A stretch of 64,000 nucleotides of DNA from Kordiimonas sp. (GTDB lineage Bacteria; Pseudomonadota; Alphaproteobacteria; Sphingomonadales; Emcibacteraceae), in assembly GCA_002700365.1 (NCBI GenBank), contig PADB01000010.1, positions 420,504-484,503 on the forward strand. The letters are read 5' to 3'. Below the pieces are notes generated by a model that worked only from the letters and a program-made list of their open reading frames with translations, searched no databases and was not told the DNA's origin. Of the stretch, positions 1 to 64,000 are shown in pieces. A program made the translations under genes and the position numbers. How positions within the stretch are numbered: the stretch's first letter is position 1; each line of letters starts with the position of its first letter.

Positions 1-700
1 CTATGAAACGAACACAGACCGGCCACGTATTTCTATTGTTGTGACGGGCCTGGGACTTAACCGTAAACACAGCACCCGCGCCATTACCGACCTGCCCGGT
101 GAAGTCACTCTGGCCTTTTCCCCTTATGGCCGTGATTTACAAGATATACTCAATCTTGGCCGTACCCATGGCCACGAAGCCCTGTTAATGGTGCCGACAG
201 AACCCCTGAACTATCCCGAGAACGACCCCGGCCCACATACACTAATTTCACATTACAGCCCCCGTGAGAACCTAAAAAGGCTTCATTGGATCATGGGCCG
301 CGTAACGGGATATGTTGGTGTGATTAACGATATGGGATCAAAATTCACCGCCAGCACAGAAGCCGTCGCGCCCTTCTTAGAGGACTTGAAAAAACGCGGC
401 CTTTTATTTATGGATGCCCGCGCCAGCCGCTACAGTGTCGCCGCGAAAACGGCCCGTAAAATAGGTGTGCCACGAACAATAAACAATCGCTATTTAGATA
501 ACACACCCAGCAGCGATGAATTACAAAAACGCCTTGGGGAGCTGGAAAATATCGCCAAAACCTACGGGGCCGCCGTAGGTATCGCCCGCACGTACCCCAT
601 TAGCATCGAAGAAATCAGCGCCTGGGCGCAAACATTAGATGCAAAAGGTTTTGATCTTGTGCCCCTGTCGGCCAATGCGAACCGCCAACCTGTCCGTTAA
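1..700 (+). CDS. Divergent polysaccharide deacetylase (YibQ/DUF610 family), C-terminal part
   Basis: The reading frame is open from the left edge (frame starts at base 2) to a TAA at 698-700, so the 5' end lies outside the window. The visible part contains the beta-strand PRISIVVTGLGLN, followed by TLAFSPYG and a MVPTEPLNYPENDPGPHTL segment. These are characteristic of the divergent polysaccharide deacetylase family (NodB-like fold, often periplasmic). No signal peptide can be seen because the start is missing. In alphaproteobacteria this gene usually sits between a carboxy-terminal protease gene and rppH. Here a GST gene on the other strand lies between it and rppH. Substrate is unknown. Confidence 0.85.
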   Translation, partial: YETNTDRPRISIVVTGLGLNRKHSTRAITDLPGEVTLAFSPYGRDLQDILNLGRTHGHEALLMVPTEPLNYPENDPGPHTLISHYSPRENLKRLHWIMGRVTGYVGVINDMGSKFTASTEAVAPFLEDLKKRGLLFMDARASRYSVAAKTARKIGVPRTINNRYLDNTPSSDELQKRLGELENIAKTYGAAVGIARTYPISIEEISAWAQTLDAKGFDLVPLSANANRQPVR

Positions 701-750
701 CGTCTTACCGTACTAGACGACACGCAATCATTATAGAAATATACCGCGCC

Positions 751-1461
751 TTACGACCGTTCCGGATAAAAACGTTCGGCCACACGTTCACAAAAGGCGA
801 CAAGCTCTGGGAACGTCTTGGCTTTTTCAGATAACGGTGTTTCAAACGGCTGGAACACGAGTTCTGCGACAAAGGCATAAACCACCGCATCTAATGTCGT
901 TGGGGCTTCCCCAAAAAAGTAAGGCTGTTGACCCAACAGCTTGGATAACGCCATTAAATCTGCCTCACAGACTTGCATGATTTCACTGTCTTCATGGAGC
1001 CCCATACCATGGCTCTTCAAATCGCCTAACAGCCCCTTACGCACCTTTCCCGGAAGCCACGGCTTCAGGTAAAAAGGCAGATCTTCAAAGAAATGGGCTT
1101 TAACGGTCCGCCACCCGGATTCCTGCTGCCAGCGGGAATGCACTATGCCCCAGTAAAAATTCTCATCCAGCATTTTGATCATACTGTGACTGATCGCTTT
1201 GTCTCGCGGGGTTAAGGTATGGTCCAGTTTGTCGCCGTAAGTCTGTTTGAGATAACTGATGATAAATTGTGAATCCGCAACATATTTTCCCTGATCTTCG
1301 ATAAAGGGTAATTTTCCTTTCGGGGCTTTTTGCAGATTGTCCATGCCTGCCACCGTCTCAAACGGCAATCCCGCCATCCGTAAATAGCAATCCACTTTCA
1401 CACAAAACGGGCTGGGATCCGGTAAGCGGCCAAAATCCCCAAAGATGTGCAACTTAATCAT
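751..1461 (-). CDS. Glutathione S-transferase family protein (Fax/metaxin-like)
   Basis: 236 aa. The N-terminal thioredoxin-like half starts MIKLHIFGDFGRLPDPSPFC and contains KLPFIEDQGKYVADSQFI, matching the GST N-terminal domain with the cis-Pro (LPFIE) and the Ser that contacts glutathione (DSQFI). The helical C-terminal half carries FFGEAPTTLDAVVYAF, the conserved N-capping-box Asp region. The order and wording resemble the Fax (failed axon connections)/metaxin-like subgroup found in many proteobacteria. The physiological substrate is unknown and catalytic GST activity is not assured. It is transcribed divergently from rppH across a 127-bp gap. Confidence 0.8.
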   Translation of the reverse strand: MIKLHIFGDFGRLPDPSPFCVKVDCYLRMAGLPFETVAGMDNLQKAPKGKLPFIEDQGKYVADSQFIISYLKQTYGDKLDHTLTPRDKAISHSMIKMLDENFYWGIVHSRWQQESGWRTVKAHFFEDLPFYLKPWLPGKVRKGLLGDLKSHGMGLHEDSEIMQVCEADLMALSKLLGQQPYFFGEAPTTLDAVVYAFVAELVFQPFETPLSEKAKTFPELVAFCERVAERFYPERS

Positions 1462-1518
1462 GATACCCCCTATCGATCGTCAAAAAATATATTTTCGTTG
1501 CAAACGCTATCTATATTA

Positions 1519-1548
1519 TTGACAGTCTTTTATGGTAACACCAATGAT
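1519..1548 (+). promoter_or_regulatory. Candidate promoter for rppH
   Basis: A perfect -35 hexamer TTGACA lies at 1519-1524. About 17-18 bp downstream is an AT-rich hexamer (CAATGA/AATGAT around 1542-1548), some 40 bp before the rppH ATG. The -10 match is weak, so this is a candidate only. Confidence 0.3.
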
Positions 1549-1588
1549 ATCTTTATGACGTCCGTTCAATAAATTGTGAGTCTGCGCG

Positions 1589-2092
1589 ATGTCGTCTGCC
1601 ATTTCAGGGTCATCCATAACATCCGGCGGTACCGATCTGCCCTACCGGCCATGTGTTGGTATTATGTTACTGGATAAACGTAATTATGTTTTTGTCGCCG
1701 AAAGAATTGATACCCCTGGGGCATGGCAAATGCCACAAGGGGGTATTGATAAAGGCGAAGAACCTCTTGCCGCGGCATGGCGGGAACTGGAAGAAGAAAT
1801 CGGCACACGTCACGCCGAACTTATTGCCGAATCTCAACAATGGTTGACATACGACCTACCTGCAAATTTACGCGGCAAGGTATGGAAAGGTAAATATCGG
1901 GGACAAAAACAGAAATGGTATGTTCTGCGTTTCACGGGACAGGAAAGCGACATCAATCTGAATACGGCCCATCCGGAATTTGCCGCGTGGAAATGGTCTC
2001 CCATGGCAGACCTGCCCCGCATGATCGTCCCTTTTAAGCAGGCACTATACCAAACATTACTGGATGAATTCGGCTATCTGGCCTCCCTTTAA
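1589..2092 (+). CDS. rppH: RNA pyrophosphohydrolase RppH
   Basis: 167 aa. A complete Nudix box spans residues 51-73 (G, then E57, then REL-EE-EIG), preceded by the family signature DLPYRPCVGIMLL and GAWQMPQGGID. RppH removes pyrophosphate from 5'-triphosphorylated RNA and so starts RNase E-dependent mRNA decay; the same family hydrolyses diadenosine polyphosphates. Length and the conserved WKWSPMADLPRMIVPFK segment near the C-terminus fit RppH rather than a generic NUDIX protein. The ATG at 1589 gives the expected short N-terminal extension. Confidence 0.93.
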   Translation: MSSAISGSSITSGGTDLPYRPCVGIMLLDKRNYVFVAERIDTPGAWQMPQGGIDKGEEPLAAAWRELEEEIGTRHAELIAESQQWLTYDLPANLRGKVWKGKYRGQKQKWYVLRFTGQESDINLNTAHPEFAAWKWSPMADLPRMIVPFKQALYQTLLDEFGYLASL

Positions 2093-2206
2093 CGCGGCTT
2101 TCGCCCTTTTCCCTGCCGCTCATCACAAAAATGTCCATATTTCAAAGTATAAAAAATGCCATAAGAAAATAGCGGCTCTAGGGTAGTGCCCCCTATAGAG
2201 GTCCTG

Positions 2207-2233
2207 ATGTATAAGAAAGCCAACGATACGTGA
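2207..2233 (+). other. Candidate 8-codon upstream ORF coupled to the membrane protein gene
   Basis: ATG at 2207 starts a short frame reading MYKKANDT that ends in TGA at 2231-2233. The TGA overlaps the GTG start of the next gene at 2230. A GAGG motif lies about 5 bases upstream of this ATG, whereas the downstream gene has no clear ribosome binding site of its own. The arrangement would allow translational coupling. It may also be chance. Confidence 0.25.
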
Positions 2234-3138
2234 CGATGCCCCCCTATTACATCCCCCCTTTCAAAGCCATTAGAGAAGCGTATTACTGTTTATTGCACTG
2301 CTGGCAATATCATTTACTGATCGCCTATCTCGTGACGCTGCCCTATACAATCGCAGGATTGTTAGGGGGGCTGGACCCGCTGATGATGCCGACAACATCA
2401 CTCGATGCGGTCCCCGCAGGGTATTATTCTGCCCTCGCCCTGATGTTTCTGACGGTCGCCATCTGGCCCATCCCCTGTGTGGTCCTTTGGCAAAGGCTCT
2501 ATCTATTAGGCCCTTCACAAATGCTACGTAAACGTTTTTGGCCGCTGCTTACCCGCACGGTTCAATTTGTCATTGTCTTCCTGATTTCCTTTGGCTGCAT
2601 TATGGCCTTAGGGGGGATTGTACTGTTTCTGATGATGACGCTCATCACACCGCTTCTGGACCGCGTCCCTATCATTGAAAACGTGGAAGTTTTTACAATG
2701 GGCATTGCCGCAGCCCTGTTAATGCTCGTTATGATGGTCGCCAGCGTGCGGCTGGGCCTGCTGTTTGTCTCGCAAGCCATCGGCCGCCAGATGAGCTTCC
2801 GGCAAGCCTGGCAAGTGACCCAAGGTAATACTGTGCGCATGATAAGTGTATCTATCACGGGCTTTGTACCAATGCTGGCGTTATTTCTACTTGTTGTCTA
2901 TGGGCTGCGTCAGGTTATATGTCCGGCTTTCATGACACTGACCTTATCAGAAAATACGTCTCTTAATTTCCTGTTGCTTTTTGCCTTCTCACCTGTGCTG
3001 ACCCTGCCCTTGGCATATCTTGCTGCCCAAATGTCTGTTTTTTACCGTTGTTTAGGGGTGGGGAGCGCATGGATGGACAGTTTCCTGAAGGCGGGAACGA
3101 AATCCAGCCATCAGCATACATCTTCGCCACAGCCATAG
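2230..3138 (+). CDS. Uncharacterised multi-pass membrane protein
   Basis: About 302 aa from a GTG at 2230 (300 aa from ATG 2236). Hydrophobic segments are visible near residues 27-48, 65-90, 115-140, 155-180, 205-230 and 240-275, so roughly six membrane spans. The last ~20 residues are polar. The arrangement resembles the poorly characterised integral membrane families with long paired helices that are common in Rhodospirillales, but I recognise no named family and assign no function. An in-frame TAA at 2212-2214 rules out a longer N-terminus. The start overlaps the stop of an 8-codon upstream ORF. Confidence 0.6.
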   Translation: MTMPPYYIPPFKAIREAYYCLLHCWQYHLLIAYLVTLPYTIAGLLGGLDPLMMPTTSLDAVPAGYYSALALMFLTVAIWPIPCVVLWQRLYLLGPSQMLRKRFWPLLTRTVQFVIVFLISFGCIMALGGIVLFLMMTLITPLLDRVPIIENVEVFTMGIAAALLMLVMMVASVRLGLLFVSQAIGRQMSFRQAWQVTQGNTVRMISVSITGFVPMLALFLLVVYGLRQVICPAFMTLTLSENTSLNFLLLFAFSPVLTLPLAYLAAQMSVFYRCLGVGSAWMDSFLKAGTKSSHQHTSSPQP

Positions 3139-3288
3139 TACATCTGCAGTTATAGTGCCCTTATGTCAGGGGCATCTGGTGTCAGAACCAACGCTCCCCT
3201 CCTACCACGTCATTACAACATGGCTCTGCCTGCGGGCCAGCCCACCGGCAGGGGCTTAGGCACCATTCAATGCGGCCCCCTTACACCG

Positions 3289-3771
3289 TCATGAACCGCT
3301 TGTGCTTTCTGTTTCTGTCCCAATCGCCCAAAACCATTCAGGCGGCTGTTCACAACCGGGAACATATTCCAATGCCCACAGGGCCAAAGCTTTTAAAACC
3401 GGAAGAATCGCCCGTCCTTTATCCATCAGCACATATTCATAACGCGTCGGGCGTTGCTGATATTCATGCCTTTCCACCATGCCGACCTGTTCCAGCTTCT
3501 TCAGGCGGTCAGACAATATATTGGTCGGTATGCGTTCCGGAGAACCTTGAAACTCTTTATAACGCCGCATCCCCGCAGCCAAGTCCCGCAGTACCACCAA
3601 TGTCCATTTATCCCCGACAATATCTAACGCACATGTAATCGGACATTCGGAACGCACAAAAGCCGCTGCGGTCGTAGCAGCCTGGCCTTTGTCGCCTTGG
3701 TCTTTATTGCTTTGGCAATCGGACCCTCGCACCATTTTGGTGTCTTCTGCGAAACGCTCTTGTTCTGTCAT
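3289..3771 (-). CDS. HxlR-family winged-helix transcriptional regulator
   Basis: 160 aa from ATG 3771; an upstream ATG at 3792 would add 7 residues. The HxlR domain is plain: CPITCALDIVGDKWTLVVLRDL is followed by RYKEFQGSPERIPTNILSDRLKKLEQVGMVER and the wing RPTRYEYVLMDKGR. The Cys in CPI is the residue that senses electrophiles or oxidants in several family members. It is transcribed divergently from the GFA-family gene, which suggests local control of that gene. The N-terminal 35 residues are polar and low in conservation. The ligand is unknown. Confidence 0.88.
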   Translation of the reverse strand: MTEQERFAEDTKMVRGSDCQSNKDQGDKGQAATTAAAFVRSECPITCALDIVGDKWTLVVLRDLAAGMRRYKEFQGSPERIPTNILSDRLKKLEQVGMVERHEYQQRPTRYEYVLMDKGRAILPVLKALALWALEYVPGCEQPPEWFWAIGTETESTSGS

Positions 3772-3818
3772 GAAAACAACATAGCACCTCATCGGTAACT
3801 TGCAAAATTAAAGTCACA

Positions 3819-3837
3819 TGATATCTTATATAGATCA
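3819..3837. promoter_or_regulatory. Imperfect palindrome in the HxlR/GFA divergent promoter
   Basis: TGATATCTTATATAGATCA has matching ends (TGAT/ATCA) and an AT-rich centre. It lies 28 bp before the GFA ATG and overlaps a possible -10 (TATCTT at 3822-3827, with TTGCAA 16 bp upstream). Position and dyad shape fit an HxlR operator, but this is inference. Confidence 0.3.
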
Positions 3838-3864
3838 CCATTCAATACAGGAAGGGACCCGCAC

Positions 3865-4281
3865 ATGTCTGACAAAATTACAGGGGGCTGTCTTTGCGGC
3901 ACTGTCACCTATCACATTGATGAAGACCCCATTATGGGCATACATTGTCACTGTACTGACTGTCAAAAGTCGACCGGTGCAGGGCATGCATCTGTAACCT
4001 TTTTTCCACGGGCCGCATTTCATGTGAATGGAGACGTCAAAAGTTACAGTTCACAAGCCGACAGCGGTAATACCATTACCCGTTGTTTCTGCCCTGAATG
4101 CGGTTCATCGCTTTATGGCTATACGGAAAACAACCCTGACGGCATTGGGATTATGGCTGGCACATTGCATGATCCGAACGTCTTTACACCTAATGTCATT
4201 GTCTATGACAGCCGCGCCCCTAAATGGGATGTTATGAATAATGACCTGCCGCGTTTTCCTGAAATGCCCCCAAAAGAATAG
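3865..4281 (+). CDS. GFA family (CENP-V/GFA domain) zinc protein
   Basis: 138 aa. The GFA fold's zinc ligands are all present: C9 and C11 (CLCG), C28, C30 and C33 (CHCTDC), and C74, C76 and C79 (CFCPECGS). The family is named for an enzyme proposed to help condense formaldehyde with glutathione; most members have no proven activity, so the role here is open. A good ribosome binding site (AGGAAGG) precedes the ATG. The divergent HxlR gene is the likely regulator, which would fit a response to reactive aldehydes or other electrophiles (inference). Confidence 0.88.
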   Translation: MSDKITGGCLCGTVTYHIDEDPIMGIHCHCTDCQKSTGAGHASVTFFPRAAFHVNGDVKSYSSQADSGNTITRCFCPECGSSLYGYTENNPDGIGIMAGTLHDPNVFTPNVIVYDSRAPKWDVMNNDLPRFPEMPPKE

Positions 4282-4302
4282 ATCAATAAAACACACCTTC
4301 AT

Positions 4303-4338
4303 AAAAAAAGCCCACAGGCCTAGCCTGCGGGCTTTTTA
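4303..4338. terminator. Bidirectional intrinsic terminator
   Basis: The stem pairs AAAAAGCCC-CAGGC with GCCTG-GGGCTTTTT, has one mismatch, and has a T run on either strand. It lies between the convergent GFA gene and the PEP-CTERM-like gene and can serve both. Confidence 0.85.
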
Positions 4339-4360
4339 TCACAACTTAACGATAGATTAT

Positions 4361-4963
4361 TTATGCAGTCTTGCGACGGCGATGTAATCCGAATAATAGG
4401 CCACCAGCCAGCAATGCCAAACCGGCAGGCTCAGACACCTGGTTTTGTGGCAAACGCAGACCAAAAACCTGTACTTCTGCCAAATGCAGATAGTCTGTCA
4501 CGTTCAATTGAACACGAACCACCTGACCGTTGGTGTTGATATTGCTGAAGGTTGTAGAAGGGTTTGGACCGCTTTGGTTGCTCCATGTACCTTTCACCGC
4601 GCCATCAACCAATACATTGAAGTCACGTGTCCGGCTAAGGCAGCAATCTGTACGGTTCCAAATTGTAATGCTGTCAATGTGCATTACAGATCCAAGATCC
4701 ACTTCCCACCAAGCACCTCTGTCATTATTCGTATGCGTAATTGTGTTCAGGTTGCTATTCACCCAATTCCCAAACGTATTACCATCAATGGCTTTCTGGG
4801 CACCATTACGGGCAACATTTCCCTGATAATCCGAAGACTGGCTTGCAGTCCCGCCTAATGCCAGGTTCGTCATTGGAATAGCTTGCGCAGACGTTGCAGA
4901 CAACCCGACAACCACAGCCGCCGCTGACACGAATTTGATAAAATTTTGCATTTTGAAACGCAT
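4361..4963 (-). CDS. Exported discoidin/F5-8C-like protein with PEP-CTERM-like C-terminus
   Basis: 200 aa from ATG 4963, chosen because AGGGG lies 7 bp upstream; an ATG at 5002 is in frame but has no site. Order: a signal peptide (MRFKMQNFIKF then a hydrophobic run ending SAQA, cleavage near residue 28); a galactose-binding-like beta-sandwich with NLALGGTASQSSDY, AIDGN, WWEVDLGSVMHIDSITIWNR and VQVFGL; then VSEPAGLALLAGGLLFGLH ending in RRRK. The tail has the EP motif, the hydrophobic helix and the Arg cluster of PEP-CTERM sorting signals, with S instead of P before EP. Such proteins are processed by exosortase and often go to the exopolysaccharide or cell surface. Ligand unknown; probably carbohydrate. 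Confidence 0.8.
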   Translation of the reverse strand: MRFKMQNFIKFVSAAAVVVGLSATSAQAIPMTNLALGGTASQSSDYQGNVARNGAQKAIDGNTFGNWVNSNLNTITHTNNDRGAWWEVDLGSVMHIDSITIWNRTDCCLSRTRDFNVLVDGAVKGTWSNQSGPNPSTTFSNINTNGQVVRVQLNVTDYLHLAEVQVFGLRLPQNQVSEPAGLALLAGGLLFGLHRRRKTA

Positions 4964-5127
4964 TTTATATCCCCTAAAAACTATACCCGGCATAATAAGC
5001 AATTATCGGGCCAAAAATAATTATTATTATAAATCAAGGCATTAAAGTTCTCGCGACTCATCCCCCATTGCATTATGTAAAGAATCCTGACACAAATTCG
5101 CCACATGCGTTATGGCAACGCCACATT

Positions 5128-5153
5128 CTATATGTTGGGCTATATGTTGAGCC
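5128..5153. repeat. Short direct repeat upstream of the ketopantoate reductase gene
   Basis: CTATATGTTG occurs at 5128-5137 and again at 5140-5149, offset 12 bp (about one helical turn). The second copy lies inside an inverted pair GGCT...AGCC (5138-5153). It is 28 bp before the start codon. A regulator site is possible but unproven. Confidence 0.3.
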
Positions 5154-5180
5154 ATAAGTTGGAAAAGGGAAAATTGAAAG

Positions 5181-6125
5181 ATGCGCATTCTTGTTCTTGG
5201 CGCTGGTGCCATTGGTGGACATTTTGGTGGCCTACTCGCTCATGCTGGCGCCGATGTCACGTTCCTTGTCCGCCCCAAACGCCAGAAAATCCTAAAAAAC
5301 GGCATTACTTTACGCACCCCGGAACAGACCTATACCGTCCCGATTAAGACCATCCTTAAAGATCAGCTGGATGGTCATTACGACCTGATTATCATTGCCT
5401 GTAAGGCGTATGACCTTCCCAATGCCATGGATGCGGTACGCCCCGCCGTTGGCCCCGATACATATATATTGCCGCTGTTAAACGGCCTGAAACAGCTGGA
5501 CATTCTCGATGAAGAGTTCGGCCCCGGGAAAATTATTGGCGGATTTGTCCTTAACATTTCTACCATGCTGCCCGACGGCAGTATTGAGAGCAAAAGCCCC
5601 AAGGGCGGCAAACTCATTTTCGGCCCACGCTTCAAAAGCCAGCAGGATATATGCCACACACTGGAAAACCTATTTAACAAAGCTGCATTTGTCACTAACC
5701 GCAGCGACAACATCCAGGCCCCCATGTGGGACAAATTTGTCCGTATCACGCTGCTGGGCGCCGTAAATTGCCTGTTACGGGGGACTGTCGGGGATGTAAT
5801 GGCCACCCGTGATGGCCAATGGATTACGCTGTCCCTGATGAAGGAATGCCTGGATGTCGCCGAAGCCGCAGGCTATCCCTTAGGCGAAGACAGCATCAAC
5901 AGCATCGCCACGAATATGACACGTGAAGGATCCGATTATAATTCTTCTATGTTCCGCGATCTGGAACATGGCTACCAGATCGAAGGCGATCATCTGCTGG
6001 GCGATATGCTACGCCGCGCGGAAGACCTGAAATGCGAAGCGCCATTACTGGCTATTGCCTATTGTCACCTGCAAACCTATATGGCGCGCCGTGAACGTGA
6101 ACGCCGCCCCGAAGAACTGGGCTAA
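5181..6125 (+). CDS. panE: 2-dehydropantoate 2-reductase family protein
   Basis: 314 aa. N-terminal NADP-binding motif GAGAIGGHFGG at residues 7-17, then the central IIACKAYDLPNAM segment (the catalytic-domain Lys of ApbA/PanE) and a C-terminal helical domain with MWDKFVRITLLGAVN and SSMFRDLEHGYQIE(G)D, the hinge and Asp/Glu residues typical of the family. The expected reaction is NADPH-dependent reduction of ketopantoate to pantoate in pantothenate synthesis. Many genomes carry several paralogues acting on other 2-keto acids, so the exact substrate is an inference. It stands alone between two transcription ends. Confidence 0.82.
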   Translation: MRILVLGAGAIGGHFGGLLAHAGADVTFLVRPKRQKILKNGITLRTPEQTYTVPIKTILKDQLDGHYDLIIIACKAYDLPNAMDAVRPAVGPDTYILPLLNGLKQLDILDEEFGPGKIIGGFVLNISTMLPDGSIESKSPKGGKLIFGPRFKSQQDICHTLENLFNKAAFVTNRSDNIQAPMWDKFVRITLLGAVNCLLRGTVGDVMATRDGQWITLSLMKECLDVAEAAGYPLGEDSINSIATNMTREGSDYNSSMFRDLEHGYQIEGDHLLGDMLRRAEDLKCEAPLLAIAYCHLQTYMARRERERRPEELG

Positions 6126-6152
6126 AACGCCATTAAAAATCAACCAACAAAA

Positions 6153-6180
6153 AAGGCCCTACCATTTCCGGTGGGGCCTT
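6153..6180 (-). terminator. Intrinsic terminator, copy 1 of a duplicated hairpin
   Basis: An 11-bp stem with one G-U pair closes a 6-base loop. On the minus strand it is followed by a T-rich run (TTTTTTGTTGG side), so it ends the lipoprotein cassette; it can also slow read-through from panE. The loop and one arm are almost identical to the hairpin at 7137-7163 that ends the atp operon. Confidence 0.8.
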
Positions 6181-6184
6181 ATAG

Positions 6185-6802
6185 TTAAAAACCGTTCATC
6201 TTCATAACTTGCTCTACTGTATAGGTGTTACCTGCAGGTGCTGGTTTTATCACCTCAACTTCCACGTTCCCGTCTTCAACGATACGAACCCTAATATGTT
6301 CACCAACGAACATTACATCTGTGACTTTATCTTTCTCAATCACAATAGTTTGCTCACGGAAAGTCACTTTCCCATCATCAGTTTTAAGATAAGCAACAAG
6401 CGTCTTATTACCGCTAAACCAGCGCCCCCGAAATTCGAACCACATTTCTCCAACGTCTGCCTGTTCAGCTTCCGGTACCACTGTATAAGGAATTGACTGC
6501 TTAAGTGGCACAAGATCGCCCATAAGCGTCCCTATCAACTGCTTATTCTCAAGCGACGCCACAGCTTCATGCATTGTGTCGAACATACCATCATTCTGCC
6601 AATCTGCCAGACAACGTAGTGATTCCGGTGAAGCCAATGCACCAAGCATACTCATTGACTTTCCAAAACCACAATACATCGACTTTTCACCTGTAGAACT
6701 ACCCCAAACCGCCCTATCTGGCTCTACCTGAAAAAGGCGTGTCCCTTTGTGAAAAATGACAGCTTCTTTCTTGTCATCCACAACGGAAGTTTCAAGGCCC
6801 AC
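6185..6802 (-). CDS. Hypothetical protein, probably the main body of a frame-disrupted lipoprotein
   Basis: 205 aa from a GTG at 6802, but the same frame stays open further upstream and reads LKRKIRYAREV directly after the T run at 6831-6835. Joined across that run to the 60-codon lipoprotein frame, it would give one protein of about 275 aa. I do not recognise the family. The visible protein is hydrophilic, with beta-rich segments such as VTFREQTIVIEKDKVTDVMFV and a C-terminal VEVEVIKPAPAG stretch. The GTG start has no ribosome binding site, which also favours the joined reading. Function unknown. Confidence 0.6.
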   Translation of the reverse strand: MGLETSVVDDKKEAVIFHKGTRLFQVEPDRAVWGSSTGEKSMYCGFGKSMSMLGALASPESLRCLADWQNDGMFDTMHEAVASLENKQLIGTLMGDLVPLKQSIPYTVVPEAEQADVGEMWFEFRGRWFSGNKTLVAYLKTDDGKVTFREQTIVIEKDKVTDVMFVGEHIRVRIVEDGNVEVEVIKPAPAGNTYTVEQVMKMNGF

Positions 6803-6828
6803 CTCACGCGCATAACGAATTTTACGTT

Positions 6829-7011
6829 TTAAAAAGGCGTCGCTGACCCAACGATGATTTTTTCTTCTACCTGTGGCCTTTCTGAAACCGCAAATACAGT
6901 GCCCGCAGACTGCAAATCAGGCGTCAGCCCCATCATTGATGATGGTCCCTTCATACAGGATACTGATGCTAGGCCAGCGATCACCACAAAAAAGATTCTG
7001 GAAAATTTCAC
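6829..7011 (-). CDS. Lipoprotein N-terminal fragment, likely same gene as the next frame
   Basis: 60 aa from a GTG at 7011 with AGGAG 7 bp upstream. It has a signal peptide of the lipoprotein type: MKFSRIFFVVIAGLASVSC, with the lipobox ending at Cys19. It stops at TAA just after CCT-TTT. Adding one T to the T5 run (6831-6835) fuses it in frame to the downstream 205-codon gene. Either an indel in the run, a sequence error, or -1 slippage on TTTTTAAAA could explain the layout. Confidence 0.65.
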   Translation of the reverse strand: MKFSRIFFVVIAGLASVSCMKGPSSMMGLTPDLQSAGTVFAVSERPQVEEKIIVGSATPF

Positions 7012-7136
7012 GACTTACTCCTGATCGTTAATTATTCTTCTACAGGAGCCACAAATAATCATGTATCTCCCCCCAATGGAAAAAACAATAAATAGAAGTA
7101 CATAAGTCAGCAATAGAAAAGTTAGTAAAGCAAAAA

Positions 7137-7166
7137 GGCCCTACCATTTCCGGCAGGGCCTTTTTT
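7137..7166 (-). terminator. Intrinsic terminator of the atp operon, copy 2 of the duplicated hairpin
   Basis: A GGCCCT(A/G)CC-type stem with a short loop, flanked by A and T runs. It lies 36 bp after the atpC stop and ends the ATP synthase operon. The sequence shared with 6153-6180 covers one arm, the loop and the start of the other arm. Confidence 0.85.
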
Positions 7167-7201
7167 TACATGTCTTTGTCGACTTGAGATAAGTCAGAGC
7201 C

Positions 7202-7615
7202 TTAAGCGGCGGCATCATCCAATGCTTGCAGCACTTCCTGTGCACGGTCGCGGGCATCTTCCGCCTTGGCGCGCGTTGCCGCATCCTTGGCATCCTGAAT
7301 GTCCTCATTGCAATTTTGCAATTCTTGCTCAATCGCGGCCCGATCAATTTCCGAAAGGGCCATCGCCTCTTCCGCCAACACGGTCAGCGTTGTACCCGTG
7401 ATTTCAGCGAAACCACCCCGCACAAACAACTTCACCAAATCGGCACCGTCATTATGCACTTCAACGATTCCTGGACGAATAGTCGTCACCAATGGCGCAT
7501 GGCCCGGTAGTACGCCGATATCCCCTTCGACACCGGGAACCACAACCATTTCCGCCTCCGCCGACATCAATAGCCGTTCAGGAGAAACCAGTTCAAAGTT
7601 CACTATATCCGCCAT
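7202..7615 (-). CDS. atpC: ATP synthase F1 subunit epsilon
   Basis: 137 aa. The N-terminal beta-sandwich is intact: NFELVSPERLLMSAEAEMVVVPGVEGDIGVLPGHAPLVT is the standard epsilon opening. The C-terminal two-helix part is Ala/Glu/Asp-rich. Epsilon sits on the central stalk and can inhibit ATP hydrolysis by raising its C-terminal helices. It is the last gene of the atpHAGDC operon, 29 bp after atpD. Confidence 0.95.
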   Translation of the reverse strand: MADIVNFELVSPERLLMSAEAEMVVVPGVEGDIGVLPGHAPLVTTIRPGIVEVHNDGADLVKLFVRGGFAEITGTTLTVLAEEAMALSEIDRAAIEQELQNCNEDIQDAKDAATRAKAEDARDRAQEVLQALDDAAA

Positions 7616-7644
7616 TGCCGGTCACCTTGCGTTAAAGTTCAGCC

Positions 7645-9084
<1,440 letters not shown>

Positions 9085-9110
9085 TTAGCCCTTTAGCTTA
9101 CAGCTCTCTA

Positions 9111-9998
9111 TTACAGCGCCTCAGCGCCCGAAATAATTTCAATCAATTCACTGGTAATGACCGCCTGACGTGTCCGGTTGTACGTCAACGTCAACTTCTC
9201 GATCATATCACCCGCATTCCGTGTAGCATTGTCCATGGCACTCATGCGTGCGCCCTGTTCACTTGCCGCATTTTCCAGCAAAGCCCGAAAAATCTGCACC
9301 CCAACATTGCGTGGCAACAAATCTTCCAGAATTTCACTTTCATCTGGCTCGTAATCGTAAACAGCCCCGCCAAGATCAGCAGATGCAGACGCATCCTCTT
9401 CTTCAATGGCCGCAGGTATAAGCTGCTGCTCTGTTACGATTTGTTCTAATGCTGATTTGAATTTGGCGTAAAAGACAGTGCAAACATCAAATTCTTCAGC
9501 CTCAAACATATCCAGTAGACGCTCCGCAATGCCGGACGCATCACCATAACCCAGTGTTTTCACACCAGACATGTCAATGCTATCCACAATACGGCTTTGG
9601 TGTTCACGTCTAAGCGCCTGATATCCTTTACGGCCTACACACAAAATCTTTACAGTCTTGCCGTCTGCCAGCAAGCGACGGATTTTACGGTTCGCGGCTT
9701 TAATAATATTGGTGTTAAAACCGCCGCAAAGTCCACGTTCTGACGTGGCCACGACCAACAAGTGCGTTTCATCCGCGCCCGTACCGGCGAGCAGTTTCGG
9801 CGCACCAACCTGGCCGACCATACTACCACCAAGAGAGGCCAGAACCTGATCCATCCGTTCCGCGTAAGGACGGGCGGACTCAGCAGCCTCTTGGGCGCGG
9901 CGAAGTTTCGCCGCCGCGACCATTTTCATGGCTTTCGTGATCTTCTGTGTCGATTTGACACTATCGATCCGAATTTTAAGGTCCTTAAGGCTTGGCAT
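9111..9998 (-). CDS. atpG: ATP synthase F1 subunit gamma
   Basis: 295 aa. The N-terminal coiled-coil helix ([36 protein letters not shown]...) and the C-terminal helix ([14 protein letters not shown]...[15 protein letters not shown]) are typical of gamma. The subunit is the rotor shaft linking the c-ring to the alpha3beta3 head. It lies between atpA and atpD. Confidence 0.97.
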
Positions 9999-10027
9999 TA
10001 TGCGTTATCCTTCTTGACACGTGAGAC

Positions 10028-11557
10028 TTAAGAAAAGGTCTTGGTAAATTGTTCCAGGATCTCTTTCAGTTTAGCCTCTGTAGCATCAGAAACTTTTTGT
10101 TCGTCACGAATAGTGTCCAGAACACCCTGATGCTTTGCCCGCATTTCTGACAAGAATGCTTCTTCAAAACGTGTCACGTCTGCCGTATTGATACCGTCCA
10201 GATAACCGTTCACGCCCGCGAAGATTGAAACGACCTGCTCTTCAACCAGCAATGGGCTAAACTGGGCCTGTTTCAATAGCTCTGTCAGGCGCGCACCGCG
10301 ATTCAACAGCTTCTGCGTAGAAGCATCCAGATCAGAACCAAACTGCGCAAAGGCCGCCATCTCACGATACTGTGCCAGTTCCAGTTTAATGGAACCCGCA
10401 ACCTGTTTCATGGCTTTAATCTGCGCCGCAGACCCCACCCGAGACACTGACAAACCAACGTTAATGGCCGGACGAATACCCTGATAGAACAATTCTGTTT
10501 CCAGGAAGATCTGACCATCGGTAATCGAAATCACGTTGGTTGGAATATAGGCGGATACGTCACCAGCCTGCGTTTCAATAACAGGCAGCGCCGTCAAGGA
10601 ACCTGCCCCTTTGTCATCTGACATTTTCGCCGCACGTTCCAGCAGACGTGAATGCAGATAGAAAACATCCCCGGGATACGCTTCACGCCCTGGAGGACGA
10701 CGTAGCAACAGTGACATCTGACGATACGCCACAGCCTGTTTGGACAGATCATCATGAACAATCAGCGCGTGCATGGCATTATCACGGAAGAACTCACCCA
10801 TTGTGGTCCCTGTGTAAGGTGCCAGATACTGCAATGGAGCAGGCTCTGACGCGGTCGCAGCAACAACAATGGAATATTCCATGGCGCCACGCTCTTCCAA
10901 AGACTTCACAATCTGGGCAACTGTCGAACGCTTCTGACCCACGGCGACATAAATGCAATACAGCTTCTTGCTTTCGTCATCACCCGCATGCATTGGCTTC
11001 TGATTGATAAATGTATCAATTGCCACCGCAGTTTTACCTGTCTGACGGTCGCCAATAATCAGCTCACGCTGGCCACGGCCGACCGGCACCAAGCTGTCAA
11101 TCGCTTTCAGACCTGTCTGTACCGGCTCATGAACAGATTTACGGGGAATAATGCCAGGGGCTTTCACCTCAACCCGTGTCCGCGTTACATCCGTCAGCGG
11201 GCCTTTTCCATCGATCGGATTACCCAAACCATCAACAACGCGGCCCAATAGACCTTTACCAACCGGCACATCCACAATGCTCCCGGTCCGTTTAACGCTA
11301 TCACCCTCTTTAATGTCCCGGTCAGACCCGAAAATAACAACACCCACGTTGTCACTTTCCAGGTTCAGGGCCATACCCTGAATACCACCGGGAAATTCAA
11401 CCATTTCCCCGGCCTGAACATTATCCAGCCCATATACACGAGCGATACCATCCCCGACAGACAGCACTTTTCCAACTTCAGACACCTCTGCTTCGGCACC
11501 AAAGTTAGAAATTTGCTCCTTCAGGATCTTGGAAATTTCGGCGGCACGGATGTCCAT
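10028..11557 (-). CDS. atpA: ATP synthase F1 subunit alpha
   Basis: 509 aa, full length. Non-catalytic nucleotide site P-loop [11 protein letters not shown] (about residue 170), with [16 protein letters not shown] and [10 protein letters not shown] motifs in order. The N-terminal helix ([16 protein letters not shown]) anchors delta. Its ATG overlaps the atpH stop by one base, indicating coupled translation. Confidence 0.98.
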
Positions 11558-12141
11558 TATCCAACCTCTTTCATCGATTCTTCAAGATTAGCCAGTTTAG
11601 TCCGGAGCGAGCTGTCAATCATGCGGGAACCAATATTGACAACCAAACCGCCAAGCAGTTCAGCATCAATCTTCGTTTCCACATTCACATCACGACCGAC
11701 CAAAGATTTGAGTTTGTCTTTCAAAGCAGACAACTGGGCATCTGTCAACGACTGTGCACTGGTCACAGTTGCGCTGACTTCCCCTTTGAACTGCGCCAAA
11801 AGAGCGTGAAGTGCTTCAATCATCTTGCCCAGATCCGGCAGACGGCGATTCTGCGCCACAACGCCAAGGAAATTACCGAGCAATGCATTGAGTTTCAATT
11901 CCTGCGCCAAAGCCACTATCGCTGCCCCTTGTTCTGCGCGGGAAAGAATGGGAGAATTAATGAGTGATGCGAAATCCTCGCTATCACGAATAAGTGTAGC
12001 AACTGTATCCAGATCATTGGCAATATCTGCCAGCGCATCATTTTCCTGCGCCAGATCAAATAAAGCCACAGCATAGCGACCTGCTAGGCCAGAAACGGAT
12101 ACACGCTGTGTAGCACTATTGGGAGCTTGTTCAGATGACAC
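11557..12141 (-). CDS. atpH: ATP synthase F1 subunit delta
   Basis: 194 aa from a GTG at 12141. It has the six-helix N-terminal domain opening [17 protein letters not shown] and the C-terminal [30 protein letters not shown] signature. Delta joins the peripheral stalk to the top of F1. It is the first gene of the F1 operon. The Fo genes (atpB, E, F) are not in the window, which is the usual split in alphaproteobacteria. Confidence 0.95.
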
Positions 12142-12358
12142 CTGGTTGTTCCCTGAATTCTGTGTTCAATACCGAATAACAAAGACATCTTAACCTAACG
12201 AAAAGTTGCCCGATGTAAAGACACCATTTATCGGCTGTCGGGCGGTTACTAACACACAGTTCTGCATCCTGCAACCCAACTTTTGTCTTGGATTAAGTCG
12301 GAAACTTCCATTTTTGTTCTTGCGCTGCAGCATAAGCCGCAGAAGCCTGCCAAAAAGG

Positions 12359-14569
12359 CTAATAAAAACTATGTGGATCAACATCAATCTGCAAACGCAC
12401 CCCTTTCATTTTCGGCGCGGTTTTTTGCCAATGACTCAGGACCTTCTGCACATTTATGCCCTTTTCGGCTTTTAATAATATTCGATAACGATGCCGATCG
12501 CGCAACCGCGCCAGCGGCGCCGGCACCGGCCCCAATACCTGAATCCGCGGATCCCTGGGGGCATAGCGGACAAAATGACGTGCCGCATCTGCCACCTTCG
12601 CCATATCTGCGCCCGATAGAATCAGCCCCACAAGCTTTCCAAATGGTGGCATCCCCTGACGTTCACGCGACTCGGCCTCCTGTTCATAAAATGCATCCCT
12701 TTCCCCGGCAATAAGGGCCGCCATCACCGGATGGTCCGGCATATAGCTCTGCAAAAATACGCGACCAGGCTTTTCCGCGCGACCTGCACGGCCCGCCACT
12801 TGTTCCAATTGCTGGAATGTGCGTTCTGCGGCTCTTGGATCACCACCACCCAGCCCCAAATCCGCATCAATCACCCCGACAAGTGTCAACGCAGGAAAAT
12901 GATATCCCTTGGTGACAATCTGGGTACCGATAATAATATCCACTTCGTGATCCGTTATCTGGCGGATCATTTGGCGCGCCCGCTCAGGATGTCCCATCAC
13001 GTCGCTGGCCATGATTGCGACCCGGGCTTCCGGCCAAAGCCGTTCCACTTCTTCGGCCAAACGTTCCACACCAGGACCACACGCCGCCAGACTATCTTCT
13101 GCCTCACAGGACGGGCATTTATCCGGCATCGTCGTGTGATATCCGCAATGATGGCACATCAATTGATGTTTATGACGGTGCTCTACCAACCAGGCCGAAC
13201 AGCTGGCGCACTCAAAGCGATGACCGCAAGACCGGCATAGTGTCAATGGGGCATAACCCCGCCGGTTGAGATATAATAAACTTTGCTCACCCTTTTCTAA
13301 TCCCGCCCCCAGCGCATCCACCAGAGGCGGCGACAGCCATTGACCCGCAGGCATTTTCATTTTTCGCATATCAATGGCTTCAATATCCGGCAAGACGGCC
13401 TCCCCGTGCCGCTCCCCCAGATAAAGCCAATGGTATTTCTCCGACTGGGCATTTATCAGTGTTTCCAGTGACGGTGTCGCAGAGGCTAAGACAACAGCAC
13501 ATGCCGACATTTTTCCACGCACCACGGCCATATCGCGGGCGTTATACATCACCCCCTCTTCCTGCTTATAGGTAGGTGAATGCTCCTCATCGACGACAAT
13601 TAACGACAACTCAGCAAACGGCAAAAACAATGCGGATCGCGCCCCGACAACAACACGGGCCTGCCCGCTTGCGACAGCCATCCACGCGCGGCGGCGTTGG
13701 GCCAACGTTAAATCAGAATGCCAGACCACCGGGGCCTCACCAAAACGTTCCCGAAACCGGTCCAGCCATTGTGAAGTTAAGGCAATTTCCGGCAACAACA
13801 CCATCACCTGCCCTGTTGTCGCGCGGATTGCTTCGGCAATGGCTTCAAAATAGACCTCTGTCTTACCTGACCCGGTTACCCCTTCCAGCAGATACACGGC
13901 GAAGGCACCCTGCTGCACCCCTTCGCGCAACGCTAATGCGGCGGCCGTTTGATCGTTAGACAAAGCCGGGCCATGACGAAACCCGTCTGGTACGGGAAAG
14001 TCATCATCTCCGGCCACCTGAATTGGCAAAAGGCTTTCTGCTTTGACCAGCCCCCGTACCACGGAGGCGCTGACATCAGCCCGGCGGGCAAAGTCCTGTA
14101 CGCTGCGCGCCCTGCCATCGGCCGCCACCGCCAGTACAGCGCGGCGCGCATCCGTCATTTTAGACGGCAGACTCCCGCCACCCACATATAACGTACGCCG
14201 GGGCATCTCTTCTACGGCACGTGGCACACTCATCGCCATCTTCAGCACAGCACCGGGTTGCGTCAGTGTATAATCCGCAACCCAGTCAATAAAGCGACAT
14301 AACGTGTCCGGCAAAGGCGGTAGAGACAACCTCTGTTGTATCGGTTTTAATTTTTCTAGTGGTAAGAGGTCGCCCTCTTCTTCATGGTTTCCATCTGCCC
14401 ACACCACGCCTATTTCCTTGCGCCCTGCCAGCGGGACGCGGACAAAATCTCCTGTTTTCAAAGGACTGTCCCCCGCCAACAATTCTTGCCCGCAAGCATA
14501 ATCCAGCGGTCCCAGCAAAGGACGCGGCAACAATACCCGAAGGCGGCGGGTTTCAAAAAGATCTGACAC
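12359..14569 (-). CDS. priA: Primosomal replication restart helicase PriA
   Basis: 736 aa from GTG 14569; the frame is open back to 14695, but those starts lack ribosome binding sites and give an untypical leader, so the start is a judgement based on the usual PriA opening RVLLPRPLLGPLDYAC. Walker A GVTGSGKTEVY, DEEH box (VVDEEHSPTYKQEEG) and the two zinc-binding Cys clusters (CRSCGHRFECASCS and CHHCGYH...CPSC) are present. PriA binds stalled forks and loads the replicative helicase. It lies upstream of atpH, a common neighbour in this class. Confidence 0.93.
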   Translation of the reverse strand: MSDLFETRRLRVLLPRPLLGPLDYACGQELLAGDSPLKTGDFVRVPLAGRKEIGVVWADGNHEEEGDLLPLEKLKPIQQRLSLPPLPDTLCRFIDWVADYTLTQPGAVLKMAMSVPRAVEEMPRRTLYVGGGSLPSKMTDARRAVLAVAADGRARSVQDFARRADVSASVVRGLVKAESLLPIQVAGDDDFPVPDGFRHGPALSNDQTAAALALREGVQQGAFAVYLLEGVTGSGKTEVYFEAIAEAIRATTGQVMVLLPEIALTSQWLDRFRERFGEAPVVWHSDLTLAQRRRAWMAVASGQARVVVGARSALFLPFAELSLIVVDEEHSPTYKQEEGVMYNARDMAVVRGKMSACAVVLASATPSLETLINAQSEKYHWLYLGERHGEAVLPDIEAIDMRKMKMPAGQWLSPPLVDALGAGLEKGEQSLLYLNRRGYAPLTLCRSCGHRFECASCSAWLVEHRHKHQLMCHHCGYHTTMPDKCPSCEAEDSLAACGPGVERLAEEVERLWPEARVAIMASDVMGHPERARQMIRQITDHEVDIIIGTQIVTKGYHFPALTLVGVIDADLGLGGGDPRAAERTFQQLEQVAGRAGRAEKPGRVFLQSYMPDHPVMAALIAGERDAFYEQEAESRERQGMPPFGKLVGLILSGADMAKVADAARHFVRYAPRDPRIQVLGPVPAPLARLRDRHRYRILLKAEKGINVQKVLSHWQKTAPKMKGVRLQIDVDPHSFY

Positions 14570-14701
14570 AGTTTTGTATGGTTTTCCTGTTACGATATAT
14601 GTTGCACTATATGGCATATTATAAAATGAGCAATATGACGCTTGCCATGGCCTGCGAAACGCGCTACCCCGAACTATATCCATTATCAGGAGCAATATAT
14701 T

Positions 14702-15358
14702 ATGAAGTTCTTCGTCGATACCGCTGATATTGATGAAATCCGCGACCTCGCCACCACCGGACTGTTGGATGGCGTGACAACAAACCCCTCCCTGATCGCC
14801 AAAAGCGGCCGCGACTTTCTCGACGTCATTGCCGAAATCTGCGATATTGTTGACGGCCCCGTCAGCGGTGAGGTTACCGCGCTGGACTACGAAGGTATGA
14901 TAAAAGAAGGCGAAGTTGTTTTAGCCATTGCGGATAATGTCGCGTTGAAAGTCCCTCTTACAGTTGATGGATTGAAAGCTTGTAAATATTTTGCCGACAA
15001 GGGCCGTATGGTTAATGTCACCTTATGCTTCTCCGCCGCGCAGGCTTTATTGGCGGCCAAGGCCGGGGCCAGCTTCATCAGCCCGTTTGTCGGGCGGCAT
15101 GATGATATTGGACAGGACGGCATGTCCCTGATCGAAGATATCCGCACCATTTATGATAATTATGATTTCAAAACTGAAATTCTGGTTGCGAGCGTTCGTC
15201 ACCCTATTCATGTAACAGACGCCGCACGCATTGGTGCCGATGTCTGCACTATTCCACCTAAAGTCATACGGCAACTCTCGAAACATCCTCTAACTGATAA
15301 CGGACTTGCAGCTTTTATGGACGATTGGGCAAAAACAGGGCAAACTATCCTGAAATAA
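14702..15358 (+). CDS. fsa: Transaldolase-like fructose-6-phosphate aldolase
   Basis: 218 aa, the short form of the transaldolase family. [30 protein letters not shown], and the Schiff-base Lys in ALKVPLT (K83) are present, as are [11 protein letters not shown] and [10 protein letters not shown]. Short members either cleave fructose 6-phosphate to dihydroxyacetone and glyceraldehyde 3-phosphate, or act as a true transaldolase; sequence alone does not settle which. A clear AGGAG lies 9 bp before the ATG. It is divergent from priA. Confidence 0.9.
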
Positions 15359-15385
15359 CGATCACAAAAAACAGGCTATCAATTC

Positions 15386-16108
15386 GTGGATCAGAACGTT
15401 CCCGACCAGACCGAGGAAATAAGCGCAGAACAAGTTGCTGCTTTCTTGAACGCGCATCCTGATTTCTTCCTGCATCACCCTGAATTGCTGGAGTTACTGA
15501 CTCCCCCTACCCGTCATCATGGGGATAATGTCGTCGACCTTCAGCAAAGCATGGTCGTACAATTACGGGAACGCTTGAATTCCCTGAACGATTATCAGGG
15601 CACAATTATTGCGGCGACGCGCAATAACCTCTCGATCCAACATCTGATTCACGAAGCCGCCCTTGCTGTGCTAGACGCGACCAGTTTCGAACATATGGGG
15701 CATATTGTAACCCATGACTGGCCGGATATTCTGCAGGTAGATGTCGTGTCCATTTGCTTTGAAAATGACCGTCATTGCCCCCCGCCTGAAATAGGGTCCG
15801 AACGTCTACTGGCAGAAGGGCGCACAGCCCATTATCTGGATCAGGATAATGCCGTCATCCTTCGCGGTAACATAGAAGGCAATGTGGAACTTTTTGGTCC
15901 GGCAGCCCCTTTGGTACAGGCCGAAGCCCTTATCCGGATCCATGATACAGAATTCACACCAACGGGTATATTGGCCTTTGGTACCCGCGATCCGGACACG
16001 TTCACCCCCGGGCAGGGAACCGAGCTTCTCCGTTTTCTCGAAGGGGTACTACGCAGATGTATGCAACAATGGATTATGCGTGACCGTCAAACGCCGCTGC
16101 GCGACTAA
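15386..16108 (+). CDS. DUF484 family protein
   Basis: 240 aa from GTG 15386. The N-terminal helical segment EQVAAFLNAHPDFFLHHPELLELLTPP is the DUF484 hallmark, followed by a coiled region and a GAF-like domain ending LEGVLRRCMQQWI. Function is not established; the gene is commonly placed directly before xerC, as here. It starts 27 bp after fsa and probably shares its transcript. Confidence 0.88.
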   Translation: MDQNVPDQTEEISAEQVAAFLNAHPDFFLHHPELLELLTPPTRHHGDNVVDLQQSMVVQLRERLNSLNDYQGTIIAATRNNLSIQHLIHEAALAVLDATSFEHMGHIVTHDWPDILQVDVVSICFENDRHCPPPEIGSERLLAEGRTAHYLDQDNAVILRGNIEGNVELFGPAAPLVQAEALIRIHDTEFTPTGILAFGTRDPDTFTPGQGTELLRFLEGVLRRCMQQWIMRDRQTPLRD

Positions 16109-16162
16109 AGCCTCCGGCAAAAAGCGGTCAATATGCCGCAACCCCTTAATTCAGGATGACCG

Positions 16163-17149
16163 ATGAACCTACAGGACTGTTATGATGACTGGCAACGTTA
16201 TCTGGCGTCAGAACGGCAGGTCTCCCCACACACGCTATCAGCATATACCCGCGACATGGATCATTTCCTGGCCTTTCTCACCGGCCATCTTGGGCATCGC
16301 CCTTCGGTCAATGACCTGGAATCGTTGCAGGCCCGGGATTTTCGCGCCTTCCTCGCAGACCGGCGGCGGGATGGTCTGAGCGCCTCCTCTATTGCCCGTG
16401 AATTTTCTGCCGTGCGTAGCTTTTTTCGTTTTCAGAAACGCTACGGCGCTATCACGAACGATTCTATCGCCCTGATACAAGCCCCCAAGCGCGCAAAACG
16501 TCTTCCCCGCCCACTGACGGAACAATCGACGCAGAAGCTTCTGGATACGGCGGCGTCCCTGGAATCTGGCTGGCAGAATGCCCGTAATGTGGCAATCATG
16601 ACATTGCTCTATGGGGCGGGACTGCGGCTCTCGGAAGCCCTAAATCTAAATTACGGACAATGGCCTGAGACAGACACATTAAGGGTGTTAGGCAAACGCC
16701 AAAAAGAACGGCTTGTCCCCTTACTTCCTGTCGTCCGTGAGGCCGTAGCTGATTATGTGAAACGCTGTCCTTATACCATGGCCGCTGATGAGCCCCTGTT
16801 TCGTGGTAGCCGCGGTGGGCGGCTCAACCCCCGCCAGGTACAGAAAACCATGCAACAGCTCCGTCTCGCATTGGGATTGCCGTCCTCGGCAACGCCCCAC
16901 GCCTTACGTCATAGTTTTGCGACACACCTTCTCACGGGCGGGGGGGACTTAAGAACAATACAACAATTACTGGGGCATGAAAGTCTAGCCACAACCCAAT
17001 ATTACACCGATGTTGATACCGCATATCTTCTGGATGTCTATAATATGGCCCACCCCTCTGCAACCACACAAAACACCGCCAAAGACCAAAGACTTAATAA
17101 GCTGCCCTCTTCCGCTAGCAATGATCCATCTTCACGTAAAAACGTATAA
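16163..17149 (+). CDS. xerC: Tyrosine recombinase XerC
   Basis: 328 aa. An N-terminal SAM-like core-binding domain (WQRYLASERQVSPHTLSAYTRD) precedes the catalytic domain. All active-site residues are visible: Arg in GAGLRLSEAL, Lys in LGKRQKER, His-x-x-Arg in HALRHSFATHLL, His in LLGHESL, and Tyr in TTQYYTDVD. With XerD it resolves chromosome dimers at dif. The call of XerC over XerD rests on the DUF484 neighbour. The C-terminal ~30 residues after VYNMAHP are a polar extension. Confidence 0.92.
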   Translation: MNLQDCYDDWQRYLASERQVSPHTLSAYTRDMDHFLAFLTGHLGHRPSVNDLESLQARDFRAFLADRRRDGLSASSIAREFSAVRSFFRFQKRYGAITNDSIALIQAPKRAKRLPRPLTEQSTQKLLDTAASLESGWQNARNVAIMTLLYGAGLRLSEALNLNYGQWPETDTLRVLGKRQKERLVPLLPVVREAVADYVKRCPYTMAADEPLFRGSRGGRLNPRQVQKTMQQLRLALGLPSSATPHALRHSFATHLLTGGGDLRTIQQLLGHESLATTQYYTDVDTAYLLDVYNMAHPSATTQNTAKDQRLNKLPSSASNDPSSRKNV

Positions 17150-17155
17150 TGGGTT

Positions 17156-18610
17156 ATGAAAAAAGTAGCGATTATATGGCTGCGTCATGACCTTCGTTTT
17201 CATGACAACCCGGCAATACAAACAGCTTTGGCTGAGGGGTATGCTGTCCTGCCGATATATATTGATGATACAGATATGCCCGCGCAGGAAAAATTGGGTG
17301 GGGCGCGACGTTGGTGGCTGCATTACGCGCTTAAAGACTTAAGCCATACCCTCTTCTCTCACCACTTGAAACTGGTCTTACGCAAAGGTTCTGCGCTGAA
17401 GATTTTACAGCAGATCAGTCAGGACATCGCTGCCGATGCGATTTTTACGACGCGTCCGCTCTCCCCCTATGACAAAGATATCATACAAAAATTATCATTA
17501 TTTTGTGACAAACAGAACCTCACGCTAAAGCAGACGTCAGGACAATTACTTCTTGATGACCCGGCAATTTTTCTCAACAAATCCGGTCAGCCTTACAAGG
17601 TGTTCACGCCTTTCTGGAAAGCATTACTGCAGCAATTTTCCCACAGCGCGCCTTCTGTCACGAAAACGACACCTAAAGTCTCTGCTATTGAGGATTTCTC
17701 CCTTGTCAAAACAGACAATCTGGAAAGCTGGGCACTGCTGCCGACAACACCCAATTGGGCCAAATATTTCTCCTACATATGGAATCCCACCGAGGCAGCC
17801 GCACATGACCGGCTAAAGGACTTTATCTCTGGCAACCTGCCCCACTATCAACATCAACGGGATATCCCCGCTTCTGATTCCACCTCTGCCCTATCGCCCT
17901 GGCTGGCCTGTGGGCAAATAAGTCCTCGCCGCATCTGGGCCGACATGCAGCACCATATGGACCAACACCCCGATCAGGCAAACGCCACAATGGCATATTT
18001 ACGTCAATTGGCGTGGCGGGACTTCAGTTATTATCTCTTGCACCATTTTCCGCATATGCCTACCCGCGCCTTAAATAACCGTTTTAATCATTTTCCATGG
18101 GACCATAATCCCGATGCGTTGCATAAATGGCAACAAGGTCAGACAGGCTATCCCTTTATTGACGCTGCCATGCGTCAATTGTGGCAGACAGGCACAACGC
18201 CCAACCGCCTGCGCATGGTTACCGCCAGCTTCTTGACAAAAAATCTACGGATAGACTGGAGACTGGGAGAACGGTGGTTTTGGGATACATTGGTGGATGC
18301 CGACATCGCCAATAATACCGCCGGATGGCAATGGGTCGCAGGATCAGGGGCCGATGCCGCCCCGTATTTTCGGATCTTCAACCCCCTGCGCCAATCAGAA
18401 AAATTTGACCCAGAGGGCAACTATATCCGCCAATGGCTTCCGGAGCTCGCCGCCCTTCCCAACAATCATCTTCATGCCCCGTGGGCGGCACCCGCGTCTG
18501 TTCTACAGCAAGCACAGGTAGTTATCGGCGGCAACTATCCTGCCCCCCTCATAGATCACGGTACCACACGCAATGCAGCCTTGGCAGCCTATCACAGCCT
18601 GCCAAAATAA
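17156..18610 (+). CDS. phrB: Deoxyribodipyrimidine photolyase (class I CPD-type)
   Basis: 484 aa. It opens VAIIWLRHDLRFHDNPAI, the antenna-binding Rossmann domain of photolyases, and ends with the FAD domain: LSPWLACGQISPR, WRDFSYYLLHHFPH, GQTGYPFIDAAMRQLW, RMVTASFLTKNL, and WQWVAGSGADAAPYFRIFNP. It uses blue light to split pyrimidine dimers. The starting ATG is 6 bp after xerC, so the two are probably cotranscribed. The antenna chromophore cannot be told from sequence. Confidence 0.93.
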   Translation: MKKVAIIWLRHDLRFHDNPAIQTALAEGYAVLPIYIDDTDMPAQEKLGGARRWWLHYALKDLSHTLFSHHLKLVLRKGSALKILQQISQDIAADAIFTTRPLSPYDKDIIQKLSLFCDKQNLTLKQTSGQLLLDDPAIFLNKSGQPYKVFTPFWKALLQQFSHSAPSVTKTTPKVSAIEDFSLVKTDNLESWALLPTTPNWAKYFSYIWNPTEAAAHDRLKDFISGNLPHYQHQRDIPASDSTSALSPWLACGQISPRRIWADMQHHMDQHPDQANATMAYLRQLAWRDFSYYLLHHFPHMPTRALNNRFNHFPWDHNPDALHKWQQGQTGYPFIDAAMRQLWQTGTTPNRLRMVTASFLTKNLRIDWRLGERWFWDTLVDADIANNTAGWQWVAGSGADAAPYFRIFNPLRQSEKFDPEGNYIRQWLPELAALPNNHLHAPWAAPASVLQQAQVVIGGNYPAPLIDHGTTRNAALAAYHSLPK

Positions 18611-18611
18611 A

Positions 18612-18632
18612 GACGGCCCCAAGGGGGCCGCC
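18612..18632. terminator. Hairpin between convergent phrB and lpd
   Basis: CGGCCCC-AAG-GGGGCCG (18614-18630) is a perfect 7-bp GC stem directly after the phrB stop. T runs are short on both strands, so termination may be weak or factor-assisted. Confidence 0.5.
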
Positions 18633-18688
18633 TCATATTTCCATCTTCTGACAAATCAGCGCGCGCTCAACTGTTGCCAAATCATCGT

Positions 18689-20098
18689 TTACGCATGGAT
18701 CGCCCGTTTATCAGTGGCAAGTGCCGCCTCACGCACAGCTTCCATCTCTGTGGGGTGCGCGTGGCTGGTCAGGGCAATATCTTCGGCGGCAATGCCGCAT
18801 TCAATAGCCAGGGCCAGCTCTGCAATCATATTGCCCGCATTGGCACCGATAATATGCGCCCCCAACACCTTATCCGTTTTGTTACAGGACAAAATTTTCA
18901 CAAAACCTTCCGTTGCCGCATTCGCCTTCGCCCGGCTATTGGCACTAAACGGAAACTTACCAACGCTATAGTCTACGTTATCCGCTTTCAGTTGCTCTTC
19001 TGTTTTGCCCACGGCAGCAACTTCCGGCATGGTATAAATCACACCCGGAATAGCATCATAATTCACATGTCCGGCATATCCAGCGATGATTTCGGCACAA
19101 GCCATACCTTCATCTTCCGCCTTATGCGCCAGCATGGGGCCTTTAATCACATCACCAATGGCATAAATACCGGCCACATTGGTGCGGAAATGGGCATCTG
19201 TTTCAATGCGGCCCCGTTCATCCAGCACCACGCCGACATTTTCCAGGCCCAGACCCGCCGTATGCGGTTTACGACCTACTGAGACTAAGACAACATCACA
19301 TTTGATTTTTTCCGCATCGCCACCCTTGGCCGGCTCCACAGTCAATGTCACAGCCGTTTTAGTTTTCTTAACCTCGGTCACTTTCGTAGACGTTTTGAAA
19401 GTAATGCCCTGTTTGGCTAAAATACGCTGGAATTGTTTGGACACCTCACCATCCATTTCCGGTGTGATGCGGTCCATAAATTCCACGACCGTCACTTCTG
19501 CGCCCAAACGGGACCACACAGACCCCATTTCCAAACCGATCACACCGCCACCGATCACGACCATATGTTTTGGCACCTTCGGCAGGGACAAGGCACCGGT
19601 TGAACTCACAACCTGCTTTTCGTCAATCTCCACACCCGGCAAACTGGCGACTTCCGAACCCGTTGCAATCATCACATACTGGGTTTTAAGCTGACGTTCT
19701 CCCCCCTTGTTCAATGCCACATCAACCGTTGTCGCATCTTTCAGGGTCGCCGCTCCTTCGATATATTCGACCTTATTCTTTTTCAGCAAGAAACGGACAC
19801 CACCGGTCAAATCAGAAACGACCTTTTCCTTATGCCCCATCATTGTCTTCAGGTCTAAACCGACCTTATCAATCTTCACGCCGAACTGCGCCATGCCGTG
19901 ATTGGCTTCTTCATACAGTTCGGAAGCATGCAATAAAGCCTTTGACGGCATACAGCCTACATTTAGGCACGTCCCACCAGGCTCCCCGCGTTTATCAACG
20001 CAGGCCACATTAAGCCCTAATTGCGCTGCACGAATAGCAGCGACATACCCGCCCGGTCCGGCACCTATAACCACAAGATCAAATTTGTCTTCGCTCAT
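18689..20098 (-). CDS. lpd: Dihydrolipoyl dehydrogenase (E3)
   Basis: 469 aa. FAD motif GAGPGGYVAA (residues 12-21), redox disulfide C44-C49 in GGTCLNVGCMPSK, NAD motif GGGVIGLEMGSVW, and the C-terminal His-Glu pair in SHAHPTEMEA. It reoxidises the lipoyl arms of the E2 subunit with NAD+. It is the last gene of the mdh-sucCDAB-lpd operon, 33 bp after sucB, and so most likely serves 2-oxoglutarate dehydrogenase; other lpd copies may exist elsewhere. Confidence 0.96.
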   Translation of the reverse strand: MSEDKFDLVVIGAGPGGYVAAIRAAQLGLNVACVDKRGEPGGTCLNVGCMPSKALLHASELYEEANHGMAQFGVKIDKVGLDLKTMMGHKEKVVSDLTGGVRFLLKKNKVEYIEGAATLKDATTVDVALNKGGERQLKTQYVMIATGSEVASLPGVEIDEKQVVSSTGALSLPKVPKHMVVIGGGVIGLEMGSVWSRLGAEVTVVEFMDRITPEMDGEVSKQFQRILAKQGITFKTSTKVTEVKKTKTAVTLTVEPAKGGDAEKIKCDVVLVSVGRKPHTAGLGLENVGVVLDERGRIETDAHFRTNVAGIYAIGDVIKGPMLAHKAEDEGMACAEIIAGYAGHVNYDAIPGVIYTMPEVAAVGKTEEQLKADNVDYSVGKFPFSANSRAKANAATEGFVKILSCNKTDKVLGAHIIGANAGNMIAELALAIECGIAAEDIALTSHAHPTEMEAVREAALATDKRAIHA

Positions 20099-20131
20099 GG
20101 GTATACCTCACACTCTTGATGATTTTATAAA

Positions 20132-21700
20132 TTACAGGTCTAACAGCAGACGTTGCGGATCTTCCAGATTTTCTTTCACGCGCACCAGGAACGTCACCGC
20201 CCCTTTGCCATCAACGATACGGTGGTCGTAACTTAATGCCAGATACATCATCGGCCGGATCACGATTTGATCATCAATTACCACGGCCCGCTTTTTAATA
20301 GCATGCATACCCAGAATACCCGATTGCGGCGCATTCAAAATCGGCGACGACATCAAAGAACCAAAAATGCCCCCATTGGAAATGGTAAAGCTACCCCCGG
20401 TCATTTCATCCATCGTCAATTTGCCGTCACGGGCCTTCTTACCCAAACGCCCGATTTCCTGCTCTACTTCAGCAAAGCCCAGCGTGTCGCAATTACGCAC
20501 CACTGGCACCACAAGACCGGACGGCGTGCTGGCTGCCACACCGATGTCAAAGTAATTTTTATAAACGATATCATCGCCGCGGATTTCCGCATTGACTTCC
20601 GGCACTTCTTTCAACGCCTGCACACACGCTTTGACAAAGAAAGACATAAAGCCCATCCGCACGCCGTGTTTCTTTTCAAACACATCGCGGTATTCACTAC
20701 GCAGTTCCATAACCGCGCTCATGTCCACCTCGTTATAGGTCGTGAGCATCGCCGCAGTGTTCTGCGCTTCTTTTAAGCGCTCTGCAACGCGCCGGCGTAA
20801 ACGGCTCATCGGCACGGCCTCCTCGCGTGGCGAAGCCACCACCTCAGGTGCCACCTGGGCCTGTGGTGCAGGCGCCACTGGTGCCGGGGCGGCTTTTTCT
20901 TCCCCGGTCTCCAGGAACTTGAGCACATCGCCCTTTGTCAAACTTCCACCGGTTCCGGTCGCCGGAATGACAGCGGCATCCAACTTATGCTGCGCCACCA
21001 ATTTTGCAGCAGACGGCATCATGGCAACGCCATTCGTCTCTTGCTCTGTCGCAACCGCTGGTGCAGGCGCAGGAGATGGTGCCGCAGGTGCTGGCGCATC
21101 CGCCGCTTCAGCAGCCCCAGCGGCGGGCTTTGATGGTGCCGCAGCCGCGCCATTCGCATCAATTTTGGCCAAATCCGCATCAACTTCGACGTTACTGCCT
21201 TCAGCGGCCAATATTTCCGTCAGGACCCCGGCGGCCGTTGCCGTCACTTCTACGGACAGCTTGTCTGTCTCCAGGTCGCAAATCAGTTCATCCATCGCAA
21301 CACTGTCACCGACAGATTTGTACCATTTGGAAACTGTCGCTTCAGTAATGGATTCACCCAATGTCGGTACTTTCACCACGGCTGTTTCCGCGGATGTCGC
21401 TGGTTTTTCCGGGATCTCTGCAGATGCAGAAGCAGCGGGTGCTTCCGATGACGCGGCCGCACCATTTGCATCAATATGTGCAAGCAATCCATCAACTTCG
21501 ACGTTACTACCTTCCGGGGCCACGATCTCCGTAATCACGCCCTCTGCAGTAGCCATCACTTCCACAGATAATTTATCTGTTTCCAGATCACATATCAGTT
21601 CATCGACAGCAACTTTATCGCCGACGTTTTTATACCATTTTGCAACCGTGGCTTCAGTGATAGACTCACCAAGGGTAGGAACCTTGATTTCAGTAGCCAT
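20132..21700 (-). CDS. sucB: 2-oxoglutarate dehydrogenase E2 (dihydrolipoyl succinyltransferase) with two lipoyl domains
   Basis: 522 aa, about 100 longer than the usual ~400-420. Order: lipoyl domain 1 (residues 4-78, lipoyl Lys43 in ETDKLSVEV), Ala/Pro linker, lipoyl domain 2 (108-182, Lys147), second Ala/Pro linker, peripheral subunit-binding domain ([32 protein letters not shown] compressed form), and catalytic domain ending [14 protein letters not shown] with the active His. By eye the two lipoyl domains agree at about 61 of 75 positions, implying a recent internal duplication. The catalytic end and the neighbours (sucA, lpd) identify it as the succinyltransferase rather than the acetyltransferase, which more often has several lipoyl domains. 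Confidence 0.95.
21155..21691 (-). repeat. Tandem intragenic duplication of the lipoyl-domain coding segment
   Basis: 21467-21691 and 21155-21379 encode near-identical 75-residue lipoyl domains, each followed by an Asn-Gly-Ala-rich start of a linker. Unit offset is 104 codons. The high protein similarity suggests recent duplication or gene conversion. Confidence 0.85.
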
Positions 21701-21810
21701 TAACGTATCTCCTAATCTTCTTTTTTACAAAACCCGGGCCCTCTTCCCTGTAACCCTTTTGGCTTTGTTGTTCCCTTACCTGTAATAACAGGCATCATTT
21801 TTTCGTGCGC

Positions 21811-24732
21811 TTAATACATACTCAGCGCCTGATCCACTAATTCTTCTTGTTGCTGGATATGCCGTGACATTAAACCCGTCGCGGGGGCTGCTGCCGCTTT
21901 GCGGCCTGCATATAACGGCCGTTGTGGCCCCACATCCAGTTCACTTAAACTTTCTTCGATATACGGCTCAATAAAGCTCCACGCCCCCATATTGCGTGGT
22001 TCTTCCTGACACCACACCACCGTTTCCAGATTGGTAAAGCGTTTTAATTCATGAACAATCGCACCATTCGGATAAGGGTATAGCTGTTCAACCCGCAGGA
22101 TATACGTATCGCGCTGATCGCGCTGATCACGTTCTTCCAGCAAGTCATAATAGACTTTACCACTACACAGAACGACACGTTTAATCTTGTCATCAGACTT
22201 CAGCTTAACCTTGACCTGATGCGGATGGCTTTCCGCACTATCCCATAGAACCCGGTGGAATTGGCTCCCCGGCCCCATTTCCTCAAGCGAAGAAACCGCT
22301 TTTTTGTGGCGCAAAAGAGATTTCGGCGTCATCAGAATTAATGGCTTCCGGAAACTACGGTGCATTTGCCGGCGCAAAATATGGTAATAGTTTGCAGGCG
22401 TTGTACAGTTCGCCACCTGAAGATTATCTTCCGCACAAAGCTGCAAATACCGCTCCAGCCGTGCGGAGGAATGTTCCGGCCCCTGACCTTCATATCCGTG
22501 CGGCAATAACATCACCAGCCCGGACATCCGCAACCATTTATGTTCTGCTGATGAAATAAACTGGTCGATAATAACCTGCGCACCGTTGGCGAAATCGCCA
22601 AATTGCCCTTCCCATAGAACCAACGCATTAGGTTCGGCCAGGCTATAACCGTATTCATAACCCAATACACCCGCCTCTGACAGGGCTGAGTTATGAACCT
22701 CATAGGTGGCGCGCTTGTGGGGTCCCTCAATGGTCGCCATCGGCGTATAGCGTCTTTCTGTATTCTGGTCGACCCAGACAGAATGACGGTGAGAAAATGT
22801 CCCCCGTTCGGAATCCTGCCCCGATAGGCGCACCCGATAGCCTTCTTTAATCAAGGTGGAAAAAGCGAGAGCTTCTGCCGTCGCCCAATCAAAACCTTCG
22901 CCTTTATCGAACATGGCTTCTTTTGCCGCCAATACCCGGCGCAAAGTCCTATGAACCTCAAGATTATCAGGCACCTCTGTCAGTACCTTACCCATTTCTT
23001 TCAGGGTTTCGATATCTACACCGGTATCAGCCCGACGCTCAGTCCCGCTATCTCTTGCAACACCGACACCCGACCATTCACCTTCCAGCCAATCGGCTTT
23101 TTCCGGCTTAAAGTTCGCCGCCGCGTCCATTTCACCTTCCAAATAGGCATTAAACTCACGACGCATGTGATCAACATCGGCCTCGCCCAGCACGCCTTCC
23201 GCCGCCAACCGTTCCGTATAAATCTTACTGACAAACGGGTGGTTCTTAATGCGCTTATACATTAATGGCTGTGTGAACGCTGGTTCATCGCCTTCATTAT
23301 GGCCAAAGCGGCGATAACAAATCATATCCACGACCACATCTTTTTTGAATATCTGCCGGAATTCGGTTGCCACTTTCATCGCATAAACCACAGCCTCTGG
23401 ATCATCCCCGTTCACATGGAAAATCGGGGCCTGAACAGATTTGGCAATATCAGAACAATAAGGCGATGTCCGTGAAAAATGCGGGGCTGTTGTAAAGCCG
23501 ATCTGGTTATTCACGACCACATGGACCGTACCCCCGGTACGATACCCACGCAACCCTGACAAATCGAAGCATTCTGCGACCAGTCCCTGCCCGGCAAAGG
23601 CCGCATCACCATGCATTAACAATGTCAGCACAGATTCGCCGTCACGGTCGTGCCGCTGCATCATTTTTGCCCGCGCTTTCCCCAAGGCTACCGGGTCAAC
23701 GGCTTCCAGATGGGACGGATTCGGCGTCAATGACAAATGTACCAGATTGCCATCAAATTCCCTGTCCGCAGATGTGCCCAGATGATATTTCACATCGCCG
23801 GACCCTTCCACATCTTCCGGTTTGTAAGACCCGCCATGGAATTCGTGGAAAATCGCCCGAAAAGGCTTTTTCATGAAATTGGTCAGCACGTTCAGGCGAC
23901 CACGGTGTGACATACCGATCACGATTTCTTTCACACCCATCTGACCACCGGTCTTCACGATCGCTTCCAAAGCCGGGATTAATGCTTCTCCGCCATCAAG
24001 GCCAAATCGTTTTGTGCCAATGTATTTGCGTGCCAGGAACTGTTCGAAGTTTTCTGCCTCGATCAGTTTCTGCATAATCGCGGTTTTACCTTCATTGGTA
24101 AAATGAATTTCTTTATCGCGCCCTTCGATCCGGCCTTGAATCCAGGCCTTCTCATCGGGTTCAAAAATATGCATAAATTCCACACCAACCGTGGAACAAT
24201 ATGTCCGATCCAGAATAGACAGCACTTCACGCACCGTTGCCGTTTCCAGCCCCAGCACATTATCAATAAAAATCGGGCGATCCATATCGGCCTCACTAAA
24301 GCCATAGGTCGCCGGGTCCAACTCCGGATGGTATTCAGGCTCTGTCAACCCTAACGGATCCAGATTGGCCTTTAGATGTCCCCGCACACGATACGCGCGG
24401 ATCATCATCAATAACCGAATAGAATCGAGCGTATTAGCCCGCAGCTCTTTTTCATCGAATTCAACCGTTGCGGCTTTGTCTTTTTTCTTTGCCGGGGCTT
24501 TCGGTACTTCCAAGCCCGGATCCAGCGCCAACAACAGGTCTTCTTCTTCGGACTGATGCCAATCGCTTAATTTTTTATCTTCTGCCTGTGCACGGCTCAC
24601 GGCTTTTTGCGCCCCTTGGGCCAATTCCGCAAAATACGTTTGCCACGAAGGGTCAACAGACCCCGGATTTTCCAAATAACGTTCAAAAAGGGATTCGACA
24701 AATTCGCCACTAGAGCCATTCAGCATAATCAT
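21811..24732 (-). CDS. sucA: 2-oxoglutarate dehydrogenase E1 component
   Basis: 973 aa. The N-terminal E2-binding segment (FVESLFERYLENPGSVDPSWQTYF) is followed by a thiamine-diphosphate core with GMSHRGRLNVL, HLSLTPNPSHLEAVDPVA, and GDDPEAVVYAMK, then GYEYGYSLAEPNALVLWEGQFGDFANGAQ. It decarboxylates 2-oxoglutarate and succinylates the lipoyl arm of E2. It follows sucD by 68 bp and precedes sucB by 110 bp. Confidence 0.97.
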   Translation of the reverse strand: MIMLNGSSGEFVESLFERYLENPGSVDPSWQTYFAELAQGAQKAVSRAQAEDKKLSDWHQSEEEDLLLALDPGLEVPKAPAKKKDKAATVEFDEKELRANTLDSIRLLMMIRAYRVRGHLKANLDPLGLTEPEYHPELDPATYGFSEADMDRPIFIDNVLGLETATVREVLSILDRTYCSTVGVEFMHIFEPDEKAWIQGRIEGRDKEIHFTNEGKTAIMQKLIEAENFEQFLARKYIGTKRFGLDGGEALIPALEAIVKTGGQMGVKEIVIGMSHRGRLNVLTNFMKKPFRAIFHEFHGGSYKPEDVEGSGDVKYHLGTSADREFDGNLVHLSLTPNPSHLEAVDPVALGKARAKMMQRHDRDGESVLTLLMHGDAAFAGQGLVAECFDLSGLRGYRTGGTVHVVVNNQIGFTTAPHFSRTSPYCSDIAKSVQAPIFHVNGDDPEAVVYAMKVATEFRQIFKKDVVVDMICYRRFGHNEGDEPAFTQPLMYKRIKNHPFVSKIYTERLAAEGVLGEADVDHMRREFNAYLEGEMDAAANFKPEKADWLEGEWSGVGVARDSGTERRADTGVDIETLKEMGKVLTEVPDNLEVHRTLRRVLAAKEAMFDKGEGFDWATAEALAFSTLIKEGYRVRLSGQDSERGTFSHRHSVWVDQNTERRYTPMATIEGPHKRATYEVHNSALSEAGVLGYEYGYSLAEPNALVLWEGQFGDFANGAQVIIDQFISSAEHKWLRMSGLVMLLPHGYEGQGPEHSSARLERYLQLCAEDNLQVANCTTPANYYHILRRQMHRSFRKPLILMTPKSLLRHKKAVSSLEEMGPGSQFHRVLWDSAESHPHQVKVKLKSDDKIKRVVLCSGKVYYDLLEERDQRDQRDTYILRVEQLYPYPNGAIVHELKRFTNLETVVWCQEEPRNMGAWSFIEPYIEESLSELDVGPQRPLYAGRKAAAAPATGLMSRHIQQQEELVDQALSMY

Positions 24733-24800
24733 TTATTCCCTAGGCCGGACCAAAAAAAGGAGTGCAGGGGTAGCAAGGGCTACCCCTGCGATTTAATACA

Positions 24801-25676
24801 TTAGCCTTTCAGCACTTCCGCCAGGGTTGTCCCCAAAGCAGAAGGAGAGTCAGCAACGGTAATACCTGCAGACTGCATGGCTTCGATCTTGTCTTCAGCG
24901 CCGCCTTTACCGCCGGAGATGATCGCACCCGCATGACCCATGCGACGACCTGGAGGTGCCGTACGGCCAGCAATAAAGCCAACAACAGGTTTTTTCACTT
25001 TTGATGATTTCAGGAATTCAGCAGCTTCTTCTTCTGCAGAACCACCGATCTCACCGATCATGATGATGGATTCAGTCTGGTCATCGGCCAAAAACAGTTC
25101 CAATACATCAATAAAGTTTGTCCCGTTCACCGGATCACCGCCGATACCCACACATGTAGACTGGCCAAGACCAACTGCAGACGTCTGACCAACAGCTTCA
25201 TATGTCAAAGTACCCGAACGGGAAACAACACCAACAGAACCCTTCTGATGAATGTGACCCGGCATAATACCGATCTTACATTCGCCAGGCGTGATGATAC
25301 CTGGGCAATTAGGGCCGATCAGGCGCGTCTTGGAATTTTGCAACGCACGCTTCACACGCACCATATCCAGAACCGGGATCCCTTCAGTGATACAAACGGC
25401 CAGTTCGATTTCCGCGTCAATCGCTTCTAAAATGGCGTCAGCAGCGAAGGGTGGTGGCACGTAAATGACAGAAGCATTCGCTTCTGTGGCTTCACGTGCT
25501 TCAGCAACAGTGTTGAACACAGGAAGGTCCAGATGGGTTGTCCCCCCTTTACCAGGTGTCACACCACCAACCATTTTTGTGCCATAGGCAATCGCTTGTT
25601 CAGAATGGAAGGTACCTTGGGCACCTGTAAAACCCTGACAAATAACTTTTGTTTCTGAATTAACCAATACAGACAT
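24801..25676 (-). CDS. sucD: Succinyl-CoA synthetase subunit alpha
   Basis: 291 aa. CoA-binding [45 protein letters not shown] and the phospho-His region [17 protein letters not shown] are all intact. It converts succinyl-CoA to succinate with nucleotide triphosphate gain. The ATG overlaps the sucC stop (TAATG), indicating coupled translation. Confidence 0.97.
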
Positions 25677-26845
25677 TAGGAAGCCTCCTTCACTGCAGCC
25701 ACAACTTTTTCTGCAGCGTCCTCGAGATTGTCAGCAGACAGAATTGGCAAACCGGAATTCGCCATAATCTCTTTACCTTTTTCAACATTCGTACCTTCAA
25801 GGCGCACAACCAACGGTACGGATAATGCCACTTCTTTCGCGGCCGCCACAACACCTTCAGCCACGACATCACAACGCATGATGCCGCCGAAGATGTTCAC
25901 GAGGATACCTTCAACATTTGGATCAGACAGAATGATCTTGAACGCTTCAGTCACGCGCTCTTTGGTCGCCCCGCCACCTACGTCCAGGAAGTTAGCCGGG
26001 GAAGACCCCTTCAGCTTAATGATGTCCATGGTTGCCATGGCCAGGCCAGCACCGTTCACCATGCAACCGATCGAACCATCCAGTTTGATGTAGTTCAATT
26101 CATGCTTGGCCGCTTCCAGTTCCATCGGATCTTCTTCATCCGTGTCACGCAGCTCCAGAATGTCTTTGTGACGATACAGGGCGTTGTTGTCGAAGCTCAT
26201 CTTCGCATCCAGAACAACAACGTCATCGTCTTCGGTCACCACCAGTGGGTTGATTTCCAGCATAGCCGCGTCTGTTTTTGTGAACGCGTCATAAAGCGAT
26301 GCAATCACCTTCATCGCACCCGATGCCTGCTTGCCTGTCAGACCCAGGCCGAAGGCAACCTTACGGCAATGGAAACCGGAAAGGCCCGTTGCCGGATCGA
26401 TTGTGATGGTCACGATCTTCTCAGGTGTCTCTTCGGCGACTTCTTCGATGTCCATGCCACCTTCGGTGGATGCCATAATGGCAACATGACCAGTGGCGCG
26501 ATCGACCAACAGGCTCATGTACAGTTCATTGGCAATGGCACAACCGTCTTCGATAAAGACGCGCTTAACCTCTTTACCTTCCGGGCCGGTCTGGTGCGTC
26601 ACCAGTGTCATCCCCAGCATGTCTGATGCCGCTTGCTTAACCTCTTCAATGGATTTGACGACTTTCACACCGCCCGCTTTACCGCGGCCACCGGCATGAA
26701 TTTGGGCTTTCACCACCCAGACCGGTCCCCCAAGTTCCTTGGCGACCTGCTCGGCTTCCTGCGGTGTGTAGGCAACCCCACCACCCAGTACTGGCGCACC
26801 GAAATCTTTCAGCAGGCCCTTTGCTTGATACTCATGAATATTCAT
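25676..26845 (-). CDS. sucC: Succinyl-CoA synthetase subunit beta
   Basis: 389 aa. ATP-grasp fold: [58 protein letters not shown] and the C-terminal [16 protein letters not shown] with [11 protein letters not shown]. It binds nucleotide and succinate. It lies between mdh and sucD in the TCA operon. Confidence 0.97.
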
Positions 26846-26944
26846 TTTGTCTAAAACCCCTATACGTTGCGTTATACAACTTCTGTTTTTTGGACGTTTT
26901 CGTATTTATCGAAAGCGGGAATGATCACATCCCCGCCGAAATCT

Positions 26945-28448
<1,504 letters not shown>

Positions 28449-29654
28449 TCAGACCGCATGACCGCGGGCCAAATATTCTTCCGATTGCATTTCCATCAAA
28501 CGGGAAACCGTCCGGGAAAACTCGAAGCGTCCATCACCTTGCGCATAAAGCTCCTCCGGTGGAACTTCCGCACAGCACAGAAACTTAACGTTATTCTCAT
28601 ACAATACATCGATTAAAGTGACAAAACGTTTTGCTTCATTTCTTTTATCCGGACCCATTTTAGGGATGCCCGTGACAATAACCGTGTGATATCGCCAGGC
28701 AATGGCCAGATAATCCGCCGCGCCCAGGGCGTTGGCACATAATCGTTTAAATGAAAATACCGCAACCCCCCGTGAGGCCACAGGCACATGCAAAACCCGA
28801 CCTTTGACTTCAAACTCTTCCGGTCCCACTTCAGACATATCGTTATATTCATGGTCTGTCAGACGCCAAAACGCATCCGATAACCTTTGGGTCGCCACAT
28901 CCCCTAATGGCCAATGATAAACTGGCATCCCCTTTAATCGTTCCAGCCGATAATCCGTAGGACCGTCTAAGGTCACCACATCCAGCTTCTGTTCGATCAA
29001 CTCTATAAACGGGATAAACAATTGCCTGTTCAGGCCGCCTTCATACAGGCTGTTTGGCGTTCTGTTAGACGTAATAACAACCACAACACCCTGGGCGAAT
29101 AATTCTGTAAACAACCGCCCCAGTATCATGGCATCCGCCACATCACTGACTTGAAACTCATCAAAACATAAAAGCGTTGTCTCACGCGACACTTTCAACG
29201 CCAGCGGGGGCAACGGATCATCACCTGCCATCCCGCCGGAAAAGGCCTTGCGCGCTGCTTTATCCATTTGCCGCCACTTTGCGATCATATCGTGCACTTC
29301 TAACATAAAAGCGTGAAAATGAACGCGTCGTTTTGCCTGAAGTGGAGCTTTGTCGAAAAACAAATCCATTACCATGGACTTACCCCGCCCGACGTCTCCA
29401 TGGATATATACCCCGCGCGGGGCAATGGCAGTGCGTCGCTTCATCAGCCGGCCAAGCACTGACCGTTTCCGGCGCTCTCCTTGCGGTACACTCTGCGGGT
29501 AATGCAACAACTCATCATGCAACATCTGCAAACGATGAATGGATTTTTCCTGTTCTGGGTCTGCGGAAAGTTCCCCTTTTTTACGCAAGGCTAAATATGT
29601 GCGCAATGGCCCCTTCGGCAAAGTCGTGACATCTTCCACAGGCAGTTCGTACAA
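28449..29654 (-). CDS. zapE: Cell division protein ZapE / AFG1-family ATPase
   Basis: 401 aa. Walker A in YIHGDVGRGKSMVMDLFF, RRVHFHAFMLEVH, Walker B LLCFDEFQVSDVADAMIL, and the sensor ITSNRTPNSLYEGGLNRQLFIPFI are all diagnostic. The family is implicated in division-ring stability in E. coli and in respiratory-complex turnover for the mitochondrial homologue. In alphaproteobacteria it is often next to mdh, as here. The TTG/GTG/ATG choice at the N-terminus was not resolved further. Confidence 0.93.
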   Translation of the reverse strand: MYELPVEDVTTLPKGPLRTYLALRKKGELSADPEQEKSIHRLQMLHDELLHYPQSVPQGERRKRSVLGRLMKRRTAIAPRGVYIHGDVGRGKSMVMDLFFDKAPLQAKRRVHFHAFMLEVHDMIAKWRQMDKAARKAFSGGMAGDDPLPPLALKVSRETTLLCFDEFQVSDVADAMILGRLFTELFAQGVVVVITSNRTPNSLYEGGLNRQLFIPFIELIEQKLDVVTLDGPTDYRLERLKGMPVYHWPLGDVATQRLSDAFWRLTDHEYNDMSEVGPEEFEVKGRVLHVPVASRGVAVFSFKRLCANALGAADYLAIAWRYHTVIVTGIPKMGPDKRNEAKRFVTLIDVLYENNVKFLCCAEVPPEELYAQGDGRFEFSRTVSRLMEMQSEEYLARGHAV

Positions 29655-29808
29655 CGTTATCGTCCTTGTTTATACCCTTGCGCTCTCATCTAACTACTTA
29701 TGTTAACAGACTTTTCGCGCATTAACGGCTTTTTTATGACTTCCCTGTATAACAGAAGGTCAAAGAGTAAACCTGTTTATATCAGAAACAAAACAGCAGT
29801 TTAAAATT

Positions 29809-30018
29809 ATGAAAAAACTTTATGAAGTCGCCATATATAATCAGGATGTACGGGACTGTGTCAACGACAGTAAAGTGCATCCCCGTTTTGAAGACAGTTG
29901 GGCGGATACCCATCTGATCGAAATTTCAGCACATGACGCCGAAGAAGCTAAAAAAATCGCCCTGCGACGCCATCCTGAAAAAGCCGGCTTTGTGATTGGA
30001 AATATTCTCGAAGCCTAA
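29809..30018 (+). CDS. Small uncharacterised protein
   Basis: 69 aa: MKKLYEVAIYNQDVRD opens a beta-alpha-beta-like small protein with a conserved-looking AHDAEEAKKIALRRHPEKAGFVI segment (helix followed by strand). No signal peptide or membrane segment. It stands alone between zapE and the sdh operon, has its own downstream terminator and good codon use, so I take it as a real gene. Function unknown. Confidence 0.65.
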   Translation: MKKLYEVAIYNQDVRDCVNDSKVHPRFEDSWADTHLIEISAHDAEEAKKIALRRHPEKAGFVIGNILEA

Positions 30019-30069
30019 TCATTTCATCTCATGAAAATCCGGATATTCATAAAATCTGAGTATTCATAA

Positions 30070-30099
30070 AAAAAGCCGGGACATAAAGCCCGGCTTTTT
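30070..30099. terminator. Bidirectional intrinsic terminator
   Basis: AAAAAGCCGGG pairs with CCCGGCTTTTT around an 8-base loop. It ends the 69-aa gene on the plus strand and sdhB on the minus strand. Confidence 0.9.
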
Positions 30100-30132
30100 C
30101 AATGTTCGGATATTATGGCTTTGCCGCACTGA

Positions 30133-30915
30133 CTACCCCTGACGGGTCACCAACATCTTTTTCACCTCTGCAATCGCATTTGCAGGGTTAAGTCCCTTTG
30201 GACATGTATTGGCACAGTTCATGATTGTATGACACCGATACAGACGGAACGGATCTTCCAGATCATCCAGACGGTCCCCTGTCGCTTCATCGCGACTATC
30301 AATTAACCAGCGGTATGCCTGCAGCAATATAGCCGGACCCAGATAACGGTCCGAATTCCACCAATAACTCGGGCAACTGGTGGAACAACATGCACACAAA
30401 ATACATTCATACAGACCGTCCAGCTTCGCCCGGTCGTCCCGGCTTTGTAATCTTTCCTTACCTGAAGGCACTGGCGTTTCTGTCTGCATCCACGGCTTGA
30501 TGGAGGCATACTGCGCATAAAAATGCGTCATATCCGGCACCAGATCCTTCACAACATCCATATGCGGCAGAGGGAAAATATTCACGTCCCCCTTCACATC
30601 GGAAACCGCCTTGGTACAGGCCAATGTATTCGTGCCATCAATATTCATCGCACAGGAACCACACACACCTTCGCGACAAGAACGGCGGAATGTCAAAGTG
30701 GGGTCAATTTCATTCTTGATTTTAATAATCGCGTCCAACACCATTGGCCCGCATTTATCCATATCCACATCATAGGTATCAATGCGCGGATTAGCCCCGT
30801 CATCTTCATTCCAGCGGTAGACATTAAAACGACGCACATTCGCAGCACCTTCGGCACTTTTCCAATGCTTGCCCTTTTTAAATCTGGAGTTGGCAGGAAG
30901 CCTAAATTCAGCCAT
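30133..30915 (-). CDS. sdhB: Succinate dehydrogenase iron-sulfur subunit
   Basis: 260 aa. [2Fe-2S] ligands in CREGVCGSC plus the later Cys in NTLAC; [4Fe-4S] and [3Fe-4S] ligands in [16 protein letters not shown] and [17 protein letters not shown]. It carries electrons from the flavin of SdhA to ubiquinone. It is the last gene of sdhCDAB, 54 bp after sdhA. Confidence 0.97.
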
Positions 30916-30969
30916 GAGTTATATCCTGTCTCTTAATCCCCGTTACCGGGTCCTGTACTGTACCTACAC

Positions 30970-32754
30970 TTAGTAAACACGCGCCTTCGGCTTGATGTAA
31001 CTCACCTCATCGGTCAGCGTATAATCATGGACCGGGCGGTAATCAATACGAACCTTGCCATCTTCCAGCCAGGCCAGCGTATGCTTCATCCATTCACCAT
31101 CATTACGATCCGGATAATCTTCATGCATATGCGCCCCGCGGCTTTCTTTACGGTTCTCTGCACAGTGCATCGTCACAACAGCCTGCTGCAACAGATTTTC
31201 CAGTTCCAGCGTCTCAATCAAATCGGAATTCCATACCAACGACCGGTCAGTTGTCTTCACATCCGGCAGTAAGCTATAGACGTCATCAATAAGCTTTTTA
31301 CCTTCTTCCAACACTTCTGCGGTTCTAAATACAGCACAGTTGTTCTGCATGGTCCGCTGCATTTTGTCACGAATATCTGCCGTGCTCATGCTGCCTTGGG
31401 CATTGCGGTATTTATCCAGGCGTCCTAACGCCAAATCGGCATCATCCGATGGCAGCGGCTTATGCGCTGTCCCCGGCTTGACAACCTCTGCCACACGGTG
31501 TGCCGCAGAACGACCGAACACCACCAAATCAATCAGTGAATTGGATCCCAGACGGTTTGCCCCGTGTACGGACACACAGGCGGCCTCACCCACGGCCATC
31601 AGCCCCGGCACGACACGGTCAGGATCATCGGCACTTGGGTTCAGGACTTCCGCCTTATAGTTCGTGGGGATACCGCCCATATTGTAATGCACCGTCGGAA
31701 TCACCGGTATTGGCTCTTTGGTCACATCAACGCCTGCGAAAATACGGGCAGATTCAGAAATCCCCGGCAACCGTTCCGCCAAAATTTCCGGAGACAGATG
31801 ATCCAGATGCAAGAAGATATGATCTTTATGCTCACCCACACCGCGGCCTTCACGGATTTCGTTAGACATGGAACGCGACACCACATCGCGCGACGCCAGA
31901 TCTTTCGCCGATGGCGCATAACGTTCCATGAAACGTTCGCCTTCTGAATTGACCAGATAGCCGCCCTTACCGCGGGCACCTTCTGTAATCAGAACCCCGG
32001 CACCATAAATACCGGTTGGGTGGAACTGCACGAATTCCAGATCCTGCATCGGCAGGCCAGCGCGCTGAACCATACCACCACCATCACCCGTACAGGTATG
32101 CGCCGATGTAGCAGAGAAATATGAACGACCGTAACCGCCAGTGGCCAACACTGTCATGTGCGCTTTAAAACGGTGCAACGTGCCTGTATTCATATCCAGC
32201 GCGATAACGCCACGGCATTCGCCATCGACCATAATCAGATCAATCGCAAAATATTCCACAAAAAAATCGGTCTCATATTTCAAAGACTGCTGATAGAGGG
32301 AGTGCAGCATCGCGTGACCGGTACGATCCGCTGCAGCGCAAGTACGTTGTGCTGCCGGACCTTCACCGAATTCTGTTGTCATACCGCCAAAAGCACGCTG
32401 ATAGATTTTCCCTTCTTCAGTCCGGCTAAACGGCACGCCAAAATGTTCCAGCTCATAAACCGCATTTGGGGCTTCACGCACCATATATTCAATCGCATCC
32501 TGGTCGCCCAACCAATCCGACCCCTTCACAGTATCGAACATATGCCATTGCCAACTATCCGGTCCCATATTCCCCAGCGATGCAGCAATACCACCTTGTG
32601 CGGCAACAGTATGGCTGCGTGTCGGGAAAACTTTTGAAATACAGGCTGTCTTCAGGCCTGCTTCCGCAATACCCATTGCTGCCCGAAGGCCAGAGCCCCC
32701 CGCACCAATGACTATGGCATCATAAGTATGATCTGTAAGTTCGTATGCGCTCAT
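30970..32754 (-). CDS. sdhA: Succinate dehydrogenase flavoprotein subunit
   Basis: 594 aa. FAD-binding [12 protein letters not shown] (residues 17-28), the covalent-FAD His48 in [17 protein letters not shown], the capping-domain catalytic Arg region, and [19 protein letters not shown]. It oxidises succinate to fumarate. Located 12 bp after sdhD. Confidence 0.98.
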
Positions 32755-32766
32755 TATTATTCTGCC

Positions 32767-33138
32767 TTAGAGAAATACTTTAAGAATGGCCAGAACCGAC
32801 CCCAATGTCAGGATAACAATCCCAAAATTCATGGCCATCATCCCGGCAACATGCATCCACCCATGAAGATAATCTTCAATAATAACCTGCATACCCAGTT
32901 TCAAATGGTACAGGCCGGTCACCACAAATAGCAGCATCAGCAATGCCACCAACGGATTAGACAACCAGTCTACTGCAGCCTGATAATCGGCATTAACCAT
33001 GCAAACCAAAGACGCCACGAACCATAAAGCCAATGGGACGAGCGCTACAGCCGTCACGCGTTGCATCCACCAATGATGTGTGCCGCTTTTTGCCGAACCC
33101 AGACCACGAACACGGCCAAGAGGGGTTTGTAAACTCAT
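32767..33138 (-). CDS. sdhD: Succinate dehydrogenase membrane anchor subunit SdhD
   Basis: 123 aa with three membrane helices (about residues 27-50, 60-85, 98-120). The opening LGRVRGLGSAKSGTHHWWMQRVTAVALVPL matches SdhD, and the His in MLLFVVTGLYHLKLGMQVIIEDY is the likely heme b ligand. It helps form the quinone site with SdhC. Confidence 0.93.
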   Translation of the reverse strand: MSLQTPLGRVRGLGSAKSGTHHWWMQRVTAVALVPLALWFVASLVCMVNADYQAAVDWLSNPLVALLMLLFVVTGLYHLKLGMQVIIEDYLHGWMHVAGMMAMNFGIVILTLGSVLAILKVFL

Positions 33139-33150
33139 TCTGTGCTCTCC

Positions 33151-33537
33151 TTATACCAAGCCGTAGGCAACAACCCACGCCAACAGCGTCAGGGTTACAG
33201 CACTGATAATAACGATATAATTTGCACGGGCTGTCACCTGAAGATCAAACCCTATACCTGCATCCCAGAATAAATGACGGATGCCATTACACATATGCAG
33301 CATCAGGGAAAAGGTAAAAGCAAACAACACCAGCCGCCCGATCCAGCTTGACATACAAACTTGTACTTGCTGATAGGCATCAGGCCCCATGGCAATCGCA
33401 ATAAGCCACCAGGCGATGAATACTGTGCCCAGCCCTAAAAAGAGACCGGTCAACCGCTGAAATGTGGATAAGGCCATATGAAGGCCCCACTTGTAGACTT
33501 GCAAATGCGGCGAAACAGGCCGTTTTTTATGTGCCAT
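33151..33537 (-). CDS. sdhC: Succinate dehydrogenase cytochrome b556 subunit SdhC
   Basis: 128 aa from ATG 33537, preferred over an ATG at 33579 because AGGGGAGAG lies just upstream and the shorter form gives the normal opening RPVSPHLQVYKW. The family signature SPHLQVYKWGLHMALSTFQRLTGLFL and the heme-ligand region LMLHMCNGIRHLFWD are present; three membrane helices. First gene of sdhCDAB. Confidence 0.93.
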   Translation of the reverse strand: MAHKKRPVSPHLQVYKWGLHMALSTFQRLTGLFLGLGTVFIAWWLIAIAMGPDAYQQVQVCMSSWIGRLVLFAFTFSLMLHMCNGIRHLFWDAGIGFDLQVTARANYIVIISAVTLTLLAWVVAYGLV

Positions 33538-33864
33538 TTGCGGTACTCTCCCCTGTCTTTTTGAGAAAAGAGGGCTCACACCCTAAATCATAAATTAAAC
33601 TTAGCTTGTTTTATTAGACACTTCCCGGAAAGAGAGCAAGTCCCTGAACCTGAATTTTAAGAATATATCGCAAAAAAGGACATTTTTTTCGTACAGATGG
33701 TCACATATAGAATTTTTTCAGGTCAGAATACCCGATCAACCTAACCTATAGACGCAACAGCATCATTCTGTTCCCGTCATTTGATGTACATGACGGCCCT
33801 GTACGACTCATACCAGATCGTAAATCCTGTATAAACGACGCAAAAGTCTTCTCTGCGCACTCCA
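33538..33864. other. 327-bp intergenic region between the sdh operon and mesaconyl-CoA hydratase
   Basis: No supported ORF. It holds the candidate sdhC promoter and an inverted repeat CCGTCAT...ATGACGG (33774-33796, 9-base loop), which could end transcription of the hydratase gene or be an operator. Otherwise AT-rich. Confidence 0.5.
33611..33639 (-). promoter_or_regulatory. Candidate promoter of sdhCDAB
   Basis: Reading the minus strand, TTGCTC (33639-33634), a 17-bp spacer, and TAATAA (33616-33611), about 74 bp before the sdhC ATG. Spacing is ideal and both boxes are close to consensus. Confidence 0.45.
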
Positions 33865-34917
33865 TTATTTACGCGGAAGTAACACCCAAACGTCCAGATC
33901 CAGCACGACCGCCGGATGATAATTCTTTTCATCTTCTTTATACGGGAAATCAATAGGCTGATGGTCTTTGCACCCGACCAAGCGCACACGAAGTGCCCCA
34001 ATATCTTCCCGGGCCGGCAGCGGTGATTTATCCAGTATTTCTGACCAGGCATAAACCGTATCCCCAGCGACACATGGTGCGACATGCCGCCCGCCATTTA
34101 TGGCCGCAACAAAGGCAGCATTCCCCAGACCATTAAAGCTTAACGCACGGCATAGAGAAATAACATGTCCGCCATACACAATCCGTTCGCCGAGACGGCC
34201 TTGTTTTTCCGTATGTAAATTAAAATGCACCTTGGCCGTGTTCTGATAAAGCCGTGTCGCCATCATGTGTTCCGCAGCCTCAATCGTCATCCCGTCCACA
34301 TGATTAATTTTTTCCCCCACGTCATAATCATCCCAGGCATAGGGGGATCCGGCAAGAACCGCATCATATTGCTGAAAGTCTACACCTTCCGGCACCACCA
34401 AATCCGCAACGTCTACATTATTCTTCAGGGCAGGAATTTGTGTCTGCGGGGCAGGACTATCGACATTTCTTTTGCGGACCATGACCCAGCGTACATACTC
34501 CAATACCGGAAGGCCGTTCTGATTAATGCCGGTCGTGCGCACATATACATTACCCGTCTTCCCGTTCGAATTTTCTTTCAAGCCAATCACTTCGCTGGTG
34601 GCGGACAATGTATCGCCGGCAAAAACAGGGCGTAAAAAACGGCACTCCGCATACCCTAAATTGGCCACGGCATTAATGGAAATATCCGGCACCGTTTTTC
34701 CAAACACGATATGAAAGGTCAGGAAGTCATCCGCAGGCAGGTCTTCCATGCCATTATCCATGGCAAAAGCCGCTGATGACTGCATCGCGAAGCGTGACCC
34801 GTACAATGCCGTATAAAGACTGATATCCCCCTCTAATACTGTGCGTGGTGTCGCATGGGCCAGAATTTGGCCGATACTGAAATCTTCGAAATAATTACCT
34901 TCTGCTGTCTTACTCAT
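33865..34917 (-). CDS. mch: MaoC-like mesaconyl-CoA hydratase
   Basis: 350 aa double hot-dog protein, the size of mesaconyl-CoA hydratases rather than single-domain MaoC enzymes. The first half opens GNYFEDFSIGQILAHATPRTV; the second repeats the fold with YDVGEKINHVDGMTIEAAEHMMATRLYQNTAKVHFN. Mesaconyl-CoA hydratase makes beta-methylmalyl-CoA in the ethylmalonyl-CoA pathway of acetate assimilation. The CitE-like gene 9 bp upstream would use or make that product, which supports the call. Another acyl-CoA hydratase activity is possible. Confidence 0.8.
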   Translation of the reverse strand: MSKTAEGNYFEDFSIGQILAHATPRTVLEGDISLYTALYGSRFAMQSSAAFAMDNGMEDLPADDFLTFHIVFGKTVPDISINAVANLGYAECRFLRPVFAGDTLSATSEVIGLKENSNGKTGNVYVRTTGINQNGLPVLEYVRWVMVRKRNVDSPAPQTQIPALKNNVDVADLVVPEGVDFQQYDAVLAGSPYAWDDYDVGEKINHVDGMTIEAAEHMMATRLYQNTAKVHFNLHTEKQGRLGERIVYGGHVISLCRALSFNGLGNAAFVAAINGGRHVAPCVAGDTVYAWSEILDKSPLPAREDIGALRVRLVGCKDHQPIDFPYKEDEKNYHPAVVLDLDVWVLLPRK

Positions 34918-34926
34918 CAGGTCCCC

Positions 34927-35808
34927 CTACGCATCCGTCTCTAGAGCCGAAATTGCTTCAGATAAGGCGACCAGCCGCTTCGCATTATCCACATGCAGAT
35001 TTTCCACCAGCTTCCCTTCCACCAGCACAACCCCCTGGCCTGCGGCCTCCGCTTCTTCAAAGGCCGCGATAATGCGTCTGGACCAGTCAATCTCAGCCGC
35101 AGAAGGGGCAAAAACCTCATTGGCGATAGCCAATTGTTTCGGATGAATCAACGTCTTACCGTCAAAACCCATTTCCAGCCCCTGAATACAGCTTTCCTGG
35201 AATCCCTCCGCATCATTAAGGTCTAGATACACACCATCCAGGATAGCCAACCCTTCTGCACGCGCCGCAAGAAGGCACAACCCCAATGATGTTAACACGG
35301 GCAATCGCAATGGTGTATGACTGGCTTGTAAATCTTTGACCAGATCAGACGTCCCCATGACAAAACAGGCCAGACGGGGCGAAGCCGCCGCAATTTCTTC
35401 CGCCCGAAGCATGCCCCGGGGCGTTTCCATCATACACCATATCTTTGTATGATCCGGCACCCCTGCCGCCATCAATACGCTTTCTGCCTCTTTGACCATG
35501 GCAACACTCTCTACTTTTGGCAGTAAGACGGCATCAGGTCCTGCTGCGGCCGCGGCCACCAGATCATCACGACCCCATGGCGTATCCAGTCCATTGGTGC
35601 GGATCACTAATTCTCGCGCACCATAATCAGACGACTGGACGGCCTCTCCCACCAGACGACGCGCCTCTTCCTTGGCATCAACCGCCACGGCGTCTTCCAG
35701 ATCCAAAATCAGCACATCAGCCGCCAATGACTTGGCCTTCTCCAATGCCCGTGGGTTGGACCCCGGCATATATAAAACACTTCTACGGGGGCGGGCAGTT
35801 GTCGTCAT
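34927..35808 (-). CDS. CitE-like (HpcH/HpaI) malyl-CoA/beta-methylmalyl-CoA lyase or malyl-CoA thioesterase
   Basis: 293 aa TIM-barrel. RRSVLYMPGSNPRALEKAK, LILDLEDAV (metal/CoA site), the Arg of VIRTNG, Glu of MMETPRGML, and Asp of MGTSDLVKDLQ are conserved, as is IHPKQL. The family includes beta-methylmalyl-CoA lyase (to glyoxylate and propionyl-CoA) and (3S)-malyl-CoA thioesterase. Sequence reading cannot separate them, though length and opening look closer to the thioesterase type. It forms a two-gene operon with the mesaconyl-CoA hydratase. Confidence 0.82.
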   Translation of the reverse strand: MTTTARPRRSVLYMPGSNPRALEKAKSLAADVLILDLEDAVAVDAKEEARRLVGEAVQSSDYGARELVIRTNGLDTPWGRDDLVAAAAAGPDAVLLPKVESVAMVKEAESVLMAAGVPDHTKIWCMMETPRGMLRAEEIAAASPRLACFVMGTSDLVKDLQASHTPLRLPVLTSLGLCLLAARAEGLAILDGVYLDLNDAEGFQESCIQGLEMGFDGKTLIHPKQLAIANEVFAPSAAEIDWSRRIIAAFEEAEAAGQGVVLVEGKLVENLHVDNAKRLVALSEAISALETDA

Positions 35809-35914
35809 GGGATACTCCTTTCACCGATTTCTGATCTACGTCTCAGAACGTCATTCCCAAAATGTTGCATTGCGAAATTATAGCCACTATTTCGCCGAAT
35901 GCAGCAGAAATAAA

Positions 35915-35942
35915 AAAAGGCAGGACTTTCGCCCTGCCTTTT
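35915..35942 (-). terminator. Intrinsic terminator of asd
   Basis: AAAAGGCAGG pairs with CCTGCCTTTT around an 8-base loop. On the minus strand it ends in seven T residues, 23 bp after the asd stop. Confidence 0.9.
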
Positions 35943-35964
35943 AGATCATCAGATGTCCAGAACT

Positions 35965-36984
35965 CTAGTTTTTAGACAAATGCTTGTTAATCAGGCTTTC
36001 GGCAATCTGCACCGCGTTCAGGGCTGCACCTTTGCGCAGATTATCAGACACACACCACAGATTTAGGCCATGCTCCAGAGATTCGTCACGACGAATCCGA
36101 CTGATATAAGTGGCATATTCACCGACACACTCGATTGGTGTGGTGTAACCACCATCTTCACGTTTATCCACAACCAACAGGCCGGGGGCTTCGCGCAGGA
36201 TGTCACGGGCTTTATCTTCATCAAACGCGTTTTCAAATTCCACGTTAATTGATTCAGAATGGCCCACGAATACAGGCACACGCACACAAGTCGCTGTCAC
36301 CTTGATTTCCGGGTCCAAAATTTTCGCCGTCTCAGCGATCATTTTCCACTCTTCTTTGGTGTCACCGTTATCCATGAACTTGTCGATATGCGGGATCACG
36401 TTGAAAGCGATCTGCTTTGGATACACTTCTTTTTCGATCTCGTCGTTCACAAATACGGCCCGTGTCTGGCGGAACAGTTCGTCCATGGCCGCTTTACCGG
36501 AACCGGAAACAGACTGATAAGTGGACACGACAACGCGCTTAATCGTTGCCATATCATGCAGCGGCTTCAGGGCCACCATCATCTGTGCTGTTGAACAGTT
36601 AGGATTGGCAATGATATTTTTCTTGGTGTATCCGGCAATCGCATCGGCGTTTACTTCCGGCACGATCAGCGGCACATCAGGGTCCATACGGAAATGGGAG
36701 CTGTTGTCGATCACAACACAGCCCTGGGCGCCAATTTTCTCGGCCCATTCTGCGGCAACGCTACCCCCTGCAGACATCAGGGCGATATCCGTATCGCTGA
36801 AGTCATAATTTTCCAGAGCCTGACATTTATATGTCTTTCCTCCGAAATCCACTTCCTGACCGACCGACCGGCGTGAGGCCAGTGGAATAAGTTCACCAAC
36901 CGGAAATTCACGCTCTGACAGGATATTCAGCATTTCCCGCCCGACATTCCCTGTGGCACCGATAACGGCGACTTTATAAGACAT
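35965..36984 (-). CDS. asd: Aspartate-semialdehyde dehydrogenase
   Basis: 339 aa. NADP motif GATGNVGREMLNIL, the active-site Cys in ANPNCSTAQMM, YQSVSGSG and the catalytic His region CVRVPVFVGHSESINVEF. It converts aspartyl phosphate to the semialdehyde, the branch point to lysine/diaminopimelate and threonine/methionine. It follows leuB by 23 bp, so it is probably in the leuCDB transcript. Confidence 0.96.
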   Translation of the reverse strand: MSYKVAVIGATGNVGREMLNILSEREFPVGELIPLASRRSVGQEVDFGGKTYKCQALENYDFSDTDIALMSAGGSVAAEWAEKIGAQGCVVIDNSSHFRMDPDVPLIVPEVNADAIAGYTKKNIIANPNCSTAQMMVALKPLHDMATIKRVVVSTYQSVSGSGKAAMDELFRQTRAVFVNDEIEKEVYPKQIAFNVIPHIDKFMDNGDTKEEWKMIAETAKILDPEIKVTATCVRVPVFVGHSESINVEFENAFDEDKARDILREAPGLLVVDKREDGGYTTPIECVGEYATYISRIRRDESLEHGLNLWCVSDNLRKGAALNAVQIAESLINKHLSKN

Positions 36985-37007
36985 TCTCTTTACTCCATTT
37001 CTCTATC

Positions 37008-38120
37008 TTAAGCGGCGCTGAGCGTTTCCATCTCGCGCAGAATTGCATCCCCCATACCATCAGTATTCACAGGCGTCATTCCCGGCTGCATAATATCGCC
37101 AGTACGCAGTCCTGCTGCCAATACATTGTTCACAGCCTCTTCGATCAGACGGGCTTCCGCCTCCTGCTCCAGGCTATAGCGCAACGCCATGGCAAAACTC
37201 AAAATCGTGGCAATTGGGTTTGCTTTATTTTCACCGGCAATATCCGGCGCAGACCCATGGACAGGCTCATACATGGCGTGCGCCTTACCGTTTTCGTCCT
37301 TGGCGCCCAGGGACGCAGACGGCAACATGCCCAGCGAACCTGTCAGCATCGCCGCCACATCAGACAGCAAATCACCAAACAGGTTATCGGTTAAGATCAC
37401 ATCAAACTGCTTTGGCGCGCGCACCAGCTGCATGCCGCAGTTATCCGCCAGCATATGTTCCAGTTCGATATTCGGATATTGCTGGGCCACCACATCGACT
37501 TCTTCTTTCCACAGCAGGCCGGATTCCATCACGTTGTGCTTTTCCGAGCTGGTCACCTTGCCCCGGCGCTTGCCCGCCAGGTCGAAAGCCACATGGGCAA
37601 TGCGATGAATTTCAGAAGTGGTATAAACCTGGGTATTGATCCCGCGACGCTCACCACTTGGCAGGGTTTCAATGCCCCGTGGTTCACCAAAATACACACC
37701 CCCCACCAGTTCACGCACAATCAGGATATCCAGGCCGCTGACCAGGTCCGGCTTCAGGCTTGATGCTTCCACCAGCGGCTCAAAACACAGCGCCGGGCGC
37801 AAGTTGGCAAACATCACCAGCTCCTTGCGCAATGCCAGCAGACCTGCTTCCGGGCGCAGATGATATTCGCTCCCCGCCCATTTGGGACCACCCACAGCAC
37901 CCAGCAGGATGGCATCGGCGGCTTTGGCTTTATCCAGCGTCTCGTCATGCAGCGGCTTACCATGGGCATCAATAGCAGACCCGCCCACCAAATCTTCATC
38001 AATGGCAAACTGAATACCACGATTAGTGGTCAGCCAATCTGCCACACGGCGCACCTGGGCCATTACTTCTGGCCCAATTCCGTCACCCGGCAGCATCAAC
38101 AGCGAATGTGTTTTTGTCAT
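37008..38120 (-). CDS. leuB: 3-isopropylmalate dehydrogenase
   Basis: 370 aa. [45 protein letters not shown], and the metal/NAD signature [27 protein letters not shown]. It oxidises 3-isopropylmalate in leucine synthesis. Third gene of leuCDB, 40 bp after leuD. Confidence 0.97.
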
Positions 38121-38160
38121 GATTTTACCTGTTTATTCTTTTTGGCAATACAGTCCGGCC

Positions 38161-38766
38161 TTAAAGCCAGGGTTGCGTGGCCTTTTGCGTTTCTTCAAAT
38201 TTGCTGATCTTGTCCGCTTTTTCCAGCGTCAGGCCGATATCATCCAGACCATTTAGCAGGCAATGGCGGCGGAACGGATCGATGGAAAAGGACACCACAC
38301 CACCATCCGGGCCCGTGATTTCCTGCTTTTCCAGATCCACAGTCATGATCGCATTGGCCCCACGGCCCGCATCGTCCATCAGCTTATCCACTGTCTCCTG
38401 CGGCAGAGTGATCGGCAACAAGCCGTTCTTGAAGCAGTTACCGAAGAAGATATCAGCAAAGCTTGGTGCAATAATGACCCGCAGACCAAAGTCCGTTAAC
38501 GCCCACGGCGCATGTTCACGGCTGGACCCGCAGCCAAAGTTATCACCGGCAATCAATATCTGCGCCGTACGATATGGTTCCTTATTCAAGACGAAGTCTT
38601 CATTTTCCGAACCATCGGCATGGTAACGCAGGTTGGAAAAGGCAAACTTGCCCAGACCTGTCCTCTTGATGGTTTTCAGATGCTGCTGCGGGATAATCAT
38701 ATCCGTATCAACATTAATGGTCGGCATGGGAGCCGCAACACTGCGGATTGTTGTAAACTTTTCCAT
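38161..38766 (-). CDS. leuD: 3-isopropylmalate dehydratase small subunit
   Basis: 201 aa. [37 protein letters not shown], and the [13 protein letters not shown] segment match LeuD. It pairs with LeuC to isomerise isopropylmalate. Its ATG overlaps the leuC stop (TGATG). Confidence 0.97.
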
Positions 38767-40196
38767 CAGCCCTGCTCCTTCATCATCGGACGCACATCCG
38801 TGATATAACCTGTCACGGCCGCGGCGGCGGCCATGGCCGGGCTCATCAAATGGGTGCGTCCACCCGGCCCCTGACGACCTTCGAAATTACGGTTAGATGT
38901 AGACGCGCAACGCTCCTGCGGCTGCAATTTATCCGCGTTCATGGCCAAACACATAGAACAGCCCGGCTCGCGCCAGTCAAAGCCCGCCGCAGTCAGGATT
39001 TTATCCAGTCCTTCTTCTTCTGCTTGCGCCTTCACAAGTCCCGAACCCGGTACCACCAACGCCTCCACGCCGTCTGCGACCTGTCGCCCTTTAGCAATAA
39101 CCGCAGCTTCGCGAATGTCTTCAATCCGCGCATTTGTACACGACCCGATAAAGACTTTTTGTATCGGAATTTCCACCAGCGGCGTACCCGCCTCAAGCCC
39201 CATATATTTCAGGGCCCGCTCTGTAGCCGCTTTGCGGTTTCCATCGTCCATGTCTTCAGGATTTGGCACAACATCCGTCACAGCCAACACATCCTGCGGG
39301 CTGGTACCCCAGGTGACCTGCGGGGCGATGTCTTCCGCCTTTAAGAACACTTCTTTATCAAAATGCGCGCCCTCATCGGTTTGCAATGTCTTCCAATGGG
39401 CCACGGCCTGCTCATAAGTATTGCCTTTCGGGGCTTTGGGGCGGCCCTGCAGATAGGCGAACGTCTTTTCGTCAGCCGCCACCATACCCGCGCGGGCCCC
39501 GGCCTCAATGGCCATATTGCATAATGTCATGCGCCCTTCCATGCTAAGCCCGCGTATGGCCGAACCAGTATATTCGATCACATGGCCAGTACCGCCTGCG
39601 GTCCCAATAGCCCCGATAATAGCCAGCGCGATATCTTTGGCGGTGACGCCAAAGCCCAACTCACCCGACACATCAACACGCATATTCTTCGATCGGCGCA
39701 AAATCAGTGTCTGCGTCGCCATCACGTGTTCAACTTCGGATGTGCCAATACCAAACGCCAGCGCCCCGAAGGCCCCATGGGTAGACGTATGGCTATCTCC
39801 ACAAACGATCGTGGTCCCCGGTAAGGTGAACCCCTGTTCCGGCCCGACAATATGTACAATTCCCTGCCGTGCATCCAGCATCGGGATATAGTCCACACCA
39901 AACTCTTTACAGTTGGCCTCCAGTGTTTCTAACTGAATTTGGGACTGCGGGTCATCTACACGGGTGGCGCGGTCGGATGTAGTCGGCACATTGTGATCCG
40001 GCACCGCAATCATCGCCGAAGGGCGGCGCAATTTACGCCCTGTCATGCGCAAACCTTCAAAAGCCTGCGGGCTGGTCACTTCATGAATAATGTGCCGATC
40101 AATATAGATCAGGCAATTGCCATCATCCTGCTGGTCCACCACATGGCTGTCCCAGATTTTGTCATAAAGTGTCCGCGGTGATGCTGTATCTGACAT
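38766..40196 (-). CDS. leuC: 3-isopropylmalate dehydratase large subunit
   Basis: 476 aa. Aconitase-fold with DNHSTHGAFG-like [26 protein letters not shown], and [4Fe-4S] ligands in [13 protein letters not shown] and CSMCLAMN. Its start follows rplS by about 156 bp; no leucine-codon leader peptide or T-box was seen upstream. Confidence 0.97.
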
Positions 40197-40254
40197 ATTA
40201 ATTCTCGATCATTAAGGCGCGCCGTCGGCGGTTATGCTATTTTTTGCACAACCA

Positions 40255-40297
40255 AACGGGCCGGTCCCCATCTATGTGGGCCGCCCCGTCTTTTTTT
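40255..40297. terminator. Hairpin after rplS
   Basis: A long GC-rich imperfect stem (ACGGGCCGG...CCGCCCCGT) lies 56-98 bp after the rplS stop. The best T run (seven) is on the plus strand; the minus strand has only a short one, so as an rplS terminator it is moderate. Confidence 0.5.
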
Positions 40298-40352
40298 ACA
40301 AGATTTCTGCACAATGAGATCCGCATGGTGGCCTGCCACCATGCCATCTGCA

Positions 40353-40724
40353 TTATTTCTTGCCGTAATCTTTACGTTCTGCGATTCGGGCTTTCTTACC
40401 GCGCAGTTCACGCAGATAAAATAGCTTGGCACGACGAACACGACCACGACGTACAACCTCGATTTCCGCTACATTCGGCGCATAAAGCGGGAAAACACGC
40501 TCTACACCTTCGCCGTAAGAAATCTTACGAACCGTGAAATTTGAACTCACGCCTTTATTTGAACGGGCAATACAAACCCCTTCAAAAGCCTGAAGACGCT
40601 CACGGCTACCTTCTTTCACTTTAACTTGCACACGAACAGTATCGCCCGGGCGAAAATCCGGAATGGCTTTATCAGCCGTTAGCTTTTCAATCTGTTCTTT
40701 TTCAAGCTGTTCGATAATATTCAT
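40353..40724 (-). CDS. rplS: Ribosomal protein L19
   Basis: 123 aa. [28 protein letters not shown], the [15 protein letters not shown] signature and the basic [23 protein letters not shown] end are standard for bL19, which lies at the subunit interface. It closes the ffh-rpsP-rimM-trmD-rplS operon, 24 bp after trmD. Confidence 0.98.
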
Positions 40725-40748
40725 TTTATCATCTCTCTTTCAGCATAT

Positions 40749-41480
40749 TTACGTTTCAATCAATTTCGTTTTCTGGCCTTGGTACCGAAGCCATAAGTCC
40801 GGACGCCGTTCACGCGTCAATCTTTCTGCTTCGTCTTGTCGCCACTTACGAATATTTCCGTGGTGCCCCGACTGCAAAACAGCCGGGATTTCAATTCCTT
40901 CCCAAACCTTGGGTCGGGTATAATGGGGGTATTCAAGCAACCCCCCTTCAAAACTTTCTTCTTCCAGCGTTTCCGGATCACCGACAACACCAGGAAGAAG
41001 TCGAATAACAGCATCCATCAAGGCCATCGCCGCCAGGTCCCCCCCGGACAGAATAAAGTCCCCAAGGCTGACTTCTTTGACCTGCCGCGCGTCCAGCACT
41101 CTTTGGTCTACACCTTCAAACCGTCCACACAACAACGTGACCCCTTTTTTATCTGCCAGATCACGAGCCATATCCTGATCCAGAACCTTACCCCGTGGTG
41201 ACAGATACAATACCGGCCAGTCCTCTCGCATGGCGTCCTCTGGCTGTTGCATCAATGCCGCGTCAATAGCATTTCCGACAACATCAGCCCGCATAACCAT
41301 ACCTGGGCCACCCCCGGCGGGGGTATCGTCCACATTGCGGTGTTTATTATCTGCGAAATCCCGAATATCAAAAACGTCCAGCGACCAGCGGTCCGCCTCT
41401 AAGGCCTTCCCCGCAAGGGACGCCCCGAGCGGCCCCGGATACCAATCCGGAAACAGGGTCAGAACCTGTGCTTGCCACAT
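40749..41480 (-). CDS. trmD: tRNA (guanine37-N1)-methyltransferase
   Basis: 243 aa. Trefoil-knot SPOUT enzyme with [51 protein letters not shown], and [21 protein letters not shown]. It methylates G37 of tRNA to keep the reading frame. Placed between rimM and rplS as in most bacteria. Confidence 0.97.
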
Positions 41481-41513
41481 AACCGCTTCTTTCGTTCTTC
41501 CACATAGATGGCC

Positions 41514-42095
41514 CTACAGATCCTCACCGATTTCTGACCGGTTAATCACCATAAGACCTTCTTCAATATTCACCACTGGTACAGTGTCCTCTGTGAAGCG
41601 CACCATGACAGACTTTCCCAGCCCGTCTAACACAACTTCCACCAAGTCACCTGCACCAAAATTATGAACAGCCTTTACCGTTCCAAAGGCAACTCCTTCT
41701 TCATCCTTTACCGTCAACCCCATCAGGTCTGAATGATAATACGCATCATCCTCCAACCCCGGCAGCGCGTCACGCGATACGTACAACCGCGCCCCTTTCA
41801 GGGCTTCGGCATCATCACGTGTTTCTATCCCCGCCAATTGGGCTGCAACCCCCCCTTTTATATTATGTAAAAGAGTAATCCCATATTGATGACCTTCGGG
41901 GGCCTGCTTACTAAAAACAGTCACAGGACCATAATCACCAACTGCACGCGGGTCTTCGGTAAAAGGCTTCAGACGGACTGCACCGCGTATCCCCATGGCA
42001 CCGCTTACCGCTGCCAAACATGCCCAATCCTGCTCATCAGCTTCCAGATAGAAACCACCTGCAGTAGTTGGAGATGAAGAATACGCTTTGGACAC
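41514..42095 (-). CDS. rimM: 16S rRNA processing protein RimM
   Basis: 193 aa. N-terminal domain with AAVSGAMGIRGAVRLKPFTEDP, then the PRC-barrel with YYHSDLMGLTVKDEEGVAFGTVKAVHNFGAGDLVEV. It assists 30S head assembly around S19. Adjacent genes rpsP and trmD are canonical. The first ~25 residues are a weakly conserved leader; a later start is possible. Confidence 0.95.
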   Translation of the reverse strand: MSKAYSSSPTTAGGFYLEADEQDWACLAAVSGAMGIRGAVRLKPFTEDPRAVGDYGPVTVFSKQAPEGHQYGITLLHNIKGGVAAQLAGIETRDDAEALKGARLYVSRDALPGLEDDAYYHSDLMGLTVKDEEGVAFGTVKAVHNFGAGDLVEVVLDGLGKSVMVRFTEDTVPVVNIEEGLMVINRSEIGEDL

Positions 42096-42100
42096 TGGAT

Positions 42101-42529
42101 TTACTCCGCCGCACCTTCAGCAGGCTCTTCAGCCACCTCTGCAGCTTCTGCTGCTGCAGCTTCCGCCGCCTCAGCCGCTGCCGCTTTGGCTGCTTCTTCT
42201 TTTTCACGCTTCTCTTCAATGCGATCCAAAGCTTTCTGCCCGGGCTTAGCTTTATTCGGGTTATTACGCGCTGCACGTTCCATCATACCTGCGGCATCCA
42301 GAAAACGCAGAACACGGTCCGTTGGACGGGCTCCCATGCTCAGCCAGTGGCGCACACGGTCTTCAACCAGGATCACACGCTTATCGCTGTCTTTAGGTAA
42401 CAGAGGATTATATGTACCCACTTTTTCAATAAAACGGCCATCACGCGGGCTTGCGGAATCCGCAATCACGATCCGGTAGTAAGGACGCTTTTTGGCACCC
42501 CCACGAGCTAGACGAATTTTCAAGGCCAT
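42101..42529 (-). CDS. rpsP: Ribosomal protein S16 with Ala/Glu-rich tail
   Basis: 142 aa. The first ~85 residues are a normal bS16 ([47 protein letters not shown]). About 35 residues of almost pure Ala/Glu follow, an acidic extension also known in variable form in other alphaproteobacteria. It lies between ffh and rimM. Confidence 0.97.
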
Positions 42530-42570
42530 ATGTATTGCCTTCCTTTCTAATTACATAAATTTCACATTAG

Positions 42571-43938
42571 TTAACGGGGCAAAAATTGATCGAATCCCGG
42601 GGGTAATTGACCCGGGAGCGGCATACCGCCTTTCTTTCCTTTTTTACCCATTTTCTTCATCATGGTTGCCATCTGTTTATGCTGCTTCAGCAAACGATTG
42701 ACATCCTGAATAGTACAGCCGGAACCCGCCGCAATTCGCTTCTTACGCGATGCATTCATCAGTTTCGGCATTTTTCGTTCTTTCGTGGTCATAGACCTGA
42801 TAATGGCCTCCTGACGCTTCAAAAGGCTTTCATCAATATTGGCCTGCGCCAGTTGTTTTTGCATTTTACCAAGGCCGGGCAACATGCCTAACACACCGGA
42901 CATCCCGCCCAGCTTTTTCATTTGCTGCAATTGACTGAGCAAGTCATCAAAGTCAAATTGACCTTTTTGCAATTTTTTAACCAGCTTTTCGGCATCTTCC
43001 TGCTCGATGCTCTCCGCCGCCTTTTCCACAAGGCTGACGACATCACCCATACCCAAAATACGTGACGCCACACGCTCAGGATGGAACGCTTCAATCTGGT
43101 CCAGTTTTTCACCCATACCAGCGAGCTTGATTGGCTTGCCTGTTACAGCCCGCATACTCAGTGCTGCACCGCCACGGCCATCACCGTCCATCCGCGTCAG
43201 AACGACACCTGTAATCCCAACCTGTTCATTAAACTGCTGGGCGACATTCACCGCATCCTGACCGGTTAAGCTATCGGCCACCAACAATGTTTCATGTGGC
43301 TTTGCTACATCACGAACAGCAATAATTTCAGCCATAAGAGCCTGGTCAACGTGCAAGCGCCCGGCGGTATCCAACATAACAACGTCATAACCTTGCAGCT
43401 TTGCCGCCGTCATCGCCCGCTTGGCGATATCCACGGGCATCTGTCCCGCGACAATAGGCAAGGTCGCAATACCTGCCTGTTCCCCCAAAATCTGTAGCTG
43501 CTCCTGCGCTGCGGGGCGACGAGTGTCCAGCGACGCCATCAGCACTTTCTTGCGCTCTTTTTCCTGTAATCTCTTTGCAATTTTCGCTGTTGAGGTGGTT
43601 TTACCAGACCCCTGCAAACCCACCATCAGAACGGGGACCGGGGCCACCGCCGCCAGATCAATATCCTGACTATCGCCCCCTAACATTTCTACCAGTTGGT
43701 CATTGACGATTTTGATAACCATCTGACCGGGCGTCACTGACCGTAGAACGTCCTGCCCCACTGCGCGGGACTTCACCTTCTCGATAAAGTCTTTCACAAC
43801 TGGCAGTGCCACATCAGCTTCCAACAACGCCACACGCACTTCGCGCATCGCGGTATTCACATCAGCCTCATTCAGGCTACCACGGCGTTTTAGCTGGTCA
43901 AAAATATCGCCAAGTTTATTACTCAGGCTATCAAACAT
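42571..43938 (-). CDS. ffh: Signal recognition particle protein Ffh
   Basis: 455 aa. N domain, then GTPase motifs GLQGSGKTTSTAKIA (G1), DTAGRLHVD (G3) and TRMDGDGRGGAALS, and a Met-rich M domain (IIRSMTTKERKMPKLM, QMATMMKKMGKKGKKGG) that binds signal peptides and 4.5S RNA. It begins the translation operon. Its receptor ftsY is also in the window, on the other strand. Confidence 0.98.
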   Translation of the reverse strand: MFDSLSNKLGDIFDQLKRRGSLNEADVNTAMREVRVALLEADVALPVVKDFIEKVKSRAVGQDVLRSVTPGQMVIKIVNDQLVEMLGGDSQDIDLAAVAPVPVLMVGLQGSGKTTSTAKIAKRLQEKERKKVLMASLDTRRPAAQEQLQILGEQAGIATLPIVAGQMPVDIAKRAMTAAKLQGYDVVMLDTAGRLHVDQALMAEIIAVRDVAKPHETLLVADSLTGQDAVNVAQQFNEQVGITGVVLTRMDGDGRGGAALSMRAVTGKPIKLAGMGEKLDQIEAFHPERVASRILGMGDVVSLVEKAAESIEQEDAEKLVKKLQKGQFDFDDLLSQLQQMKKLGGMSGVLGMLPGLGKMQKQLAQANIDESLLKRQEAIIRSMTTKERKMPKLMNASRKKRIAAGSGCTIQDVNRLLKQHKQMATMMKKMGKKGKKGGMPLPGQLPPGFDQFLPR

Positions 43939-44370
43939 ATGACGTTACCAGTCCTTAATTGCACATCAAATCGCACAAACAAAAATCGCACCAGTGGGCG
44001 AAAACTCGCTGACTGGTGGGCCCCCGTAGGCGCAATTATGTTATTTCGTTCCGTTAGGAATGGCTGGAAATTATGCTTCCCCCCCTGCAGAGTCAAGCAA
44101 AAACAGCGGAAGAATGCGCCGCCGCACCGTTTCCCGCCCTCTTTTCCGAACGCGGGCTTCTTACGGCCGTTATGCAGCGTTAATACGCAATTAGCACGTA
44201 AAAACACACTGCCTTGCCATATAGCGTGTTCCCATTACCGTCTTACGAAAGGCACAACATGACCCAGTCGTATGCATATGAGTAATATTTGGTTGGAAAG
44301 CTGCGGCATATCTGTTCAAATGCGGCAATATTTCGATACATCGAAACTTAATATATTCATATGGTGACCT
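43939..44370. other. 432-bp divergent intergenic region between ffh and the DASS transporter
   Basis: No supported ORF and no 4.5S RNA-like sequence was recognised. It must hold both promoters. The only clear structure is the palindrome at 44331-44346 near the transporter start. Confidence 0.6.
44331..44346. promoter_or_regulatory. Perfect 16-bp palindrome upstream of the DASS transporter
   Basis: TTTCGAT-AC-ATCGAAA has two 7-base arms around a 2-base centre, 24 bp before the ATG at 44371. It is placed where a repressor would block transcription or early elongation. The binding protein is unknown; no regulator gene is adjacent. Confidence 0.45.
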
Positions 44371-45879
44371 ATGCCGTCGCAAGCACAAAACACTGAACCA
44401 TCAACCACGAACACGGGCACACACAAAAGTAAAATATCCCGTCATATCGGTCTATGGCTAGGCATAGCCATTCTCATGTTCACATTAATAGTCCCCGCAC
44501 CCGAAGGCATGCCCGCACCCGCATGGCATGTTGTCGGGGTTGGTCTGCTGATGGCCTGTTGGTGGGCGACCGAAGCCCTGCCCGTGCCTATCACTTCTCT
44601 ATTACCCATGGTTCTTTTTCCCTTGATCGGCATCACCAGCATGAAAGCGGCAACAACCCCCTATGCCCAACCGGTCATCTATCTGTTATTCGGGGGATTC
44701 GTCATTGCCACGGCACTGGAACGCTGGAACTTGCACCGCCGACTAGCCCTATATGTTCTCAACCTCGTGGGCGATCACCCTGCCGCCATTATTGCTGGTT
44801 TTATGGGGGCCACCGCCTTTCTCTCCATGTGGATCAGCAATACCGCCAGCACCATCATGATGATCCCGATTGCCCTGTCTTTGGCACATGTTATTTTAAG
44901 ACCCCAACGGGAAAAAGGGCATGCCTTCAGCCTCTGTCTGGTTCTTGGTATTGCGTATGCCGCCAGCATTGGTGGACTGGGGACATTAATCGGCACGCCG
45001 CCAAATGCGCTGGTCGCGGGCTTTATGGCCAGTGAATACAATATCCAAATCGGTTTTGTGCAATGGATGGCCTTTGGGCTGCCTGTCGTAATTGTTATGG
45101 TCCCCTTGGCCTGGTTTATCTTAACCCGGTGGGTCTTTCACTTCCAACTCGACCATAACCCGCAAGCCCATGACGTCATCCGCACGGAACTGACGAACAT
45201 GGGGCGCTGGACACGGCCCGAACGACGCACGGCCTATGCTTTTATCACCATTGCTTTATTGTGGATTACCCGGCCACTACTACAAAAATATTTAGGCCTA
45301 CCCGGATTAAATGATGCCCTCATTGCCGTCGGCGGGGCCATTTCCTTGTTTCTAATCCCTGCTGGCAATCATAAAGACAACCCTTCGGAAAAGTCACAGT
45401 CCTTATTGGATTGGGAATCGGCAAGCCGGATCCCTTGGGGAGTTTTATTGCTTTTTGGTGGCGGCATGAGCCTCGCCGCCGCCGTCAATAGCTCTGGTCT
45501 CGCTTTATGGCTCGGGGAACAACTCGCCGGATTAACAACACTGCATATGCTCTTATTGCTCTTTGCCCTGGTCAGTCTGGTGATTTTTTTAACAGAATTG
45601 ACCAGTAATACAGCAACGACTGCCGCGTTACTCCCTGTGCTGGGGGCGATCGCCGCACCCGCGGCTTTTGACCCAATGATGCTAGCAGCCCCGGCAGCGC
45701 TCGCCGCAAGCTGCGCCTTTATGCTTCCTGTCGCCACCGCCCCTAATGCCATCATTTATGCCAGTGGCGAAGTCACTATTGCGCAAATGGCGCGCGCCGG
45801 ATTTTGGTTGAATATTGTCGGCATTTTTATTGTCAGCACGCTTTCTTATTTTCTGGTACCGATTATTTTTCTGCCATAG
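44371..45879 (+). CDS. DASS-family (SLC13) sodium:dicarboxylate/sulfate-type symporter
   Basis: 502 aa with about 11-12 membrane segments. The two Ser-Asn-Thr hairpin motifs that bind Na+ and substrate are clear: ISNTASTIMMIPIALSLA in the first half and ELTSNTATTAALLPVLGAIA in the second. LGIAYAASIGGLGTLIGTPPNAL and MLPVATAPNAIIYASG are also family signatures. Members import C4-dicarboxylates, citrate or sulfate, and the sequence does not settle which; the surrounding carbon-metabolism genes make dicarboxylates plausible. Confidence 0.88.
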   Translation: MPSQAQNTEPSTTNTGTHKSKISRHIGLWLGIAILMFTLIVPAPEGMPAPAWHVVGVGLLMACWWATEALPVPITSLLPMVLFPLIGITSMKAATTPYAQPVIYLLFGGFVIATALERWNLHRRLALYVLNLVGDHPAAIIAGFMGATAFLSMWISNTASTIMMIPIALSLAHVILRPQREKGHAFSLCLVLGIAYAASIGGLGTLIGTPPNALVAGFMASEYNIQIGFVQWMAFGLPVVIVMVPLAWFILTRWVFHFQLDHNPQAHDVIRTELTNMGRWTRPERRTAYAFITIALLWITRPLLQKYLGLPGLNDALIAVGGAISLFLIPAGNHKDNPSEKSQSLLDWESASRIPWGVLLLFGGGMSLAAAVNSSGLALWLGEQLAGLTTLHMLLLLFALVSLVIFLTELTSNTATTAALLPVLGAIAAPAAFDPMMLAAPAALAASCAFMLPVATAPNAIIYASGEVTIAQMARAGFWLNIVGIFIVSTLSYFLVPIIFLP

Positions 45880-45972
45880 CAGGACCAATTTTGAAATACA
45901 GAGCTATCCCTCTCTAGCCGCACGCAACACATTTTCCTAGACTCTGGGCGATAATCTCCCATATATGAGCCT

Positions 45973-46819
45973 ATGACAACAACATCACGCCCCCATAACG
46001 TTCGCCCCTTCCTGAAAATGCATGGTCTGGGCAACGACTTTGTCATTTTTGACGGCCGGCAGACCCCTCTGGATCTGTCCGTTGCCCAGGCGCGGGCAGT
46101 TGCGGACCGCAAACGTGGTGTGGGATGCGATCAAATCATCACATTACAACCTTCCTCTGTGGGGCAGATCTTTATGCGGATCCAAAATGCCGATGGGTCA
46201 GAGGTTGATGCCTGCGGCAATGCCACACGTTGTGTGGCTCGTCTTATCATGGATGAAATGGGAACGGACAACACCACCATTGAAACCGGGGCCGGATTAT
46301 TGCGCGCGGCACGACAGGATAACTTAATCACTGTCGATATGGGCATTCCCAAACTGGGCTGGTCGGACATACCTTTGGCACGGGAAAATGACACGCTACA
46401 TGTTGATTTTCAATGTGCCATGTTATCAGATCCTGTTGCCGTCAATGTGGGTAATCCACATGTTGTTTTTTTTTGTGGATAACATTGCCACTATCCCCCT
46501 GGAGGACCTTGGCCCGCAGATCGAACATGACGCTCTGTTTCCTGAACGCGTCAATGTCAGCATTGCTGAAGTTAAAAGCCGGGATAATATTATTTTGCGC
46601 GTCTGGGAACGCGGGGCTGGCATTACCGAAGCCTGCGGTACTGCGGCCTGTGCGACAATTGTTGCCGCCAGCCTGCGGGGGCTGGTCGACAGGGTGGCCA
46701 CAGTGAACCTTGCGGGGGGCGTCCTGAACATGTCATGGGATGATCACGATCATATTCATATGACCGGTCCGGCAACACCCACCTTTATGGGAGAGGTCTT
46801 CCTCCGGGAGGGACCATGA
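45973..46819 (+). CDS. dapF: Diaminopimelate epimerase, interrupted by a frameshift at a T9 run
   Basis: Two overlapping frames make one DapF. The first (45973-46482) ends VNVGNPHVVFFCG-stop; the second continues as VDNIATIPLEDLGPQIEHDALFPERVN to 46819. Removing one T from the run at 46466-46474 gives VVFFVDN and a normal ~281-residue protein. Both catalytic Cys are present: DACGNATRC in the first part, EACGTAAC in the second. DapF makes meso-diaminopimelate for lysine and peptidoglycan and is normally essential, so a sequence error or slippage on the T run is more likely than true loss. The stop overlaps mtaB. Confidence 0.85.
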
Positions 46820-48141
46820 CCCAATATAATCGCCCCACAAGGCAGCAACCCGAAGTCGTGACTTTTGGATGTCGGCTTAATACCTATGAATCCGAAGTTA
46901 TCCGCTCCCACGCAACGACGGCCGGGTTGAATAACGCTATTATTTTCAATACGTGTACAGTCACCGCTGAAGCTACACGTCAGGCGCGTCAGGCTATTCG
47001 TCGCGCCCACCGTGAAAATCCGGATGCGCAAATCATTGTCACCGGATGTGCCGCACAGGTGGACCCAGAGCAATTCGCACAGATGGACGAAGTCCATAAG
47101 GTCCTAGGCAACACGGAAAAAATGGACCTGCAATATTATCAGGTCCCAACACAGGATTTCGGCATCGCCGACAGTGAAAAAGTCAGCGTGAATGATATTA
47201 TGTCCGTGACCGAAACCGCCGGGCATCTCATCAGTGGTTTTGAAGAAAGAAGCCGTGCCTTTATCCAGATCCAGAACGGATGCGATCACCGCTGTACATT
47301 TTGTGTGATCCCCTATGGCCGGGGAAATTCCCGCTCTGTCCCCGCTGGGGAAGTGATAAAGCAAATTCAGCATCTTGTGGAACAAGGTTATCGTGAAGTA
47401 GTGCTAACGGGTGTTGACATTACCTCTTACGGGGCGGACCTTCCCGGCCCTTCCAGTTTAGGGCTCCTCTGCCAGACAATACTCAAACTTGTACCTGACT
47501 TGCCTCGGCTCCGCCTGTCATCTATCGATTCTATAGAGGCTGACGACACCCTGTTTGATGTCATCACCACACAAGAACGTCTTATGCCGCATTTGCATCT
47601 TTCGCTACAATCCGGGGATAATATGATCCTCAAACGCATGAAGCGTCGCCACAGCCGCGAAGACAGTATAGAATTTTGCCAGCGGGTACGGGCCGCACGA
47701 CCTGACATGGTCTTTGGCGCCGATTTTATCACAGGCTTTCCCACTGAAACTGATGAGATGTTCAACAATACCCTGCGTCTCGTTGATGAATGCGATCTGA
47801 CGATGCTGCATGTCTTTCCCTATTCCGAACGCGAAGGCACGCCTGCGGCGCTGATCCCCGGCAAAATCCCCGGTGACGTGCGCAAGGCCCGTGCCGCGCG
47901 CCTGCGCGCCGCTGGTGACGCCCGCCAGGATGCCTTCCTGCAACAACAGGTGGGCCAAACACGTTCAATCCTGCTGGAAAAGGCCACCGATCAGCCCGGC
48001 ACCTATCTGGGCCATACGGAACATTTCACGCCTGTGCGCCTAAACGGTCCTGCAGACGGTCCCGCCTTAAAAACAGGGCATATTGTCAGCGCCCGCATTA
48101 CCGGTTACAAGGATGGCATTCTGCACGCAGACGTTCTGTAA
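46816..48141 (+). CDS. mtaB: tRNA t6A37 methylthiotransferase MtaB
   Basis: 441 aa. Methylthiotransferase domain with Cys in TFGCRLNTYESE, FNTCTVT and VTGCAAQ; radical SAM motif NGCDHRCTFCVIPYGRG; C-terminal TRAM-like domain. The GCRLN rather than GCQMN wording places it with MtaB (t6A to ms2t6A) rather than MiaB. The ATG overlaps the dapF stop by 4 bases, a pairing common in alphaproteobacteria. Confidence 0.9.
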   Translation: MTQYNRPTRQQPEVVTFGCRLNTYESEVIRSHATTAGLNNAIIFNTCTVTAEATRQARQAIRRAHRENPDAQIIVTGCAAQVDPEQFAQMDEVHKVLGNTEKMDLQYYQVPTQDFGIADSEKVSVNDIMSVTETAGHLISGFEERSRAFIQIQNGCDHRCTFCVIPYGRGNSRSVPAGEVIKQIQHLVEQGYREVVLTGVDITSYGADLPGPSSLGLLCQTILKLVPDLPRLRLSSIDSIEADDTLFDVITTQERLMPHLHLSLQSGDNMILKRMKRRHSREDSIEFCQRVRAARPDMVFGADFITGFPTETDEMFNNTLRLVDECDLTMLHVFPYSEREGTPAALIPGKIPGDVRKARAARLRAAGDARQDAFLQQQVGQTRSILLEKATDQPGTYLGHTEHFTPVRLNGPADGPALKTGHIVSARITGYKDGILHADVL

Positions 48142-48168
48142 ATCCTGTCATAAAGTGATCATGCCGTT

Positions 48169-49107
48169 ATGAGCGATACACCCAAGAAAAAAGGTTGGTT
48201 TCAACGCCTGAAGGCGGGCCTGTCCCGCAGTAAATCAGCAATCTCCGGCGGCATTGGCAGCATTTTCACCAAACGCAAGCTGGACGCCACCACCCTTGAA
48301 GAACTGGAAGATCTGCTGATCACCTCTGATCTGGGCGTCGAAGTCAGCATGCGCATCTGCGAAAATCTGGCACAAAACCGCTATGACAAGGAAATCAGCC
48401 CGGAAGAGGTGGAAGAGGTCCTTGCCACCGAAATCACCAGCATTCTGGAACCTGTGGCCAAGCCGCTAGAAATCAATCCGGAACACAAGCCCCATATCAT
48501 CCTTATGGTGGGTGTGAACGGCAGCGGCAAGACCACCACCATTGGCAAACTGGCCAAACAGTTCCTGGGCGAACGTAAAACCGTGATGCTGGCCGCAGCC
48601 GATACCTTCCGCGCCGCCGCCATTGAACAGTTACAAGTCTGGGGCCAGCGCAATAACGTACCCGTCATTTCCGGCAAGGAAGGTGGCGACCCGGCAAGCG
48701 TCGCCTTCGAAGCCGTTGAACAGGCCCGCGTCCAGAAAACAGACGTGCTGTTAATCGATACCGCTGGCCGCCTGCAAAACCGCGCCGAACTGATGGAAGA
48801 ACTGGCCAAGGTTGTCCGCGTGATCCGCAAACAGGATGAAAGCGCGCCCCATGACACCGTACTGGTACTGGATGCCACCACCGGCCAAAACGCGCTTAAT
48901 CAGGCCCAGGTCTTCAGCGAAGTGGCCGATGTCAGCGGCCTGATCATGACCAAGCTGGACGGCACGGCCCGCGGCGGTGTGCTGGTGGCCTGCGCCGATA
49001 AATTCGGCCTGCCTATCCATGCTATTGGGGTCGGTGAGAGCATTGATGATCTGCAAGCCTTCAAGGCTGATGACTTCGCCAACGCTCTTGTGGGACGCGA
49101 AAGCTGA
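48169..49107 (+). CDS. ftsY: Signal recognition particle receptor FtsY
   Basis: 312 aa. N domain from about residue 25, then GTPase motifs GVNGSGKTTTIGKLA, DTFRAAA, DTAGRLQN and TKLDGTARGG. It docks the SRP-ribosome complex at the membrane. The usual acidic A domain is absent, leaving a short basic N-terminus (KKKGWFQRLKAGLSRSKSA). Third positions look more G/C-rich than in its neighbours (by eye). It follows mtaB by 27 bp. Confidence 0.96.
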   Translation: MSDTPKKKGWFQRLKAGLSRSKSAISGGIGSIFTKRKLDATTLEELEDLLITSDLGVEVSMRICENLAQNRYDKEISPEEVEEVLATEITSILEPVAKPLEINPEHKPHIILMVGVNGSGKTTTIGKLAKQFLGERKTVMLAAADTFRAAAIEQLQVWGQRNNVPVISGKEGGDPASVAFEAVEQARVQKTDVLLIDTAGRLQNRAELMEELAKVVRVIRKQDESAPHDTVLVLDATTGQNALNQAQVFSEVADVSGLIMTKLDGTARGGVLVACADKFGLPIHAIGVGESIDDLQAFKADDFANALVGRES

Positions 49108-49187
49108 TATCTTTCATCTTTTTTTTACCTCATCACCGCATTATTATCCGTAACTACACTTACCTTGTAAAATAGTGGTGACGTATC

Positions 49188-49418
49188 GTGTCTCAATCGC
49201 CCGACTCTAAAAATATAACGACGCTCACAGATGAATTGATTATGAGCGATGAATTCCCCTCTCTTTTCACGACATATTTCACAGAATGTCTACAATCCTC
49301 ATTGGCTGACGCCACCGCAGCCGGACATACATTGTACGGTATATTAGACGGTGAAATTGTTGAAGTTCCCGCCAGTTTTGAATTGGACGATGAAACGGAT
49401 GAGGACGACATCATATGA
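49188..49418 (+). CDS. Small acidic protein, putative partner/antitoxin of the Zeta-like kinase
   Basis: 76 aa from GTG 49188 (an ATG at 49242 would leave 58 aa). Two predicted helical stretches (TDELIMSDEFPSLFTTYFTECLQSSLADATAAG) lead to HTLYGILDGEIVEVPASF and a strongly acidic tail DDETDEDDII. The short YGILDGEIVEVP element resembles small proteins seen next to Zeta-like kinases in other proteobacteria (from memory). It overlaps the kinase start by 4 bases, the tight coupling typical of toxin-antitoxin pairs. Antitoxin role is inferred, not shown. Confidence 0.6.
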   Translation: MSQSPDSKNITTLTDELIMSDEFPSLFTTYFTECLQSSLADATAAGHTLYGILDGEIVEVPASFELDDETDEDDII

Positions 49419-50038
49419 ACCAAATGCCACAATGGATATGGATCATCGCCGGGATTAGCGGCTCAGGCAAAAGTACAATCACTGGCAATGACCGCTTTAG
49501 TGAGAAGCTCCCTGACATGCCGGTCCTGAATGTCAACGATGTCCAGAACGTATTACACACACAATTTCCCGATCTGACCAAAGAAAAGTCATATGAACAG
49601 GCGGTTGAGATGGTGTCCATGGACGCCCATATGTTCATAGATGCCGAACAACCCTTCTGTATTAAAACGGCGTTACGTAGCGATCGATTCAAAAAAGTGG
49701 CAGAAAAGGCAAGAGCTAAGAATATCCGCATTGGTATGATTTATGTCGGGCTATCCAGTCTGGAACTGGCCCATAAGCGTCTACAAAACCGCGTTACCGC
49801 AGGCGATTCAACGTTGCAAACCGTCACGCTGGATGACTTAAAAGCCGATTGGCAAAGCAGCCTGAATAACCTGTCATGGTTTGCACCGCGTGTGGATCGT
49901 TTATTGATATACAACAATGATGACCCCAATGGCCGCCCCGCACTCATTGCAGAAGGCAAAGACGGAAAGGTCCAGATTCTCAATACGCTTTCCATACCCG
50001 ATATAACCGACATTTTACTGCCTATTAGCGGCATGTAA
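49415..50038 (+). CDS. Zeta-toxin-like P-loop kinase
   Basis: 207 aa. Walker A GISGSGKST (residues 13-21) with the Zeta-family layout: a LNVNDVQNVL segment where Zeta has the INxD Asp, FCIKTALRSDRF where Zeta has FETTLS, IRIGMIYVGLSSLELAHKRLQNRV, then WQSSLNNL and DRLLIYNND. Zeta/PezT toxins phosphorylate UDP-N-acetylglucosamine and block wall synthesis. Here the Glu of FETT is Lys, and the Arg-rich segment before the SLxNL motif reads DLKADW, so activity or substrate may differ. The pair with the preceding gene breaks the usual ftsY-yciB adjacency, suggesting acquisition. Confidence 0.75.
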   Translation: MNQMPQWIWIIAGISGSGKSTITGNDRFSEKLPDMPVLNVNDVQNVLHTQFPDLTKEKSYEQAVEMVSMDAHMFIDAEQPFCIKTALRSDRFKKVAEKARAKNIRIGMIYVGLSSLELAHKRLQNRVTAGDSTLQTVTLDDLKADWQSSLNNLSWFAPRVDRLLIYNNDDPNGRPALIAEGKDGKVQILNTLSIPDITDILLPISGM

Positions 50039-50076
50039 GCCTTGCCCTTTTATCCCTTGCAGCTATAGTCGCGGCT

Positions 50077-50646
50077 ATGAACCAACTCCTAAAATTATTG
50101 ATCGAAGCCGGCCCGATTATTCTTTTCTTCATTGCCAACGGCCAATGGGGACTCATGACGGCCACAGCCATCTTTATGGCGGCGATGATTGTTTCCATGG
50201 GCATGTCCTATGCCCTGACCAAACATATTCCCCTGATGTTATGGATTTCTGTTTTCCTTGTCTTGGTCTTTGGCGGGGCCACCCTGTACTTTGACGATGA
50301 ACTGTTCATCAAATTGAAGCCAACCATATTATATGGCCTGTTCTCCGTCACCCTGATGTTTGGTTATTTGACCAAACGCCCCCTGATAAAAACGCTGTTC
50401 GAAAGTGGTTTCCCCCCGCTCGCAGATATCGCCTGGCATAAAATGACCCGAAACTGGGGGCTGTTTTTTGCCGCCATGGCCCTCTTGAATGAATATATCT
50501 GGCGCAATTACGCGACAGATACATGGATTGCATCAAAACTGGCCGTCTTTCTTCCGCTCTCACTGGTCTTTGCTATGGCGCAGACCCCTTTGATCCTGAA
50601 GTATCAACAGGATGATGATACAGACGATTCCCCTTCGGCTAACTAA
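50077..50646 (+). CDS. yciB: Inner-membrane spanning protein YciB (septation protein A)
   Basis: 189 aa, about five membrane helices. LLIEAGPIILFFIANG, GGATLYFDDELFIKLKPTILYGLF and WHKMTRNWGLFFAAMALLNEYIWRN are YciB/IspZ signatures. The protein affects envelope integrity and septation in enterobacteria. In alphaproteobacteria it commonly follows ftsY; here 38 bp after the Zeta-like gene. Confidence 0.93.
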   Translation: MNQLLKLLIEAGPIILFFIANGQWGLMTATAIFMAAMIVSMGMSYALTKHIPLMLWISVFLVLVFGGATLYFDDELFIKLKPTILYGLFSVTLMFGYLTKRPLIKTLFESGFPPLADIAWHKMTRNWGLFFAAMALLNEYIWRNYATDTWIASKLAVFLPLSLVFAMAQTPLILKYQQDDDTDDSPSAN

Positions 50647-50690
50647 CCTCACACCATGTCAGCCTACAGTCCGCGATCTGAAAAGAGCTT

Positions 50691-51296
50691 TTATAAAACT
50701 GGCTGAATAAGCGATTTGGCCGCCGCCAGATCGAAATCGCCGTTCTGGCCATCAGGGTTTGTGAACGGCGCAAAAACACCCTGGTTATGAACCTGCTGAT
50801 AATGTGCCAATGCCCAATATACACTGGGAAAGGCGATCTCATCCCACGGAATTTCTGACCAGCGCAGCAAAGCCACATCAGTACTTTCCGGCCCCGGGGC
50901 AATATCCGCCGTGCTTAAACTTGAAATATACATCATCTGTACCTGGGAAATCCGTGGAATCGAATAAACAGCCAGTAACGCCTTTGGCACGATTGTAGCA
51001 CAGGCTTCCTCCCGCGCCTCCCGCATCGCCCCCTGTTCCGGCGTTTCTTTTTCTTCCATGAAGCCTGCCGGGATCGTCCAAAAACCGACACGTGGGGCGA
51101 TCGCCCGGCGGCACATTAAAAACCGTGGCTCACCATCATCGGCTTTGTTCCAGACGCATACACTCCCCACCACAATTTTGGGGTTCTCATAATGGACAAA
51201 GTCACAATTATTACAAACCAGACGTTCGCGTTCATCGCCTTCCGGTGTTTTGCGACTAAATGAATGGTTTTGTGATGGTTGATTTTCTAAAGACAT
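50691..51296 (-). CDS. NUDIX hydrolase
   Basis: 201 aa. A CNNCDFVHYENPKIVVGSV segment (half of a zinc ribbon) leads into a Nudix box, GFMEEKETPEQGAMREAREEACA. The substrate is probably a nucleoside diphosphate derivative such as ADP-ribose or NADH, but cannot be assigned. It is convergent with yciB. Confidence 0.85.
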   Translation of the reverse strand: MSLENQPSQNHSFSRKTPEGDERERLVCNNCDFVHYENPKIVVGSVCVWNKADDGEPRFLMCRRAIAPRVGFWTIPAGFMEEKETPEQGAMREAREEACATIVPKALLAVYSIPRISQVQMMYISSLSTADIAPGPESTDVALLRWSEIPWDEIAFPSVYWALAHYQQVHNQGVFAPFTNPDGQNGDFDLAAAKSLIQPVL

Positions 51297-51336
51297 AACA
51301 CATTATGTCATGAACTGCGGTAAGGCCTAAATAATT

Positions 51337-51702
51337 TTAAATGCGGATATCAACAATTTGCCCCAGCTTTACAAAGGCCGGAGACTGGCTCCCCACATCC
51401 GGGCTTTCACGCAAATTCAAATTCACATTTTGCGAAACAGTATTTGATGCAACTTCTTCACTCTGCTGTGATGCCCGCAATTCTTCTATTCGTTGCTGGC
51501 GTAATGTTTCCTGCGTTTTTTGAACCGCATCACGATTTTGGCGAATAAGGTCTTGCTTAAGCAGCTCTCTGGCCTCGACCTGCTTATCTGTCTTTTGCTG
51601 CTGATCCGGACGACGTTCCTGAAGGGCCTGTTCCTGCACCCTTTTTGCATCTGCAAACGCAGATATCGTCTGAAAAAGCTGTGGATTGGATGATACTTTC
51701 AT
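51337..51702 (-). CDS. Uncharacterised Gln/Glu-rich coiled-coil protein
   Basis: 121 aa. Residues ~15-85 are a highly charged, Gln-rich helix with heptad-like spacing (ERRPDQQQKTDKQVEARELLKQDLIRQ onward, repeated QK/RQ pairs). The last 15 residues, FVKLGQIVDIRI, form a more conserved-looking hydrophobic end. No signal peptide. I do not recognise the family; it lies between the NUDIX gene and ccmI in the same direction as both. Confidence 0.6.
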   Translation of the reverse strand: MKVSSNPQLFQTISAFADAKRVQEQALQERRPDQQQKTDKQVEARELLKQDLIRQNRDAVQKTQETLRQQRIEELRASQQSEEVASNTVSQNVNLNLRESPDVGSQSPAFVKLGQIVDIRI

Positions 51703-51838
51703 CCCGATAACTCACTTATTCTCATTCGTTATACTAACATACGCCATATCTTATAAATAAGATCCATGGTCCATGCGTCAATATTATAACATTCTTTTCT
51801 GGAATCACCGGTCACGATTCTGTGACGGGTCTGTTATT

Positions 51839-53059
51839 TTAAGGGGAACCCCGTAAAATATCTACCTGTTTTTCCAATGCGCCGCGCAACTCCTCCGGCA
51901 CAAGGGGTAAGGCCCGTTCATACGCCTTTACGGCCTTATCCTTTTCCCCCAAAACCAAATAGGCCCGCCCCAGACGAAGCCATCCTTCCATGTCCTCCGG
52001 CTCCCGCTCTAGTCGGTCTGCCAATTGTGCGACCATGCCGCGGATCATGTTCATCTGTTCTGTCTGTGACAAACGTGACACATCATCTACCTGCTCAGGA
52101 TCCAGTGGCGGGGCCATCCCCGCTGCCCCTGACATCGCTTCAATCTCATTTGTCGTACGCCCTAACTCACGTAAAAGATTGTCTGCACGACGACGGACCT
52201 GCTCTACCCACCCGGCCTCGGCAGGGGCAGACCGGAGCAACGCTTGCCAACGGGCTAACGCGGCCTCTTTATCACCGCTCTGATAAGCGGCCAATCCCAG
52301 ATAATATTCGATACCCGGATGGCCCGGGGCTGCCTGCACGCCGCGATCAAGAACCAGTTTAATTGCCGGGCTGATTGTCCCACCGGATAAAATCATCAGA
52401 CTTTCGGCATACATCACCTGCACGTCACCCTCTTCTGGCGCAAGCCTTGCGGCGACAGCAAAAGCCTTTGCCGCTTCATAATGCTGGCCAATTTGACCTT
52501 GCAAGCGGCCCAGGTACACCCAACCCTTTACCTCCTCCGGATGACGGGCCAGCCTATCTTGCAGCCGCGAAATCAATTCTTCATTACTTGGCATAGGTGA
52601 GCCTGCTGCCTCGCGATTTTCTCTCTTCTGCGCAACGTCCTCTGCCTGACCCACGCGGCGAAAATCCGTCATGTCTGGACGACCCAACGTGAAATATAGG
52701 GAAGAAACCCCCAACATGATAAACACGATCAATATGGTAAAGCCCATCGGGGCCATGAGCTTTGTTTCAGGGACCATGGGCTTTGTTTCAGTGAGCGTGC
52801 CCTCTGTATCCGTCTGCACCGCAGGCGCGTCAGACGCAGCAGCCCGTAATAACCGGCGCTTAATTTCAATGCGGGCCTGTGCTGCCTCGGCTTCACCGAT
52901 CAGCCCTTGATGCAGATCCCGATCCACCTCCTCTAGCTGGTCACGATAAATATCCGTTTCGCGGGCTTCCAATTGATCTAATTCACGGTGCCCACGAACG
53001 CTCCAGAGCACACATGACACTGCCCCTATAAACATCACGCCCAGCACCAGCCAAATCAT
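51839..53059 (-). CDS. ccmI: Cytochrome c biogenesis protein CcmI
   Basis: 406 aa. N-terminal two-helix membrane part (residues 1-20 and ~103-125) with the cytoplasmic leucine-zipper-like loop DQLEARETDIYRDQLEEVDRDL, then a periplasmic TPR region (GWVYLGRLQGQIGQHYEAAKAFAVAARL and GWLRLGRAYLVLGEKDKAVKAYERAL). It holds apocytochrome c for the heme ligation complex. The start overlaps ccmH by 4 bases; last gene of the ccm operon. Confidence 0.93.
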   Translation of the reverse strand: MIWLVLGVMFIGAVSCVLWSVRGHRELDQLEARETDIYRDQLEEVDRDLHQGLIGEAEAAQARIEIKRRLLRAAASDAPAVQTDTEGTLTETKPMVPETKLMAPMGFTILIVFIMLGVSSLYFTLGRPDMTDFRRVGQAEDVAQKRENREAAGSPMPSNEELISRLQDRLARHPEEVKGWVYLGRLQGQIGQHYEAAKAFAVAARLAPEEGDVQVMYAESLMILSGGTISPAIKLVLDRGVQAAPGHPGIEYYLGLAAYQSGDKEAALARWQALLRSAPAEAGWVEQVRRRADNLLRELGRTTNEIEAMSGAAGMAPPLDPEQVDDVSRLSQTEQMNMIRGMVAQLADRLEREPEDMEGWLRLGRAYLVLGEKDKAVKAYERALPLVPEELRGALEKQVDILRGSP

Positions 53060-53592
53060 GACCTGCTCCCCCCGTCATCTTTAACATCGTCAACGGAGGC
53101 CGCCATCAATTCCGCGACACGTGCTGTTTCTGCCTCTGTGAGTGTCGGCACGTCTGCCACATTTGACCGCTGGCGATAAAAAATCAGTAATATGATTCCA
53201 CCCCCTACAGCCAGTAATAATGGTCCTATCCACAATAAAACTGTGCTGGTTTTAAACGGAGGCTGTAACAAAACCCAGTCACCATAACGGGCGACCATAA
53301 ACTCCTTGATCTCCGCTTCATTGTCCCCGGCGGCAATACGTTCCCGGACAATTTGTCGTAAATCTGTTGCCAATGGTGCATTTGATTCATTAATGGCCTG
53401 ATTTTGACAAACCAGACAGCGCAACTCTTTCATCACACGCTGGGCTTTGGCTTCCAGGGCGGGGTCAGCCAGACGACCTTCATCAACAGCCACTGCATGG
53501 GCCATATGCGCCCCGCCGACGACCACACACAACAACACCCCCACGATAACCGGATTAAATACTGAAGATACCCACGCAGAATATCGTATCAT
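53056..53592 (-). CDS. ccmH: Cytochrome c biogenesis protein CcmH (CcmL-type)
   Basis: 178 aa. Signal peptide ending near AHA (residue ~33), then the redox motif LRCLVCQNQAINESNAPLA with the two Cys that act on apocytochrome thiols, and FMVARYGDWVLLQPPFK before a C-terminal membrane helix. It works with CcmG and CcmF. Overlaps both neighbours by 4 bases. Confidence 0.95.
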   Translation of the reverse strand: MIRYSAWVSSVFNPVIVGVLLCVVVGGAHMAHAVAVDEGRLADPALEAKAQRVMKELRCLVCQNQAINESNAPLATDLRQIVRERIAAGDNEAEIKEFMVARYGDWVLLQPPFKTSTVLLWIGPLLLAVGGGIILLIFYRQRSNVADVPTLTEAETARVAELMAASVDDVKDDGGSRS

Positions 53593-54143
53593 TGGTCCTG
53601 TACCTTCGCGGTTCTATGGCGTGCTTTTTCAATCATGGGCAGGATTTTTGCTTCCACATCGCCTGTATTTATCGGGCCGATATGTTTGTAAACGATGCCA
53701 CCATGACCATCGATGACAAATGTTTCCGGCACCCCATACACGCCCCAATCAATACCAACACGTCCGTTTACATCCGCCCCAATTTTCAGATACGGATTTC
53801 CCAGTTTTGACAGAAACCGCTGTGCATCAGCAGGTTTGTCTTTGTAATTGATACCATACAGTGCCACATCATGATCCTGCGCCAACGCCGTAAGATAGGG
53901 GTGTTCCACACGACACGGCGCACACCATGAGGCAAAAACATTAACCACCGTCACCTGTCCCTGCCGCAAGTCTTCATCTGTAAAATGATCTGCACTGCCC
54001 TCAAGGTTTGGCAGGGAAAACGCGGGCACGGGTTTTTCCAAAAGAGCAGACGGTATTTCACGTGGTTTTAAAGTCAGGCCAATGCCCAATGCCACGGCCA
54101 ATATCAGGAAAAGCAATAATGGTAAGAGTGCTTTAATGCGCAT
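53589..54143 (-). CDS. ccmG: Thiol:disulfide oxidoreductase CcmG/DsbE
   Basis: 184 aa. One N-terminal membrane anchor, then a thioredoxin fold with VNVFASWCAPCRVEHPYL (CxxC) and the cis-Pro region WGVYGVPETFVID. The GVYGVPETF wording is specific for CcmG. It reduces apocytochrome c heme-binding Cys in the periplasm. Overlaps ccmF by 11 bases. Confidence 0.96.
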   Translation of the reverse strand: MRIKALLPLLLFLILAVALGIGLTLKPREIPSALLEKPVPAFSLPNLEGSADHFTDEDLRQGQVTVVNVFASWCAPCRVEHPYLTALAQDHDVALYGINYKDKPADAQRFLSKLGNPYLKIGADVNGRVGIDWGVYGVPETFVIDGHGGIVYKHIGPINTGDVEAKILPMIEKARHRTAKVQDQ

Positions 54144-56148
54144 TCGTCCCTCCGTGGTGCCCCATGCGCTTTTTCGGTGCCCCCACCCGAAGACGGCGAT
54201 CTGTCAGAGAAACCAGCCCCCCCAGCACCATTAACGCAGCACCAGCCCATAACCACGGCAGCAGGGGTTTGTGATATAATCTCACAGCCCAACGGTCACC
54301 TTCCGCCTCACCACGGGTCTGTCGCTCACCCACAACAGCAAATAAATCGCCGCCGGGCATTGAATGAATGGCTGCTTCTGTGGTTTCCATCGGCGGATTA
54401 AAATATGTACGGCTTTCTGGCTGCAACGCCTTAACAGCCACCCCATTTTTCGTGACCTGAATATGCCCCCGCAGGGCCGTGTAATTCGGTCCAGCGACAG
54501 GCTCTACCCCTGTAAATGTAAAATCATAACCCGCAACATGAAGGACATCACCCGGCTTGACGATATCCAGCACTTCGGTTTGCCAGCTACTGGACGCCGT
54601 AACACCTAAAATCAGGATTGCCATTCCACCATGAGCAAAGGTCATCCCCCAAACGGATTTAGGCAGATGCCGTACCCGTTTGGCAGCACCCTGCAGCCCG
54701 CCACTTTCTGCACGCAATGATGTCAATCTTAGTTTTGCGAAAAAGTCCTGAAGCGTTGCCAGAAGCAGCCACACACCTAGCCCCACGCCCGCCACGGCCA
54801 TCACCGGGCCTTTACTATTAAGATAGGCTGTCACAAGGGCCGCTATCACTGACAGGACACTAACCACACGCAACCGCCCCCATACCGCCCCCACGTCAGC
54901 ACGCTTCCAACTTAAATGTGGGGCCACGCCCATGGCAATGACCAAAGGGATCATTAACGGAATAAACGTGCCGTTAAAATAAGGAGGTCCGACCGAAACC
55001 TTATCACCCGTCACCGCATCCAAAAACAACGGATATAACGTGCCCAGCAACACCGTGGCCGTGCTTACGGAAAGGAGCAAGTTATTGAAAACCAATGCCC
55101 CTTCACGACTAAACGGCGCAAACAAACCGCCAGGCTGCAATTGCCCTGATTTAAGAGCATAAAGTGTCAGGCTGCCCCCGATCACGAGGCAAAGAAAAAT
55201 AAGGATAAACACCCCGCGTTCCGGGTCCGTTGCAAAGGCATGAACAGATGTCAACACCCCTGAACGCACTAAAAACGTCCCCAATAAACTGAAAGAAAAA
55301 GCAATAATCGCCAGTAATACCGTCCAGCTTTTAAGACTGTCGCGTTTTTCCACCACGATCGCGGAATGCAATAATGCGGTTGCCACCAGCCAGGGCATAA
55401 AGGAGGCATTCTCCACCGGGTCCCAGAACCACCATCCGCCCCAGCCTAATTCATAATAGGCCCACCATGATCCTAACGCGATACCAATGGTCAGAAAAAC
55501 CCATGCGGCCAATGTCCATGGCCGAACCCACCGCGCCCATACCGGGTCCACACGTCCTTCGATCAGTGCCGCCACCGCAAAAGAAAAGGCGATAGATAAT
55601 CCCACATACCCCAAATACAAAAAGGGAGGGTGAAAAGCCAGGCCGGGGTCCTGTAACAATGGATTTAACCCTCGCCCTTCTAACGGCACCGGAAAAACAC
55701 GCTCAAAAGGGTTCGACGTCAGCAAGATGAATAAATAAAACCCGGTCGCAATCAAAGCCTGCACCCCTAACACACGGGCTTTGAAGGATAGGGGTAAATT
55801 GCGCCCCCATAGGTCCACCGCTGCACCGAAAAGTGCCAAAATCAGCACCCATAACAGCAGCGATCCTTCGTGATTACCCCAAACCCCTGATATTTTGTAC
55901 AGCAAGGGCTTTTGGGAATGGGAATTTGCCACAACATTTAAGACGGAAAAGTCTGAGACAATATAGGCATTCATCAGACATAAAAAAGAAATCACAACGA
56001 ATAACAATTGCCCGATAGCCGCACCAGACGCCACCGTCATGAGCCGCCGATCAGATCGCACCGCCCCCCACAACGGCAAACTACCCTGAATGACCGCAAG
56101 GGCGAAAGCCAGAATAAGCGAAAAATGACCGATCTCTACTGTCATCAT
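54133..56148 (-). CDS. ccmF: Cytochrome c heme lyase subunit CcmF
   Basis: 671 aa, about 15 membrane helices. WWD-domain signature GWGGWWFWDPVENASFMPWL with heme-contacting His nearby, plus GVWGNHEGSLLLWVLILA and LGTFLVRSGVLTSVHAFA. It accepts heme from holo-CcmE and ligates it to apocytochrome. Its stop overlaps ccmG; its ATG overlaps the end of ccmE. Confidence 0.97.
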   Translation of the reverse strand: MMTVEIGHFSLILAFALAVIQGSLPLWGAVRSDRRLMTVASGAAIGQLLFVVISFLCLMNAYIVSDFSVLNVVANSHSQKPLLYKISGVWGNHEGSLLLWVLILALFGAAVDLWGRNLPLSFKARVLGVQALIATGFYLFILLTSNPFERVFPVPLEGRGLNPLLQDPGLAFHPPFLYLGYVGLSIAFSFAVAALIEGRVDPVWARWVRPWTLAAWVFLTIGIALGSWWAYYELGWGGWWFWDPVENASFMPWLVATALLHSAIVVEKRDSLKSWTVLLAIIAFSFSLLGTFLVRSGVLTSVHAFATDPERGVFILIFLCLVIGGSLTLYALKSGQLQPGGLFAPFSREGALVFNNLLLSVSTATVLLGTLYPLFLDAVTGDKVSVGPPYFNGTFIPLMIPLVIAMGVAPHLSWKRADVGAVWGRLRVVSVLSVIAALVTAYLNSKGPVMAVAGVGLGVWLLLATLQDFFAKLRLTSLRAESGGLQGAAKRVRHLPKSVWGMTFAHGGMAILILGVTASSSWQTEVLDIVKPGDVLHVAGYDFTFTGVEPVAGPNYTALRGHIQVTKNGVAVKALQPESRTYFNPPMETTEAAIHSMPGGDLFAVVGERQTRGEAEGDRWAVRLYHKPLLPWLWAGAALMVLGGLVSLTDRRLRVGAPKKRMGHHGGTNAH

Positions 56149-56669
56149 TGTCCTTTGAAAACTGCCTCACCTTCGCCTTTTTCCGGCGTGTCACCGGAAC
56201 CAGACACGCCATGGCCGTCACCTTGCCACGTACCCGCTTTTTTCAGGGCCTCTGCCACTTCCTTGGGCATATAGTTTTCGTCATGTTTGGCCAACACCTC
56301 AGTCGCCATAAAAACCTCATCTGGACGCAAGGTACCTTCTGTGACCACGCCCTGCCCTTCGCGAAATAAGTCCGGCAATAATCCTTTATAGTATACCTGC
56401 ACAGCTTCTGCCCCGTCCGTAATCGCAAAGGCGTGGGTAATGCCATCGGGTAACATCTTATAACTGCCGTCCTCCACAAGTCCGCCCAAACGGAACCGCT
56501 GCCCCATCGGCAATTGCTTTTCTTTCACCTCGCTGGGTCCATAAAAAAAGACAATATTTTCTTCCAACGCCGTCAGGACTAAAGCCACCGCAACCCCCAG
56601 CACGGCCAATCCCCCGACCACCATATATAAACGGCGGCGTTTACGTGCGCTAACCGAAGACAAGCTCAT
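56145..56669 (-). CDS. ccmE: Heme chaperone CcmE
   Basis: 174 aa from ATG 56669, which overlaps the ccmD stop as ATGA; the frame runs further upstream but those codons lie inside ccmD. One N-terminal membrane helix (RKRRRLYMVVGGLAVLGVAVALVLTAL), an OB-fold (RLGGLVEDGS), and the covalent heme His in VLAKHDENYMPKEV with the stabilising Tyr. Length and motif are normal. Confidence 0.95.
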   Translation of the reverse strand: MSLSSVSARKRRRLYMVVGGLAVLGVAVALVLTALEENIVFFYGPSEVKEKQLPMGQRFRLGGLVEDGSYKMLPDGITHAFAITDGAEAVQVYYKGLLPDLFREGQGVVTEGTLRPDEVFMATEVLAKHDENYMPKEVAEALKKAGTWQGDGHGVSGSGDTPEKGEGEAVFKGQ

Positions 56670-56866
56670 CCCACATCCCCTGACGTGGTGACATGCCCAC
56701 CGCGTCGACGGCGCGGGTTTTGTGCTTCTAGTTTTTCGAGCAACCGCTGACCCTGGCGCATGCGTCGCCAACTTTGCCAGGCCAGCACCAAAAGCAGACC
56801 CAGGCTCACGGCATAGGCTGGCCAGATATACACACCGTATCCACCCATGGCAAAGAATGTCTCCAT
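56666..56866 (-). CDS. ccmD: Heme exporter protein CcmD
   Basis: 66 aa with one membrane helix (FFAMGGYGVYIWPAYAVSLGLLLVLAW) and a basic cytoplasmic tail, the usual CcmD form. It helps release heme-loaded CcmE from CcmABC. Placed between ccmC (1-bp gap) and ccmE (4-base overlap). Confidence 0.93.
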   Translation of the reverse strand: METFFAMGGYGVYIWPAYAVSLGLLLVLAWQSWRRMRQGQRLLEKLEAQNPRRRRGGHVTTSGDVG

Positions 56867-56867
56867 C

Positions 56868-57590
56868 CTAATTGTCTCCCAACTGGGCCATACGCAACGC
56901 CCTAATTTTACGCCCGATCAATAACGTTTTCACACGCCATAATAAAATCACGAAGAAATAAGCCTTAAACGCGCCGATCATTAATAACAAAGGCCAGAGC
57001 ATCTCCGGATGAATACTCGATCCTCCCATTTTGAAGAGCGACGCCGGTTGGTGTAGTGTGTTCCACCAGTCTACCGAAAATTTAATTATCGGCACATTCA
57101 CAAACCCCACCAGTGCTAAAATCGCGCAGGCTTTGGCGGCTTTTATAGGGTCTTCGATTGCCTCCCAAAGTGCCATGTAACCAAGATACAGAAATAGTAA
57201 AATCAACACAGACGTTAAACGCGCATCCCACACCCACCATGTTCCCCACATCGGCCGCCCCCAAAGACTCCCCGTGATAAGGGCGATAAGGGTAAAGGCC
57301 GCACCGATCGGGGCCGCTGCCCGCGCAATCTGGTCCGCCAGAGGGTGTTTCCAGATTAAGCTTGATGCACTGGCCACCGCCATAACACTATAGCCAAGCA
57401 TCGCCATATAGGCTGCGGGAACGTGCACATACATAATGCGTACGGTAGCCCCTTGCTGGTAATCATCCGGTGAGGCAAAAAAGACCATATACAGCCCTCC
57501 CGTCAGCAGGATAACCGTTACGGCCATGAGCCACGGCAACAGCAAATCGCTGAGGCGTATAAAACGTGCAGGATTAGCAAACTTATGCAT
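56868..57590 (-). CDS. ccmC: Heme exporter protein CcmC
   Basis: 240 aa, six membrane helices. WWD signature GTWWVWDARLTSVLILLFLYLGYMAL and VRIMYVHVPAAYMAMLGY with conserved heme-ligand His. It loads heme onto CcmE. It follows ccmB after an 80-bp gap, the largest in the operon. Confidence 0.96.
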   Translation of the reverse strand: MHKFANPARFIRLSDLLLPWLMAVTVILLTGGLYMVFFASPDDYQQGATVRIMYVHVPAAYMAMLGYSVMAVASASSLIWKHPLADQIARAAAPIGAAFTLIALITGSLWGRPMWGTWWVWDARLTSVLILLFLYLGYMALWEAIEDPIKAAKACAILALVGFVNVPIIKFSVDWWNTLHQPASLFKMGGSSIHPEMLWPLLLMIGAFKAYFFVILLWRVKTLLIGRKIRALRMAQLGDN

Positions 57591-57670
57591 GGCAGTGGTG
57601 TACCCTGTCCTTATATCCTAATCAAGTCACAAACCCCGCTCTTAATAACCGACGCTGTGATGAGGCCCCC

Positions 57671-58336
57671 TTACTCCAGCCCCAGACGCAATGCGGCGGC
57701 GGCCGCCCATGGGGCCAGCACCATCGATGTTAACGTAAAGGCCCCTAATATCATTAAATGTGGTGCAGGCTCAAATCCCCCAATGGCAGCATCAACCGCC
57801 ATCACACCAAATATTAAAAATGGAATATATAACGGTAAAACCAGCAATGACAGCAGGACCCCGCCTCTGCGTAGTGATAATGTGAGTCCCGCACCAATGG
57901 AACCGATAAAACTAAGTCCCGGGGTCCCGATTAACATGGCAGATAACAGCGGCCACATCCCCTCTGCAGGCATATTCATAAAAACAGATAAAAGCGGGGC
58001 GATCACAATTAACGGCAGTGCCGTTGTCATCCAATGGGCGATAGATTTTGCCAACACCGTCATTTCCAGCGGCATCACAGATAAAACAAGTTGATCCAGG
58101 CTGCCATCTTCATAATCAGCCTGAAACAAACGGTCCAACGACAAAAGGCACGCTAACAGGGCCGCCACCCAGATCACGCCAACGCTCACCCGTGACAGAA
58201 TGTTGGCTTCCGGCCCTATGCCCAGCGGAAATAAACTCACAACAATAATAAAAAAGGCGACTGACATGCCTGATGATGCCCCCTGCCGCCATGACAGGCG
58301 GCAATCGCGCAAGATAATGGAAAAAAAGGCCGTCAT
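57671..58336 (-). CDS. ccmB: Heme exporter protein CcmB
   Basis: 221 aa, six membrane helices. RLSWRQGASSGMSVAFFIIVVSLFPLGIGP and LLSLDRLFQADYEDGSLDQL are CcmB signatures. It is the permease of the CcmAB ABC complex. Overlaps ccmA by 4 bases. Confidence 0.96.
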   Translation of the reverse strand: MTAFFSIILRDCRLSWRQGASSGMSVAFFIIVVSLFPLGIGPEANILSRVSVGVIWVAALLACLLSLDRLFQADYEDGSLDQLVLSVMPLEMTVLAKSIAHWMTTALPLIVIAPLLSVFMNMPAEGMWPLLSAMLIGTPGLSFIGSIGAGLTLSLRRGGVLLSLLVLPLYIPFLIFGVMAVDAAIGGFEPAPHLMILGAFTLTSMVLAPWAAAAALRLGLE

Positions 58337-58998
58337 ACGCCCTCCTCTATCAGAGGGGCCGTGACAAATTCATCTAACTGTACTTCACACATCTGTACAT
58401 TTTTCAAACCCAGATCCTGATGAGTTGCCGCAACAATGATACCCTGTCTTTGTAAATGCGATTGCATGATCGTTGCGAGGACATCCCGGCTATCATGATC
58501 CAAACCCACAACGGGTTCATCCAAAAGCCATATGGGTACATCATCGCGCAACAGCAATCGTGCCAATGATGTCCGGCGTGTCTGCCCGCTTGATAAATAA
58601 CGCACGGGCAAGTCCGCCAAATCATGAATATGTAATTGGGTCATGGCCTGTTGGATGCGTTCACCCGCTGTTGGAACCCCATTGAGGGATGCCCAGAATT
58701 TAAGATTTTCAGTAACCGTCAGGTCGCTTTTCAATCCTTCTTTATGTCCCAGATACTGTATAGATTGTCGAAAGAAATCGCGGTCCTGGTCATTCGTGAC
58801 ATCATCAAGGGAAAAATGACCACTGTAAGGGGCCAGAAAACCCGCCATCATGCGCAAAAGGCTGGACTTTCCCGCGCCATTGCGGCCCTTGAGGATCAAT
58901 AGCTGTCCCGCCCGCACTTGAAACGCCAGCTTTGCAAAAAGCAATCGTTCTCCCCGCACGCAAGAAAGGCCATGTCCCTGAAATTGCTGTATCAGCAT
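58333..58998 (-). CDS. ccmA: Heme exporter ATP-binding protein CcmA
   Basis: 221 aa ABC ATPase. Walker A GRNGAGKSSLLRM, signature YLSSGQTRRTSLARLLL, Walker B PIWLLDEPVVGLD, and switch His in VAATHQDL. ATP hydrolysis by CcmAB frees holo-CcmE from CcmCD. First gene of the ccmABCDEFGHI operon. Confidence 0.96.
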   Translation of the reverse strand: MLIQQFQGHGLSCVRGERLLFAKLAFQVRAGQLLILKGRNGAGKSSLLRMMAGFLAPYSGHFSLDDVTNDQDRDFFRQSIQYLGHKEGLKSDLTVTENLKFWASLNGVPTAGERIQQAMTQLHIHDLADLPVRYLSSGQTRRTSLARLLLRDDVPIWLLDEPVVGLDHDSRDVLATIMQSHLQRQGIIVAATHQDLGLKNVQMCEVQLDEFVTAPLIEEGV

Positions 58999-59395
58999 CT
59001 ATCGTCCGTCATTTTCAATCCGCCACAGCTATAACATCTTCAGACCTGGGGCCGAAATATTTTATGCCTTTCAGGATCATTTATACTCGATAAGACAGTC
59101 TTCTAAATCCCCGCTTAAATCACCGCCGTATCATCAGCACGATACCGTTTCCTTGTCTGAAATATGAATTTTCTAGCCAGATTATCGAAGTCGCACATCT
59201 TCTCTCAAAAACTGCACTAACTCAACGTTGACACAAGTCATGTGAATTGCCATCTTAATTTCATAGTGTTTGAAATGACATCGAGACTGATTATTTTCAA
59301 AAAACACAAATTTATAAGTAAAAAATACAAATTACAGCAGATCATAAAGAATCTGCGTGACTTATGTACCCAATGTTAAGGACGACAGAAATATC
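58999..59395. other. 397-bp divergent intergenic region between ccmA and pyc
   Basis: No supported ORF. It holds a TTGACA box (59228-59233) with CATCTT 17 bp downstream (59251-59256), a candidate pyc promoter, and an ATTTCA...TGAAAT dyad (59258-59276) immediately after it. AT-rich near the pyc start. Confidence 0.5.
59228..59256 (+). promoter_or_regulatory. Candidate promoter for pyc
   Basis: TTGACA, 17-bp spacer, CATCTT, about 140 bp before the chosen start. The -10 match is moderate. The adjacent dyad at 59258-59276 would be well placed as an operator. Confidence 0.35.
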
Positions 59396-62300
59396 ATGTC
59401 AGCAGTAAAACCAATTAAGAAAATCCTGGTCGCTAACAGGGGGGAAATCGCAATTCGTGTATTTCGCGCCTGTCATGAGCTTGGTATTACATCCGTAGCG
59501 ATTTACGCACATGAAGACCGCCTTTCTCTGCACCGGTTCAAAGCAAACGAGGCCTACCAGGTAGGCGAAGGCAAAGGCCCGGTTGAAGCATATCTTGATA
59601 TTGAAGACATCCTACGTATTGCGAAAGAAGCAGATGTTGACGCCATCCATCCCGGCTATGGCTTCTTATCCGAAAACCCGGATTTTGCTGAACTATGTGC
59701 GCAAAACGGGCTGAACTTTATCGGCCCAAGCCCCGAAACCATGCGGTCACTCAGTAACAAAGTGAGTGCCCGTAATTTGGCGATAAGTGCGGATGTCCCT
59801 GTGATTCCTGCCACCTCTGCACTACCTGACGATGGTGAAGAAATCAAAAAACTGGCGGCAGATATTGGCTACCCCGTCATGATTAAAGCCAGCTGGGGCG
59901 GCGGTGGCCGCGGAATGCGTGCGGTTGATAACGAAGCGGACCTGTTGGAAAACGTGGAGGCAGCCCGCCGCGAGGCCGGAGCCGCCTTTGGGAATAACGA
60001 AGTCTATCTTGAAAAGAAAATCGACACCGCCCGTCACGTGGAAGTGCAGATTCTCGGCGATACCCACGGGCAATTGGTTCACCTGTTTGAACGGGATTGT
60101 AGTGTACAGCGTCGCCACCAAAAGGTCGTGGAACGCGCCCCGGCCCCTTACCTGAACGAAGAACAACGTCAGCAAATCTGCGCTTCTGCGACACAGCTCG
60201 GCCGGAAGGCAAATTATGTTAATGCGGGTACTGTGGAATTCCTGCAAGACGCGAAGACCGGCAAATATTACTTCATCGAAGTCAACCCCCGTATCCAGGT
60301 GGAACATACAGTTACCGAACAGGTAACCGGACTGGATATCGTCAAAGCCCAAATTATCATCGCCGGGGGCGGTAAAATCGGCACAGATGAAGTCGGTGTT
60401 CCGCTGCAAGACGACATCAAAATGAACGGGCATGCGCTGCAATGCCGCATCACAACCGAAGACCCCACAAATAATTTCATCCCTGATTACGGGAAAATCA
60501 TTACCTATCGCTCACCCGCCGGGCCAGGTATCCGTCTTGATGCCGGAACAGCTTATTCAGGGGCGGTCATCACCCGTTTTTACGACAGTTTATTGGTGAA
60601 GGTCACCGCCAGCGGTCACAGTGAGGCCGAAGCCATCAGCCGGATGAACCGGGCGTTATCAGAGTTTCGCATTCGCGGCATTGAAACAAATGTCCAGTTT
60701 TTACGTGGTCTGCTCGCCCACGAAAAATTCCTGTCTCACCAATACACAACCCGCTTTGTGGATGAAACGCCAGAACTTTTCGATCTGGCAACCCGCCGGG
60801 GCATGACAACGAAATTGTTGCACTATATCGGCGATATCATTGTCAATGGGAACCCCGAAGTCAAAAATCGTCCACGCCCGACCCGTCTGGAAGAGGCCAA
60901 AACCCCCCGCCTCACCCATAATAATATTCCTGACGGCACGCGCCAGAAATTACAATCTCTCGGTGCCAAAGGTTTTGCGGATTGGATGAAGGCACAAAGC
61001 CAGCCGTTGGTGACAGACACCTCGTTCCGGGACGCGCATCAATCTTTGATCGCAACCCGCATGCGCAGCCGGGACCTGCAACGCATCGCCCCGTTTTACG
61101 CCCGCAACCTTCACAACCTCTTGTCTGTAGAAGACTGGGGCGGGGCCACATTTGATGTCGCCATGCGCTTCCTGAAAGAAGACCCATGGGAACGCCTTGC
61201 CAATCTGGCTGATGCTATGCCAAACATTCTGCATCAAATGCTGCTGCGGGCCTCTAATGGCGTTGGTTACACCAACTATCCGGACAATGTGGTGCGTTAT
61301 TTCACCCATAAAGCCGCTGATGCCGGTGTTGATATCTTCCGTATTTTCGACAGCCTGAACTGGACCGAAAATATGAAAGTGGCGATTGATGCCGCCGGGG
61401 AGACCGGAAAACTGGTCGAAGCGGCCATTTGCTACACTGGCGACCTTTTGGACCCCAAAGAAGGCCAATACACGCTTGATTACTATGTAAAAATGGCCCA
61501 GGAGCTGGAAGCGGCAGGCGCACATATTCTGGGCATTAAAGATATGGCCGGCCTCTGTAAGGCCCCGGCCGCGTATAAATTGGTGTCCACCCTGAAAGAA
61601 GCCGTTGATCTGCCCATCCACTTCCACACCCATGATACCAGCGGCGTTTCATCAGCCTCTGTCATGGCCGCCGTCAATGCGGGGGTAGACGCTTTTGATG
61701 CCGCTATGGACAGCATGTCCGGCCTGACGGCACAGCCGAATCTGGGCTCCATTGTTGCCGGGCTGAAAAATACCGATAAAGACACTGGTCTTGATCTGGA
61801 TGCTATCCGCACCGCCAGCTTCTACTGGGAACAGGCCCGGGCAAATTACGCGGCGTTTGAAAGCGATATTCGTTCCGGCACATCCGATGTCTATCTGCAT
61901 GGCATGCCCGGCGGTCAATATACGAATTTACGTCAACAGGCGCGCTCATTGGGCATTGAACATCACTGGCCGGATGTGGCCCGTGCTTATGCCGATGTGA
62001 ATGATATGTTTGGTAATATTGTCAAAGTAACACCGTCCTCCAAAGTTGTCGGTGACATGGCGCTGATGATGGTTACCAGCGACCTGACCCGTGAACAGGT
62101 AGAAGATCCCGATCATGAAGTCGCCTTCCCGGATTCAGTTGTGTCCTTCTTCCGTGGGGAGTTGGGGCAACCTCCGGCTGGCTTCCCCGCGACACTCCAG
62201 AAAAAAGTATTGGGTGATGAAGCTCCCTATAGCGTTCGCCCTGGCAGCATCCTGCCGGCGGCTGATCTGGATGCTATTCGCGCCGAATTGGCTGATAAAA

Positions 62301-62851
62301 TTGGCGATGAGGTCACAGATTATGATCTGGCGTCATATCTAATGTATCCGCAGGTCTTTTTGGACTATGTCGCCCATCGCAAGGAATATGGTAACGTCTC
62401 ATTATTGCCGACCAGTGCCTATTTCTATGGGATGCAGCCCGGAGATGAAATCACCGTCACTCTGGCCAAAGGCGTTGAAAGCATCATCCGCTTCCTGGCT
62501 GTTTCAGAAATCAATGACGAAGGCGAACGCCATATCTTCTTTGAACTGAACGTTCAGCCTCGCTCTGTGCGTGTGAAAGACATGGACGTACAGCAGGATC
62601 TGGTCAAACATGAAAAAGCTGACCCTCATAATGAAAACCATTTGGGGGCCCCAATGCCCGGACTGGTCTCTGCCGTGAATGTCATCAGCGGTCAGGAAGT
62701 CAAGGCAGGAGACACCTTGCTCAGCATCGAAGCCATGAAGATGGTCACCGCCGTCCGTGCGGAACGGGATGCTGTTGTCGGCCGTGTCGTGGTCGAAGCC
62801 GGCCAACAGGTCGATACAAAGGATCTGTTGCTGGAATTTAAGGCCGACTAG
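59396..62851 (+). CDS. pyc: Pyruvate carboxylase
   Basis: 1151 aa from ATG 59396; a GTG at 59357 would add 13 untypical residues. Domain order: biotin carboxylase (KKILVANRGEIAIRVFRA, KASWGGGGRGMR, FIEVNPRIQVEHTVTEQ), carboxyltransferase from about residue 535 (DTSFRDAHQSLIATRMRS, HTHDTSGV), allosteric linker, and biotinyl domain with Lys ~1115 in EAMKMV. It refills oxaloacetate from pyruvate at the cost of ATP. It ends in a strong terminator and stands alone. Confidence 0.97.
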   Translation: MSAVKPIKKILVANRGEIAIRVFRACHELGITSVAIYAHEDRLSLHRFKANEAYQVGEGKGPVEAYLDIEDILRIAKEADVDAIHPGYGFLSENPDFAELCAQNGLNFIGPSPETMRSLSNKVSARNLAISADVPVIPATSALPDDGEEIKKLAADIGYPVMIKASWGGGGRGMRAVDNEADLLENVEAARREAGAAFGNNEVYLEKKIDTARHVEVQILGDTHGQLVHLFERDCSVQRRHQKVVERAPAPYLNEEQRQQICASATQLGRKANYVNAGTVEFLQDAKTGKYYFIEVNPRIQVEHTVTEQVTGLDIVKAQIIIAGGGKIGTDEVGVPLQDDIKMNGHALQCRITTEDPTNNFIPDYGKIITYRSPAGPGIRLDAGTAYSGAVITRFYDSLLVKVTASGHSEAEAISRMNRALSEFRIRGIETNVQFLRGLLAHEKFLSHQYTTRFVDETPELFDLATRRGMTTKLLHYIGDIIVNGNPEVKNRPRPTRLEEAKTPRLTHNNIPDGTRQKLQSLGAKGFADWMKAQSQPLVTDTSFRDAHQSLIATRMRSRDLQRIAPFYARNLHNLLSVEDWGGATFDVAMRFLKEDPWERLANLADAMPNILHQMLLRASNGVGYTNYPDNVVRYFTHKAADAGVDIFRIFDSLNWTENMKVAIDAAGETGKLVEAAICYTGDLLDPKEGQYTLDYYVKMAQELEAAGAHILGIKDMAGLCKAPAAYKLVSTLKEAVDLPIHFHTHDTSGVSSASVMAAVNAGVDAFDAAMDSMSGLTAQPNLGSIVAGLKNTDKDTGLDLDAIRTASFYWEQARANYAAFESDIRSGTSDVYLHGMPGGQYTNLRQQARSLGIEHHWPDVARAYADVNDMFGNIVKVTPSSKVVGDMALMMVTSDLTREQVEDPDHEVAFPDSVVSFFRGELGQPPAGFPATLQKKVLGDEAPYSVRPGSILPAADLDAIRAELADKIGDEVTDYDLASYLMYPQVFLDYVAHRKEYGNVSLLPTSAYFYGMQPGDEITVTLAKGVESIIRFLAVSEINDEGERHIFFELNVQPRSVRVKDMDVQQDLVKHEKADPHNENHLGAPMPGLVSAVNVISGQEVKAGDTLLSIEAMKMVTAVRAERDAVVGRVVVEAGQQVDTKDLLLEFKAD

Positions 62852-62867
62852 CAACATCGCCATTATA

Positions 62868-62907
62868 AAAAAACAGGGGGACGGTTTTACCGTCCCCCTG
62901 TTTTTTT
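62868..62907 (+). terminator. Intrinsic terminator of pyc
   Basis: ACAGGGGGACGG pairs with CCGTCCCCCTGT around TTTTA and is flanked by A and T runs, so it also works on the other strand, where it would end the chemoreceptor remnant's transcript. Confidence 0.95.
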
Positions 62908-62943
62908 AACACCACCCGACAGCGCGGGTAAAGACAGGGCGCG

Positions 62944-63117
62944 TTAGATAGCCTTCACTTCGGAAATAAAGCTTTCCACAGCATGACGTAATTTACCCGA
63001 ATCTTCCGCCATGCGATTGGCACTTTGCAACACATTATTAGCAACCGCAGATGTTTCTTCCGCATCGTTACTAACTGTTTGTATGTTATCGACAAAAACC
63101 TGCATTACATCAACGGC
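62944..63117 (-). pseudogene. C-terminal remnant of a methyl-accepting chemotaxis protein
   Basis: A frame of about 57 codons reads VDNIQTVSNDAEETSAVANN, LQSANRMAEDSGKLRHAVE and SFISEVKAI-stop. This is the last helix of a chemoreceptor signalling domain (the SAVANNV...L...V..F...V pattern). Upstream it meets a stop at 63118-63120 and further stops, with no receptor body. It is therefore a decayed or truncated gene. Only the final part of the family's ~500-700 residues is left. Confidence 0.75.
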
Positions 63118-63138
63118 TCACTTCCCCCAAATATTCTA

Positions 63139-63181
63139 AAGCACTTCACCTGAATCACCGTTCGGAGCAATGCGCTTTTTC
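63139..63181. repeat. Candidate intergenic repeat-like element beside the chemoreceptor remnant
   Basis: About 43 bp with imperfectly inverted ends, CTAAAGCAC at one side and GCGCTTT at the other. It resembles in style the short palindromic repeats scattered in alphaproteobacterial genomes. Only one copy was noticed in this window, so the repeat status is unproven. Confidence 0.25.
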
Positions 63182-63449
63182 TGGAAAACAGCCTATATAA
63201 AAAGGGTAAATAAAACCGAAACCCATTATGACAATTTCATTACGCACCCCCCTAAAACTGTACAAAAGACATATATATTTATCGTTTGCTTGACAATTTC
63301 CGTGTTGATACGCTTTTTCCCTTGAGAAAAGAGTCGTTTTCGGGCAGAAAGCCAGCAGAAATCCCGTAAAATGCTATCGCTGGATATATCTTATCACTAC
63401 GGGAAGATATGGTTACATTCACACACGCAATACTGAAGGAGACACCATC

Positions 63450-64000
63450 GTGGCATCAGTAGGTCAAGACAGCCTAAACGCCCGCCGTACACTTACCGTT
63501 GGCGGGAAAGAGTATGATTATTTCTCACTAGCCGCAGCGGCAGAGAAACTTGGCGATGTATCCCGTCTCCCTTACACATTGAAAGTGCTGTTAGAAAACC
63601 TTCTGCGTTATGAAGATGGCGGCCTGACCGTAAGCACTGAAGACGTGCAAGCCATCGTCGACTGGCAACAGAACCGTGGTAAAGATGCCCGGGAAATTCA
63701 ATATCGCCCTGCGCGTGTCTTGATGCAGGATTTCACTGGCGTTCCCGCCGTTGTTGATCTGGCTGCCATGCGTAACGCCATGAAAGACATGGGCGGCGAC
63801 GCACAGAAAATTAACCCGCTCAGCCCGGTTGATCTGGTCATTGACCATTCTGTTATGGTTGATAAAGCAGGTACCGCCACAGCCTTTAAGGAAAATGTTG
63901 ATCTGGAAATGGAACGTAACGCAGAACGTTACCAATTCCTGAAATGGGGTCAGGGCAGCTTCGATAACTTCTCTGCTGTTCCTCCTGGGACTGGTATCTG
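63450..64000 (+). CDS. acnA: Aconitate hydratase, N-terminal part
   Basis: The frame starts at GTG 63450 with GAAGGAGAC upstream and is open to the right edge (183 complete codons visible). The text is typical AcnA: YFSLAAAAEKLGDVSRLPYTLKVLLENLLR, VLMQDFTGVPAVVDLAAMR, and PVDLVIDHSVMVD, then FLKWGQGSFDNFSAVPPGTGI. It isomerises citrate to isocitrate with a [4Fe-4S] cluster (ligands lie beyond the window). An inverted repeat TCCCGTA...TACGGGA (63362-63404) is present in its leader. Confidence 0.95.
   Translation, partial: MASVGQDSLNARRTLTVGGKEYDYFSLAAAAEKLGDVSRLPYTLKVLLENLLRYEDGGLTVSTEDVQAIVDWQQNRGKDAREIQYRPARVLMQDFTGVPAVVDLAAMRNAMKDMGGDAQKINPLSPVDLVIDHSVMVDKAGTATAFKENVDLEMERNAERYQFLKWGQGSFDNFSAVPPGTGI

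Follow-up and report, generated by a model that had tools for sequence, protein, structure and literature searches.

The window is the whole stretch of DNA that was analysed, 64,000 nt from Kordiimonas sp. (GCA_002700365.1), which covers positions 420,504-484,503 of the forward strand of contig PADB01000010.1. The whole assembly (own genome, G000) comprises 2,399,875 bases in 12 contigs. It is compared here with a set of 59 relatives, of which none (0/59) belong to the genus of the window. The following features are located where the atp operon ends and beyond:

7202-7615, minus strand: atpC, encoding ATP synthase epsilon (Pfam PF02823)
7132-7167, minus strand: T2, the bidirectional hairpin that ends the atp operon, with a 28-nt core at 7135-7162 (direct repeat, folding, position after atpC)
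7012-7131, minus strand: AT-rich stretch that separates T2 from the start codon of the lipoprotein gene and forms its leader (33.6% GC over 7012-7130)
6185-7011, minus strand: lipoprotein gene (ORFs; similarity to the L037 protein from the frame break onward)
6145-6180, minus strand: T1, the second copy of the hairpin, beyond the lipoprotein gene, with a 28-nt core at 6153-6180 (direct repeat, folding, flank)
5181-6125, plus strand: panE-like gene for a ketopantoate reductase, in convergent orientation to the atp operon (Pfam ApbA and ApbA_C; TIGR00745 above cutoff)
2230-3138, plus strand: mem, a membrane-protein-like gene that forms the recurring far border of a variable interval (no Pfam match; tblastn)

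T1 and T2 are 28 nt each and share the same layout, with 11-nt arms and a 6-nt loop. An earlier note on this DNA described the two hairpins as equally oriented and almost identical, and 29 of 31 nt are indeed the same. Its coordinates are exact for T1 (6153-6180) and a few bases off for T2, which it placed at 7137-7166, the hairpin proper being at 7135-7162. The 31-nt core of the repeat (6150-6180 and 7132-7162) consists of 22 identical nt, a TG in T1 versus a CA in T2, and 7 more identical nt; a longer direct repeat (6135-6180 and 7117-7162) retains 80% identity over 46 nt. The TG/CA differences are located in the second arm of the hairpin and result in a G-U pair, which the folds place on the plus strand in T1 and on the minus strand in T2. 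With this pair on opposite strands, either hairpin is paired throughout its stem on one strand but has a single mismatch on the other; a single change in each, starting from a perfect stem, may account for this. T2 has T-runs on both sides that, with the two stem T's included, comprise 5 residues (minus strand) and 7 residues (plus strand). In T1, the minus strand has a run of 6 T's followed by GTTG, and the plus strand, on the side of panE, has no more than two T's.

The hairpin folds in all four strand readings (-21.5, -19.6, -21.2, and -26.1 kcal/mol), and the numbers of shuffled sequences that fold at least as well are, in turn, 0, 3, 0, and 0 of 200. The likeness of the direct repeats that flank the insert is above chance in the repeat search, against the expectation, and against shuffles: the window contains 2 matches to the hairpin at up to 3 mismatches versus 0.05 expected, and a comparison of T2 with the ~1.4 kb beyond it finds 27/30 identical positions, whereas the best of 1000 dinucleotide shuffles reaches 20/30. 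A scan with promoter and terminator consensus patterns does not list T1 and gives a different stem at T2, with values at the shuffle level. Searches for Rfam-type RNA families at the hairpins find nothing above the gathering score and two sub-threshold matches.

In the 2.4-Mb own genome, T1 and T2 are the only copies of the hairpin at up to 2 mismatches. Allowing 3 mismatches adds three further matches, for a total of 5, the same number as in the reversed-pattern control. The 59 relatives contain 8 matches, each with exactly 2 mismatches, spread across 7 genomes (two of them in G035), and no exact copy is found in viral contigs. A common dispersed terminator that resembles REP or uptake sequences is ruled out by the low copy number in the own genome, two in 2.4 Mb when up to 2 mismatches are allowed. 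A common terminator used at many loci is also what the earlier note had named as an argument against insertion.

As had been proposed from the sequence, the hairpins enclose a single frame-disrupted lipoprotein, that is, one minus-strand gene that is read in two frames. The signal peptide and the lipobox (named by eye) are found in the frame 7011-6829, and the body of the protein is in another frame, open from ~6913 to 6185; the one-base frame break, near 6825-6837, coincides with a T5/A4 run. It is at this break that the similarity to L037 starts; the reading frames of the homologs, L037 included, comprise 278 aa. The gene is possibly broken, with the frame break representing either a real lesion or a homopolymer sequencing error. 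Its GC content is 0.45, compared to a mean of 0.495, which corresponds to the 8th percentile of an 863-kb sample of the own genome. The pieces encoded in the window have no Pfam match, and the main piece has no NCBIfam match; one of the two homologs shows a GEVED match only, below the cutoff (E value of 0.078).

The lipoprotein gene has a single occurrence in the own genome. Its homologs are encoded in 2/59 relatives (G023 and G006), in both cases at other loci, where no twin hairpins surround them. Across the order, the gene is found in 3/295 other genomes at E values up to 0.01, namely, in these two and in a third as a weak partial match; plasmids and phages yield no match at the same threshold. 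The regions past atpC, up to 8 kb each, were collected from 31 relatives (28 of the 31 members of the family contained in the set, and 3 from another family of the same order), and the lipoprotein gene is found in none of them (0/31) at E values up to 1e-5, although three of these regions span less than 1.2 kb. Conservation of the lipoprotein at this site, which the earlier note had regarded as evidence against insertion, is thus not observed.

The neighborhood of the atp operon differs from one relative to another. A homolog of mem faces the atp operon in 24 of the 31 regions, as detected by tblastn, and is missing in the other 7, owing to an early contig end or the lack of a match. In 8 of the 24, all from genus g5, the distance from atpC to the start of the mem match is 18-107 nt; in the remaining 16, atpC and mem are separated by 0.7-3.8 kb with differing ORFs. 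The interval past the atp operon varies across the family, from 18 nt to about 4 kb in length and, from genus to genus, in its ORFs. Among the 31 relatives, only G001 shares with the window the presence of panE at this locus. In G001, however, a PfkB kinase gene and a beta-lactamase-like gene separate panE from atpC, so that the earlier neighbor of atpC in the lineage of the window is not proven. The window's HxlR-like and GFA-like genes beside mem (names assigned by eye) have look-alikes in G002 and G003, judging by sequence start and place. Between panE and the GFA-like gene, a minus-strand ORF (4361-5002) appears by eye to encode a discoidin-like, secreted protein with a PEP-CTERM-type tail.

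The position and the flanks of the two hairpins indicate which one is native. T2 begins 36 nt after the atpC stop codon. The distance from that codon to the start of a strong hairpin is 17-33 nt in 25 of the 31 relatives; the remaining 6 have a weak hairpin call or none, in one case owing to a contig end. By its position, T2 is the native terminator of the atp operon. The flanks tell about the other side. Of the 26 relatives whose hairpin measures 26 nt or more, 15 have a T-run followed by RTTG after the atp terminator, a count that takes in the near copies of G012 and G018 (see below) and one weak call. In the sample of the own genome, 218 strong terminator-like sites were detected, with T1 and T2 left in, and 7 of them have the same flank. 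It is present at T1 but absent at T2, which suggests that the sequence beyond T1, on the panE side, originally bordered the atp terminator on its far side and that the lipoprotein gene is an insert between two copies, which probably arrived with the duplication of the terminator; the flank in question is one short motif in one copy. The A-run before the first arm, which serves as the plus-strand T tail, is found in T2 and missing at the other edge of T1, the edge where the duplication seems to begin. Judging from the sequence, panE would have retained a hairpin (T1) but with a poor T tail.

These features are best accounted for by assuming that the lipoprotein gene is a lineage-specific insert past the atp operon and that its arrival duplicated ~31-36 nt, including the whole bidirectional terminator, an explanation that is reasonably likely to be correct. 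The earlier note had suggested insertion at, or recombination between, terminator sequences. That suggestion is borne out insofar as the hairpin is not a terminator common to many loci, the lipoprotein is not conserved, T1 carries the flank, and G012 and G018 offer a parallel; the exact empty site, with one hairpin and panE directly beside atpC, is not seen among the relatives' loci examined. After such a duplication, T2 would still terminate the atp operon, and T1 would terminate the lipoprotein gene and face panE. We infer that insertion and duplication were one event, which might have originated from replication template switching at the hairpin: the fork would stall at the hairpin, copy other DNA, and restart upstream of the hairpin, which would then be copied twice. 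Such an arrangement would be tolerated, since neither the operon nor the newcomer is left without a terminator. Insertions mediated by template switching or microhomology can leave inserts with a direct duplication at the point of the stall, and the window resembles them in its anatomy alone.

A parallel case is found in the same family. For the window and for 30 relatives with a called hairpin (5/30 of these calls are weak), the sequence downstream of the atp operon was searched for a second copy of the atp terminator of the same genome. No clear second copy of the own terminator is seen in 28/30 relatives, subject to the same weak calls. The other two are G018, with 24/30 identical positions, and G012, with 22/30, values that are reached by 0/1000 shuffles. 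When the hairpins are swapped between genomes, 0/30 reach the value of the window (27/30), with a maximum of 21, and 0/30 reach the value of G018. For G012, 2/30 match or pass it, those of G014 and G005; both match the second copy itself, as expected from homology. G004 has a 19/30 match, inverted and in the mem gene region, which is also reached by 0/30 swapped hairpins and is taken as chance.

The repeat in G018 comprises 39 nt with 79% identity. In both G012 and G018, the terminator copies are separated by a MITE-like insert of ~90 nt with CGTCATTCC-type ends, located about 60-190 nt after atpC (L154 in G012 and L156 in G018). The two inserts are 94% alike over 67 nt, and since the same insert is found in both genomes, they are counted as one event. 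The distal terminator copies have the GTTGTAAAAA flank of the single-hairpin relatives G014 and G002, whereas the atpC-near copies do not. The MITE-like element has further copies in G018 and G024, and these have no long flanking repeats (a weak 18-nt pair with 78% identity spans the G024 copy). This observation rejects the element alone as the cause of the duplication and implies that insertion and duplication could be separate events. A search of 80 further named atp loci, of which 36 are usable (42 were dropped for lack of a good terminator and 2 as too short), finds only L047 and L048 at 22/30 or above; both are G012 and G018 again. Overall, the interpretation of the earlier note is partly supported, and the lipoprotein locus can be regarded as a modest but clean example of a gene gained together with a duplicated terminator, to which the family offers one parallel.

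The final layout would be identical if the terminator had been duplicated in tandem first and the insert had come later between the copies. Such a two-step origin, consistent with the lack of long flanking repeats at the other copies of the G018 element, implies an intermediate with two terminators and no insert; however, a clear second copy without an insert is seen in 0/30 relatives, the best candidate being the inverted 19/30 match in G004, and this sequence of events appears unlikely.

Site-specific integration is a still less likely explanation. According to it, the hairpins would be attL- and attR-like sites and the lipoprotein gene a cassette, moved by a recombinase of the tyrosine, integron, or Xer type. 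No recombinase gene is found between the hairpins, and the genome contains no integron integrase over the family cutoff (the best score for TIGR02249 is 76 versus 265 bits, and matches of this kind occur in all 14 control genomes, too). It does contain stretches of similarity to tyrosine recombinases, as well as two Y1 transposase matches over the cutoff, located elsewhere. The direct repeats of ~31 nt, the succession of an ORF and a hairpin, and the 11-6-11 arrangement of arm, loop, and arm would all suit a recombination site, whereas the hairpins of G012 and G018 share neither the sequence nor the 11-6-11 layout with T1 and T2. Integron cassettes with attC hairpins likewise consist of one ORF followed by a hairpin and are added behind an existing hairpin. 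They differ from the arrangement in the window in that the latter comes with no integrase over the cutoff and only two sites in the genome. The core motif of attC is GTTRRRY, and reading the edges of both hairpins by eye reveals no full match to it at either one.

A lipoprotein gene that resided at this locus with its own terminator, one hairpin being later converted by the other or the two having converged, is very improbable: the terminators of the relatives do have a common plan, with CCC and GGG arms, but the 27/30 identity extends to the loop and exceeds the maxima of 20 in 1000 shuffles and 21 among 30 relatives' hairpins, T1 bears the flank of an atp terminator, and the lipoprotein gene is absent at the relatives' loci examined.

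An insertion with duplication of the terminator, the preferred explanation, resembles the target-site duplications of transposons and insertion sequences in that the insert is flanked by direct repeats of the target. Target duplications of insertion sequences usually range from a few to about 14 nt; the repeat in the window is longer, ~31 nt, and consists of a whole terminator. The insert contains neither a transposase nor terminal inverted repeats: the lipoprotein gene is its sole gene, and no inverted pair besides the hairpins is present at its ends.

Twin terminators are rare in the genomes scanned. In 863 kb of the own genome, with 1266 terminator-like sites under a loose definition and local pairs defined as those within 6 kb, 2 of the 11,163 local pairs, both of them direct, reach 24/30 or better, as do 3 non-local ones. 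One of the two local pairs is T1/T2, and the other belongs to tandem sRNA-like units at C4:201.4-201.9 kb. Another 200 kb of own-genome sequence (1.06 Mb in total) contains no local pair at 24/30 or better, and neither do 300 kb each of G002 and G004, where the best pair is an inverted one in G004, at 23. Within this small genome sample, two independent cases at one locus are notable.

A broader generalization would be that the end of the atp operon is a recurrent site of gene arrival in this family, where the arrival of DNA goes along with a duplication of the bidirectional terminator in its entirety, insulating the host operon and the newcomer at once, and that this happened twice independently at one locus. 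We consider this doubtful. A limited literature search, which is no proof of absence, did not reveal any account of inserted genes flanked by duplicated terminators. Twin terminators might provide a readable signature of gene gain beside an essential operon, and such gains would be tolerated in that no transcription unit loses its stop signal. Scans for twin terminators could find and place insertions in any genome, provided that the pattern recurs in other places.

The sRNA-like units on C4 (201421-201894; L199 1421-1894) are two in number and arranged in tandem, with terminators that are 29/30 alike and 349 nt apart. They resemble T1/T2 in having near-identical terminators close together but differ in that more of the transcription unit is repeated there, whereas at T1/T2 it is the hairpin only. 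Their Rfam matches, to mmgR and SorX, are below the gathering score. Another near-copy of the terminator of these units, with 27/30 identical positions, is found at C4:486679.
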